Source: Mesoplasma chauliocola
GTDB taxonomy: Bacteria; Bacillota_I; Bacilli_A; Mycoplasmatales; Mycoplasmataceae
Reading direction: 5' to 3'
DNA length: 64,000 nt
Assembly: GCF_002290085.1 (NCBI RefSeq)
Contig: NZ_CP023173.1
Coordinates: 770,501 to 834,500 of the forward strand
Both the position numbers and the translations under genes were made by a program. Shown in pieces: positions 1 to 64,000 of this stretch (positions are counted from its first letter, which is position 1; the number at the start of each line of letters is the position of its first letter). A model generated the notes under the pieces. It did no database searches, was not told where the DNA came from, and worked only from the letters and a program-made list of their open reading frames with translations.

Positions 1-1044
1 GGTATGGAAACAACAACAGGAAACTCAGGATTGGTTCATGGTGGTTTTGATCCAACTCCTGGAAAACTTAATGCTAAGCTTAATGTTTTGGGCAAAAAAA
101 GATATGAAGATTGAATAAAAGAAATGGAATTTCCTTATTTAAGGATTGATTCACTAATTGTTGGATTTGATGACTTAGATTTACAACATATAAATATGCT
201 TTATCAAAGAGGTTTAACAAATGGTCTTGACCCAAAAGAAATGAAGATTTTAAATAAAGAACAAGTTTTAAAAAAAGAACCAAATATTTCTCAAGAAGTT
301 AAAGCTGCTCTTCTTTGCAATTCATCAATTGCAGTTGATCCTGTTGCTTTAACTGAAACTCTTATGAAAAATGCTATTAAAAATGGAGTTGAACTAAAGT
401 TAAATTCAAAAGTTATAAGCATTAAAAAGGATAAAAATATTTATCAAATAAAAACTGCAAATAATGATCTTATAAAATCAACAATTGTAATAAATGTCGC
501 TGGACATTATGCTGATGTTATAAGTAAAATGGCAGGTCATGATGAATTTGATTTGGTTACAAAAAGAGGCGAATATAGAATCTTAGAAAAAACAGAATTT
601 GGAATTGTTAACTCAGTTGTATTTATGGTTCCTACAATACATGGCAAAGGAGTTATTGTTGCTCCTACATTAGATGGGCATGTTCTTGTTGGTCCTACAA
701 GTGAAGATTTTGTTCCAAAAAATGAAACAAGATTAATAACTAAAGAAAAATATGACTTGATTGGAGATATTGGAAAAAAAATAATTCCTTCAATCAATAT
801 GAATAAGACTTGTATGAGTATTTCTGGAAGTAGACCTATTGAACCTAAAACTGATGATTTTTGAATAAAGCCTTCAAAAAAAGATGAATTTTTTATAAAT
901 GTTGCTGGAATGAAATCTCCTGGGTTGTCTTCAGCACCTGCAATTGCAGATTTAGTTATTCATTTAGTGAAAAATAAAATGAAATTAGAAATTAATAATA
1001 AATGAGACCCAAATGAAAAGAATCCATTAATTTACAAAAATTAA
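1..1044 (+). CDS. glpO: Glycerol-3-phosphate oxidase GlpO, 5' end outside the window
   Basis: FAD-dependent oxidation of sn-glycerol 3-phosphate to dihydroxyacetone phosphate. In mollicutes the electrons go to O2, giving H2O2. About 347 residues are visible, starting inside the first domain at the motif [18 protein letters not shown], which is typical of the DAO/GlpD family. The usual N-terminal FAD-binding GxGxxG lies upstream of the window. Towards the end, [15 protein letters not shown] and the segment [17 protein letters not shown] match the family's C-terminal FAD-contacting region. Two TGA codons are read as Trp at otherwise conserved places. glpK follows 14 nt after the stop, so glycerol kinase makes the substrate of this enzyme from the same transcript. 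The oxidase rather than dehydrogenase assignment rests on knowledge of mollicutes. Confidence 0.93.
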
Positions 1045-1058
1045 AAAGGAGTTAAAAA

Positions 1059-2567
<1,509 letters not shown>

Positions 2568-2629
2568 GCAAAAAAACTTAAGTTAATAAATGACTATATT
2601 TTTGCAGGTATACAAACGTTTTTTTATTG

Positions 2630-2671
2630 ACAACAGGTCATTTCATTCGTGAAATGACCTGTTGTTTTCTT
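2630..2671 (+). terminator. Strong hairpin terminator after glpK
   Basis: A perfect 16-bp stem (ACAACAGGTCATTTCA, 2630-2645, with its complement at 2650-2665) closes on a TTCG tetraloop and is followed by TTTCTTTAAA. It lies 62 nt after the glpK stop and is the likely end of the glycerol transcript. Confidence 0.8.
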
Positions 2672-2689
2672 TAAATAAGCAGGTCGTTA

Positions 2690-3900
2690 TTTAGATTTAT
2701 CTCTAATTCTAGTGTGTTGTAACAATTTATATAGTTTTCTATAATTTACTTAATTTTAGTAAAATCTTTTTGTTGAAGTACTTCTGGTGTTTTTTATTTT
2801 AAACTATAAAAAGAGTATTTAACAAGCTGCATTATATAATGATAGTGTAGGATTTGATAGCGAGATAATTAAGTTATTTTTTTAGCAAATTTTTGTTCTA
2901 AAATTTATACATTTTGATATCTTTTGTTATAATTAATAACTTTAGTTTTAGTTCAATGGTGAGATTTCTTTTGGATTTTTTCAAGTAGCTTTGTATATTT
3001 TATTTTCATTTATTTTTGAAATGCTATGTAAAACAATAAAACGAGATGAAACATCTTTTAAAATAGATATCCTTTGTTACATGTGATATATGAAATTCTG
3101 TAAATTATAATTCATCTTATTTGAAATTATTTCAATTTCTATTAACTATATTTTTAAATTTACAATTTATAATTTTAAATTCTTTTGCTTTTTAGCAAAC
3201 TTCATAATTTTATATTCGAGTATAAATTTAAAAGTTTCATATATCTTTAAGCCTTAGAGTAACTAGTATTAGTAAAACTATTTTAAAGCGCTATTTGAAT
3301 TTTTGGATATCCATGCTTTGCAGTATTTTCCTCAGAAATACTTTGAACTTCATTTGCAAAAGTTTTGCCAAATTTAATTTTAAATTTTGGCATTGCTTTT
3401 TTAATTGATAAATAATATGTTCTCCTTGTTATTTTTTTATTTTCTCTCATCAACTTATCAAACTTTTTTCAAATATTGCGCTACATAATTGCCTGTTTAA
3501 GTTATTTTTTTAGCAAGCTATTTTTTATCTTTTAAATCAAGAAATCTAAAAGAAGGTTTAGGTTTTTAGCATTTAGTCTACAGTTTGACTTTCTAAATCT
3601 AAAAGAAAGTAAATTCCATAAACTAAATAACTTTTCAATTGCCAATAAGAAACTTCATATTTTTTTTAAAACTTTTAAAGGTTATTTTGATTTCTAAAAT
3701 GCTCTTTCACTATATTTTCTTTTTCTTAAATTTTAGCAATTTTATTTATTTCACTTAATATTTGATATGAAAAAAATCTCATTGTATACATTTTAAATGA
3801 TAATTTCTTTCTTTTATCATTTTGTATACTTAGAGAATTATATCCAATTTTATTAAAACAAGTCTTTTTATTTATTACTTACTTTTTTAGTAGTAGACTA
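2690..3900 (-). pseudogene. Decayed IS3-family transposase
   Basis: No intact gene exists in this 1.2 kb, but the minus strand holds pieces of an IS3-type OrfB in the right order. Around 3475-3275 one frame reads NIWKKFDKLMRENKK, ITRRTYYLSIKKAMPK and ENTAKHGYPKIQIAL then a stop, matching the region before and at the YGYRRI-type motif. Around 3092-3058 YITCNKGYLF resembles the DITY catalytic block. Around 2850-2798 HYHYIMQLVKYSFYSLK resembles the DNA.VESFFS.LK block before the last catalytic Glu. Frames change between pieces and stops intervene. A possible OrfA remnant lies at about 3780-3870. Boundaries are approximate and I found no terminal inverted repeats or target duplication. Confidence 0.6.
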
Positions 3901-3909
3901 AGACTATTT

Positions 3910-5361
<1,452 letters not shown>

Positions 5362-5427
5362 ATTTTCACTTCCTTTTATACTCTGATTCTCTCAAAATGC
5401 AATTTGCTTTAATAGAAGCGAATTAAA

Positions 5428-5477
5428 AAATGAAACAACTTTGAAAAATAAAAAGTTATTTTCAAGTTATTTCATTT
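5428..5477 (-). terminator. Long inverted repeat between the exporter gene and the phospho-glucosidase gene
   Basis: AAATGAAACAACTTTGAAAA (5428-5447) faces TTTTCAAGTTATTTCATTT (5459-5477) with one mismatch and one bulge. On the minus strand the hairpin is followed by TTTTTTAA, as in an intrinsic terminator. The right arm overlaps the stop codon at 5477-5479. The 11-mer AAGTTATTTCA inside it recurs at 11270-11280, so an operator role is also possible. Confidence 0.55.
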
Positions 5478-6295
5478 TAACTCAATATATCAAATAACAT
5501 TTTCATAATAGAGAAAATCATTAAAATTATTAGTAACCATTTTATATATCTTTCATTTTTTATTATTTTTTTAGCAAAAAAACTAATAAACATTGCTATA
5601 CCTACTGCAAATGATAATGGAAGGATATATTTCATGGCAAATTCACTATCTTTAAATTTTTCATAATTTGTTGCTATTGAAAAAGTGCTGGAAACCATTA
5701 TTAGTGAATGAGAAATTGGTGCAGCTTCTTTCATTGATAATGAAAAAATTAATATTAATGCAGGCATTAATATGGGCCCACCCCCCATGCCAGTTAAGGA
5801 TGTAATTATTCCGCCAATAAAAGAAATCATACCTAAAAAAATTCAATTAATTCTTTTATCATTAAAATTATTAATTCTTATTTTAAATTTTGAACGGTTA
5901 TTTTTATTACACTCAAAACTTTTTTTATTTTTTAAAAATAAATCTTGACTGATTAAAACTATACAAACAATAGACAAAAATATAACAATAATAATTTGTG
6001 AAACTATTTGATCCATTTTTGAATTAATAAAATTTCCCAAAAATATTGCAGGAAGAGAAAAACAACAACCAACTAAAATAACTAATGGATTAACACTTTT
6101 TCTTGCTAATTCTATTAAAACATTTATTAGAGCTCCAATTAGAACTAACCAAGTTGATAAAAACTTTATATTTTCGTTTGATTGATCTTTTAAAACTAAC
6201 ATGAATAGAGGAATAAATAAAACCCCTCCACCAACTCCTGATAAAGAACCTAATATTGAAATTGTTGCAACAGCAAAGAATAAAAGAAAAATCAT
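5477..6295 (-). CDS. TauE/SafE-family sulfur-oxyanion exporter
   Basis: Polytopic membrane protein of 272 residues, the usual size of the TauE/SafE (formerly DUF81) family, whose members export sulfite, sulfoacetate and related anions. The two inverted halves each begin with the family glycine motif: SGVGGGVLFIPL near the N-terminus and TGMGGGPILMPAL after residue about 165. Six to eight hydrophobic segments are evident, with a charged loop (KNKKSFECNKNNRSKFK) between the halves. One in-frame TGA (5843-5845) splits it under the standard code. The start lies 3 nt after the FGE stop, with AAAGGAT just upstream. Its position behind a sulfatase and its activating enzyme suggests it removes the sulfate or sulfite released inside the cell. 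That substrate is inference. Confidence 0.87.
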
Positions 6296-6298
6296 TCT

Positions 6299-7102
6299 TT
6301 AATCCTTTACACATCTAAAACTTATATTGCTAGATGTTGATAGTGGTTTTGTACCATTTCTTGAGCCAAACTCGTATCTTTTGCAATAAGTATCATGGCA
6401 TAAAAATGATCCACCTTTAAGTGCTTTTGAAATAGAATAATTATTCATATTTCTTTCTCAAATAGTTTTACTAGGTTGATTAAATTCTTCAATTTCTAAT
6501 CATCTTTCATTAGCACATCACTCTCAAACATTTCCTTGCATTTGAAACATATTATTATTAGCTGATTTAATTGCTTTAACTTCTCATGGGCCTACATTTT
6601 TATTGCTTTTTTCAGGAAAAACTCCTTCAAAAATATTAAAGCCAATATTAGGAAATTCTGATTTTAAAAAAGCATAATCTCATTCAGCCTCTGTTGGCAA
6701 TCTTTTATTTGCTCATTTACAATAATTGACAGCATCTTCGTAGGAAACATGAACAACAGGCAAATTTTCAATTTCATGTAACTGATTATTTCTTCCAAGA
6801 GGTGTTCTCCAATTTGCTCCTTTTACTTTTACTCATCAAAACATCTTTTCATGCCTTTCATTTTTAGAAATTTCAGCTTCTGTTAACTGTAAATGAAATA
6901 CAAATGAAAAACCATTTTTTTCAGCTGTTGTAATATATCCAGTTTCTTTGATAAATAATGAAAATTCTTTATTTGTAACTGATGTTTCATCAATTAAAAA
7001 CGAATTGACTTTAACTTTTTTTAAAGGGAATTCTAGATCGGTTGGAAAACCATTTTTCTTTGGATTGCCCATTGTAAAATAACCTGATTCAAACTTAACC
7101 AT
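6299..7102 (-). CDS. Formylglycine-generating enzyme (sulfatase activator)
   Basis: Oxidises the active-site cysteine of type I sulfatases to C-alpha-formylglycine (SUMF1/FGE family, oxygen-dependent, copper enzyme). The protein has 267 residues, a compact bacterial length. It has the N-terminal FESGYFTMGN strand, the segment [35 protein letters not shown], and the C-terminal block KGGSFLCHDTYCKRY. That block contains both catalytic cysteines, C235 and C240, with the spacing seen in human FGE, and ends ISFRCV. The two cysteines separate true FGEs from non-catalytic relatives. No signal peptide is present, so it should act in the cytosol. The start is 2 nt after the sulfatase stop, the tightest possible pairing with its substrate gene. 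Confidence 0.92.
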
Positions 7103-7104
7103 TT

Positions 7105-8586
7105 TTATTTTAACCCCAATCTTTCAAATTCTGATTGTGGTGCTTCATATTTTTCCATTTCAATAATTAATTTTTTTATCATTTCATTTTCAATATCCGG
7201 ATTTTTAAGTGGATTCATTTGTTTTTTATCATTTTCCATATCAAATAATAAATTACCTAATAAATCACTTCTTAAATAATTTGATTTTTGAACTTCAAAT
7301 ATTGGTAAATAATCTGAATACTTGTTTCCAGGGATTTGCTTAATTGTTTTTAGTTCTTCTATAGAAAAGAAACCTCTCATATTCGTAAATGTCGTTGTTT
7401 GAACTGTTAACTTTTTATTTTTTTCTTCATTTTCAGACCCTCTCATGTATATATATTTTCCATCATAAATACATATATGTCCTCCGTTAATACCAAAAAG
7501 TATATTTTGCGATTTTTCATTTTCTTTTTGAACTTCTTTTTCTATTACTTTTAACAAAGATTTTCCATCTATATCTCTTTTACAATTAATATTAAAAAAG
7601 TCTAATAAAGTTGGTGCAATATCAATTGTTTGCGAAATTGTGTCAACCTTTTCAATATTTCTAACGTTAGGCACATTTATCATAAAAGGTGTATGGATTA
7701 TTTCATCATACATAGGCATAATATTTTTTCCGATTCAGTCATGTTCGCCTAAAAGAAAACCATGATCAGTATTCAAAATTATTAAAGTATCTTCAAACAT
7801 ATTATTTTTTTCCAGTTCATCTATAAGATCACCAAGATGATTATCAACCATTGAAATCAAAGCAGCGTATTCTTTTCTCATTTGTGATATCTGAGATCTT
7901 TCTTCATCAGTTTTAACTGCAGTATATTTTGGAAAATAAGGTAAATTATCTATTTGAACCGATTCATAAATTTTTCTATATTTTTCTGGAACATAAAATG
8001 GTTCATGCGGATCAAAACATTCAATTTGCAGTAATCAGTTATCCTTTTTGTTATATTTTCTTATAAATTCTACTCCTGCATTTATAGTTTTTACTGTTGA
8101 AAATTCACTTTCATCAATTTGTTGAAATCTATTTGCAAAATGTTGCACAACAGAATCACCTTTTTTGTTAAGAACATTGTTATTATCAACTATATTAGCA
8201 AATTCTCTAGGCATTCATCTATCGCCTTCTTGACCCCTAAATCCATCCCAAGTTGTATATCTATTATGATATGTTCCACCACCGTCTTCTCAATAGTGAG
8301 AGTGATCAGTAACTAAGTGAGTGTAAATACCGTTTTTATTTAGTTCCTCAAAAACAGAAAAGTCAAAATATTCTAAAGGACCTCATCCTCTATGCATAAA
8401 ATTGTATTTTCCTGTATGCATCTCTCTTCTTGCTGGCATGCAAGGCATGCTACCTCCATAAAAATTATTAAATGTTATCATTTTCTTAGATAATTTCTTA
8501 AAATTCGGTGCATGCACTCATTCATTTCCGTACATTGGCATAAAATCTTTAGCAAGTGTGTCAAACATAATAATTATAGCTTTCAT
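7105..8586 (-). CDS. Cysteine-type sulfatase, cytosolic
   Basis: Hydrolyses a sulfate ester by the formylglycine mechanism. The protein has 493 residues. The metal-binding N-terminus is MKAIIIMFDTLAKDF. The consensus CxPxR lies in GGSMPCMPARR, putting the modifiable cysteine at residue 49. Further signatures are HTGKYNF, DHSHYWEDGGGTYH, the second metal-binding motif NTDHGFLLGEHDWIGK and DIAPTLLDFF. There is no signal peptide or lipobox, unlike most sulfatases, so the substrate must be imported first. GGAGGG sits just before the ATG. The gene begins 25 nt after the PTS permease and is followed directly by FGE and a TauE/SafE exporter. The sugar substrate is unknown. Confidence 0.93.
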
Positions 8587-8611
8587 ATTTTCCCTCCATA
8601 TACAAAAAAAC

Positions 8612-11200
8612 CTATTTGGTTTTTTTGTGTAATATTTTATTTATTTCTTTTTTATTTAATGTTTCTTTTTTTGATTCTATATCTAAAGAAATGTAAAGTG
8701 AATTAATTGAATTAAATAAATTATTTTTTATGTTGATTTTTAATTCATCAGGCAATTTTTTAAATTCAATTTTATTTATTTTAGTTTCTGCAGCCAAAAT
8801 AAAATTATTAATTTCAACTTTTTCTATATTTATTTCTTTTTCTATTTCTTTAATTTTGGTTCTTAAATCATTTAAAGCAGTTTCATCATTTAATAAATTT
8901 ATTTTATCTAATAAAGACTGCAATTTATCTTTATCAAATTTATCTATATTTTTATTAAATTTATTAGATAATTTTAGTCTTTTTTCATTTCTTTTACTTA
9001 ATATTTTACTAATTTTAATTTCATATTTATTAGCTTCTTGATATTTAGTTTCTAAATTTTTAATTTTGGAAATATTATTTTTGTCAAATAAATTAAATAA
9101 TTCTTCTATTTTTTCAAATGTTTTTTCATCAACATCAAAAATTTGTTTTTGGCTAATTTTTTTGTAAAACTTCATTTGTTTTTTTATAGTTGATTTTTCA
9201 TTTATTCTTGTTTCTGTAAATAAAATTGCTAATGTAATACCAATTGATATAGTAACTACTCATGCTAAAAGATAGACTATAAGTGAAGAAACATCTGCAT
9301 TTGGACCTAAGGCATTAATAGCTGAAAAAATTCCTGTTCCACCTTGTCGATAATATTCAGCACCTATTATTCCTAAGAACCATGCTCCTATTGCTGTTGA
9401 GAAACAACCTAAAAAGAATGATTTACCATTTGGTATATTAACTCCATACATCATAGGCTCACTTATTCCAAAAACAGATGCTGGAATAGCACTATATATT
9501 GTTGATTTTAATTTTGGATCTTTAGTTTTAATAAGAGTACCAATACCAACACCTAATTGACCACATGCACTTAAGAAAATTACTCCCATAATTGGTATTG
9601 AAATATACACATTTGATGGGTCTAAAATTCAAGGCATTTGAATAATCATAATTAGTGACACGTGAGCGCCAGTTATTACTAACATTGGTCATAATAATCC
9701 GAATATAAATTTATCTAATCCAAAAGGCACCTTTATTAACAATCCCACCATTTGTCCTAAGAAGGTCTCAATTAAACCAAACAATGGACCAAATATAAAG
9801 AACATTAAACTTGAAGACACAGCTAATATTGCAGTCGGAACTAAAATAAACGCATTTGAGGGTATGTATTTTAAACTAATTTTTTCAACTTTAGTTATTA
9901 TATAACCTGCCATAATACCAGATAGCATTGAAGTTGGAAGTCCACCAATTTTTAGTCATACAACGGGAATTGGAGAAGAAGGTTCTACAAAACTTTTTGT
10001 TGATCATAGAACAACTTGTCATGGACCTATTCCTGTTATAACCCCTTCAGGATTAACTTGAACAACTCCTCTATAAAGTAATGGAGCCGATAATATAAGT
10101 CCTACCATCAGACCATAAATTCCATTACCCCCAAAATATTTTGTTGAATTATAAGCTATGAAAATGAATATTAAAGAACCTGTTGTTAATGATAACGTGA
10201 AAAGGAAAACTTCAAAAATTGTGTAGTTTGCAAACAATGAAGAAGTTGTAACAACATTAATTGCACCAGTCATTTCTAAAATTGCTTTTAAAGCGGTAAT
10301 TAACGCTGGACCCATAAATACAGGCAACATCGGTAAAATAATTCCCTTAATCATAGACATAAATTGTTGTCCAAAACTTTTTTCTACTACTTTTGTTTTA
10401 AAATCTGTATCAGATTCAACTTTAATAGGATTTGAAGAGTATTTGTCAAAAGCGCTTCTAACATTATTTACTTCATTACCAAAAATTATTTGAAGTTCTT
10501 GGCCAGATCAATTAATTCCCTTTACCATTTCTAATTTTTTAATATTTTTTTCATCAATTAAATCTTTCATTTTTATATCAAAACGTAATCTTGTTATGCA
10601 ATTATAATACTTATTATAATTTTCTTTTCCACCAACTAAATCATAAATTTTATTAGCTAGAATTTCATATTTACTTCTTGTGTCAAGTCCACGCTTTAAT
10701 GCATCTTCTAAAATAATTGGCTTTTGTTTGTTATCATTAGTATCCGAATTTGTTTCAATAATAATAGTACAAATTAATTCACCTTTTTTAAAAGTTCCTT
10801 CTTTAAGGCTTATTTCTGAAATTTCACCTTCAAACACAATTAAAGTTTCTGTTGAAATTCCTTTGTCTTTTAAAAATTTTAAATCTACGTCAAAAATTTT
10901 ATCGCCCTTAAAAAGTATTTGATCAGGTTTTAAACTTGTTTTAAAAGGTTCACCATTTAAATTGACTGTTTCAAGTCCACAATGGATTAGCACACCAATA
11001 CCATCAATATCAAAACCATATGCATGTTTCGTATCAAAAATCATAGCAGTCTTTGCTTTATCAAATGGCAAAACAAAATTTCCTTTTTTTGGCTTAATTA
11101 GAATTCCTTCTCCAAGCATTTTTTGTGAAAAGGTTGGGTCCGAACATTTATCAATACTAAAAACTTCACAATCAACTGGAGCATAAATTTTTATTTCCAT
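8612..11200 (-). CDS. PTS sugar permease IIA-IIB-IIC fusion with a helical C-terminal tail
   Basis: Takes up and phosphorylates a sugar of the glucose/beta-glucoside group. The protein has 862 residues. The IIA domain (1-150) has the two histidines in DTKHAYGFDIDG (H59) and GVLIHCGLETV (H73, the phospho-acceptor by homology). The IIB domain (about 170-250) has the phospho-cysteine in YYNCITRLRF (C201). The IIC domain (about 260-662) is strongly hydrophobic and contains the IIC signature VFGISEPMMYGVNIP. Residues about 665-862 are a lysine/glutamate-rich predicted coiled coil after the last membrane helix, in the same reading frame through a TGA-coded Trp. The A-B-C order differs from the common B-C-A arrangement. 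It is followed by the sulfatase and preceded by rpiR, which suggests a sulfated sugar as substrate. Confidence 0.92.
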
Positions 11201-11243
11201 ATTTTTTATTCCTTTCTAGAATATTTTCCAATATAAAAGTTAA

Positions 11244-11278
11244 AAATAACTTCGCTTTAAAGAAAACGAAAGTTATTT
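11244..11278 (-). promoter_or_regulatory. Inverted repeat between rpiR and the PTS gene
   Basis: AAATAACTTCG (11244-11254) faces CGAAAGTTATTT (11267-11278), complementary apart from one bulged base. On the minus strand the hairpin runs into TTTTTAAC, so it could end the rpiR transcript. It lies 44 nt before the PTS start and shares AAGTTATTTCA with the repeat at 5428-5477, so it could equally be the regulator's operator. Confidence 0.45.
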
Positions 11279-11299
11279 CAAAAAAAAGAAAGTAATTTT

Positions 11300-12043
11300 T
11301 TAAAGTAATTTTTTATATAACTCAAGTATGAACATTTCAACAGCAACATTTCTTTGAACAAAGTGGGAATTGTTAAATTCAAAATTTAATTCTATAATTC
11401 CGTCTAGCTTATAAGTAACTTTGCTTTTTTGTCTTTCAGATATAAAAAGAAAATTTTTAACATTTTGCTGATCATTGTTTTTGTTTAAAGAGTTTAGACA
11501 ATCAATTAAAAAATCTGAGTCATGCCCTGATACAAAAGCAATATTTAATTGATCGATTTGTTTATTAAGTTTACCTGATATAAAATTAATATTATGATTA
11601 ACAAGAATAACATTATAGCCTAATGTTATTAAAGTTTCATATAAAAATCTTGAACTCAATTCTAATTGATAACTATGATAAATGTTAATTCTTTTAGATT
11701 TTTTAATTTCCCTTGATAATGTTTCGATAAATTTTTCATTTAAATTTATTCAATTTATAATAGAATCAAATAAATTTGTTCTTTTAAATTTTTCATTTAA
11801 ATTATGAAAACTATTATAATCTTGTTTAAAGAAGAATATCATTTCTCTATACCCTGAAAAACCTAAATATTGAGCAAATTTCGTAATTGAACTTTCGCTC
11901 GTAAAGCACTCTACTGCTAAATCTTTTTGCTTTTTAAAATCGCCTGTTTTAATTGATGCCCATATAGCCTTGGCAATTAATTTATATGAAGAATTTGAAT
12001 AATCTTTTTGTAGCTGTTCAACTTTTTTATAAATTGATTCCAT
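11300..12043 (-). CDS. RpiR-family transcriptional regulator
   Basis: Sugar-phosphate-responsive regulator of 247 residues. The N-terminal helix-turn-helix domain (1-80) contains CFTSESSITKFAQYLGFSGYREM, shown here only to mark the region; its core SSITKFAQYLGFSGY is the RpiR recognition-helix motif. The C-terminal half (about 110-247) is a weak SIS sugar-isomerase fold, with INIYHSYQLELSSRFLYETL in place of the usual first strand and helix. It lies directly upstream of the PTS-sulfatase genes, the common arrangement for a local regulator, and a second member of the family precedes the other PTS operon of this window. The ligand is presumably the imported sugar phosphate. That is inference. 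Confidence 0.85.
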
Positions 12044-12108
12044 TTTTAAACCTTGCTCTTTGCTTCCTTACTTAAATATTACATCAAAAGTTAGAAAACA
12101 AGAAAATA

Positions 12109-12135
12109 AAAGTACACCAAAAAATAGTGTACTTT
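12109..12135 (-). terminator. Hairpin downstream of the IIA/ROK pseudogene
   Basis: AAAGTACAC (12109-12117) and GTGTACTTT (12127-12135) form a perfect 9-bp stem. On the minus strand it is followed by TATTTTC. It lies between the pseudogene and rpiR and probably ended the transcript of the intact ancestor. Confidence 0.55.
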
Positions 12136-12179
12136 AAAAATTTATTATTTTCACAAAACTTATAATAAACTCGATAACA

Positions 12180-13152
12180 TCATGTATCATTATTCAATTT
12201 TGAATTTTCTGCTATGTTAAAAATAGGATTTTTTGAGAATTTATTATTTGCGTCAAACTTTCTATGCAGCTTAATTTTGTCAATACTCATTTACATAAAT
12301 TGAGCATTCTCACTAATGCCACCACCTATTGTTAATAAATCAAAATCTAATAACTAATGAAAATTGATTATTGTTTTTGCAATGGTTGATGTTCATTGAT
12401 CAACCAACTCAATAACAATGGAATCATTTTGATTATATTTTTCAGATAATTCTTTTTCGCTAATTTTCCTATTTATTTTTGCTATTTTTTTGTACTTTAT
12501 AATTAAAGTTCCCAACCCAGTATCAAGGGCATATGCAGAGTTGTTATCTTTATTCTAAACATTCCTGATGCTTGACAGGGACAGGCCTCCAATTTGCTTC
12601 CTTTATACAGATTTTTATTAATAATTAGTCTGCGTTCAAGAGCTGAGCCAATTGTAATATGAATCAAATTTATTAAATTTGCGTTATCTTTTTCAATAAT
12701 TTCTTCAATGAATTTAATAGTACAAATTAATTCACCCTGTTTATAATTTCCTTCTTTAAAAGACTTAATTTGAATTTGTTTATCAAAAGTAATAGGTGTT
12801 TCAGCGGAAATGTTTTTTTCTTTTAAATATTTAAGATTAACATCAAAAAGTTCATCACATAGTCTTAATTTTTTATCAAGTTCTAATTTTGTTTTAAATG
12901 TTCTACCACCTAATCTAACATTTTCCAGACCACAATGGATGAGAACATTTATACCTTCAATATGAAAACCATAGGAATGTTTTGTTTCAAAAATCATAAT
13001 AGTTTTGGCTTCAATAAAAGGTGAAATAAATTTATTTTTTTCGGTAAAATAAGTAAACCTTCACCCAACATTTTTGTGAGAATGTTCGATCTGAAAATTT
13101 ATCAATATTAACAATTTCACAATCAATAGTTGCATAAAATTTTAATTTCACA
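12180..13152 (-). pseudogene. Fusion relic of a PTS IIA domain and a ROK sugar kinase
   Basis: The first part reads KLKFYATIDCEIVNIDKFSDRTFSQK, then shifts frame at about 13080 (frame marks only) and continues as IFETKHSYGFHIEGINVLI and HCGLENVRLGGRTFKT. This closely parallels residues 1-145 of the intact PTS protein at 8612-11200. At about 12690 the same frame passes into ROK-kinase sequence (LIHITIGSALERRLIINKNL, YKGSKLEA), which then shifts frame near 12550. The ROK end is seen in the second frame (NNSAYALDTGLGTLI, LLDFDLLTIGGGISENAQF). No stretch is long enough to work. The picture is a deletion joining two neighbouring sugar genes, followed by decay. Ends are approximate. Confidence 0.75.
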
Positions 13153-13287
13153 TTTTTAATTCTTTTCTAGAATATTTCCTAATAATAACTATTGAAAAAT
13201 CTCTTTTGAATTATTTTTGAAAAAATTTCTTTTTTGGAAAGTTTTGAAGTATATTTAGTTTTTATAATACTTTAAATACAAATAAAA

Positions 13288-13307
13288 AAATTGCCGTAAG
13301 GCAATTT
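13288..13307 (-). terminator. tuf terminator
   Basis: AAATTGCC (13288-13295), loop GTAA, GGCAATTT (13300-13307). On the minus strand the stem is followed by TTTTTATTTG. It lies 17 nt beyond the tuf stop. Confidence 0.85.
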
Positions 13308-13323
13308 TAAAGTTTATTAGTTA

Positions 13324-14508
13324 TTATTTAACTGAAATAACAGTTCCGGCACCAATAGTTCTTCCACCTTCACGGATTGAGAATTTAGTTCCATCTTCAA
13401 CAGCAATTGGTTTAATTAATTCAATTGTCATTTCAACGTTATCTCCAGGCATAACCATGTCTGTACCAGCTGGTAAAGTTACTTCTCCAGTAACATCAGT
13501 TGTACGGAAGTAGAATTGAGGACGGTATTTGTTAAAGAATGGTTTATGACGTCCACCTTCTTCAGTAGTTAAAGCATAAACTGATGCTTCTAATTTAGTA
13601 TGAGGTTTAATAGTTCCAGTTTTAGCTAAAACTTGTCCACGTTCAATACCTTCTCTATCAACACCACGTAATAATGCTCCAACGTTGTCTCCAGCTTCAG
13701 CAAAATCTAATAATTTTCTGAACATTTCTAATCCAGTAACAACACATTTTTTAGCTTCTTCAACTAATCCAACGATTTCAACTTCTTCGTTAACTTTAAT
13801 TGTTCCACGTTCTACACGACCAGTAGCAACAGTTCCACGACCTGTAATTGTGAAAACGTCTTCAACTGGCATTAAGAATGTTTTATCTGAGTCACGAGTA
13901 GGTGTTGGGATGTATTCATCAACAGCTGCCATTAATTCTTCAATAGCTGCAACTCATTTTGCTTCTCCATTTAATGCTCCTAAAGCTGAACCACGAATAA
14001 CTGGTGCTCCGTCTCCATCGAAGTCATAAGCAGATAATAAATCTCTAACTTCCATTTCAACTAAGTCAATCATTTCTTCATCATCAACCATGTCACATTT
14101 GTTTAAGAAAACAACAATTTTTGGAACTCCAACTTGTCTTGATAATAAGATATGTTCACGAGTTTGAGGCATAGGTCCATCAGTTGCAGCAACAACTAAG
14201 ATTCCACCATCCATTTGAGCGGCACCAGTAATCATGTTTTTAACATAATCGGCGTGTCCTGGACAATCTACGTGTGCGTAGTGTCTGTTTTCTGTTTTAT
14301 ATTCAACGTGTGAAGTATTAATTGTAATTCCACGTTCTCTTTCTTCTGGAGCGTTATCGATATTTGCGTAATCTTTGAATTCTGCTCCACCTTTATCTGC
14401 TAAAACTTTAGTAATAGCAGCAGTTAATGTAGTTTTACCGTGGTCAACGTGTCCAATAGTACCAATGTTAACGTGAGGTAAACTACGGTCAAAAGCTTCT
14501 TTTGCCAT
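13324..14508 (-). CDS. tuf: Elongation factor Tu
   Basis: GTPase that brings aminoacyl-tRNA to the ribosome. The protein has 394 residues, the standard length. The P-loop is GHVDHGKT, switch [10 protein letters not shown], and the guanine-specificity motif NKCDMVDD. Domains II and III are complete up to [18 protein letters not shown] codon (13951-13953) encodes the Trp of [10 protein letters not shown]. Codon use is biased towards a few codons, as in highly expressed genes. GGAG lies before the ATG. It has its own promoter (14608-14636) between fusA and tuf, and its own terminator. Confidence 0.99.
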
Positions 14509-14567
14509 TTTTAATTTCTCCTTTATATAAATATAGCGATATTAGATTTACTTTCTAGTATCTTTAC

Positions 14568-14589
14568 CGCCCCCGTAGGGGCGTTTTTT
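14568..14589 (+). other. GC-rich hairpin in the tuf leader, T-run on the opposite strand
   Basis: CGCCCC (14568-14573), loop CGTA, GGGGCG (14578-14583), followed on the plus strand by TTTTTTATTC. Its polarity is that of a plus-strand terminator although genes on both sides run minus. In the tuf mRNA it would be a stable 5' hairpin about 60 nt before the start codon, not a terminator. Confidence 0.6.
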
Positions 14590-14607
14590 ATTCTTTTAAT
14601 TAAGAAT

Positions 14608-14636
14608 ATTTTAACTTTTTACAACAATAAGTGCAA
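14608..14636 (-). promoter_or_regulatory. tuf promoter
   Basis: On the minus strand TTGCAC (14631-14636), 17 nt, TAAAAT (14608-14613). It lies 100 nt upstream of the tuf start and just after the fusA stop, so tuf can be transcribed apart from the str operon. Confidence 0.6.
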
Positions 14637-14646
14637 TTATATATTA

Positions 14647-16716
14647 CTACTTACCTGATTTTTTAATAATTTCTTCTGCAATAGATCTTGGAGCTTCAGC
14701 ATAGTGACTGAAAATCATTGTATAGTTTCCACGCCCTTGTGTGAATGATCTTAATTCTGTTGCATATCCGAACATTTCTGTTAGAGGAACTTTAGATTTA
14801 ATTGTTTGTGCGTTTCCTCTTTGTTCTGATCCTTCAATTAATCCACGTTTTGATGAAATGTTACCCATTACATCTCCATAGTATTCATCTGGAACAGTTA
14901 CTTCAACATTCATGATTGGTTCTAAAATAACTGGATTCATTTTTTTACATGCTTCTTTTAGAGCAAATGATGCAGCAATTTTGTAAGCCATTTCGTTTGA
15001 GTCAACGTCGTGCATTGATCCATCAACAATTGTTGCCTTAACATCAATCATTGGGTATCCAGCAACAACCCCATTTTGTAATGCGTTCTCTAATCCAACA
15101 CGCGCAGCGTTAATGTATTCTTTAGAAACACGTCCTCCAGTAATTTTGTCAATTCATTCAAATCCTTTGTCAGCATTTGGTTCAAACTCAATAACAACGT
15201 GTCCATATGATCCACGTCCTCCTGATTGTTTAACATATTTACCTTCAGCTTTAGCTGGTAACTTAATTGTTTCACGGTATGATACTTGAGGTGCTCCAAC
15301 GTTTGTTTCAACTTTGAACTCACGTTTCATACGGTCAACAATAATGTCTAAGTGTAATTCACCCATTCCAGCAATAATTGTTTGGCCTGTTTCTTCATCT
15401 GTATAAGTTCTGAAAGTTGGATCTTCTTCTGCTAATTTAGATAATGCTAATCCCATTTTTTCTTGATCAGCTTTTGTTTTTGGTTCTAAAGCTAATTGGA
15501 TAACTGGTTCTGGGAAAACCATTGATTCTAAGATGATTTCATGTTTTTCATCTACTAAAGTATCACCTGTTGTAGTATTTTTTAATCCAACAGCAGCTGC
15601 AATATCTCCAGCATAAACTTCTTCGATTTCGTTACGATTGTTTGCGTGCATTTGTAAAATACGTCCTACACGTTCTTTTTCACCTTTTGTTGAGTTTAAT
15701 ACATAACTACCTTTTGATAAGATACCTGAGTAAACTCTAAAGAATGTTAATTTTCCAACAAATGGGTCAGTCATAACTTTGAAAGCTAAAGCTGAGAATG
15801 GTTCGTTGTCATTTGCATGTCTTTCTGCTTCTTCACCATTTGGTAAAATTCCTTTAATTGAAGGAACATCAATTGGTGATGGTAAATAATCAACAACAGC
15901 ATCTAATAATAATTTAACACCTTTATTTTTGAAAGCTGAACCTGCTAATACTGGGAAAAAATCTGCACCAATAACCCCTTTACGGATTGCTTGTTTTAAT
16001 TCTGAAATAGTGATTTCTGCACCATCTAAGAATTTCATCATTAATTCTTCATCGTATTCAACAGCTGCTTCAACTAATTCAGCTCTTAGCATTTCTGCTT
16101 GATCTTTTAAATCAGCTGGAATTTCAATTTCTTTAGCTATTTCTTCTGCTTTTCCATCAAATTCGTAAGCTTTCATTTCAACTAAATCGATTAATCCTGT
16201 AAAGTTATCTTCAGCACCGATTGGTAATTGAATTGGAGCAGCTTTTGCTCCTAAACGGTCCCCGATTGATTTAACTGAATACATGAAATCTGCACCAGTT
16301 TTGTCCATTTTGTTAACAAAAACAATACGTGGAACTCTATAAGTAGTTGCTTGTCTTCAAACTGTTTCAGTTTGAGGTTCAACTCCTGATTGTCCATCAA
16401 GAACTGCAACAGCTCCGTCAAGAACACGTAATGAACGTTCAACTTCAACTGTGAAGTCAACGTGACCCGGAGTATCAATTATGTTAAAACGGTTATTTTT
16501 TCAGAATGCAGTTGTTGCAGCTGAAGTAATTGTAATACCACGTTCTTGCTCTTGTGCCATTCAGTCCATTTGTGAAGCTCCTTCATGAGTTTCACCAATT
16601 TTATGAATCTTACCTGTGTGGAATAAAATACGTTCTGTAGTAGTAGTTTTTCCAGCATCAATGTGAGCCATAATTCCAAGGTTACGAGTATTTTCTAAAC
16701 TAAATTCTCTTGGCAT
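14647..16716 (-). CDS. fusA: Elongation factor G
   Basis: GTPase that drives translocation. The protein has 689 residues, the normal length. It opens [20 protein letters not shown], with P-loop [12 protein letters not shown], switch [10 protein letters not shown] and NKMDK for guanine specificity. Domain IV contains [15 protein letters not shown] and the end contains [18 protein letters not shown]. Three TGA codons encode conserved Trp residues. AGGAGG precedes the ATG. It is third in the rpsL-rpsG-fusA operon, with 37 nt separating it from rpsG. Confidence 0.99.
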
Positions 16717-16753
16717 AATTTTGCCTCCTATCTAAATAAAATATTGTTGAATC

Positions 16754-17221
16754 TTATCAACGGTAGTGTGCGAATGCCTTATTTGCTTCTGCCATTTTAT
16801 GTGTGTCTTCACGTTTTTTAACTGATCCACCCATGTTGTTTGAAGCATCTATAATTTCATTAGCTAATTTAACTGTCATAACTTTTTCGTTTCTTAATCT
16901 TGCATAGTTAATTAATCAACGTAAAGCTAAAGTTACTTGTCTTTCATCTGAAACTTCAACAGGAACTTGATAGTTTGCTCCACCAATACGACGAACTTTT
17001 AATTCTAAGTGTGGTTTGATATTTTCGATTGCTTTGTTAAATACTTCAATTGGTTCTTCACCAGTTTTTTCTTTGATAATGTCAAATGCATCATAAATAA
17101 TTGTTTGAGCTGTTCCTCTCTTACCATCTAACATAATTTTGTTGATAGCACGAGTAACTAATTTTGAGTTATAAATTGGATCTGCTAAAACATCTCTTTT
17201 TTCTGCTCTATTCTTACGCAT
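16754..17221 (-). CDS. rpsG: 30S ribosomal protein S7
   Basis: Primary assembly protein of the 30S head. The protein has 155 residues, as usual. Recognised by [53 protein letters not shown] and the C-terminal [13 protein letters not shown], whose last residue is coded by TGA directly before the TAA stop. A standard-code reading would stop the protein at residue 101. Second gene of the str operon. Confidence 0.98.
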
Positions 17222-17302
17222 AGTTTTGACTCCTTTCTTAATTTTTATTTTTGTGATACTTATTTGTGGTTCATTTCACGGTAATTCTAAATTTAATTAG
17301 AT

Positions 17303-17716
17303 TTATTTTTTAGGTCTTTTTGCTCCGTATAATGAACGAGATTGTTTACGGTTGTTAACTGCTTGAGTATCTAATGTCCCACGAATAATGTGGTAACGTA
17401 CCCCTGGTAAGTCTTTTACACGCCCCCCACGAATTAAAACAACTGAGTGTTCTTGTAGGTTATGTCCTTCTCCTGGGATATATGCATTAACTTCCATTCC
17501 ATTTGTTAATCTAACACGAGCGTATTTACGTAACGCAGAGTTGGGTTTTTTAGGTGTCATTGTAGCAACACGAGTACATACCCCTCTTTTTTGAGGTGCT
17601 GAGACTTTAGTTACTTTCTTTTTCAATGAGTTTACCCCTCTGTTTAAAGCAGGAGCTTTAGTTTTTCAAGTTTTAGCTTTACGATTTGTTTTAACTAATT
17701 GGTTGATTGTTGGCAT
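17303..17716 (-). CDS. rpsL: 30S ribosomal protein S12
   Basis: Decoding-centre protein. The protein has 137 residues, starting [20 protein letters not shown] after GGAGG. It contains the conserved loops [20 protein letters not shown] and [17 protein letters not shown]. The lysines in TPKKPNS are wild-type at the streptomycin-resistance position. The Trp codon near residue 17 is TGA, which hides the true start under the standard code. First gene of the str operon, 49 nt after its promoter. Confidence 0.98.
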
Positions 17717-17765
17717 TGTATTTCCTCCTTTCACAATTCCGTGTGTGTTGAACTCACATAAATAA

Positions 17766-17794
17766 ATTATACACTCTATGATACAAAAGTTCAA
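17766..17794 (-). promoter_or_regulatory. str operon promoter
   Basis: On the minus strand TTGAAC (17789-17794), 17 nt, TATAAT (17766-17771). It is a near-consensus vegetative promoter in the gap before rpsL. Confidence 0.8.
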
Positions 17795-17816
17795 ATGTTT
17801 TCGCAAAGTGTACATT

Positions 17817-18368
17817 TTATATTAATTTAATTGATTCAATAAGCATAATTATTATATTTTCTTTTGATTTTAATTCTAAAGTTAGCTTGTCTCTATTCTT
17901 TGTTTTTCTTAAAGAATTTATTAGATCAATCAAATACTCTTCTTTATTCTTTTTTGTTAATTTTGAATATTCTTCTGAATTGAAATTTGCAATAATTTTG
18001 GTTAAATCTGAAGAATTAGTTATAACAAAATCCTTATTTTCTTGATATGCTACAACAAATATTTTTTGAATATTTTCCTCAATGATATTATTTAATAAAT
18101 TAGTATTGCTAACAAATGCCTTTACAATTTTTTCATAAAAATCACTTTCAATAATTAATTGCTTTAGTACATCTTCTACAGCTATTAAATTGTATTCAAC
18201 ACACTTTAGTAGCAACCTTCTCATTTCTTCTAATTGAGCTATATTTTCAATTTTATTGTTAACAATTCAAAAGTTTTTGACATCATTATCAAATGAAAAC
18301 AAATTCAATGTTTTAAAGGCAAAATAAGTTTTATTTATATTTTGATATATTATTTGTTCAAAATTCAT
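17817..18368 (-). CDS. Hypothetical protein, 183 residues
   Basis: I do not recognise the family. The protein is soluble, helical and lysine-rich, starting MNFEQIIYQNINKTYFAFK and ending in a charged stretch (LTKKNKEEYLIDLINSLRK) with a final hydrophobic helix IIIMLIESIKLI. There are no cysteine pairs or nucleotide motifs. GGAGG overlaps the end of the preceding gene. It begins 9 nt after the cardiolipin synthase stop and is probably in the same transcript. It ends about 20 nt before the str promoter. One in-frame TGA supports translation table 4. Confidence 0.7.
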
Positions 18369-18377
18369 TTATCCTCC

Positions 18378-19937
18378 TTACAATAATGGCGCCATTACAT
18401 TATATATTTTAACAACTGCTCTTTTTAAAATAGGTAAATCCTTGTTAGGAATAAACTTGTATTCAAATGATTTTTTCATGTCATTTAACATTTTCTTAGA
18501 AACTATTGTGTTTGTATCTTTTGATTTAATTAAAGCCATTGTTTGTTGATCACAAAATAAAGCTCTATAATCTAAGTTTGAGCTTCCACTAAATACAATC
18601 TCATCATCAAATACATATGATTTTTCATGAACAAAAGTATCATTCATAGAGTAAATTTTGACTCCATTCTCAAACATTTTCTTAGTTCAATGTTTAGATA
18701 CTTCCAATAACAAAAATTTGTCTGACTTTCCTGGCAATAAAACTCTAACATCAAGACCTGTTGAGGCAGCGTTACAAAGTGCATTAATTATTTCAGGCGG
18801 TGGAATAAAATAAGGTGATTTAATTCAAATTCTATTTTGTGCAGAATGAATTAAATTTAGCATAACTTCAAGACACATAGGACTTTCATGATTTGGGCCA
18901 TCAGAAATAATTTGAATGAAATCTGGTGTTTTTATGTTTTCATGATTAAATGAACCAACTTTTAATTCTAATTTTTCGATTTTTCTTTCCTTTTTAGTCA
19001 TATAAAAATTTCAATCTCTTTTAAAAATTAACTCAATTTCTTGAACTGCTTCTCCAATTATTTTAATTGCTGAATCATTTCAAAAGCCAAAGGTTCCACT
19101 TTTATTAATGTATTCATCAGAAATATTGATTCCACCAATATAGCCAATTTTTCCATCAATTGAAATGTCTTTTCTATGATCACGATAATTTGCATTTCAC
19201 TTAACAAATGGGAAATGTATTGGTGAATAAGCTACCAAGTGGGCACCCTCTTGAATTAATCTTTTTTTGCTTTTTGTAAATTTACCATAGCAACCTAGAA
19301 AATCATAAATTATATAAACTCTTATACCTTCTTCAATTTTCTTAATTAATAAGTCAGTTATCTTTTCCAAAACCTCTCCCTCAGCTATTATGTAGCAATT
19401 TATTAATATGTACTCTTTTGCCTGATTTATATCATTTAAAAGATTTGAAAAATAAATATTTCCTGAAGCAAGATACTTAATTAGTGTATTTGAATAAATA
19501 CTTTCTCTTTGTTTTTCAAAGCTCATCATAAATGCTCTTTTAAATTCTGGGTTCTCTTTTTCAATTGATTTTAAATTTACAAGGTCATACTGGGTTTTAG
19601 GTTGCAATAAACTTGCAGTATTTTTATTATATAAATAATTTTTGTTTTTTCTATATTTATAAACTCTTCCTAAAAATGCATACGAAACTATCCCAAAGAA
19701 TGGTGCTAAAACTATAAACAGCATTCATCTTATTCTAGTTTCAATTCTTCTTTTTCTATTACATAAAACTATTATTGCTCATACACAAGAAAATAAGTGC
19801 GTTAAAGAAATAAACAATATAAAAGGTAGGGGTGTAGGTACAAAAATATTTAACAATATGTTTATTGCTACATAAAATGCTGCACCAATTCCAAAAATTG
19901 CTATAAGAGATGCACTAGCTAAAAACGGTTTTTTCAT
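18378..19937 (-). CDS. cls: Cardiolipin synthase
   Basis: Condenses two phosphatidylglycerols into cardiolipin at the membrane (phospholipase D superfamily). The protein has 519 residues. Two or three N-terminal membrane helices (about 5-95, including MLFIVLAPFFGIVSYAFLG) precede a linker and the two catalytic HKD motifs: HRKDISIDGKIGYIGG in the middle and HEKSYVFDDEIVFSGSSN near the end. GGAGGGAGG precedes the ATG and overlaps the stop of the upstream gene. Together with pgsA (53.6 kb) it accounts for part of anionic phospholipid synthesis. Confidence 0.94.
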
Positions 19938-19939
19938 AA

Positions 19940-20662
19940 TTAACCTCCCTCCTTGAAACTAAAACTTTTACTTTTAACTTTTAGTCATCTGTTAATTTTT
20001 GCAATTAACGTATTAAAATGAAATTCATTAACTTCTTTTGTAAAATCACACAATGCTTCATTAACTCTTAATTTAAATAATAAGTTATTAAAAGTATTAT
20101 TTTTTTGTTCTATATCAGTTTCAAAATATGTAATAACATAAAGCGATAGTAAATATCCATAAGCATAAAATATTTGTTTTTTTTCTTCGGTAATTTTTGA
20201 AAATAGCAAACCTATTTCTTGGTAAAAAAAATTTCTTCTCTTATTCAATATTTCATCATTAAAACTTGAAAATTCTTTTACCTGATTAAAAATCTCTTTT
20301 TCAAAATTAATTTTTTCAAAAGCAAATTCTGAATGATCTAATGTTAAATTTTCAATTATCTTTGAAAGCTTAATTTTTTCTATTTGCGATTTTTTAGTTT
20401 CAATTTGTTCTAAGCCTTGGTAAAGGATTCTTGAATAAAGTGTTATGTAAATCATTTCTTTAACAAAGTTTTTACGATTTTTACCTTCAAAAATAACAAT
20501 ATTTAAATAAACTTTTAACAATATATTTTCTTTTGTAAAAGAAGCAAAATCTTTGGCTTCCTTATCGGTTAAACCATGTTCTTTTAATCATTTATTAATG
20601 TGTTTTTTACGTGATTTAATAAAATGCTTATGTGCTTTAATTCCTTTTGTCATTTTGAACAT
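19940..20662 (-). CDS. Hypothetical helical protein, 240 residues
   Basis: Family not recognised. The start at 20662 is preceded by AGAGG. A second ATG at 20653 is possible. The N-terminus is very basic (KGIKAHKHFIKSRKKHINKW) and the rest is helical without membrane segments, with aromatic-rich parts such as YAYGYLLSLYVITYF that might form one buried helix. It ends 2 nt before the cardiolipin synthase start, and the synthase ribosome-binding site lies inside its last codons (translational coupling). Two TGA codons are read as Trp. The link with cls suggests a role near the membrane. That is only neighbourhood inference. Confidence 0.7.
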
Positions 20663-20705
20663 ACAATCCTCTTCTTTTTTATTTTAATTATATTCTTTTA
20701 AATTA

Positions 20706-20743
20706 AAAAAACACAATTAGGAAATTATATCCAATTGTGTTTT
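20706..20743 (-). terminator. Terminator after the acetyltransferase gene
   Basis: AAAACACAATT (about 20707-20717) and AATTGTGTTTT (20733-20743) form an 11-bp stem with a 15-nt loop. On the minus strand it is followed by a T-rich run. It lies 9 nt past the acetyltransferase stop. Confidence 0.7.
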
Positions 20744-20751
20744 TAATTAAA

Positions 20752-21666
20752 TTATTTTTGTCTTGATAAAAGTGGGAACATGTATTTTTTGTCTTTTAAT
20801 CCCGTTGTTATTTCTTTTAGATAAAGGCATGAATGTATATCTAGTCCTGTTCTTACAAAAGAATCTGTTTTTGTAATGTGTAGCCCTTCTCTAATGTCAG
20901 GCATAAACCCAAAATCAACTCTTTTAATTCCTCTTGGAACTATTATGTTTAATATTTCATTAACATCAACATTATGTGATGAAAATGAAGCTATGAAATC
21001 AAATATTCCATCTTCAATTCTAAAACATACAACTGTTTCTAAAGATGGGATGTATCATAAATCATTTTCAAAATATTTTTGAATATTATGAAATTTAACA
21101 AGGCTATCACCTTTTGTATCAAGTATGCTTGATTGTTTGCTTGAATGTAGCAAAGCTTCTTTAACCAATTCAAAATCATGACTTACACTTAAATCTAATT
21201 TAATTAGTTTTGATGATTCTGTTTGTTCCTTTTCATTTCAAGGAATAAAAAATAAATATTCCTGTCTTCTTTCAAATCCAGATTTTTTTAAAATTTCTTC
21301 ATCTTTAACCCCACAATAAGAAATTAAGATATCAACTAGATTTGAATATTTATATATCGCTGCTTCTATTAAAATTTCTTCCAAATTTTCGTTTTGATAC
21401 GCTTCTTTAATAAAAAAGTTACCTATTTGAACTGCACTGCATTTTTCTCCACTAATAAAAACATTAAATTTTAAGATTCCTAATGCCGCTATTATTTCAT
21501 TTTTTTCATTAACTATTGTAATTGGAGAAAAGTTTTCCAATTGTTTATCCTTAAATAGCCATTTTTCAAAATTATTGTTTGGCGATCTTTTAATTAAATT
21601 ATTTAAATCTTGATTAAAATGTTTATTATCTTTATGATCAAAAACAATATCATAGGTGTCTTTCAT
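20752..21666 (-). CDS. GNAT-type acetyltransferase, 304 residues
   Basis: Predicted acetyl-CoA dependent transferase. The N-terminal half has the GNAT core: ITIVNEKNEIIAALGILKF (strands 2-3), CSAVQIGNFFIKEAYQNENLEEIL (described only as the strand 4-helix 3 region), and ILISYCGVKDEEILKKSGFERR (strand 5-helix 4). The pyrophosphate-binding Q/RxxGxG/A loop is degenerate. The C-terminal 160 residues are a second alpha/beta domain with no motif I can name, similar in layout to two-domain Eis-like proteins. The start follows AAAGGGGG. A TATAAT lies at 21702-21707 on the minus strand. The substrate is unknown. Confidence 0.72.
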
Positions 21667-21762
21667 ACAAATGCCCCCTTTATTCTATAAATTACTTTTT
21701 TATTATATACCACTTTAGTGTTAAAAAGAAATGTAAAAAACATTAAAAACACTAAAAGAACA

Positions 21763-22431
21763 CTATGTTTTTATCGAAATTTCATTTATGACAATATCGT
21801 TTAAAGGATTAAAGACAAATGCTTTTGATATTTTGATTAATGAGTTATTTTCAATTAATTTTTTTTGAAGCATTGCTTCATATTTATATTTAAGTTCAAA
21901 AGGTGATTTACTAAACTTAAATATGCATAAAAATCACTCTTTTTCAGATTTAACAATTAAGTCGATTTGCCCAAAATAATTAACCTCATTTGATTCCAAA
22001 TTTGCTAAAACAACATTTGTGATAATATAGTTTATTTTATGCTTATATATAAATTTATTTAAATCGTATACTACAGATTTTGCTAGCTTTTTTGCTATTT
22101 TATGTTCTTCATCATTTCCATCAAATTTTATAGTACTTGAATTTCTTTTGTCTAAAGAATTTATGATTAATTTTTTTGCTATTTTATTTCTTGCGAAAAT
22201 TTCATTTAAAATTTTTGAAGATGGGTTTTGAATAAAAGGGAATTTTTCTTGACATAATTTGTCAATTGAGTCCATTGTAAATTCACCTTCTTCATTTACA
22301 AAATAATTTAAATTAAAATTATTATCTTCAATTTCTATTTCTTTAGCCAATTTTATTTTCGTTACGCTTTCATCAAGTATTAAATAATCTGATAAATCAT
22401 TAATTGAATATTTTTCTTTTATCTTATTCAT
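21763..22431 (-). CDS. Unknown protein with a possible PD-(D/E)XK-like end
   Basis: 222 residues, no firm family. The first 100 residues are charged and helical. The C-terminal part contains NYFGQIDLIVKSEKEWFLCIFKFSKSPFELK (region name only). The pattern GxIDLIVK, 8-9 residues, WFLCIFKF resembles the D...(E/K)xK strands of PD-(D/E)XK nuclease folds, with a phenylalanine where the second acid is usually found. The gene starts inside the end of the TsaC-like gene (overlap 22419-22431), so the two are translated together. Function not inferred with confidence. Confidence 0.6.
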
Positions 22432-22931
22432 TTTTTTGTTAAAGAATTATATATTTTTGATGGATTTAAATCAGTGGGTTCTATATCAAAAAACAACTTA
22501 ATGTTTTGATCAAAATTTTTTAATTCTTCTTCCTTATTTATTGGTTTTAAGCCATGCTTATTAACACTTGTTGAAAATATTGGCCCAGTTTTATTGATTA
22601 TTTTTTTTATATCTTTTCTTTTTACAAATCTAACAGCAATAGTTTTAAATTCTAGACTAGTTTCAAAAATCACTGTTGTTCGCGAATCTAATAAAATTTT
22701 TTTATCTTCTTTGCTAATCTTTTTAATTTGAAGTTTTTTTAATTGTTGAAAATTTGAAACCAAAGTTATCAATGGCTTTTCATGCTTTATATTTTTAATT
22801 TGATTTATTTTGATTTCATTATCTTTGCTAATTTTTGCTGATAATCCATAAATAGTGTCTGTTGGTATTATCACAATTTTATTTGCTTTTATATCTTCAA
22901 TACATTCATTAATTATTTCTTTTTTTAGCAT
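22419..22931 (-). CDS. tsaC: TsaC/Sua5-family L-threonylcarbamoyladenylate synthase
   Basis: Makes threonylcarbamoyl-AMP from threonine, bicarbonate and ATP for the t6A37 modification of ANN-decoding tRNAs. 170 residues, a short YrdC-domain form. The N-terminal signature IVIIPTDTIYGLSA is clear, followed by IKNIKHEKPLITLVSNF (the KxR/KPL substrate loop) and a TGPIFSTSVNKHG segment matching the conserved S/TSAN region. It is diverged from model sequences. TGA at 22428 is read as Trp, so the protein ends WIR and overlaps the next gene by 13 nt. It also overlaps the upstream membrane-protein gene by 23 nt. Confidence 0.82.
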
Positions 22932-24423
22932 TTTTATTTATCCTTATTCTAGTTGCAAGTTTTTTTGAAAATATAATTTGTGCACCTACACGTTTTTTAA
23001 AAATAGTTGTTCTTAAAATATTATTTCCTATAATTAAGAATGATGAAATCATAATGCTAAATAATATAATTGATTCTGTTATGACATTAACAGTGTCTTC
23101 TCATCCAAATTTTAAGGTTTGATTTATCTGATCTAAATAATAATCGTTTTTAATAAATTCAAAATCCCTTTCACCCATTATTTCTTTAACTCTTAAAACA
23201 AAGTCTTGACCCAAATTTGTATTATCGTTTATTGATGTTGAATTTCAAGCTTCAACTAAATTTCCTACTTGAATTTTTGAAACAATTATCAAGCATGTAA
23301 GAATCAAAAGGTTTATATAAATAATGAAGTATTGTGTAATAAACAAGTTTTGAGATTTATTTTCCCCCCTGATTGAAACAGAGACAAAATACATAAAAGT
23401 TGCCATTGTTGTTCCTAGACCAATTATAGGCAATGAACAATATACAAAATAATTATTTTGATATTTTAACAATTGATTAAATTCGTCACCAAACATTGTT
23501 TCAGAAAGATTATATCTTTTTAATAATTCTGGCAAAACGTGAATTGTTCTTGTTAACATAGCTGTTTTAGTTGTATCAAATGAAATCATAATTACATATA
23601 TAAATTGAGGTAAAATAATGCATATTGCAGCAAATATAGTTCAATTTGAAATGTTTTTATCAGAATTTTTAAATATTTTTTTCAAAAAAGAATTAATTTT
23701 ATTTTCGCTTAAATCTTTTTTTCTCTTATTTAAATAGTCTATATATTTATTGATATTCAAATTTTCACCTTCAACAAGCATTGCATTTTGAATACTTAAT
23801 GAAAGCATAAAAATTATAATAATTTGAATAAATAAAATTCATCAAATTGCGTCTTCTGAAGCTCATATGTAGCTTTGGCTTTTATTTTTTGTAAATTGCT
23901 CTGAAACAAATATTATAATCTCAGGGACATTTGTATTCATTTTGCTTCTTTGTTCAATTAGGGATTCAAATGTGTAAAACTCTTGAAATTTTGAAAACTC
24001 ATATTGCCCAATTGAAAATAACAACGCAGTTAAAACAGCACTAGCAATTATTACAATTCAATAACTATTTTTAATTTTATTATTTATTCCATTACCAGTT
24101 AAAAACGGTTTTAATAAAATTAAACCTAAAATTGTTAGGGCAAAAAAACCTCAGCCCAAGCAAACTGGTAAAACTATTTGAATTTTCGCTGGTAAATCTA
24201 AATAAACTTTTAATTCATTTCAATTATCAAAATAAACTTTTAAATTTATATCAGTAAAAACGATCCAACTAAATATATATGAAGGTATCATAATAACTAC
24301 AAAAATAAACATACTAAAAACTGCAACTTTATATAAGTGTGCATTTTTTTCTTGAACCTCTGCCATATTATTTTTGATAGCAAAATTTAATCTAAATTTA
24401 CTTTTAAAATCAACCTTCTCCAA
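22909..24423 (-). CDS. Polytopic membrane protein, 504 residues
   Basis: Family not recognised. The start appears to be TTG at 24423, two bases after the prmC stop, with GGGAG upstream. A cytosolic N-terminus of about 30 residues precedes about ten hydrophobic helices (for example VAVFSMFIFVVIMIPSYIFSW, marking the first). Paired loops hold charged and aromatic residues (NELKVYLDLPAK, SEQFTKNKSQSYIW). The C-terminus is basic. There is no ATP-binding or catalytic signature. It is sandwiched between prmC and the TsaC-like gene and overlaps the latter, so it belongs to the same long transcript of translation genes. A transporter or lipid-handling role is possible, but nothing in the sequence decides it. 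Confidence 0.72.
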
Positions 24424-24425
24424 GA

Positions 24426-25298
24426 CTATTTCTCCCTATTTGTAATTATTAAATTTCTTCAATTGCCAAAATGATCTTTATTAAATATTCAATTATATTT
24501 TAAACCTAATTTATCATTAAGTAATAGTTCTAAATTATTTTTTTGTTGCCACCCTATTTCAAGCACTACTATAAATGGTTGATCTACTTTAATTATTTTT
24601 TCAATATTTTTAATTATTTCTTCATAAAAATAAAGTCCATTATTTTTTGCGAATAAAGCTAAGTGAGGTTCATATTTCACGGTATCTCTATCAATGTTTG
24701 CATCATTTTTATCAATATATGGTGGGTTACAAGTTAAAATATTAAATTTTTGCTCTTTATTTAAAAAAACATTCATAAAATTGCTTCTTACTATTTCAAC
24801 TTTATCTAGTATTTTATTTTCAATTATATTTTTATTAGCAACTTTTAAAGCAAACCTAGAAATGTCAGATAAAACTACTTTTTCAATATTATTGGAATTT
24901 TCTAAATACAAGGATATTCCTACACATCCTGACCCTGTACATAAATCCAAAACATCAAATTTCTTTTCTGGGTTATCTATTATAAATCCATTAACATAAT
25001 CGACTAATTGCTCTGTTTCTATTCTTGGAATTAAAGTTCTATTGTTAGTTAAAAATTTGTGACTTCTAAATATTTTGTAGCCTAAAATATAAGCTAAAGG
25101 TTTCCCTTTAGCTACTTTTTTTGAAATTTTAAATATTTTATTTAATTCTTTGGTTGATAATTCATATTCTGGAATAAAAGGAATTTCAGAATATTCTCTT
25201 TTAATAACAAAAGAAATAATTTCATTTATATCAGATTTTCCTAGTTTAGAATTTTCTAATAAAATTTGAGTCACCTTTATAATACTATTATTTTTCAT
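24426..25298 (-). CDS. prmC: Release factor glutamine methyltransferase PrmC (HemK)
   Basis: Methylates the glutamine of the GGQ motif of release factor 1. 290 residues. The SAM-binding motif I is [15 protein letters not shown] and the catalytic NPPY motif is in [11 protein letters not shown]. The N-terminal helical substrate domain has [14 protein letters not shown]. The ATG at 25298 overlaps the last codons of prfA, its substrate's gene, which settles the start. Two TGA-coded Trp codons extend the C-terminus beyond 24489. Confidence 0.95.
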
Positions 25299-26382
25299 TT
25301 TCCTGAATTTGAGCTTCGACTTTTTGGCGTTGTTCATCATTCATTAGTGCAGTTATAAAATCATCAATTTTTCCTTCCATAACTTGATCTAGTTTGTTTA
25401 ATGTTAAACCAACTCTATGATCAGTTACACGGTTTTGAGGATAGTTGTAGGTTCTAATTTTTTCACTTCTTGCACCTGTTCCAACAGCATTTTTACGGTT
25501 TGCATCAGCTTCTGCTTGTTGCTTCTCTAGTTCTGCCTCATAAACTCTTGCTCTTAGCATTGTCATAGCTATATCTTTGTTATCATGCTGGCTTCTTCCA
25601 TCTTGAGATGCAGCAACAATACCAGTAGGAATATGTGTAATACGAACAGCTGAGTCAGTAGTATTAACATGTTGACCACCAGCTCCTGAAGAGCGATAAG
25701 TATCAATTCTTAAATCACTGTTTTTAATTTCGATTTCAACATCGCTCATTTCTGGTAAAACTGCCACCGTTGATGTTGATGTTTGAATTCTTCCCTTTGC
25801 TTCTGTTTTTGGAACCCTTTGCACACGGTGTGCTCCAGATTCAAATTTTAATTTTGAATAAACTCTATCACCTTTAACCATAAATGAAACTTGTGAAAAA
25901 CCTCCAGCTTCTGAAGAACTAGCATCCATCATTGTTATTTTTCAGTTTTGTGTTTCTGCATATAATTTGTACATTCTCAAAAGATCACCTGCAAAAATAT
26001 TTGCTTCATCTCCACCAGCAGCTCCACGAATTTCTACAATAACGTTTTTATCATCATTTGGATCTTTTGGTAATAACATTTCTTCAATTATTTTTATTAT
26101 AGACTCTGCAGCTTCTTCATTTTCAGATAACTCCATTTTTGCCAACTCAATCATTTCTGTGTCTTTTTCATTACCCAATATTTCTTTCGCATCAGAAATT
26201 GCTTGAATTACATTTTTGTATTCTTGAAACTTTTGAACAACATCAATTAAATTTGCTCTTTCTTTATTAAGTTCCATCATTTTTTTAACATCATTCAAAA
26301 TATCTTCAGACTGCAAATCTTTGTCTATTTGTTCAACTCTTTTTTGCATTGTTTCCAATGCTTCATACGTTTTTGGATTCAT
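25288..26382 (-). CDS. prfA: Peptide chain release factor 1
   Basis: Recognises UAA and UAG stops and triggers peptide release. 364 residues. The GGQ loop is [20 protein letters not shown], and the region [20 protein letters not shown] follows. With TGA reassigned to Trp, release factor 2 is not needed, which fits the single factor seen here. The TGA codon at 25939-25941 supplies a Trp in the [13 protein letters not shown] segment. The gene overlaps prmC and follows tdk by 3 nt. Confidence 0.97.
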
Positions 26383-26385
26383 ATA

Positions 26386-26997
26386 TTACCCCTTTTCTAT
26401 TTGATAACAATTTCTACATCTTGCTTCATAACTATCGTTACCATCAACTAAGATTAATGGTGAATTTCAGTCAGCTGGCTTACCATCAATTATTCTTTGT
26501 GTTCTATTCGCAAAATTACCACATTTTTGACAAATTGCTGTAAGTTTATCAACCATTTCAGCTAAAGGTAAAATTCGATCAACATTTTTAAATGGCTGAC
26601 TTCTAAAGTCTTTATCTAAACCAGTTACAATTACTATCATTCCTCTATCAGCTAACTCTTCAATATAATCAACAATTTCTTCATCAAAAAATTGAATTTC
26701 ATCAATTCCAACAACATCAACTTTTTGAGAGTTTATTACTTTTTCTAAATAATCTCTTAATTCACTTGTTGAATTAACTGGAATTGAAGGTAGTAGTGTT
26801 CCTGCATGTGATGCTACTTCATTAACTGCATATCTTGTATCAATAACAGGTTTAAAAGCTATAACATTTCTTTTTGCAAATGCGTGTCTGCGTAATCTTT
26901 TTATAAATTCTTCTGTTTTACCAGCAAACATGCACCCAGTAATTAACTCAACCCAACCCAACTGTTTTTCTTGAATTGTGTCTCTATTTGGAATCAT
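26386..26997 (-). CDS. tdk: Thymidine kinase
   Basis: Phosphorylates thymidine (and deoxyuridine) with ATP in nucleoside salvage. 203 residues, type II family. P-loop GCMFAGKTEEFIKR, the DEIQFFDEEI block (Walker B-like), VTGLDKDFRSQPF for the lasso region, and four zinc cysteines in CQKCGNF and CRNCYQ. The final 20 residues lie behind a TGA-coded Trp (PADWNSPLIL). It uses thymidine brought in by the nucleoside transporter encoded near 60 kb. Confidence 0.96.
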
Positions 26998-26999
26998 GA

Positions 27000-27944
27000 T
27001 TATTTAGTTTCCTTTATAATAACTGAATCTAAATCTTTAACCAATTTTGAAATGTCTTTTAATGTTTTTAATTTACATCCACTAGCAAGTTTGTGCCCAC
27101 CACCATTATATTTATTAGCAATTTTATCAATTTCAAAATTTCTACTTCTGATTGAAACCTTAATTTCATCATCCAATTCAATAACTAAAACTCATATTTT
27201 AATTTCATCAATCCCACTCATTGTTCCTAATGCTGATTTAATTTCATCATATGAATAATCTCATGGTTTTTGGTCCTCTTTTGTAATGATTATATGACCT
27301 ACACCATTTTTTGATAGTTGCAGTTTTGAAAACGCAAAGTTTGCATATTTTTTTCTTTTTAAATCTGAAACAAATAAAGAGTCATGGACAGCTTTTAAAT
27401 TAGCGCCATTTTCTAATAATATTTTTGCTGCATTAAATGTTTTATAACTTGTATTTGGAAATAAAAATCTTCCACTGTCTGTAACTAAACCTTTGTATAA
27501 ATTTGAAGCTGCATTAACATTTCATTTTAGTTTCATTGCTTCAGCTCACAAAGTTATTACTTCTGTACACGCCATTGCTGTTTCTTTAACTATTTCATTT
27601 TTTGCATATGGATCAATATTAACATGATGGTCAATTTTAAATGTTTCTTCTGCTAATTCATATCTATCAAAATCTAAACGTGCTTGAGTCGCTGTATCAA
27701 CTGTAATAACTAAAGCAGATTTAATAAATTCATCAGATAAGTTTTCAGATAAAAAATCACGATTATCGTCTAATCTATCACCAGGAACAACAATTTTTTT
27801 GTTTTTGAAATTTTCAGCAATTAGGTAGGCTAAACCCATAGAACTACCTTGAGCATCTCAATCAGGTCTAATGTGTTTTAAAATTATTATGTTTTTATTT
27901 TGTTTTATTTTTTTAATTAATAGTTTGTAATTTGTATCTTTCAT
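27000..27944 (-). CDS. DHH/DHHA1 phosphoesterase (nanoRNase/pAp phosphatase type)
   Basis: Predicted Mn-dependent phosphodiesterase or phosphatase acting on short oligonucleotides or pAp (NrnA/MgpA group). 314 residues. Metal motifs: LKHIRPDWDAQGSSMGLA (the DHxxPDxDA block in variant form), VITVDTA and FKIDHHVNID (the DHH motif). The C-terminal DHHA1 domain ends with NKYNGGGHKLASGCK, the GGGH substrate-binding motif. The tdk start lies 2 nt after its stop. Nucleotide-salvage neighbours fit a role in recycling short RNA or pAp. Confidence 0.92.
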
Positions 27945-27955
27945 ATTTTCTCCTT

Positions 27956-29833
27956 TTATATTACAGATGATATAGAACGTTCTTCAAAATAAAGAACTGT
28001 TTCAGTTTCTCTTTCAAAATTTTTATCTTTTGAATAGAAATATATTTTTGTTTTATTTCTTGTTATAGCAAAATGCATATTTTTATCATGATATTTGTTT
28101 GACTTAATAATTTTAACATTTATTGGTACTGAATTATTTTCAATGAATTCTGTAGATACTTCTAATGGATTTATAAATATAAAACCTGAATCATTAAATT
28201 TTTTTGTGTTTACATTTCATAATCTATTTTCAATGTCTATTAAATTTTCAGTTTCTTTATAAAAAGCAAAAACATTTGACTCCCCCAATTCATTTTTGCA
28301 AATTTTAACAAGATTTTTTTCAAAAAATTCTTTAGTTGATGTTTTTATCAATTCTTCATTTTTTAATCAATAAATTTTATTGTTCTTATTTAAATCATTA
28401 ATTGTAAATGTTTTTGAGTGAAGAACAATAAATGAAATATCTGGATAAAATTTGTTGATTTTTTTAATTGTTTCAAACAGCATTTCATAATCTTTACTAG
28501 TTAGTAAATGTAAGAAATCCGAAATAAAGATATTCTTTTTACCTAAATTTATGGCTTTTAAAATTTTAACATAAATCATATTTAAAGAAGAAAGCTTAAA
28601 ACTTCCTTTTAAGAATCATTCAAAATTTATGTCCAAATTCTTAAAGTTATTTTCCATTCATTGCTCAGCTTGTTTAACAACCGGAACAATTTGTTTTTTA
28701 TAATGTTTTCTAAGTGATAAAAATTCATTTTTATTACCATATTTAATTTCACCAGTAAGAATTAATTTATGATAATCATGAACATTTGAAACTACATATT
28801 TTTTAAGTAACTCTGTTTCTGATTTAATAAAGCTAAACAAAAATTTTTTTTCAGTTTGATTTTGATCTTTAAATTTATCTCTAATAATTTTTTTTCAGTT
28901 ACTTAGTTCTGAATAAATATCTTGTTGCACTTCTTTAGAAACAGAATAATTTTTATAAAATTTATCTAACTCAAATTTAAATTGAGAAGTAATTGTTCTT
29001 TTTCTAAAAATTAAAATAAGCTTTTCTAGCCTTAATTTATTAAGTCTAATATTTAAGAACTTTAATTGTTTTTCAACAATAAATTTTGTTTGCTTATATT
29101 CAAACAAACCTTTTCTTTTTCTTAACAATTTATTATTCGATTTTTTTGTATTGTATTCACAAGTACATGAGTCTCTTAACTCATTAATTACTTCAATGCT
29201 ATCATATAAGACTTGAATGAATTTAAATTCCATCCTATTTAAAAATAGTTCCTTTTCAATATCATGAACAGCTTTTGATAAAACTTTTACTTGAGGTGAA
29301 AATTCTGAAAATAACTTTTCTGGCATTGACTCATTTAATTTTACTAAATTTTCATCTAATCCTGCTAAAATTTTTTCATGCGATCCATTTAAAAAATCAA
29401 CAAATTTATTAATTGCTTCGTCTATATCTCTTCTCAACTTTAAATCTGATAGATCATTTTTTGAGTCTAATAATGACAAATAATCATATCTTTTTTCTGC
29501 ATACTTAATTCTTGCTCTTCTTAAAAATTGAAGATCTGATAGAAGTGACAAAGCAAGAATTCATTTAGTTGGAATTAAACGTTCAAATCAACTATCTGTT
29601 TTAATATACTCAGTGTGCAATTTAATAAAGTTCTTATTAATAACATCTTCATTATCAACTTGATATCTCCCTGTCTTATTTTTTTGCTTACCCAAAATCA
29701 ATTGCTTAAACGATTTATGATTTTCATAATCTAAATAAATATTTGTTACTTTCCCAGACTTAGACTCAAAATTAACTTTTTTAATTTTTTCCTTATTATT
29801 TAAGGGAATAAAATCTTCTATTTTATACGACAT
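27956..29833 (-). CDS. ABC-ATPase-like protein lacking a P-loop, with a large central insertion
   Basis: 625 residues. Both ends look like halves of an ABC ATPase. Residues about 20-75 (FESKSGKVTNIYLDYENHKS, FKQLILG, KTGRYQVDNEDV) align with the strand-Walker A-helix segment, but GxxGxGKST is replaced by DYENHKSF. Near residues 455-560, FKLSSLN stands where LSGGQ would be, KKNIFISDFLHLL where Walker B would be, and FIVLHS where the H-loop His would be. Between them are about 350 residues of basic helical sequence that might form a coiled coil. ATP hydrolysis is unlikely. The start at 29833 follows AAAGGGG. It heads a run of tightly spaced genes down to 21.8 kb. Family reading is my own pattern comparison, so moderate confidence. 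Confidence 0.55.
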
Positions 29834-29916
29834 TATTTTCCCCTTTCTAAAAAGCAAAACATTTATTATATTTTAAATCATTTGCTTCTTTAAGTGAACA
29901 AAAAAGCCAAAATAAA

Positions 29917-29932
29917 AGACCGCTAACGGTCT
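29917..29932 (-). terminator. rpmE terminator
   Basis: AGACCG (29917-29922), loop CTAA, CGGTCT (29927-29932). On the minus strand it is followed by TTTATTTTGG. It lies directly after the L31 stop and before the start of the P-loop-less ABC-like gene. Confidence 0.8.
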
Positions 29933-29936
29933 CTTA

Positions 29937-30215
29937 TTATTTAGTTTCTTTATTTTTTGATTTTTGATCTTCAGAATTTTTTTGAGCAGTTGCATTAATT
30001 GCTTCTTTTCTTGCAAATTTTGATTTAAATTGTTCAACACGACCTGTTGTGTTTGCAAAGTTTTGCGCACCTGAGTAGAATGGGTGACAATTTGAACAAA
30101 CGTCAATTCTCATTTCTTCTCTTTTTGTAGTTCCACAAACGAATTCATTAGCACATGTTGTACAAACAAATTTTGCTTCCTCGAAGTATTTTGGTTGAAT
30201 ATCTTTTTTTGGCAT
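29937..30215 (-). CDS. rpmE: 50S ribosomal protein L31
   Basis: Zinc-binding (C+) form of L31. 92 residues. The start MPKKDIQPKYFEEAKFVC follows AAAGGAG; the ATG 18 nt further up has no such site. Zinc cysteines are FVCTTCANEF and DVCSNCHPFYSG. The C-terminus has an extra lysine/asparagine-rich tail (AQKNSEDQKSKNKETK) beyond the usual length of about 70. Confidence 0.96.
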   Translation of the reverse strand: MPKKDIQPKYFEEAKFVCTTCANEFVCGTTKREEMRIDVCSNCHPFYSGAQNFANTTGRVEQFKSKFARKEAINATAQKNSEDQKSKNKETK

Positions 30216-30303
30216 AGATGTATCTCCTTTCACACTATGTTTTCATATAGATACTTTTTCAGTACCTAAAAATTATATAACATTTTTATAAAAAAGAACA
30301 AAT

Positions 30304-30322
30304 AAAAAACCGCTTTCGCGAT
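30304..30322 (-). terminator. Candidate fba terminator
   Basis: On the minus strand CGC, GAAA, GCG followed by GTTTTTTATT. The stem is short, but the T-run is good and it lies 20 nt past the fba stop. Confidence 0.5.
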
Positions 30323-30341
30323 TTTCAATTAAAATCTTAAA

Positions 30342-31229
30342 TTAAGCTTTTCCTTTACATCCGAATCATTCTGTTAATTCATTAAATGTTTCTTTTAATG
30401 CTTGGTAACCAGGATTTAATAATTTTCTTGGATCAAATCCTTTTGTTTTGTCATCTAAGTCTTTTCCAGCTTCGATGTATTTTCTTGTAGCATCTCTAAA
30501 TGCTAATTGTAATTCTGTGTTAACATTAATTTTTGAAATTCCCATTGAAATAGCTTTTTCAACTTGATCTTGAGGAATTCCACTTCCACCATGCAATACC
30601 ATTGGCATTTTACATGATGCTTGCAAATCTTGTAAAGTATCGAATGATAAACCTGTTCATCATTCTGGGTATTTTCCATGAATGTTTCCGATTCCAGCAG
30701 CTAACATTGAAATTCCAGTTTTTGAAATTTCTGCTGCTTGAGTTGGGTCTCCTAATTCACCGTTTCCAACAACACCATCTTCTTCTCCACCAATTGAACC
30801 AATTTCAGCTTCAACTGAAATTTCATGTTCATTTGCAAAAATTAATAATTCTTTAGTTTTTGCTAAGTTTTCTTCGTATGGTAGATGTGATCCATCAAAC
30901 ATAACTGATGAGTAACCAGCTAAAATACATTTTTTAGCCATTTCAATTGATTGTCCATGGTCTAAGTGTAATGCAACTGGAACAGTAATGTTTAATTCTT
31001 CTAATAATCCGTTAACCATTCCCACAACAGTGATTGGTCCACCCATATATTTAATTGCACCTTCACTTGTTCCTAAAATAACTGGTGTATTTGAAGCTTG
31101 TGCTGCTTCTAAAATTGCTTTAGTTCATTCTAAGTTGTTAATGTTAAAGTGACCGATTGCATATTTGTTTTCGTGTGCTGCTTTAACCATAGCTGTAGCA
31201 TTAACTAATTTTTCATGATATAGTCTCAT
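30342..31229 (-). CDS. fba: Fructose-bisphosphate aldolase, class II
   Basis: Zinc-dependent cleavage of fructose 1,6-bisphosphate in glycolysis. 295 residues. Zinc/active-site motifs are ALHLDHGQS, SVEAEIGSIGGEEDGV, HGKYPE and VLHGGSGIP, followed by KINVNTELQLAF. Tandem TGA codons in KYPEWWTGLS are Trp. A monocistronic gene by position, with its own terminator. It processes the product of the fructose-type PTS and of mannose 6-phosphate entering through ManA. Confidence 0.97.
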
Positions 31230-31301
31230 TTATTTATCCTCTTTCTTTTATACTTCTATAAAATTATACAACTTTATAACTTTTAAGAAAATAATTTTAA
31301 A

Positions 31302-32177
31302 TTATCTTTTAGCAGTTCATTTAAATGTAAATGTGGTTAAAGTAAATAATGCTGTTAAAATACCCAATGAACCAACAATTGGTTGTCATGAGGCAGTAAA
31401 ACTATTTACAGCTCCTTGGAAAGTGGCTGCTTGAGTTGGAATGATTCATTGATCATTGGGTAATATTTCTGTTCAACCAGTTTGACTAAATGAATACATG
31501 TATAAGAAAACTGGGTATTTGTGTGGAATAAAATAAGTAAAAATTACCATTCCTTCACTTTTAAATAAAGATTGTGTTGGAAGCATTATCCCTGATAAAA
31601 ATATACTGAAAAAATATACCATCATTACTACACCTTGAATTGAACCAGATGAATTTGCAATACCTCCGAACAATGTTGCTAATGCAATTGATGTTGCACA
31701 AATTAAAATTATTGATAAAAATAAATATCCTATTTTTATTGAGTTAAAACTTGATATAAAAGTGTTTTCACTTCCTGTTCCAAGCGTTGCAATGCTTAAT
31801 ATTGTGTTAAAAGATAAAACAACTAAATAAAAGAATATTCCTGCTAAAAGGTAAACTAGTCAAATAGAAGCAATAAACATACTCTTTTTAACCCCTGTTA
31901 TGTCTATTCTTTTTAAAAATACAGAGTTTTTTCATTCGACAATTGCTGGAGTTAATGAAGTTAAAACTGTCAAACATGGAAGAAGCGCATAATTAAATAG
32001 TGTTTTCCCTTCTTTTCCAAAAATGAAAAAAAACATTACAGAAAAAAATATAGGGACAACAAGCATAAATATAATGCTTCTTGGTTCTTTGGTAAATGAC
32101 TTGTAAACAAGCGATGTTAAATTTTTAAAAATGCTTGTTTGTTTTTTTATGTCAAAACTTTTTAAACTTGCTTTCAT
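31302..32177 (-). CDS. ABC-2 type exporter permease
   Basis: 291 residues with six membrane helices. The first cluster includes SIIFMLVVPIFFSVMFFFIF and the later one MVYFFSIFLSGIMLPTQSLF, the latter matching the ABC-2 permease signature around the fifth helix. The ATG overlaps the stop of the ATPase gene (TAATG), so the two subunits are coupled. Exported substrate unknown. Members of this family handle drugs, peptides or lipids. Several TGA-coded Trp codons, including the W of AKW near the C-terminus. Confidence 0.85.
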
Positions 32178-32881
32178 TATTTTAGTTCTCCTTTAAAAAA
32201 TAAATTCATTAAATCTCTGACTGATCCATATTTAGAAATAACAGCACTGATTTTTTTATCAAAGAATATATTTCCTTCATGAATAATAACTATTCTGTCA
32301 CACAAAATTTCAACTTCCTCTGGGTGATGTGAAACCAATAACAATGTTTGCTTATTTTGTTTTACGTTATCTCTAAAGAAATCAGTAATTTTATATTGCA
32401 GTTCCATATCAAGACCTGTTGTTAATTCATCTAAAATAACAATTTTTGGGTTGTTCATAACAGAGATCATTGCATTAAATCTCTGCTTTTGACCCCCTGA
32501 CAATTTTTTTAAAGGTGTTTTAATAAACTCTTTTATATCAAAAACGTCTGAAATAATTGCCTCTCATTCTTTTGTAAATTTTGGATAAATACTTTTGTAA
32601 AAAGTTAACATATCACTTGGTGTTATTCCCGCTGGTCAATCACCTGTTTGAAGTTGAATTCCAATTTCAGCTTTGATATTTTCATCCAAATTAATTTTGA
32701 TTGTACCTTTATCTGGTTTATTAAATTGTGCAATCATTTCAACTAATGTAGTTTTACCACAACCATTAGCTCCCATAATTGCAATTCTTTCACCTTCTTT
32801 TATATCAAGGTTAAAATCTTTTAATACAACTTTATTTTTAAATGACTTACTTAAATTTTTAATTTCAATTATATTTTTCAT
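32177..32881 (-). CDS. ABC exporter ATP-binding protein
   Basis: 234 residues. Walker A MGANGCGKTTLVEM, signature LSGGQKQRFNAM, Walker B IVILDELTTGLDM, H-loop LLVSHHPEEVEIL. The Q-loop is in IGIQLQTGDW. Partner of the ABC-2 permease directly downstream. Divergently oriented to the acetyltransferase at 32988, with a 106-nt AT-rich region between that must hold both promoters. Confidence 0.93.
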
Positions 32882-32987
32882 GTTTTCTCCTTTTCATATA
32901 AATCTAATAATAGCACTAAAAGAAAAATAATAAAATGCAAATAATATTAAAGGTATATAATATTTTTAATTAGATTGGGGGGTTAAT

Positions 32988-33500
32988 ATGGAGATAAAAA
33001 TTATTAAACCAAGCTTAAAAAATAAGAATGCAATTTTAAAAGCATTAAAAAATTTCATGCAATACCCTGAAGAAATAGAAGATAAAATTCAAGGTTCCTC
33101 AGATATTCTTTCATTTCAAACAGTCGAAGAGTGAATTGACTTTGTTAAAGAAGGAGTTGGGTTCCCAGGCTGAATGCCTTTTAAACAGTATATTGCGATT
33201 AACAACCAAAACGAAGTTATAGGTTTTATTAATTTAAGGTTAGAATTAAATGAAAACTTATTAAATTTTGGTGGCCACATTGGTTATGGTGTAGCACCAC
33301 GCTATAGAAATATGGGATTAGCAACAGAAATGCTAGCACAAACATTAAAAATAGCTAAAAAAGAAGGTATTAAAGAAATACTAATAACTTGTTTAGATAC
33401 AAACCCTGCTTCAGAAAAAGTTATTTTAAAAAATGGCGGAGTATATGAAAATTCAATAGAAAATGAGAACAAAATTTTCAAAAGATTCTGAATAAAATAA
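32988..33500 (+). CDS. GNAT-family N-acetyltransferase
   Basis: 170 residues. The core contains IGFINLRLELNENL and GHIGYGVAPRYRNMGLATEM, the latter carrying the acetyl-CoA pyrophosphate loop RxxGxA, followed by EILITCLDTNPASEKVILKNGG, typical of the RimJ/YjaB-like substrate region. GGGGGG precedes the ATG. A TATAAT lies at 32956-32961, 26 nt ahead of the start. The acceptor (amino acid, peptide or protein N-terminus) cannot be read off. Lone plus-strand gene, convergent with manA. Confidence 0.88.
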
Positions 33501-33529
33501 AAAATCTCTTTCGAGATTTTTTATTTTTT
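33501..33529. terminator. Bidirectional terminator between the acetyltransferase and manA
   Basis: AAAATCTC (33501-33508), loop TTTC, GAGATTTT (33513-33520), then TTATTTTTTA on the plus side and a T-run on the minus side. The two convergent genes end on either flank. Confidence 0.85.
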
Positions 33530-34429
33530 AATTCAGTAAAAAATTATTTCAATTTCACCCTCTATTATAATTTCTGAAAAATTGCTTAAAATAATTGCTG
33601 ATTCACCTTTTTGAAATTTAACCCCTCCGATTGTTCCCTCGCCTTTAACAACAGTTAACTCAATTCAATATGAATCTTCATACTTTACAAAATTTGTATG
33701 CAAAGTTGATTTATAAACAAATATTGAAAAGAAATTTGAAGAAAAAACTCTTCCACTTGCATTTTTAACAACATTCAATTTATTATCAGGAAAAGTTAAA
33801 TTATCAATTGACTTTTCTATCTGCAATTCCCTTTTTTTTCCTTCTTCTAATCTGTCATAATCATAAAGTCTATAAGTGACATCACTTGATCTTTGAAGTT
33901 CAAAAACCTTTACATTTGCTGTTAAAGCATGAATTTTTCCAGATGGAACAAAAATGAAATCACCTTTATTAACTTTTATGGTTTTAAGCAATTTTTTTCA
34001 ATTATTATTTTCAACACATTCAATAAATTCTTCTTTATTTTGAGCAGAATGCCCGTAAATAATTTCACTATCTTTTGGGCAATCTAAAACAATTCATGAT
34101 TCGGGTTTTCCCAAGTCATTTTCATTTTTAATTGCATATTCATCATTTGGATGAACTTGAACGGATAAATTTTCAGTAGGGTTTATTACTTTTGAAAGTA
34201 ATGGAAACTTTTCATAGCTTTCTCTTCCAAAAAAATTTTTATTATTTTGAAAAAAATCTTTTAAAGTTATTTCTTCATCATCTAAAAAACTTAATCCGTT
34301 TGGATGAGCAGAAATAACTCAAGCCTCTCCAAATTTTTTATTGCTTGGGTTTTCATATCCCAAACTTTTTCAATCTTTTGAACCTCATATCTTTTCAGAA
34401 AAATGTGGCTTTATTTTTATTATTTTCAT
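33521..34429 (-). CDS. manA: Mannose-6-phosphate isomerase
   Basis: Interconverts mannose 6-phosphate and fructose 6-phosphate. 302 residues, the short Firmicutes class I form. Signature stretches are KPHFSEKIWGSKDWKSLGY, the zinc-binding VQVHPNDEYA, GKPESWIVLDC, and GDFIFVPSGKIHAL. It starts 11 nt after the PTS stop in the same direction, so the two are co-transcribed. The pairing suggests that the neighbouring permease, or another PTS of the cell, brings in mannose, although the permease itself looks fructose-like. Confidence 0.93.
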
Positions 34430-34440
34430 TTTAAATCTCT

Positions 34441-36876
34441 TTAAATTCTATTTTTATATTCTTCTCTATATTTTTTTCTTAAATCTATATTGCAATTTTT
34501 AATTTCATTTTCCTTAAGTTCTTTAATTTTTAAGATTTCAGAATTTAGTTTTTGTTTAAAATCTTTAAATTCTATTTTTGATAAATCTGCCTTTTCCTTT
34601 TTACTTAGACTTTTTTCCTTTAAAGTTTTAATTTCAGAATTATATTTTTCTGAAATAAATTTTATATCTTTTTTAAGTGAAGAATTTTTTATAAACTCTT
34701 TTTCTTTTTTATTAATATTCATAAAATCTTTTTTTGCTATATTAACATTTATTTTATATTGTTCATTTACTTTTTCAATTTCATTTTTAAGTATATTTAT
34801 TTCTTTTTCTGTACCATTATTTTCTTTTAGTTTTTTCATTTCTTCTTTGATTTGCAATATTTTTTCATGTTTTTCTAGCTTTAATGTTTCCAAATTAATA
34901 ACATGTGCTTCTTTAACAGAACCATAAGCACCAGCATCTTTCATTTGTCAAATACCGTACAATGATGTTGTAACCGCTACTCCACAAATTACAGCAATAA
35001 AGTAGTAAAGTGTCATGGGTCCATAAGGTACTGCTCCTAATATTGCAACAATTGGTCCACCATGTGCTGCTGCGTCAGTTATCATAAAGGCACCAGCAAT
35101 ACCACCAGCAACAGCAGATCCAAGAACATTACAAATTATTGCTCTTTTTGGGTCTCTAATTGCAAATGGTATAGCACCTTCAGAAATCCCTATTGTTCCC
35201 ATTATAATCGCAGCTATTCCCATTCCTCTTTCTTCTTCTGAGTAAAATCTTTTAAATAAAATTGTTGATAATCCCATTCCTAATGGTGCTACTGGGATTG
35301 CTGCTGACATTGCGCCCATTGGTTGTTGAACCCCAGCAGTAATTAGAGCAGAACATGTAATAAAAGCAATTTTATTAACTGGTCCACCCATATCAAATCC
35401 GGCCATTGCCCCTAATATAATACCTAAACCTAAACCTACTAATATACCTATATTGCCTGAGTTATATGCTTTTTCAATTCCTGCTTGCACTTGACTCATA
35501 ACATATCCTATTGGTGCTCCTAAGATATATATAAATATTAATGATATTAATATACCAGCAGTTAGTGGTATAAAGAATATTGGCATTGCTGGTGCAAGAG
35601 ATTTTGGAACTTTTCAATTGTTAACTCATCTTACATAATATCCTACAACTAATCCTGCAATTATTGCTCCAATAAATCCCATAGGAGTTGCTACAGCATC
35701 CATTCCCGGAATTCAAGAAGCTAATTTAGAAGTATCATTTCCTATAAATGCTCCAACCATAGCTGGTGCTATTGCCGCTCTACCAGCAATTGAATTTGCT
35801 ATAAAACCAGCTAGCACAGGAATCATTAAAGTAAATGCTGCTCCACCAATGCTATCTAAAATAGCAAGTATACCTCACTTATATTCACCATTTGGTCCAG
35901 CTGTTCCAGATTCAGGACCTCAAATTGCTTTTGCTAATCCTAATGAAAACGCTAAACAAATACCTCCCAATACTATCATTGGGATCATATATGAGATACC
36001 TGCTAAAATATGATTTAGTGGTGAATCATTTGTTGCTGCCTTTTTACCCTTTTGATTATTAAATCCTTCTGTATTATTGGATTCATAAATTTTTCCATCC
36101 TTAATACTTTTATCAATTAATTTCTTAGGGTCTTTAATTGCATCAACAACTTTTGTAGCAAATATTTTTTTACCTACAAAACGATCCATTTCAACAGAGA
36201 TATCTGTTGCTAATATAATTACATCTGCCTCTTCAATTTCTTTATATGTTAATTTATTACCTACACCTTTTGATCCTTGGGTTTCAATTCTAATTTGATA
36301 GCCCATCTCTGCACCAGCTTTCAATAATTTTTCTTCAGCCATGTAAGTGTGTGCAATTCCAGTTACACAAGCTGTTATACCTACAACTTTTACTTTACTT
36401 TTTAATTTAGTTTGTTCCTTTTCATTGTTTTCTTTTAATAAAATATTTAAAACATCTAATGAACTTTTAGGATTTTGCAATTCTTTTTTAATTTCTTCAT
36501 CCATAATTTTCACAGCTAGTGAGCTTAGCATTTTTAAGTGTTCTTCACCTGATGGTGTATCTGGAATAAGCAATGCTAAGATAACGTTTGTTCCTTTTCC
36601 ATCAAGTGATTTTCAATCTATTTTATTTTTAAGTTTTATATAAAATATAGAAGGTTGTGTTATTTCTTTTATTCTTGCATGTGGTATAGCAAAACCATCC
36701 TCAAATCCTGTTGTTGATTGTTTTTCTCTTTGTTTAAATCCTTTAATAAGAGCTTTTTCATTACTTGTATATTTTAATTCATAAGCTTTATTAGCAATAT
36801 ACTCAAAAACTTCAGCTTGTGTATTCAAATCTAAATTAATAAATATATTATTTTTGTTTAATATTTTTTTATCCAT
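34441..36876 (-). CDS. fruA: Fructose-type PTS permease IIA-IIB-IIC with a helical C-terminal tail
   Basis: 811 residues. The IIA domain (1-150) has its phospho-histidine in GFAIPHARI (H66). The IIB domain (about 162-265) has the phospho-cysteine in ITACVTGIAHTYMAEE (C170). The IIC domain (about 290-640) is the fructose-family membrane part with GAMAGFDMGGPVNKIAF and GTIGISEGAIPFA. Residues about 643-811 form a glutamate/lysine-rich coiled-coil tail after the last membrane helix (YGIWQMKDAGAYGS), in frame through a TGA-coded Trp. Upstream is a second RpiR-type gene, downstream manA. Substrate fructose or mannose. Tail function unknown. Confidence 0.92.
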
Positions 36877-36944
36877 ATGGCCTCCTACTTAAATAGTACT
36901 CCATTTTATTCAAAAAATGAATATTTTTTCAGAACACAAAAAAA

Positions 36945-36960
36945 TAATGGTACCCCATTA
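36945..36960 (-). terminator. Terminator at the end of rpiR (36958)
   Basis: TAATGG (36945-36950), loop TACC, CCATTA (36955-36960). On the minus strand it is followed by TTTTTTTGTG. It overlaps the stop codon of the regulator and separates it from the PTS gene. Confidence 0.7.
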
Positions 36961-37764
36961 CTTATTTTGCCATTTTCATTCTTCAACAACGTCTATTTCA
37001 GGTAAAATATTTTTCAACATTTCTCTAAAAATTAATTCTATTACTAAATTCATACAAGTTTTTGAAGTAAAAGAGAAAGATCTAAATTTAGCATCCGTTG
37101 ATGGTATTTTTATACAAATATCAACTTCATTTTCTCATTTACTCTTAAATTCCCCAGTTAATAAAATTATTTTTATTCCTTTAATAAGAGCTTTTTCAAT
37201 TATTTTTGAAATTTCATTCTTATCCGAAGAATATGATATAACAATTAATACATCAGTCTTAGTCATAAAATTTAAATTTATTAATTGTTGGTGTCAATCT
37301 AAACTTAACATTGCATATTTTCCAATTTTTGTTAATTTATGCTCAAACAAATATTTTATTGAATAATTTCCGCCAAGTGAAGCAACATTTATTTTATTTG
37401 CTTTTACTAATAAATCTGATGCCTTAATTATTTGACTATCATCAATTTTTTCTAAAGTATTTGTGATATCTAATAGCATTCTTTTTTTATTATCAAATAA
37501 ATTATTTTTCTCATAATTGCTTTTAAAGTAAGTCTTAATTTCTTCATTTAATTTTTCTTTAAAAAGTTTATAATTTCCCTCTGGGTAAATTTCATTAATG
37601 AATCTAGTTGTTGTGGGTTGCGATGCTTGGCTTTTTTCAGCAAGTTGAGTTATTCCTAATGTAAACTTATTATTTTTTGTTATTTCACTAATTATAGTTT
37701 CAGCAATTCTTCTTTGTGATTTTTCCTGTTCATTACTTGCTTTATAAACTTTTTCAATTATCAT
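36958..37764 (-). CDS. RpiR-family transcriptional regulator, second copy
   Basis: 268 residues. The helix-turn-helix domain (1-80) contains TLGITQLAEKSQASQPTTTR, with the recognition helix in SQASQPTTTRFINEI. The SIS domain (about 100-250) has NKINVASLGGNYSIKYLFEH and TKTDVLIVISYSSDKNEI, the usual sugar-phosphate cradle. It lies just upstream of the fructose-type PTS and manA and is their likely regulator. A perfect 22-nt palindrome sits 18 nt before its start codon. Two TGA codons (about 37294 and at the C-terminal EEWKWQNK) show why it looks truncated under the standard code. Confidence 0.88.
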
Positions 37765-37782
37765 AAAATTTCTCCCTTTTTA

Positions 37783-37811
37783 TTTTAATAATATATTATT
37801 AAAAAATTATA
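37783..37811 (-). promoter_or_regulatory. -10 box and 22-nt palindrome upstream of rpiR (36958)
   Basis: A perfect palindrome (37783-37804, half-site TTTTAATAATA) lies directly after a TATAAT on the minus strand (37806-37811), in the position of an operator that would block initiation. The -35 region is poor. Autoregulation is inference. The palindrome is all A/T, so chance is not excluded. Confidence 0.45.
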
Positions 37812-37825
37812 CAACTATAATAATT

Positions 37826-39424
37826 CTAAGAATTTTTAATTATAGCTTCAACAAATCCCTTAAATAAAGGATTGGGTTTGTTTGGTCTTGAAGTAAACTC
37901 TGGATGAAATTGGGTTGCTACAAAAAATGGGTGTGCTGGTATCTCAATCATTTCAACAAGTTTTTTATCTTCATATATTCCTGAAAATACTAAACCCTTA
38001 TCTTCTAATGACTTCATATATTCGTTATTAAATTCATATCTATGTCTGTGTCTTTCAAAGACCTCATTTGCTCCATATAATTTTTCTGCAATTGTTCCTT
38101 TTTTAATAGTTGTCTTATAAAAAGCACCAAGTCTTAAAGTGCCGCCTAAGTTTTGAACATCAATTCCTCTAATGAAATCAAAGATAGGTGCTGTAGTTGC
38201 CTGATCAAATTCTGTCGAGTTTGCTGTTGAGAGATTTAATCAATCTCTCGCCATTGAAATAGTCGCTATTTGCATTCCAAGACAAATACCCAAATATGGG
38301 ATATTGTTTTCTCTTGCAAATTTAGACGCCAAAATCATACCTTCAACTCCACGATCACCAAATCCACCAGGCACTAAGATACCTTTAGCGTTTTTTAATA
38401 CTTCTTGGTAATTATTTTCATTAATTTTATCAGCTTGAATTCAATTAATTTTTAATTTTCTATTAAACTCATATCCCGATATTTTCAATGATTCAATAAC
38501 AGATAGATAAGCATCTTGTAATTCAATATATTTTCCTACAAAAGTAACTTCAAATTCTTGTTTTGATTGATTTATTTTCTCAATAAATTTGATTCAAGCA
38601 GTCATATCAGTTTTTGTTACTTTAATTTGTAATTGTTCTAAAACAAGTGCATGAAGATTTTGATTATACATTTCTAGTGGAACTTCATAAATAGATTCCT
38701 TATCAATTGCGTCAATTACATTTGTTGTAGGTATGTTACAAAATAATGATATTTTTTCTTTAATATCTTTTGAAGAATGCTTATCAGTTCTTTGAACAAT
38801 AATATCTGGTTGAATTCCTAAACTTAATAATTCTTTAACAGACATCTGAATAGGTTTTGTTTTATATTCTTTTGATGCACTTAAATATAACAACAATGCA
38901 ACGTGAATAAAAACTACACTTTCTTTTCCTTGTTCCATTCTAATTTGTCTAATTGCTTCAATAAATGGCTGAGATTCGATATCACCAACTGTTCCACCAA
39001 TTTCAGAAATGATAATATCTGCACCTGAAGTTTTAGCTGCTTGATAAACTTTATTTTTTATTGAATCAGTAATGTGAGGAACAACTTGTATAGTTTGGCC
39101 TCCTCAATCCCCGCGTCTTTCAGCATTAATGGTTTCAAGATATATTTTTCCAGCTGATGTTGATGACATCTTTGTCAATTTTTCATCAATAAATCTTTCA
39201 TAATGCCCTAAGTCTAAATCAGTTTCCCCACCATCATCTGTAACAAAAACTTCTCCATGCTGATAAGGACTCATTGTTCCTGGGTCCACATTTAAATATG
39301 GATCAAATTTTTGCATGAACACTTTTAACCCACTTGCTTTCAATAAATTTCCTAACGAACTAGCTGTGATTCCTTTTCCTAAGCCTGAAACCACTCCACC
39401 AGTTACAAATACAAATTTTGCCAT
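37826..39424 (-). CDS. pyrG: CTP synthase
   Basis: Makes CTP from UTP, ATP and glutamine. 532 residues, the normal length. The synthase domain opens [20 protein letters not shown] (P-loop-like), with [20 protein letters not shown] and [11 protein letters not shown]. The glutaminase domain has [26 protein letters not shown]-type text around 38270 and [13 protein letters not shown] for the catalytic His-Glu. A hairpin separates it from rpoE upstream. It sits in the Gram-positive order rpoE-pyrG. Confidence 0.97.
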
Positions 39425-39448
39425 AATCTTACTCCTTCTAAAAAATAA

Positions 39449-39484
39449 AAAAAGTTGCTAAAACATAAAAGCTCACAACTTTTT
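39449..39484 (-). terminator. Hairpin between rpoE and pyrG
   Basis: AAAAAGTTG (39449-39457) and CAACTTTTT (39476-39484), 18-nt loop with an inner GCT/AGC pairing. On the minus strand it is followed by TTATTTTTTAG. It should end the rpoE message. The gap to pyrG is short and no promoter of its own is evident for pyrG, so an attenuator role is conceivable. Confidence 0.65.
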
Positions 39485-39493
39485 CTTTAAATA

Positions 39494-39916
39494 TTACATA
39501 TCCTCATCTTCATCATAATAAATTGATGTAGCGTCGTCTTCTTCCTCTTCAACAAAAAGATCATCATAAATTTCTGGGTCTTCTTCGTCTTCATCTGAAT
39601 TTATATTTTCTTCAGTTAAGTCTTCAGCGTCTTCATCTAAACTAATCATTTTCTTTTTAACAGGTTTTTCAACAAATTTTTTCTTAATATCTTCAATTTT
39701 TGAGTCATCACTTAATGCTCATTCGCCCTTTGGAGAAAGGGCAAATCTAACATCAAGAACTAAGTCACTATATAAATCAGCAATTGCTTCGTTTTCATCA
39801 TTTTTATGATTTATAGCTTTATCTTTTATCGCGTCTCATATATCCATCAATTTGACTGGATTTTTACGTTTTTTTAAAAAAGCGTAAGCTAAATCAATGT
39901 TTGATAAATTTTCCAT
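39494..39916 (-). CDS. rpoE: RNA polymerase delta subunit
   Basis: 140 residues. The N-terminal HARE-HTH-type domain (1-85) reads LSNIDLAYAFLKKRKNPVKL and LYSDLVLDVRFALSPKGEWAL. The C-terminal third is almost all Asp and Glu (EDEEDPEIYDDLFVEEEEDD), the disordered acidic tail of delta that mimics nucleic acid and recycles polymerase. Two TGA-coded Trp codons break it under the standard code. Followed by pyrG as in Bacillus. Confidence 0.93.
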
Positions 39917-39944
39917 TTTATTCCCCCTTACTCTCTATCAAGTT

Positions 39945-41153
39945 TTACATAAATTCTTTTGGAAAAAAGAATTTTTTTACTATTTTCTCATCTTCAAATT
40001 GTTTTACTGTATTAGCTAATAAACTAAACTTAGTAAGTGATTTTACTGTATTGTTTTTATCAACAATATAAATTGTTTGATCTTTTCCTTCAATTACACC
40101 ATCTCTATAAATATTTGGTTTCTTAGAAATTGGTTCAGTAAAGTAGTATTTAGGATCTTTACCCTGTTCTTTTAACATATTCTTAATTTCTCTAATTTTC
40201 ACTTCATCAGCTTCTTTTAATTTTAAAAAATTTCTGTTAATTATTCTAGAACCTAAATCACTTAAAATATGATCATTTTCCAATTGAGAATTTTTAATAA
40301 TGTCTATCATTGTAAAATCATCTAAATTTAAGTATAAATCTGTTGAAATATTTTGTCCATTAAAAATTGCACTAAAATATTTTTTTATTCTTGAATCTTT
40401 GAATTCATGACCTAATTCATTTAAATCCAGCAATCTTTTAAACCAATTTTGAAATGTTACATCAAAACCTGTTGAAAGTTGATGTTCATATACTTGTTTA
40501 TACATATGATATCTACCTAATAGGTATGATTCTATAGCATGAATTGTTTTTTTGGGAAAAACTATTTTATCATCTATAATTTTTACGTTTCTGATTAAAA
40601 ATTCTATATCAACAGCTGCATAGTTAACACCGCAATAATATGAGTCACGCATCAAATAATCAATTCTATCTGCATCAAGTTGACTGCTTACTAGTGAATT
40701 TAAAACCTTTACTGGGTGTTTTCCTTCTAAAATAGCAACAACATCATTTGGGTTTATTTTATGCTTTTTCAAAATTTTTGATATATTTCCACTTGGATTA
40801 GTAATTATATCAGCACTATATTGCTCATGATGTCTATTACCAATTTTTTCAAATGTGTGTGAAAATGGGCCATGACCTATATCATGCATTAAACCTGCTA
40901 ATAAAACTGCTGTTCTATCTTTATGAGGTATTTTTAAAAAGTCTGGAGTTTTTAAAAATTGATTAATAATATGATAAACGCCTATACAGTGTGTAAATCT
41001 TGTGTGCGTTGCACCTGCATAAGCGTACTGAGAACCACCTAATTGTAATATGCGTCTTAGTCTTTGCATTTCAGGTGAGTTAATGATTTCCATAAAAACT
41101 TCTTCGTTGATGAATATATCACCATGCACACTATCTCTAAATACTTTTTCCAT
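39945..41153 (-). CDS. HD-domain phosphohydrolase (YwfO/dGTPase-like)
   Basis: 402 residues. Metal motif LLAGLMHDIGHGPFSHTFE (HD with the following GHGPFSH), an upstream RFTHCIGVYHI and SQLDADRIDYLMRDSYYCGV complete the SAMHD1/dGTPase-like site. In Bacillus and other Firmicutes such proteins degrade nucleotides; whether this one takes dNTPs or other nucleotides is open. The ATG at 41153 has GTAGGGG at suitable distance. A TTG two codons earlier is a weaker alternative. It lies between gltX and rpoE. Confidence 0.9.
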   Translation of the reverse strand: MEKVFRDSVHGDIFINEEVFMEIINSPEMQRLRRILQLGGSQYAYAGATHTRFTHCIGVYHIINQFLKTPDFLKIPHKDRTAVLLAGLMHDIGHGPFSHTFEKIGNRHHEQYSADIITNPSGNISKILKKHKINPNDVVAILEGKHPVKVLNSLVSSQLDADRIDYLMRDSYYCGVNYAAVDIEFLIRNVKIIDDKIVFPKKTIHAIESYLLGRYHMYKQVYEHQLSTGFDVTFQNWFKRLLDLNELGHEFKDSRIKKYFSAIFNGQNISTDLYLNLDDFTMIDIIKNSQLENDHILSDLGSRIINRNFLKLKEADEVKIREIKNMLKEQGKDPKYYFTEPISKKPNIYRDGVIEGKDQTIYIVDKNNTVKSLTKFSLLANTVKQFEDEKIVKKFFFPKEFM

Positions 41154-41164
41154 AATCAAAACCC

Positions 41165-42631
<1,467 letters not shown>

Positions 42632-42660
42632 TTAAAACTTTATTTATTTTACCAATTTAT

Positions 42661-44430
42661 TTATTTTTTTGCTTTTTTAGTTTGTCTATTTATTTTCTTT
42701 TTTTCAGCGTTTTGAGATTTTAATTCTTTTTTACTATTGATTTTTACAATTTTATTTTCATATTTTTGAACTCTTGAATCAATCTGTTTTTGAGTAACTA
42801 ATTCAGTCCCTTCTTCAAATGAGCCTTCATCCCTAGCAATTAATGTTGCTGCAAAAACTCCACCTGTAACATTTGTTGCAGTTCTACCCATATCAAATAA
42901 ACCATCAATTGCTCCAAATATTGCATAAACTGGAGCAAAGTATGTTCCAAATCCAATTCCGTTTAAAACTGCTGATGTAACAACTGTAGCTGTTCCAGGA
43001 ACCCCTGCAATTCCAATACTTGCAACGACTGTAGTAAATAAACCTAAAATAAAGAATGCAAAGATATTCATTGAAGCAACTTGTGCAGAACCTGTATATA
43101 AAACAGATGTAATTAATCCCGCTTGAACTCCAGCACAGGCAACTAACCCTAATGATGTAGAAAGTGGTGCTACAATACTTGTTATTTTATCTTGAACTTT
43201 CATTTCTTTTGAAAGAGTTTCCATTGTAACTGGTAATGTTGCGTTTGATGATTGAGTTGAAAATCCTTGAATTAAAGGTCTTCATGCATATTTTCATCAA
43301 GCTTTTACATTTACACCTGATACAAATAATATTAATGTCATAACACCTAACATAACAAATAATCCGATGTATCCTACCGCTAAAATCATTCCTATTGAAG
43401 CTAATGCACCAATTGCTCTTGTTGTAATAGAAGTTGTGATCATAGCCATAACAGCAAGAGGCATTATTTTCATAAATGTCATTAAAATTGACATAACAAT
43501 ATCTCAAGCTCTATCCATAAATCTATTTAAATTTTCCATTGACTCTGGATGTTTTTTTCTAACAAATGTTGTTGCGTATCCGATTAATGCCGCTAATACA
43601 ATAACAGGTATAATTGCTGTTGCAGAAAGAGTAGCAACAAAGTTTGAAGGTATATATCCTCAAATTATGTCTGGCAATGCTTTTGCATCTGTTCTTCCTG
43701 ATCCTCCAGCAATTTGTTGATCAAAATTTAACCCTTTACCTATGTTTAAAAAGTATCCAATTCAAAATGTAATTGTAAATGCAATTGCAACATTAATTAG
43801 TAAAATTGCAATGGCTTTTCCCGAAATTCTTCCTAGACCGCTTGTTCCTGGTTTTGCAACAACTCTGAATATTGCAATAAATACAACAGGTATGGTAATT
43901 AATAAAATACCATTAATAAAAATTTGCTTTAACATTGTTGCTCAAGTATTAAATTCTTCTACTCAAAGAATTCCTGATTTAACATCAGGAACAAAAGTTA
44001 TTGCTCCTTCAAAAGCAGCTTTACCATTAGAATCTATAAAAATATTTCCTAAACTTAAATTTTTAATTATTTGTTCGTATCCATCTGTTCCAATTATAGA
44101 ACTGATTTTAACGTAAGCTTCACCTGATTGTATGTAATAACCTGATATATCAATTCAAGTTCCATCAACTGAAGCTCATGCGGAATTTCCACTATGAGCA
44201 AATCATGAACCGCCAGGGAAACCTATAATAGCCTGAATTATGACACCAAAAATTAATCCAATTGACATACCAATTAGAATTCTATATACAAATTTAATTT
44301 TTATTTGTTTTAGTCCATATCAAAATCCACCCATTAAACCAAAGAACAATAAAATCGCTAATAGAGATTGTCATGTACTTATGCTTAAAAAGTTTTGTAG
44401 GAATGTTTCTTTAAAACTACTTAATAACAT
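42661..44430 (-). CDS. tcyP: Sodium/dicarboxylate symporter family, L-cystine uptake type
   Basis: 589 residues, DAACS family. Signature parts: the serine-rich re-entrant loop GFSTQSSNATLPVTMETL, then GIAGVPGTATVVTSAVLNGI and FGAIDGLFDMGRTATNVTGG, which corresponds to the NMDGT..D.RT..NV transport core. In TcyP-type members cystine is the substrate. An extracellular insert (about 80-150) and a basic C-terminal tail (KKELKSQNAEKKKINRQTKK) extend the usual length. AAAGAGG precedes the ATG, 20 nt after the upstream oxidoreductase stop. That neighbour reduces disulfides or O2, which fits cystine use. Confidence 0.85.
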
Positions 44431-44450
44431 TTAAGTTACCTCTTTTCTTT

Positions 44451-45779
44451 TTATATTAATTTACTTAATGCAATATGAATTATGTCTGTTGTTCTAGAAA
44501 ATGGTGGAGAATACGGTAAATCAATTTGCTCTAATGCTTCATCAACATTCACTCTTGCTCAAATCAAACTTACTAATCCATAAATTCTTAACACTGCTTT
44601 GTTTTTTCCAAGCATTTGCACATTGATGATTTGATTTGTATTTTCATCAACAATTATTTTTAACCATAATTCTTCTTGATCACTTACATAATTTGTGTGA
44701 TCCTTGTCTTTTATTAAAATTTCTTTTGTTTTTAAATTATTTGATTCTATAAACATTCTATTTTCACCAGATCTCGCTAATTCTAAATCAAAAAATCTAA
44801 TAATTGTTGTGCCTAGTGCACCAGCAAATTTGTTGCTTTTTGCTTTACTTATATTATTTGCAATTACTTTTGCTTGTTTATTTGCTACAGTCGCTAAATA
44901 AAATGTTCTTCTATTTTTATATAAATAACTCAAACTGCTACAACAATCTCCCCCAGCATAAACATTTTCAACATTAGTTTCGCAATATTCATTGACTTTA
45001 ATTGCTCCGTTTGTTTCTAAATCAATAATTGTTTCTTTAAATAATTCAGTATTTGGTAAAACTCCTATACTTAAAATTACAACATCACAATCAATCACAT
45101 TCCCGCTTAATGTTCTAGCACCACAAACTTTATTATCCTTATCTTTAACAAATTCTACAATTTCATCTTCTTTAATTAGTTTTATGTTTTGCTCTTTTAT
45201 CTTTTCTTCAACTAATTTTGTAAACTCTTGATCTAAAAGATTTTTCAAAACTCTATCTGCTTTTTCAATAATTGTTATTTCTGCTCTACTGCTATGCTTA
45301 ATGTTTTCAACCATTTCAAGACCTATTAAGCCTGAACCAATAACAAGAACCTTGCTATTATTATTAATTGCTTTTTTAATTACTATCGCGTCTTCTTTTG
45401 AATTTACAGTGAATATATTTGTTGCATCAATATTTTTAATTGATGGAATAATAGGTTTCGCCCCTACAGCAATAACCAAGTTGTCATATTTCAATTCCTT
45501 ATTTTTAAAATATACTGCTTTTTTATCAAAATCTACTTTTTCAACTTTTGTGTTATTAATTACTTGTACACCTGTTTTTTGAAATTCTTCTACTGTTCTA
45601 GCAATTAAAACTTCAGGATTTTGAAAGTTGTCTCCAACATAGTAAGGAATTCCGCACGCTCCCAATGAAACATATTCCTTGTCTTGAATTACAATAATTT
45701 CAGAATTTTTATCAAGTCTATTAAGTTTAGCAGCAACTCCCATTCCAGTAGCTGAGCCTCCGATTATTATGGTTTTCAT
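44451..45779 (-). CDS. nox: FAD pyridine-nucleotide disulfide reductase (CoA-disulfide reductase / NADH oxidase type)
   Basis: 442 residues. FAD-binding GGSATGMGVAAKLN at the N-terminus, the redox cysteine in LGACGIPYYVGD, NAD-binding IGSGLIGLEMVENI, and FAD-contacting NVYAGGDCCSSL. The C-terminal dimer domain has GTTIIRFFDLELARSG. The LGACGIPYYVG block is closer to CoA-disulfide reductases than to water-forming NADH oxidases (which read LSCGIALYL), so both activities should be tested. TGA at 44559 is Trp and adds 35 residues. Promoter at 45806-45835. Co-transcribed with the cystine-type symporter. Confidence 0.88.
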
Positions 45780-45805
45780 TAAAACTCCTTTTTTGATTAT
45801 TTATA

Positions 45806-45835
45806 ATTATATGCCTATTTTTAAAAAAATCACAA
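45806..45835 (-). promoter_or_regulatory. Promoter of the nox-tcyP unit
   Basis: On the minus strand TTGTGA (45830-45835), 18 nt, TATAAT (45806-45811), 27 nt before the nox start. Confidence 0.6.
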
Positions 45836-45954
45836 ACTTATTTAAAACTATGTTTTATTTATTATATATAGAAAAAACGATAATTAAATTTTTTTGATTT
45901 TGTTGATATTTTTATTTTAAAAGGTTTTAATTATTCAATGAAAGAGGTTTAAGC

Positions 45955-47880
45955 ATGGCAAAATATTTAGTATTACTTGAATCACCATCTAAAGTTGAAA
46001 AAATAAAACATTATCTAGAAAAAAACTTTACTGATGATTCTTTTGAGGTTCTTGCTAGTGGTGGGCATATTAATAGAATTGTTGATTCGGGTCCATGAGG
46101 ATTAGGAATTGACCTTAAGACAATGACTCCAACATTTAAAATTGAAGCATCAAAAAAGAAAAATGTTGACGAAATAATTAAGGCAGGTAAAACTGCGGAT
46201 CAAATTATTCTTGCTTCCGATCCTGACCGTGAAGGAGAAGCTATAGCTTGACACTTAGGAAATCTTTTTGAAAAACATGATAAGGATATAAAACGTATTA
46301 CATTTAATGAAATTACAGAAAACGCAGTTGTAAAAGCATTTAATGAAAAAAGAGATATAGATCAAGATTTAGTAAATGCACAATTATCAAGACAAATGCT
46401 GGATAAAATAATAGGTTATATGGTATCAAGTTCTTTGCAAAAGAGTACAGGTTTGCTTAGTGCTGGTAGGGTGCAAACTCCGGCTTTAAAAATTCTTGTT
46501 GATCGAGATAAAATAATTAAATCTTTTGTTGAAACAGTTTATAAAAAAATATTTGTGATTGATGAAAAATCAAATGTTAAATTATTTTTACATAAGGACG
46601 ATAATAATTTAATTGTTAATGAACAAAAAACTTATTATATTTCTGAAGATCAGGCTAAAGTTATTATAAATAACTTAGGTTCTGAATACAAATGTACAAA
46701 GTACAAAGCAAAAGAATTTGAGGTTAGAAGTTTTAAGCCTTATTCAACAGCGAGTTTACTACAAGATGGTTTTAGTAAACTAAGAATGAGTGCTGCACAA
46801 ATCACTGTTGCAGCACAAAAACTTTATGAAGCGGGGCTAATAACATATATTAGAACTGACTCAAACAGATATTCAAATGACTTTGTTGCTGAAGCAAAAC
46901 AATTCATTAACTCAAATTTTAAGGGTGATTTATTTAAAGAAGCTGTTTTTGTTAGAACACAAGCAAATGCTCAAGAAGCACATGAATCAATAAGACCAAC
47001 AGATTTAAACCAAAGACCAGAAACTATTTCTTTGCAAATCGAAGATAAGAATATGATTAGAATTTATAATCTAATTTGATGAAATACTATAAAATCATTG
47101 ATGAAAGGTCCAAGTGGTTTTTACCATAATTGAACTTTCTGAAATAATGGTTATGAATTTAAACAAAGTTGAAAAGAGGTTTTAGATCTTGGCTATAATA
47201 AGTTGGATAAATTTGAAACTGACGAAGATGTTGAACTTGATGAAAATGATGATGAAATATCAAAAGATGACGAAGCAAAGCCACCTTTTGATTTTAAAGA
47301 GAATAGTGTCTTTAATCTGGGGAAAGAATTTATCGTTACTGAAGAAGCAAAAACCGCTCCTCCAAGAATGTTTAACCAAGCAAGCCTTGTTAGAGAACTA
47401 AAAGATTTAGGAATTGGTAGACCTTCAACATATACACCAACTCTTTCAAAGCTAAAAGAACGTGAATATGCTATTCCTCATAGAGGTAAACCTTTTGAAG
47501 TTACTGACAAAGGATACCAAGCTGCTGATTTCTTGTATCAAAAATATGAGCATTTCTTTAATTTAAATTACACTGCCAAAATGGAAGAAAATCTTGATGA
47601 AGTAGCTGAAGGAAAATTTGATTATAAAGATTGAATAAAGACTATATATGAAGAATTAAGTGAATCAGTTAAAGGTCAAATTTTAGAAGCAAAAACAAGT
47701 GATATACCTTGTCCAAGATGCCATGAAGGAAGTTTAGTATTTATAAAATCTAAATTTGGTAGAGGTAAAGGTTGTTCAAATTTCACAACAACAAAATGTG
47801 GTTATAGAGAATATGAGCAAAAAGATGGTACTTGATTAGAATATGTGGCAAAGCCTAAAACTGATGAAAAACAAAGTTAG
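45955..47880 (+). CDS. topA: DNA topoisomerase I
   Basis: Relaxes negative supercoils (type IA). 641 residues. The TOPRIM domain has LLESPSKVEKIKHYL and ASDPDREGEAIAWHL, the active-site tyrosine lies in GLITYIRTDSNRYS, and LLSAGRVQTPALKIL and GIGRPSTYTPTLSKL follow. A single C-terminal zinc-ribbon-like unit (IPCPRCHEGSLVF, CSNFTTTKCGY) replaces the several fingers of larger homologues. An acidic insert (DEDVELDENDDEISKDDE) lies around residue 420. AAAGAGG precedes the ATG. The gene is divergent from nox. Confidence 0.97.
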
Positions 47881-47897
47881 TTTTTACTAACTTTTTG
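47873..47897 (+). terminator. topA terminator
   Basis: AAAGTTAG (47873-47880, includes the stop codon), loop of 6 nt, CTAACTTT (47887-47894), then TTGTTTATTT. The hydrolase gene begins 30 nt later. Confidence 0.75.
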
Positions 47898-47926
47898 TTT
47901 ATTTAAAAGTTGATTCGCGAGGTAAA

Positions 47927-48625
47927 ATGATGAACAAACAAATAGTAAATTTTAAATGTTCTGTGATGAATGATGCAAATGGCTATTTATTAGTAAATAA
48001 CCAAACAAAAAAGGCAATTCTTATTGATGGTGGTTATAATAGCGAAAAGATATTAGACTTTTTGAAAAATAATGAAATACAATTAACAGACATTTTTATT
48101 ACTCATTTTCACTATGATCATACTGTTGGTATTGATGAAGTTTCTTTAAAAACTCAAGCAAATTTATGAATTCATAAACTCGATTTTCCATTTTTATTAA
48201 ATAATGATATGAATGGGACTCAAAAAGGAGATACAGTGAATTTTAATCAAAAATCTATCAGATTTAAAATTTTTGACAAATTCCAAACATTGACTTTGAA
48301 TGACTTTAAAATAACTTTAAAGCACGTTGGGGGTCATACACCAGGATCAACATTTTATGAAGTTGATAATAATTCTGTTTTTGTTGGAGATACACTTTTT
48401 AAAAGTGGAATTGGATTTCATAAAAAAATGATTGAAAAATCAGCGAACTCAATTTTAAGAAAATTATTTGATAAGACTTGTAATGATGAAGACTTTTACA
48501 AGTCTCTAATTATGATTACTAAAAATTATTCTAATTTTACTATATACCCAGGTCATTGAGATGAATTTGAATTGCAAGACATTATTTCAAATAAAGAGCA
48601 CCCAATACATAAAATAAAGCCATAA
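47927..48625 (+). CDS. Metallo-beta-lactamase-fold hydrolase (glyoxalase II-like)
   Basis: 232 residues. Metal motif IFITHFHYDHTVGIDE (HxHxDH), further ligands in KHVGGHTPGSTFYEV and FVGDTLFKSGIG, and the last His in FTIYPGHWDEF. This is the glyoxalase II/ thioesterase-like branch. Substrate unknown. The start is ATG at 47927 (47930 possible), after GAGGT. It ends in the same hairpin that closes the convergent ogt gene. Confidence 0.9.
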
Positions 48626-48640
48626 GGCTTTATTTTTTTA
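48612..48640. terminator. Bidirectional terminator between the MBL hydrolase and ogt
   Basis: AAATAAAGCC (48612-48621), loop ATAA, GGCTTTATTT (48626-48635), then TTTT. The stop codons of both convergent genes lie inside it. Confidence 0.85.
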
Positions 48641-49214
48641 TAAATGATTTTTCATGGTTTATTAAAAATTCTTTTCTTTCACTACCATTAGCGTATTCTC
48701 CAAATTCCCCATTACTTTTGATAATTCTGTGACAAGGTATCACTATAGCTATTTTATTCTTGCCTATAGCAGACCCCGCTGCTCTTTGTACGTCATTATT
48801 TCCTATTTTATTAGCTAGTTCTTTATAACTTATTGTTTTACCAAAATCAACTTCAAGCAAAGTACTTCAAATATTTTTTTGAAAACTAGTTCCTAGGAAA
48901 TATACTGGTGTTTCAAAATAAGTTTTTTTACCTCTAAAGTATAAATCAATTTCTTTCTTTATTTTTGCACCTATTTTTGTTCTTGAGAATGTTAAGGTTG
49001 CATTTAATTGATCTGCTACTTTTTTTATTTCTTTTTCTAAATCTTCTTTATCTATAAATTCCAATAAATATAAATATCTTTTATCATTAATTGCTATCAT
49101 TTCTCCTAATTGTGTATTAAAAGTGCTGGCATATAAAATTGATTTAGCTTTATCTATATTCTTAATTTCCAAGTTTGTTTTTAAATTCTTTTTAGCTTGA
49201 TTTTTTTCTTTCAT
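48630..49214 (-). CDS. ogt: Methylated-DNA-protein cysteine methyltransferase
   Basis: Direct repair of O6-alkylguanine by transfer to its own cysteine. 194 residues. The acceptor cysteine lies in IVIPCHRIIKSNGEFGEYA and the helix-turn-helix arginine-finger part in YKELANKIGNNDVQRAAGSA. The N-terminal 30 residues are basic and not part of the family. The single in-frame TGA (48861-48863) encodes the Trp of KNIWSTLLEV, which is conserved (FxxxVW). Convergent with the MBL hydrolase. Confidence 0.94.
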
Positions 49215-49300
49215 ATAAACTTTTCCTTAATTTTTTTGCTATGACTTTATCATATATAAAAAAATTAAAATACAAAAACAAATATATTTGTATTAAGAAT

Positions 49301-50686
49301 TTATTTTTTGATTTTTGATTTGACTCATTCTATTATCCAAAATCCCTCATTAAGTTTTGTTGGTAATATTAAATTTAGTATTATGCCTGATATTGCTGCA
49401 AGCCCTAGACCTGATAAATTAAATGATCCTAAATCAATCATTTCACCCTTAACACTTAAAACAACACCAATTATTAATACTGTTGATGAAATGAAAACAT
49501 TTCTCATATTCATATAATTAGTTTTATTAGCAATTAAAACTCTTACTCCGTTTATGCTTATAAAACCAAACATAATCATTCCTACACCACCCATAACTGG
49601 AGCTGGTAACATCGCTATTGTTTGATTTACTGGGGCAATAAATGACATTATAATTGCAATGATAGCTGCAAGCCCTAAAACTCAAACTGAAGCAACTTTT
49701 GTCATACCAACAACCGCTGTATTTTCGCCATAAGTTGTGTTAGGTGGTCCTCCAACTAAACCATCAAAAATAATAGAAACTCCATCCGCTATTAAAGTTT
49801 TATGTATACCAGGGTTCTTAACAAAATCCTTTTTAGTTATATAACTCATGGCTATATGATCCCCAATATGTTCAGCCATTGCTATTATAGCTAGTGGCGA
49901 TATAGCAAGTATTGCAGGTAAAATATTACTTGCTTCTTGTTTTCAAATTGTTTTAAACGAAGGGTACCATTCTCAGTTCTGAACATCTGTTATTTTTGAT
50001 GTATCTAATAAAGAAGAGTTTTTTATTGAAAAATGAATTATTATACTTAACAAAAATCCAACACATATACCAATAATTACTGGTATTACTTTAGCAATTC
50101 CTTTTGCTTTCAATGTAATAAGTATTGTTGTAAAAAATGTAAATAAAGCAATAATTACAGCAATTCATTGGGGGTAATTTTGAGTTCACCCCTCTGAATT
50201 CATTATTCCTGAATTTTCCAGTGCTGATGGAGCAGCACTAATACCAATAATAATAATTAAAGGTCCTATAACAATTACAGGAAATATCTTTTCAATGAAT
50301 CCTGTTCCCAAATAGTAAACCAAAATTCCAAATATTATATAAATTAATCCAGCTACCATAATCGCAATAAAAACTGAATTACCATAAGCTTGGTAATTAG
50401 CTCCAATTGCCGTCATATATGCAAATGAGCTACCTAAATACATTGGTACCTTTGCTTTTGTTAGAGCTATATAAATAAGTGTTCCAACGCCTGAACAAAA
50501 TAATGCCATTGACGAATTCATAACTTCTTCTCCTGCTAGTCCATTAATAATTATTGGAACTAAAACAGTTGAGCCAAACATTGCAAACACATGTTGAATT
50601 GATAATATGAACCACTGACCAAAACTTTTTGGTTTTTCGTGTGGCTGCAAAACTAATTTAAAATCTTCACTTTTATTTTCTTGCAT
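49301..50686 (-). CDS. uraA: Uracil permease (NCS2/UraA family)
   Basis: Proton-coupled uracil (or xanthine-type nucleobase) uptake. 461 residues, about 12-14 membrane helices. Family motifs are GLVGGPPNTTYGENTAVVGM and AMAEHIGDHIAMSYI (the substrate-binding Glu in AEHIGDH), with FGSTVLVPIIING near the N-terminus. The sequence AEHIGDH and PNTTYGEN favours uracil over xanthine. The 5' leader carries a promoter, a 23-codon reading frame and a terminator hairpin 25-58 nt before the ATG, a classical attenuation arrangement. Confidence 0.93.
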
Positions 50687-50710
50687 CTTTTTTTCCTTTC
50701 TCGTTTTTAC

Positions 50711-50744
50711 AAAAAAAATAGTCGTCTATAAAAGACGACTATTT
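50711..50744 (-). terminator. Attenuator-type terminator in the uraA leader
   Basis: AAATAGTCGTCT and AGACGACTATTT (plus-strand 50716-50727 and 50733-50744) form a perfect 12-bp stem. On the minus strand the hairpin is followed by eight T residues. It stands 25 nt before the uraA start but after its promoter. The stop codon of the small leader frame (50739-50741) lies in the 5' arm. Confidence 0.8.
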
Positions 50745-50810
50745 GACTGAAAAAAACTTTTTTTCGATTACTTGAGGTAATTTTGATTTTCTAAATTTTG
50801 TTGTTTTCAT
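50739..50810 (-). CDS. 23-codon leader peptide of uraA
   Basis: ATG at 50810 has GGGGG seven nucleotides upstream. The peptide begins MKTTKFRKSK, continues LPQVIEKKFFSVK, and stops with TAG in the 5' arm of the terminator. Codons near its end are AAAAAAG followed by TTTTTTTC, a run of seven U in the RNA (plus-strand 50750-50756), six nucleotides before the terminator stem. It is too short for a conventional function. The position suggests a translated leader that governs transcription into uraA (pyrBI-like). Translation itself is inferred. Confidence 0.6.
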   Translation of the reverse strand: MKTTKFRKSKLPQVIEKKFFSVK

Positions 50811-50838
50811 AATAACCCCCAAATAATTCTTAAAGGTA

Positions 50839-50867
50839 ATTATAGATTTTTTAAATAAAAAAGTCTA
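50839..50867 (-). promoter_or_regulatory. uraA leader promoter
   Basis: On the minus strand TAGACT (50862-50867), 17 nt, TATAAT (50839-50844), 28 nt before the leader ATG. The -35 box overlaps the stop codon of the upstream peptidase gene. Confidence 0.65.
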
Positions 50868-51557
50868 TATTCCTGTAGAATTTAATAAAATTTGTAGCTC
50901 TTTATAATTTGGGCAATAAATTTCTACAAAATTTCAAAATTCTCTAGAATGGTTAGGATATAAAATATGAGTTAATTCGTGAATAATTACATAACTTATT
51001 ATTTCATCATTAAAATGTAGAAGTTTTGTATTATAAGCAATTTTTAGTTCCTTTGGTAAACAATATCCTCATTTAGCTTTCATTAACTTAACATTAACGT
51101 TTCTAAACTGAATATTCATTTTTAATCCTCAGTCAATTGTTCTTGAAATAAATCAATTTTTATAATGCTTAGCTAGTATGCTATACATTTTTTTAACTTG
51201 TTCTTCATTATCAAAATAATTTTTCATGTAAATTTTATTATTTTCAAATTTTGACCTTGTCAAATTTTCATCAATTATAATTTCAATTTCTTTATCAAAT
51301 ATTTTAACTCATGGATTACTTGAATTAAAATCATAAACCGAAGATAAAATATGTTGATTTTGAACTGAGACTATTTTAGATATATTTTTATAAATGATTT
51401 TTTCTACTTCTCAGTCAGGAGTGTTAAGAGGTGCACTAATTCTAACTTCCCCTTGAATAACTCTTAAAATGATATGTTTCTGTTCCTTAAATGTAATTGT
51501 ATAGCTTAAGTTATTACCTTGATAAGATAATGTTTTCTTTAGTTTTAAATTAGACAT
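50865..51557 (-). CDS. YgjP-like (M48-related) metallopeptidase
   Basis: 230 residues, PF01863-type. The zinc-binding motif is VIIHELTHILYPNHSREFW, i.e. HExxH followed by NHSxxFW, which is diagnostic. KAKWGYCLPKELKIAYNTKL matches the SRWGSCSxxGxIxxNxxL block just before it, with changes. No membrane segment. Function in the cell unknown; relatives are often near restriction or nucleotide genes. It overlaps the 3' end of ychF by 8 nt. Confidence 0.9.
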
Positions 51558-52644
51558 TAAATTTAAAGAAACAAACATCACCATCTTGCATTACATAACT
51601 TTTACCTTCAAGACGCATTTTTCCAGATTCTTTTACTTTTTTCTCATCTCCTAATTCTAAAAGATCTTTAACATTGTAAATATCAGCTTTAATAAAGCCT
51701 CTTTCAAAATCAGTGTGAATTACACCTGCGCATTGAGGGGCAGTTCAACCTTTTTTATATTGTCAACTTCTTGCTTCTTGAGGGCCAGCTGTAAAGTAAG
51801 TCTCTAAGTCTAAAGCTTCATATGCTGCTTTAATAACTTGTTCAAGCCCTGAATATTTAACACCTAAATCATTTAAGAACTCCGCCTTTTCTTCAGGTGT
51901 TGCCTCACTTAAATCTTCTTCAATTTTTGCACATATTTTTACAACAGATGCGTTATTATTTTTAGCAAACTCTTTAACTTGTTTTACATAATTATTATCT
52001 TCAATTAATTCACTATCATTAACGTTTGCCACATAAATGAAAGTTTTAGCTGTTAAAAATTGAAAACCTTTTAAAATTTTAGTTTCTTCATCATTTAACT
52101 CCAAAGTATTTAAAAGCTTATTTTCATTTAAGCATGCTTCAGCTTTTTTAAGTACTTCCATTTCAGCAACAAGTGTTTTATCACCGCCGCGAACTTTAGG
52201 CGTAATTCTTTCAATGCGTTTCTTAATAGTAGCCTCATCAGATAACATTAATTCTAGATTAATGATTTCAATATCTCTAATTGGGTCTACGTTGCCTTCA
52301 ACATGAGTTATGTCCTTATTATCAAAACATCTAACAACTTCACAAATTGCATCAGTTTCTCTAATATTTGCTAAAAACGCATTACCTAACCCTTCACCCT
52401 TTGATGCTCCCGCAATTAAACCTGCAATGTCAACAAATTCAATTGTTGTTGCCATTTTCTTTTTAGAATTAAATATTTCAAAAATTTTGTTTAATCTTTC
52501 ATCTGGTACTTCAACAACTCCTACATTTGGTTCGATTGTAGCAAATGGGTAATTTGCTGCTTCTACGTTTGAATTTGTAATTGCATTAAATAAAGTTGAT
52601 TTACCAACATTTGGTAATCCTACAATTCCTACTTTTAAACTCAT
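51550..52644 (-). CDS. ychF: GTP/ATP-binding protein YchF
   Basis: Obg-related P-loop ATPase that associates with ribosomes. 364 residues, the exact family length. G1 GLPNVGKSTLF, G3 DIAGLIAGASKGEGLGN, and the C-terminal TGS-like domain with YFTAGPQEARSW, APQCAGVIHTDFERGFIKAD and KMRLEGKSYVMQDGD. NVNDSELIED replaces the guanine-specificity NKxD motif, in line with ATP preference. TGA codons supply the Trp residues in RSWQYKKGWTAP, which are invariant in the family. Confidence 0.97.
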
Positions 52645-52646
52645 TT

Positions 52647-52841
52647 CTATTCTCCTTTTTTAACTATTTCTTTTATTTGCTTGTCTAATACATTTCTTCT
52701 TAATTCAATAAAAAGATCAAATTTATCTGTGCTTCTAAATTTAAACATAGCGCCTATTCTAATAAGTTCTCATTTTATTGTTCCGCTTGGGTGTGATTTC
52801 TTGAATATAACAATATCTCCAACTTCCAATTGATTATGCAT
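52647..52841 (-). CDS. DUF951 family protein
   Basis: 64 residues. LEVGDIVIFKKSHPSGTIKW and ELIRIGAMFKFRSTDKF match the DUF951 pattern (GDiVxxKKxHPxGxxxWEvxRxGaDxKxk), here without the usual two cysteines. It sits between rsmG and ychF and overlaps rsmG by 8 nt, the typical Firmicutes order around ychF. A TGA-coded Trp (TIKWEL) hides it under the standard code. Function unknown, possibly nucleic-acid binding. Confidence 0.85.
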
Positions 52842-53544
52842 GATTTTTACTGCTTTCTTTTGCTATCTTAGCGTATTCTCTAGGAAACAATTCAGGAGTT
52901 GAACTGTATTTTTCATAAAATAAATTAATTCTTTTTCCAAAGCCTTTATCTGCAATTTGTTGTTTTGATTTAAGCTTTAATTTCATTTTTACATCTTTTG
53001 AATTTAAATCTTTAATTTCTTCTTCTGCCCTAGGACCTTTAAGGACTATTACTTGACCATTTACTTTTGCAAATCTAACTGCTAGTTCTAAAATAATATC
53101 TAAATAAGCAACTGCTCTAGAAATAACAATGTCATACTTTTCATTTTCTATTCTTGCTAATTCTTCTGCCCTTACATGTTTTGCAGTAATATTTTTTAAT
53201 TGCAACTTTTTGATTACTAAATTTAAAAAGTTAACTTTTTTATTGTTTGAATCTATAAGTGTTATTTCTGTTTCAGGAAAAAATATTTTAATTACTATCC
53301 CCGGAAAACCTGGACCTGTTCCAATGTCTATAATTTTCTGATTAACTATCTTGCATTCCTTTGTAAATAACAATGAATCCAAAAAGTGTTTTTCATAAAC
53401 CTCATCTTCATCAATAATTCTAGTTAAATTGTATTTTGCATTTTCTTCAACTAAAATTTCAAAATATTCGCTAAGTTTTTGCTTAATTTCTTCAGAAGGA
53501 TTAATGCCTAAATTTTCGTTAAATATATTTCAATTTTTAAACAT
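52834..53544 (-). CDS. rsmG: 16S rRNA (guanine527-N7)-methyltransferase
   Basis: 236 residues. SAM motif IIDIGTGPGFPGIVIKI, LIDSNNKKVNFLNLVIKKL and VISRAVAYLDIILELAVRF are characteristic of RsmG/GidB. The N-terminus (NLTRIIDEDEVYEKHFLDSL) is the usual substrate-side helix. A TATAAT lies at 53579-53584 on the minus strand, 35 nt before the start. First gene of the rsmG-DUF951-ychF-ygjP run. Confidence 0.95.
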
Positions 53545-53616
53545 TATTTACACCTTCTTTTTCTTTTTTAACTTAAATATTATAGCACATAGTAGGGTTT
53601 TTAGTTTTGGCAAAAC

Positions 53617-53638
53617 AAAAAGGAGTTTCCTCCTTTTT
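53617..53638 (-). terminator. pgsA terminator
   Basis: AAAAAGGAG (53617-53625), loop TTTC, CTCCTTTTT (53630-53638). On the minus strand it is followed by GTTTTG after five T residues. It lies 6 nt past the pgsA stop and ends the unit before rsmG. Confidence 0.8.
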
Positions 53639-53643
53639 AAAAA

Positions 53644-54270
53644 TTAAAATAAATCTTTTCTTGCTTTTAAGAAATAATCCAAACCACTGTATAAACTAAA
53701 TGCTACTGCTATATACATTGGCAATAAAATTAATTGTTCTTGTCAAACCTTTATTTCAATAAAAGTAATCGAACTAGCAAAAAATAGAATTGATAAACCT
53801 GCCATTTGAAAAACTGTTTTTAACTTTCCAAAAGTTCCTGCAGATAATGTTATTTTTTTTGAGCTCAAAATCATTCTAATAAAATCAACAAATATATCTC
53901 TTAAAATTAAAACCAATGTTATTCAAACAGGAAGTATTGATCCTGACGAACTAGAAAAGTTAGCAGCAAATAAAATTAAAGTTGAATTAACTAGTAATTT
54001 ATCTGCGATTGGGTCAAAGAATTTCCCAAATTCTGTCACTTGATTATTTTTTCTAGCTAGGTAACCATCTAAATAATCAGTAAAACTTGCAATAATAAAT
54101 ATAATTCCTGCACTCAACATAGTAGCACTTATTGAGAATATTTGATTTCCTATAGCTGTTTTATCTCAACCATATATGTTTGCAATAACTAGTATTCCAA
54201 CCACTGGTACTAACAACAATCTTACTAAGGTTAAAATATTAGGTAGATTTAATTTTTGCTTTTGATTCAT
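53644..54270 (-). CDS. pgsA: CDP-diacylglycerol-glycerol-3-phosphate 3-phosphatidyltransferase
   Basis: Makes phosphatidylglycerophosphate at the membrane. 208 residues. The CDP-alcohol phosphotransferase motif is complete: [20 protein letters not shown] then FDPIADK. About four to six membrane helices. Its start lies inside the end of the upstream permease gene (overlap 54239-54270). It supplies the substrate of the cardiolipin synthase encoded at 18.4 kb. Confidence 0.95.
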
Positions 54271-55879
54271 TTTTTAATTCCTTATGATCCTGTGCTTCTT
54301 TGGCTGCCATTCAATTGTTTACTTTCATTAAAGGGTCAATTTCGCCTTCAAAGCCATTTTTAAATGGATATTTTTTAAACATTCTTTCTTGTAATAATCA
54401 TACAACAATTGTAGCAACTAAAGTAATTAAGAATATTATTGTAAATACCATTCCACCATTTTCTGTTCACTTAGTTTTTTGTCCAGCTGGGTCTAATAAC
54501 TGAGGCGCTAAGAAAACTATTAATCCACAAATAGTAAAGAATAAGAAGAATACTGTTCCTATAATTGCAGCAGGCCAAAAGAATTTAACTTTGTCAACTT
54601 TTACTTTTTGAGTTTTTCTATTAATCATTGCAGATATCATAAGGATTGAAATTACTATAAAAATTAAAACCACACAAACCGAAGACATAATTCCTACGTA
54701 AAACATTGGCCCTGTTAGATATCCAGCTTCTTTTCCAGCTTCTGGTGCCACTGTACTAATTCCGTTTCAACCCCCATGTGCAGATAAGCCACCAATTAAA
54801 ATTAAAGCAACATAAAATGTTCCTGATATTGCTGCTTGTGTAAATGCAGCAGTTTTGAAACTTGCTTTTCCTTCTTTTAAGTAAACTAACTTCATATTGT
54901 GATCTGATAGTAAATTTGATGTTCCAAAGTGCGTAAACATATTTATATTGAATAAACAAATAAAGAACATTATTAAATATACAACAGTATTAGCCGCTTT
55001 TTCCGCTTTTGGTGATGGATTTGTATTAAATCCTGCAAATACTGTTTTTAAAACACTTTGAACACTACCATCTCCACCTAAGAATAATGAAAATGCCATT
55101 AAAACATAAAATAAAGTTATAAATATTAGACCTGCAATAATTGCTAGCGGAACTACTTTTTTATTTTTTGCACTTTTTTGAGTATTAGCTGTGAAAATAT
55201 AACCATCAAATGAAAATAAAATAGCTCCCATTCCACCCAAGTAATTCATAAATACTGGAGAAACTATTTCTCCTTGATCGTTTGGTCTTAAACCCATTCC
55301 AGGCATTGTTTTGTGATTTATTGCATAAATTATAAATCCTGCAAAAAATGCAACGATTAAAGGTATAAACTTTATAAACATAGTTAAAAATTGAATTTTT
55401 CTAGAAGCATTCGCTGAATAAACATTTACAAATGCAAATAGTACAAATAACAATAACCCAACAATTATGTAAGTGCTTAGCAATGCTGCTGGATTTGGCG
55501 TCACACCAGTGAACACAAAAAAATAAGCAATTGTTAAACTTACAAATATTGATTGGTAAGCTGGCATATAAATTGTTGTATACAGAATTGAAACAAATGA
55601 TGCAAATTTTCTGTTTATAAATAATTTGCATCAATTACTTACTGTACCATTTCCTTGCTTTTCTGTTGATTTTGCAATTTCCATAAATGCAACGATTGAA
55701 ATAACACAAACCATACCTATAACAAGTCATAAAACCGTTGCTATTCAAGGGCTTTTTGTTTGTGAGATCAATTCTTGATTCTTTACATAAATTCCTGAAC
55801 CAATACAAATTCCAATAATTAATAAGAATAAGTACCAAAACTCATAGACTTTTGAGCTTTTATTTTTTTTCTTAAACAT
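54239..55879 (-). CDS. APC-superfamily amino-acid permease
   Basis: 546 residues with about 12 membrane helices. N-terminal LFLLIIGICIGSGIYVKN matches the helix-1 GSGI(Y/F) motif of APC transporters. Later parts are ILFSFDGYIFTANTQKSAKN (helix 6 substrate-cavity region) and IFITLFYVLMAFSLFLGG. The tail is charged ([15 protein letters not shown]-like region from MAAKEAQDHKEL). Substrate not deducible. A K/R/ornithine or polyamine role is possible but not shown. Overlaps pgsA by 32 nt. Confidence 0.85.
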
Positions 55880-55942
55880 CTGTTTTCTCCCTTTTTATAA
55901 TTTAAAGAAAATATATCAAAAAAAAACAAAAAAAGCAAACAA

Positions 55943-55961
55943 AAAAGGGGTTTACCCTTTT
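55943..55961 (-). terminator. Terminator after the nucleoside-binding lipoprotein gene
   Basis: AAAAGGG (55943-55949), loop GTTTA, CCCTTTT (55955-55961). On the minus strand it is followed by TTGTTTGC. It lies just past the stop at 55968. Confidence 0.75.
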
Positions 55962-55967
55962 GGAAAA

Positions 55968-57371
55968 TTATTTTCTATATATTGAGTCTGCATATGCTTT
56001 AATTACCTGTTCATTGATAATTGTTTTTGTTATAACATCGCCCTCTTTTGCAGGAACATATCCATTTGTTGTATCATTAATTGTTTTAAACAATTCAATT
56101 GAAGCACTAGTCAATGCTTCTGGAGTAAATGTTGTTGAAATTTTTTCATTAATTTCTTCTGTTAATAAGTTTTTCCCTGTTGCAGATGCTTTACCGTTAA
56201 CTCAAACATCATTGCCTGTTCAATCACCGTCTGTAGCGACCTCTTCAATTGGTTTATATTCGCCTTTTTCATCAGCAACTAAAAACTTACTTTCTTCAGT
56301 ATTATACATTTTATCAGCTTTAGCCATTACTGTTGTTTCTTTTCCATCAGCATCTGATACTTTAACATCTTTTCATTCAGGAGTATGAGCTAAACCTAAA
56401 ATTGCAGAGTTATATAAATCTTTTTCTGCTGATGTTATAAATCTTCCGGCACTTGCTTCTTTTTCAAATGATAAAGCTTGATCTGTATCAACACCTACCA
56501 TTTTTCAATTATTATCAAAACTTAGCGCATCAGCAGTTTGAGGTCCGGCCACTGCCATCATTACATTAGGTTTTGCTGCTTTAGTTGGATTTGTTATATT
56601 AGTTAATACTGTTCTTGCTTGACCTACTAAAAAACTATTTGAAAATCAATTTTCGTCTGAGTTTTTTTCAGGGTAATCATTTTGAGCTTTTCTTGCTTCT
56701 ATTTTAGCAGCGTTATCTAATTCATCTTCTTTAATTCCAATTGAAGTAAGCATTTCAGCATCATCCTTTATTTCATTTCAAACATAAGTTGATGCTAAAT
56801 AACCTACAATAAAATTATCAACAGAAGCTGGGTTTGAAATACCTCCGAATGCTCCTAATGAAATAGTGTTATTTGTTTTGTCATAGTTTCCTTCATTAAT
56901 TGAAACAACTATACTTGCCATACCAGCATAAAATCCTGAAACATCTCCTCTAAAGTTAAAGGCTATTTGATTTTTTTGACCACCATTTTGTGAATCTAAC
57001 AATATTGTTGAACCATCTTCACCCATAATTCCAGGTGCTTTATTAGCTCCTTCAACTGTATGGTGAAAACCAGGAAGAATTAAAGTTTTTGCACCATTTC
57101 TTTTAGCATTGCTATAAGCTCTAGTTAAATTTGCTTCTGTTGCTGAAGCAGGCTGAATATAAGCCGCTTTATTTTCATTTCCTAAGATTTTTTGTGAAAA
57201 ATCGGAAGCAGCCTTATATGAAGATTCGTTAAACGATTTATCGTCTATTCTTCCGGCATCAGTTACTAAATAAATTTGATTATTAAATTTTTCGCTTCCA
57301 CAAGCTACTACTGTTGTTGCACTTGTACCAACAACAGTTACAGACATAAGACCTAAAAGTAATTTTTTCAT
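55968..57371 (-). CDS. nupN: Nucleoside-binding lipoprotein, BMP/PnrA family
   Basis: Substrate-binding lipoprotein of the ABC nucleoside importer. 467 residues. The signal peptide MKKLLLGLMSVTVVGTSATT runs into the lipobox VVACGS, with the cysteine at residue 24. The PBP fold begins IYLVTDAGRIDDKSFNESSY, the signature of BMP/PnrA proteins. IAFNFRGDVSGFYAGM and LGAFGGISNPASVDNFIVGY follow. An insert near residues 330-400 is longer than in PnrA. It has its own leader with a purine-type riboswitch (57443-57510) and lies downstream of nupOPQ-deoD. Confidence 0.93.
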
Positions 57372-57607
57372 ATTTGTTCCCCTTTAATTTTAATTGATTT
57401 GTTTATCTTAATAACAAATTAACTTTATATTTTTTCTCTTCTTTACTTATAGTCTCATAATAGGTCATGAGGCAGAAACACTAATCCTTTATATTAGTTT
57501 GTATAAGTTGATTTAATTATTAAGGAAAATACTTTTATGTAGAAGATGTTTTAAATTAATGAAATTTAAATAATTCAATCTAATACAATACAATTTTATA
57601 ACATTTT
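57372..57607 (-). promoter_or_regulatory. Leader region between deoD and the lipoprotein gene
   Basis: 236 nt without a gene. It contains the riboswitch at 57443-57510. Between 57510 and 57607 it is A/T-rich with several weak -10-like boxes and no clear promoter. After the aptamer, ATTTGTT (minus) and AACAAAT could form a weak hairpin ahead of GGGGAACAAAT, which includes the lipoprotein ribosome-binding site. Confidence 0.4.
57443..57510 (-). ncRNA. Purine-type riboswitch in the lipoprotein leader
   Basis: On the minus strand the paired parts are P1 ACTTATA/TATAAGT (57502-57508 with 57445-57451), P2 ACTAAT/ATTAGT around loop ATAAAGG, and P3 CTCAT/ATGAG around loop GACCTATT. The loops can form the two G-C loop-loop pairs of purine riboswitches (GG in L2, CC in L3). 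J2/3 reads TGTTTCTGCC, close to TTTCTACC, and J3/1 GACTAT keeps C74, the guanine-type specificity base. J1/2 departs from consensus. Followed by the lipoprotein ATG about 70 nt later. Fold assigned by eye. Confidence 0.75.
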
Positions 57608-58312
57608 TTAAAGTTTTATTGCTGTTTCAAGAGCCAATTCAACCATTTTCATAAAATTATTTTGTCTCTCTTCGGCAGTTGTTTCTTCTTTTGTTACTAA
57701 ATTATCTGAAATTGTCAATAAACAGGCTGCCTGTTTATTAGCTTTGATAGCATTTGCAAAAAGCGCGAATGATTCCATTTCAACAGCATCTAGATTATTT
57801 TTTTCTGCAAAACTAAAAACATTTTCATGTCTATAAAAAACATCAGACGAATGAATTCTTCCACTTAATGTTTGTATATCAAACTCGGTTGCTGTTTTTT
57901 CAATTAAATTAAACAATTTATCACTTGAGCCTATTATTCTATTATCAATGTTTGCTGCTATTTTAGCATAATCACTATCTCCATAAGCTTCCTTAACATT
58001 GTAAATATCATATAAATTAATTTTTTCTTTGTAGCTTCCTGCTGAACCAATTCTTATTATATTTTCAACATCATAAAAATTAAATAACTCATAAGAGTAA
58101 ATTCCTATACTTGGGCATCCCATACCACTACCCGCAATTGTTACTTCCTTACCTTTGTATGTTCCCGTAAAGATAAGCATGTTTCTTACTTCATTAACAA
58201 GTTTTACATCTTTCAAAAATGTTTCAGCTATTTTTTTTGCTCTTAAAGGGTCACCTGGCATAAGAACTGTTTTAGCAATTTCCCCTTTTTTTGCATTAAT
58301 GTGTGGTGTCAT
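57608..58312 (-). CDS. deoD: Purine nucleoside phosphorylase DeoD
   Basis: Phosphorolysis of purine (deoxy)nucleosides to base and (deoxy)ribose 1-phosphate. 234 residues, hexameric trimeric-type DeoD length. MTPHINAKKGEIAKTVLMPG is the family opening. Phosphate and ribose sites: GDPLRAKKIA, IIRIGSAGSY, DAVEMESFALFANA (MEM-like) and LLTISDNLVTKEETTAEER. It follows nupQ by 19 nt and processes the nucleosides that the transporter brings in. It lies upstream of the lipoprotein gene. Confidence 0.96.
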   Translation of the reverse strand: MTPHINAKKGEIAKTVLMPGDPLRAKKIAETFLKDVKLVNEVRNMLIFTGTYKGKEVTIAGSGMGCPSIGIYSYELFNFYDVENIIRIGSAGSYKEKINLYDIYNVKEAYGDSDYAKIAANIDNRIIGSSDKLFNLIEKTATEFDIQTLSGRIHSSDVFYRHENVFSFAEKNNLDAVEMESFALFANAIKANKQAACLLTISDNLVTKEETTAEERQNNFMKMVELALETAIKL

Positions 58313-58331
58313 ATATTATTCCTCTTTTTTT

Positions 58332-59243
58332 CTATCTTAAAGTTTTATCGAATGCTATTCCTGATGCTTGTGGTGGTGAAGATCATTTAGATGCAATAAT
58401 CATTACAAAAATTGACATCATAAACGGCATTGCTTTTGTTAAAGGTCTAAATTGTGAGCCTATGTCTAATCCCGTTCCAATAGCAAACATTATTGAAAAT
58501 ATTGCTGAGAAAAAGACAATTAAACTAACTCTTCATTGCCCAATTATCATAATGGCTAATGAAATAAAACCTAAACCCTGTACTGAACCATCAAAATTTT
58601 GTAATGTTTGTGTAATAACAAATATTGCCCCGGCAAGACCTGCAATTGCACCAGAAATTGTTATACATATAAATCTATATCTATTTACTTTAATTCCTGC
58701 TGCATCCAACGCATTTGGATTTTCACCAGCAGAAATATGTCTAGTTCCTGTTTTAGTAAAAGTAAAATATAGTCCAATAAATAAACTAAAGCAAAATGCT
58801 ATTAGCATATAAGCACTTAAAAATGAAAAACCATTCATAACCTCCGGAGATATTTGGGCATTTATTGTGCTTCCATTTGATACAGCTTTTATATTAACTA
58901 CAAATAATCCTATTCCTTGAGCTAATAAGTTTATTACTGTCCCTGATATTACTTGATCTGTTTTTAGTTTCAAACTCATAAAAGAGTGTAGCAATGAGAA
59001 TAAAGCTCCACCAAACATAGCAATTATAAATGCAATTGTTATTATTGTTACTTTAATTGAAACAACATCAACCCCTGCATCTTTAATAAAATAAATACTT
59101 AATGTGTAAAATAGTGCACCAATTGTCATAAATCCTTCAATTCCTAAGTTTACAACTCCCGACCTTTCAGTGAACATGCCAGCAATTGCGGCTAAAGTAA
59201 ATATGGCAAAGAAGGCTAAAAATAATTTAAATATTGTTTCCAT
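58332..59243 (-). CDS. nupQ: Nucleoside ABC transporter permease NupQ
   Basis: 303 residues, BPD_transp_2 family. TERSGVVNLGIEGFMTIGAL is the typical opening after the first helix, TGTRHISAGENPNALDAAGI and ISGAIAGLAGAIF lie in the centre, and FISLAIMIIGQW marks the EAA-like end. About eight to ten helices. It overlaps the end of nupP by 17 nt. Part of the nupO-nupP-nupQ-deoD unit. Confidence 0.92.
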
Positions 59244-61029
59244 ACTTACTTAAAACCTCCATTTGTTTTTTAATTAATTCAACTTTTAAAATTTCTAAAT
59301 TATGCTTATAATTTTCTTTGTCTGATTTCAAGTTATTCTTCTTATTTTTAAAGTCATTTTTTACTTCTTTTAAATATTTTTTTGCATTTTTTTTATTTTC
59401 TTTATATATTTTATATATTTCTTTTACATCTTTATCATGATTTTCAACTACGCTTAGTATCTCATTTTTCAGTGTTAAAACTTTAGTCTCATCATGATTA
59501 TTTGCTTCAATGTCAAAAATATATGCTTCTTTTTCAGCAATTTTATCTAAAGCTAAGTAGGTTATTCTGTTATAACTTGTTATATATTTTTTTCTTAAAC
59601 CCAATTTTGTTTTGTCAAAATAATTTAAAGCAAATTTTGTATTTAAGTTATTTATTTTTAATTTGTTGTCTTTTATATTATTTTTAATTTTGGAAATTTT
59701 AAATTTCTTTAGATCTTTATAGTTTAATTTTAATTCCTTAATTTCCATTTTTAGATTTAACTTATTGTCCTTAGAATTTTTTAAATCTTTTTTAAAAACT
59801 GAAATTTGCTCTTTTATTTTTTTCAATTCTTGATTTTTATAAATATTTATTATATTAATTCTTTCTGTCCATATGTCATTTTTTAACGACCTAATTTTAT
59901 TACTAAATATTGGATCTTTAATTTTGTAAATAAAGTTTTTTATATATTTTGTTCCATCAAATTTTATAAATAAAGTGTACATAGTTGAGAAAAGTATAAT
60001 TATTCCAAATAATAAGTCTGCAGTCTCTTTTGGAAGACCCATATATTGAGGATTTGATTGAGCTAGTTCTATCCCATCTCTAAGTAGTGTTCAAAGAATT
60101 GCAATTGGTATAATTCCAATAAAATTATTGAACGCTACTAAAGCAACCGGAATTCCTTCAAAACCAATTAAAGGTAGTATATCATTTGACAATCCTATGC
60201 TTCCCTCAATACCAAAATAATAAAAGAAGCCTGCTGCAGAAATTAAAATACCTTGAATTGCAGTTACAGCAATTATTATTTTTTTGCTATTTATACCTGC
60301 ATATTTTGCAACGCTTTCTTGGTTTCCCACAATTTTATATTTATATCCTATTGTTGTTTTTTCTGTTATTATGAAAACTGAAATTATAGATATTATTGCA
60401 AATGAAATAGCAAATATTCACATATAATCACCAAACAATTTTGGAAGCGGAGGTGACATTGTTACTGATCCACCAAAACTTCCTATTGCATAAAATTTTA
60501 ACAAATATCAAAAAATTCAGTTAATTATTATTGACGTTGCGACTTCATGAATATTAAACATTATTTTTAGGATACCAGTTAAAGATGAAACAAATGCTCC
60601 AAAAATAATAAACATAATAAATATTAATAGAACAGTTCCATTACTTGCATTTTGAAAGCCCGTTCCCATGGTTGAAGATAGGAAAATGTAAGATATAAGC
60701 AATCCAGCAATTGCTTGACCACTTCCACCCATGTTAAAAAGTTTTACTTTGAATCCTAAAGCTAATCCCAAACCTAGTAATAGAAATACAGAGAGTTGAA
60801 TTAATGTGTTTCCTGTCGTGTCAGAATCGAAGATTGGGCTAAATAAACTGTAAAAGATAAACCCTATCCCATCCATACCTAGCATATACAGAAAGATAAT
60901 ACCAACTATTAAACCTACAGCAATAGATATTGACGATGCTTTAACATAAGACATCTTGGTTTTAAAAGTTGTTGATCTAACATAGGCAACTTGCTTTGTC
61001 TTGAATTTTCAAATTGAAACTTTATTCAT
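59227..61029 (-). CDS. nupP: Nucleoside ABC transporter permease NupP with a 240-residue helical tail
   Basis: 600 residues. Residues 1-355 are a complete BPD_transp_2 permease (LALGFKVKLFNMGGSGQAIA, NIHEVATSIIINW, YKIVGNQESVAKYAGINSKK, GFEGIPVALVAFNN, PQYMGLPKETADLLFGIIIL). After the last helix (IIILFSTMYTLFIKF) the same frame runs on for about 245 residues of lysine/asparagine/glutamate-rich helical sequence (for example QELKKIKEQISVFKKDLKNS) without further membrane segments. Usual NupP homologues end near residue 350-370. The gene overlaps nupQ by 17 nt and the ATPase gene by 8 nt, so there is no room for a separate tail gene and no frameshift. Confidence 0.92.
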
Positions 61030-62566
61030 TTGTTATCCCTCCCGCTGAAACCATCATTTTTCCTACGATTTCTCTTGTTGCTTCTTTTCCTGATACTTCT
61101 CCAACTTTACTTCCTGAATTTAAAACCACTATTCTATCTGATAGAGATAAAATTTCAGATAACTCATATGAAATTAAAATTATTGTTTTTCCTTCATCTC
61201 TTGCTTTTAAAATTTCAGCATGAATAAATTCAATTGAACCAATATCCAATCCTCTTGTCGGTTGGAAAATAATAATGAAATCATTTTCTCTTGACAATTC
61301 TCTACCTACAATCATCTTTTGTTGATTACCACCAGATAACTGTCTTGCAATAGCAAATCCTGAGTCTGCATTTCTAACATCAAATTTACTAATAACCGCT
61401 TGAGCATTAGTTTGTAATTTTTCTTGGTTAATAATTCCGTGTTTGCTATATTTCTTACTTGAAATATCTTGCAACGCGACATTTGTAATTAAATTTGCAT
61501 CTAAAACTAAACCATATTTGTGTCTATCTTCAGGTATATAGCCCATCTTATATTTGTTATATCTTTTATTTACAGATTCATTTGTTATATCTACGCGATT
61601 AATAGTGATTTTTCCGCTTTCAACTTTAACCATTCCTGTTATTGCTTCAGCTAATTCAATTTGGCCATTGCCTTCAACACCAGCAATACCTACAATTTCA
61701 CCTGGTTTAACTTCTAAAGAAAAATCCTTTAATCCCATTACTTTGTGATTACTGTGTTTTTTAACGTTAATATTTTCAATAATTAAAGTTGCATCATTTG
61801 TATTTTTCTTATATTTATTTTTAACTTCAACAAGTTTTCTTCCAACCATTGCTTCAGCTAATTCTTCAATTGAAGTTTTTTTAACATCATATGTACCAAT
61901 ATATTGGCCTCTTCTAATTACTGTAGCTCTGTCTGCAACAGCTTTTATTTCAGCCATTTTATGAGTGATTAAAATAATTGTTTTCCCCATGGCTTGCAAT
62001 TCTTTTAAAACCTTTAACAAACCATCAATTTCACTTGGAGTTAAAACAGCTGTTGGTTCGTCAAAAACCATAATTTCCGCTTTTCTATAAAGAATTTTTA
62101 AAATTTCAACTCTTTGCTTCATACCAACAGAAATATTTTTTACTTTTGCATTTAAATCAACTTCAAGATTATATTCTTTCATTAATTTAGTTAAATCTTC
62201 AATAATTTTTTTCTTATTTATAATTTGCTTAAACTTTGTATCTTCAGCACCTAAAACAATATTTTTTCACACAGGGAATATATCAACTAGCTTAAAATGT
62301 TGATGAACCATTCCAATACCCAATCTTGTTGCTTTAACAGGTGTTGTTATTATTTCTTCTTTACCATTGATTTTAATGGTTCCCTCTGTAGGTTCATAAA
62401 TACCAAAGAGAATCGACATTAACGTAGACTTACCTGCACCATTTTCGCCCATTAAAGCATGTATTTCACCTTTACGCACTTCAAGATTAATATCTTTATT
62501 AGCAACTATTGTTTTATTAAAAATCATTGAGATGTTATTCATCTCTACAGCATTTATTTTTTTCAT
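61022..62566 (-). CDS. nupO: Nucleoside ABC transporter ATP-binding protein NupO (two ATPase domains)
   Basis: 514 residues with two ABC cassettes in one chain, as in sugar/nucleoside CUT2 importers. Domain 1 has MGENGAGKSTLMSILFG, ISVGMKQRVEILK and IMVFDEPTAVLTPSE. Domain 2 has GVEGNGQIELAEAITG, a degenerate Walker A, RQLSGGNQQKMIVGREL and IIIFQPTRGLDIGS, where the Walker B glutamate is replaced by Gln. This asymmetry is normal for the family. First gene of the operon, about 230 nt downstream of a purine-type riboswitch. Confidence 0.95.
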
Positions 62567-62766
62567 TTTACTCCTTTATCAATCTTTGAAATTAATCTTT
62601 CAATTTTGAATTCGAAAGTTAATTTAATATAACTTTTTAAGTTTTTTATATATTGTTTAACAAAGCAAATGAGTGAAAAAGATGACGTTATCTTTTTTAT
62701 TATTAAATTTTTATTGACCGAAAATGATAAGAATATTTTCATCGTAAGATCTCCATTTCAATATTT

Positions 62767-62801
62767 AAAAAGGGTCTTTTTGTATAAAAAAACAAAAAAC
62801 C
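62767..62801 (-). terminator. Expression-platform hairpin after the nup riboswitch
   Basis: On the minus strand GGTTTTTTG, a U-rich loop, then CAAAAAGACC with one wobble and one bulge, followed by CTTTTTAAAT. It starts right at the 3' strand of P1. It is consistent with an intrinsic terminator under riboswitch control. Confidence 0.55.
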
Positions 62802-62864
62802 ACACATGTAAGTCTCTGAATAGGTTCAGAGGCAGGTCACCAACCCATTATGTTGGCATGTATA
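62801..62864 (-). ncRNA. Purine/2'-deoxyguanosine-type riboswitch of the nup operon
   Basis: On the minus strand P1 ACATG/CATGT extended by wobble pairs (62857-62864 with 62801-62808), P2 CCAAC/GTTGG around loop ATAATGG, P3 CTCTGA/TCAGAG around loop ACCTAT, J2/3 TGACCTGC and J3/1 ACTTA. L2 ATAATGG, L3 ACCTAT and the J2/3 string TGACC.GCC match, as I recall it, the 2'-deoxyguanosine riboswitch of Mesoplasma florum, but the position equivalent to U51 is U here rather than C. C74 is kept. Ligand guanine or deoxyguanosine. Fold by eye. Confidence 0.75.
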
Positions 62865-63007
62865 TGTTTTTTATAAATTGTTCACTTTTATTATATAAAA
62901 AAAATGATCACTTTATAAAAATTTCTAAAAACTAAAATATTTTTGGAAATTTTTCAAGAAACATTTAATTCTCTTGAATTAATAATATAATACTATAATT
63001 TAAAAAA

Positions 63008-63027
63008 AATTACCATTAAAGGTAATT
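63008..63027 (-). terminator. Terminator of the membrane-anchored HU gene
   Basis: AATTACC (63008-63014), loop ATTAAA, GGTAATT (63021-63027). On the minus strand it is followed by TTTTTTTTAA. It lies 9 nt past the stop. Confidence 0.8.
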
Positions 63028-63036
63028 CATTAATAT

Positions 63037-64000
63037 TTATTTTTTAACTTCTTTTTTTACTCTTTTTAAGCCTGTTCATTTTGTTTTTGTCATTAATTCT
63101 TTTAAATGTTTATTTGCCTTAAATTTAACTGAATTTGAAGCAGGTATTGTAATTATTTCTCCAGTTGATGGATTTTTACCTTGTTTTTGTTCCTTATGAA
63201 TTTTTTCAAGTTTACCAAAGTTTGAAATCATTATTTCTTCATTTTTAAATAATGTTTCTGACATAATTTCAAATGCTGAGTCCACAATTTTTTTAACTGC
63301 TTTTTTACTTAAGTCAGAATGTTTTTCCTCTAACTTAACTAATAAATCTTTTTTAGAAACTTGTTCATAGTGCTTTTTAATAACATATTTAGATTCAGTT
63401 TTTGAAATACCAACTAGCGCCGCTTTAGTTTCAACTACTTTAACTTCTTCAACTTTTTTAGCTTCAACATTAGTTTCTTTTTTTACAGCTGGTTTTTTAG
63501 TTCCTGAAGTTTTTTTAGCTACTGGTTTTGATTCAGTTTTTTTAGCTTCAACATTAGTTTCTTTTTTTACAGCTGGTTTTTTAGTTCCTGAAGTTTTTTT
63601 AGCTACTGGTTTTGATTCAGTTGTTGGCTTTGATTCAGTTTTTTTAGCTTCAATATTAGTTTCTTTTTTTACAGCTGGTTTTTTAATTGCTGAAGTTTTT
63701 TTATTTTTAACAATAAGTTCTTCTTCAAGTTTTTCTTCTAATTCAACAGCTTCTTGTTTAATTTCTTGTTCAGTTGCTTGTTTAACTTCAACTGGTGCTG
63801 TTGTTGAACCTTTTTCTGAAAGAATTTTATTAATTTTATTTTCATTTACTCAACTTAAAATTATTCAAATTACTAAGAAAATAATTCCTACCAATCCAAT
63901 TCAGTTGATTAACAAGTCTCAAAATATAGGTAATAAGAATGTATTGTACTCTCCTCCTGTTACACCTATTAATTTAAATTGTGCAAATGATTTGAAGCCC
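63037..64000 (-). CDS. Membrane-anchored protein with a C-terminal HU DNA-binding domain, 5' end outside the window
   Basis: 320 residues are visible. They begin in a region FAQFKLIGVTGGEYNTFLLP, followed by a membrane helix (WIGLVGIIFLVIWIILSWV, about 35-53). A linker of about 150 residues follows, first acidic (EEKLEEELI), then three Lys/Ala/Pro-rich repeats (TSGTKKPAVKKETNVEAKK type). Residues about 230-318 are a full HU/IHF domain: VSKKDLLVKLEEKHSDLSKK, VDSAFEIMSETLFKNEEIMI, FGKLEKIHKEQKQGKNPSTG, EIITIPASNSVKFKANKHLK. The frame is open throughout with TGA as Trp, so this is one protein and not HU next to something else. A GTG at the HU domain would be an internal start for free HU. Confidence 0.85.
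63455..63700 (-). repeat. In-frame tandem repeats in the HU-protein linker
   Basis: Three copies of an about 84-bp unit (period 84 bp from 63461 to 63545, then 102 bp to 63647; the longer one has an extra 18 bp coding TESKPT-like sequence). Each unit codes KKTSxxKKPAVKKETNxEAKK. The near identity of the first two copies at DNA level suggests recent duplication. Confidence 0.85.

Follow-up and report, generated by a model that had tools for sequence, protein, structure and literature searches.

The window is a 64,000-nucleotide stretch of the Mesoplasma chauliocola chromosome (G000:C1:770501-834500; chromosome length 854,780 bp). At its far end, on the minus strand, lies a gene for a protein in which two hydrophobic segments, a long linker and an HU/IHF domain follow one another. 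Residues 78-397 of the 397 are inside the window, in a frame (63999..63037) whose 5' end is open and in which TGA encodes Trp (code 4). Read past the window into the flanking DNA, the gene runs 230 bp further and is complete at G000:C1:833537-834730 (397 aa); its ATG start is preceded by an AGGAGG-type ribosome-binding site rated good.

63037..64000, minus strand: gene of the two-TM HU protein, residues 78-397 of 397
G000:C1:834501-834730, outside the window: remaining 5' portion of the gene (230 bp), with the ATG start and the first transmembrane segment (TM1)
63913..63999, minus strand: 3' part of the conserved, predicted extracytoplasmic loop, residues 78-106 (GFKSFAQFKL ... FLLPI), from the alignment
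63856..63912, minus strand: second transmembrane segment (TM2), residues 107-125, hydropathy 2.73 over 19 residues, with a conserved DLLINW motif
63361..63846, minus strand: linker, residues 129-290, with an acidic start and then Lys/Pro/Thr/Val-rich repeats, net charge about +15
63454..63622, minus strand: exact 84-bp (28-codon) tandem duplication within the linker
63091..63357, minus strand: HU/IHF domain (PF00216), residues 292-380, with an NPSTG arm
63040..63090, minus strand: basic C-terminal tail with a conserved K-W-T-G motif (TKTKWTGLKRVKKEVKK)

A sequence-only reading of the window had proposed that a hydrophobic helix, a linker of about 150 residues (acidic, then Lys/Pro/Ala-rich with tandem repeats) and a full HU domain with its arm are joined in a single frame. 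The single frame, the HU domain and the character of the linker were borne out; the number of helices had to be corrected from one to two and the linker length to about 160 aa. A Kyte-Doolittle hydropathy scan, the only basis for the TM calls, puts the hydrophobic segments at residues 15-33 and 107-125, with a loop of about 70 residues in between. The PF00216 match scores 86.4 bits (E 1.6e-24, cut-off 22.4) and includes KNPSTGEIITIPAS; the DNA-binding arm carries the NPxTG motif (GKNPSTGEIITIPAS), and NP[SL]TG is found in every mnmG-linked (class A) orthologue. Classical HU is a free protein of about 90 residues; with 397 aa and two TM segments, the window protein is a fusion containing an HU domain. 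None of the NCBIfam HU/IHF equivalogs was passed (best 61.5 bits vs 111 for IHF-alpha), and PF00216 alone matched the window protein, with no match to the HU-CCDC81_bac/HU-HIG models. A paralogue (L040) is the only one to pass HU-HIG (31.2 vs the 26.2 cut-off), with a PF00216 score of 86.9. An AlphaFold model from a two-sequence alignment had a pLDDT of 41 and was unusable.

In a 10-sequence alignment the invariant residues of the membrane domain are W62, F63, G75, P76, G78, S81, P101, D105, N109 and W110, which in class A form the motifs WF, GPxGxxS and PxxxDxxxNW of the loop and TM2. Searches with the class A membrane domain gave no significant relative in Pfam and nothing credible in the PDB. 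Across five pairwise comparisons the membrane domain had a dN/dS of 0.08-0.30 and HU one of 0.07-0.30; for the linker it was 0.41-0.68 in four pairs and above 1 in one that has very few synonymous changes. Purifying selection acts on the membrane domain and on HU but holds the linker more loosely, keeping both ends together across a free-running spacer.

The fusion adjoins mnmG in all seven Mesoplasma genomes searched and in one genome of another genus (G007). The order tilS-ftsH-mnmG-[TM-HU] is seen in G001-G005 and G007; in the window genome (G000) and G006, additional genes separate mnmG from ftsH. In the window genome dnaA opens the chromosome (dnaA/dnaN at G000:1) and the TM-HU gene is 20 kb from dnaA; in the other complete chromosomes the distance is about 15-17 kb, if those also begin at dnaA. 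The sequence-only reading had itself named two ways in which the fusion might be spurious, namely a sequencing frameshift joining two genes and an internal start that separates HU from its anchor. A frameshift or chimera was rejected, the identical fusion being present in 8 genomes, and an internal start was rejected for the window gene, in which no ATG, GTG or TTG occurs from TM2 through the first 25 residues of HU. Isolated GTG, TTG or ATG codons are found in four orthologues, one of them (GTG, in G005) with a weak Shine-Dalgarno-like match. With the architecture present in 7/7 Mesoplasma species, an AGGAGG-type site ahead of the start and no intervening start codon in the window gene, the fusion of HU with a membrane anchor is confirmed as real and not an artefact.

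The class A membrane domain was credible in 3 of the 43 genera sampled in the order; a fourth listed genus was judged a chance match because of stop codons, and weak Spiroplasma-like matches, with many stop codons and 41-aa frames, were likewise discarded. A genome-contig scan gave a match in M. grammopterae (G006) only. These searches sampled the order, and HU-TM fusions may exist in other bacteria.

Next to the HU gene lies a nucleoside-type ABC transporter with a 2dG-I riboswitch upstream (Rfam RF01510; window 62804-62867, minus strand); a second such riboswitch is at 57445-57508 on the same strand, and each scores about 65 bits. In other Mesoplasma (L038, L041, L044-L047; compare L005 3067-3538) a gene for a BmpA-like lipoprotein of about 458 aa separates the HU gene from that of the ABC ATPase; it is absent at the corresponding place in the window genome.

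The window gene belongs to a family. Four PF00216 loci were found in its genome: a free 90-aa HU, the window gene and two two-TM proteins of about 365 aa. Mesoplasma genomes have three to six PF00216 matches each, some of them fragments. The search for HU domains with transmembrane helices in relatives, which had been suggested from the window alone, showed exactly two TM segments in 24 of the 32 HU frames that exceed 130 aa. Class A is linked to mnmG, class B (277 aa) lies beside large surface proteins, class C is found in lipoprotein clusters, and there are others. In a tree of the HU domain the free HUs cluster together (97/98) and the membrane HUs fall outside that cluster; built on few columns and with long branches, it is compatible with an early divergence of the two kinds. 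By hhalign, the two-TM domains of class C and of genus g9 (83% probability) look related, whereas class A against either reached only 2.6-8.8%, and a single superfamily of all two-TM domains was rejected on this ground. The K-x-x-N / D-x-x-x-N pattern that recurs across the two-TM domains is only suggestive. The window genome carries two copies of a gene cluster, arisen by duplication, that holds the class C HU gene and the lipoprotein genes beside it (L006 514-5625, L007 5303-10984). Several membrane HU genes are broken or truncated (L082 in G014, L090/L097 in G005, L062, L069); accessory paralogues decay and the mnmG-linked copy is kept. Genus g10 has two adjoining HU proteins, 228-246 aa in length, whose long N-terminal regions contain no TM segment (L048 4983-6891, L049 5127-6836), possibly a heterodimer pair.

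Evidence on topology comes from charge and from a C-terminal module. Net charge is +3 ahead of TM1 and about 0 in the loop; two TM segments and a basic N-terminus predict that both ends are inside. In the G007 class A orthologue, HU is followed by a 67-aa module (xDGSxxIxExRSELQKxANKxR ... NLRDMTKKELIxYMRxV). This module is carried in five genera by bS6, bL20, bS16, uS5, PTS permeases, one FtsH, two-TM proteins and HU fusions (the uS5, PTS and FtsH carriers were identified by eye from sequence, without a profile search), and it is C-terminal except in class C HU proteins. HU very probably lies on the cytosolic side, because the module next to it in G007 otherwise sits on cytosolic ribosomal proteins. 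Only three carriers were found in the window genome, bS6 and two membrane-anchored HU proteins (modules at G000:C1:124393-124584 for bS6, 379007-379198 and 474764-474955); further loci are L106, L108-L110, L114-L119 and L128-L147. The module is not in Pfam, the PDB gave nothing credible, and a 295-genome sample of the phylum gave no credible match outside the five genera. It might be a docking module that holds ribosomes, membrane and nucleoid together or to a common scaffold, a lineage-specific organisation including the membrane HUs, a proposal we consider doubtful. The two-TM domain also occurs with the 67-aa module and without HU (L056 2291-8396, L096, L101, L102), in clusters with large surface proteins that reach 1273 aa; in some of these, DUF285-like repeats were identified by eye.

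The same proteins bear on the linker. The suggestion that its basic repeats are H1-like tails that bind DNA did not hold up well: Lys/Pro/Ala/Val repeats join PTS permeases and ribosomal proteins to the C-terminal module in related genera, and since these linkers share its composition, the repeats look like generic flexible spacers and the H1-like idea is weak. The linker begins acidic and has a net charge of +8.6 per 100 residues; in the PTS and uS5 linkers the value is +8 to +20. Among Mesoplasma orthologues the linker varies from 109 to 203 aa, and it evolves faster than either flanking end.

On balance we favour a role of the membrane-anchored HU as a chromosome-membrane tether that acts alongside free HU, in keeping with the attachment of chromosome to membrane that the sequence-only reading had raised for a wall-less cell. 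From an N-terminus inside the cell, the chain would pass through TM1, a conserved outside loop of about 70 aa and TM2 into a flexible cytosolic spacer of about 110-200 aa carrying HU, which would dimerise and would bind and bend DNA without sequence preference. Little sequence preference in DNA binding is established for the HU family, and it is from the family that DNA binding by this protein is inferred; the protein may also have a part in segregation. Since the gene is about 15-20 kb from dnaA and the product would be inserted co-translationally, the origin region may, speculatively, be held preferentially. No ParB_N was found in any of the seven Mesoplasma genomes, nor a ParA-type AAA_31 in the window genome, while SMC is present, which leaves room for another tether; Syn3A is also without ParB, so this absence is not special to Mesoplasma (PMC8339304). 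Against the tether count the class C paralogues, which are without the NPxTG arm, and the existence, among the matches listed, of wall-less relatives without a membrane HU. Furthermore, the invariant loop residues exceed what a pure anchor would need, so the membrane domain probably has a partner or another role.

These residues, in the loop and in TM2, also favour the view that the function resides in the membrane domain, as a sensor or as partner to some other membrane protein, with HU coupling it to nearby DNA or transcription, so that the protein would be a regulator and not a structural tether. The two-TM domain is joined to HU, to a C-terminal module other than HU, or to the two combined, and the class B and C paralogues lie within surface-protein and lipoprotein clusters; yet domains that discriminate so little between DNA sequences are a poor basis for regulation, and the mnmG-linked copy is outside such clusters. 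We consider a regulator rather unlikely. Release of HU by proteolysis or from an unrecognised start, which would make it merely another free HU, could draw on the long, exposed linker and on the membrane protease FtsH, whose gene is two genes off in most relatives, but is distinctly improbable given the lack of a start codon ahead of HU in the window gene, the retention of fusion and membrane domain in 8 genomes and the separate free HU gene already there.

There is very little likelihood of an outward-facing HU that binds DNA outside the cell, whether to scavenge nucleic acids or for attachment. The adjoining nucleoside-type ABC operon with its 2dG-I riboswitch would fit, as would the extracellular role of HU described in other bacteria (PMC9445418); the even number of TM segments, the basic N-terminus and the cytosolic module that follows HU in an orthologue, borne by ribosomal proteins, speak against it. 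Equally slight is the chance that the gene is mobile-element or phage cargo without a house-keeping role: some paralogues are indeed located among variable surface-protein genes and there are broken ones in G005 and G014, but the mnmG-linked copy keeps a constant place in 7/7 Mesoplasma, and 2.9 million viral contigs held no relative of the membrane domain, the main PHROG match being confined to the HU part. For want of viral relatives in those contigs, the idea that the mnmG-linked copy came from a phage or mobile element was rejected.

Set beside known systems, the favoured tether has partial counterparts. It shares with HU (HupA/HupB/Hbs) the PF00216 domain with its NPxTG arm (86 bits), which here is C-terminal to a two-TM domain and a long linker and is encoded apart from free HU. 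HU-CCDC81 and HU-HIG proteins (PF18174, PF18175, PF18291) also place HU-type domains in multidomain, partly membrane-linked chains, bacterial members with TM and SPOR domains reportedly having been described by Burroughs and co-workers in 2017; the window protein differs in matching PF00216 and none of those models. Mycobacterial HupB and Streptomyces HupS have Lys/Ala/Pro-rich tails and thus a lysine-rich repetitive stretch beside HU, whereas the stretch here lies between anchor and HU, is initially acidic and is similar to the spacers of non-DNA-binding proteins. Noc, SlmA and ParB-type linkers would have the same outcome, DNA held at the membrane, but, unlike the window HU, are sequence-specific and bind the membrane peripherally; ParB_N, as noted above, is missing from the seven genomes. 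A further counterpart is Rv3852 of M. tuberculosis, a nucleoid protein that binds DNA and is fixed to the membrane through a TM helix (PMC8233713), which likewise has a TM segment in one chain with a DNA-binding domain (here two hydrophobic segments and HU) and differs in that it is not described as HU, has its TM segment at the C-terminus and is confined to few mycobacteria.

A membrane-anchored nucleoid protein is thus already known, and a multi-paralogue two-TM HU family is a variant that was not found in the literature searched. Nothing on a membrane HU of Mollicutes was found either, in a search that was thin on subscription papers. A survey of HU/IHF proteins states that Mollicutes species have a single HU polypeptide and makes no mention of membranes (PMC5683647); the three to six PF00216 matches per Mesoplasma genome correct that statement. 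The question addressed is what holds and separates the chromosomes of near-minimal cells that lack ParABS. For this the mnmG-linked protein is a candidate chromosome-membrane link, conserved and encoded by one gene, in the genus to which the near-minimal model M. florum belongs.
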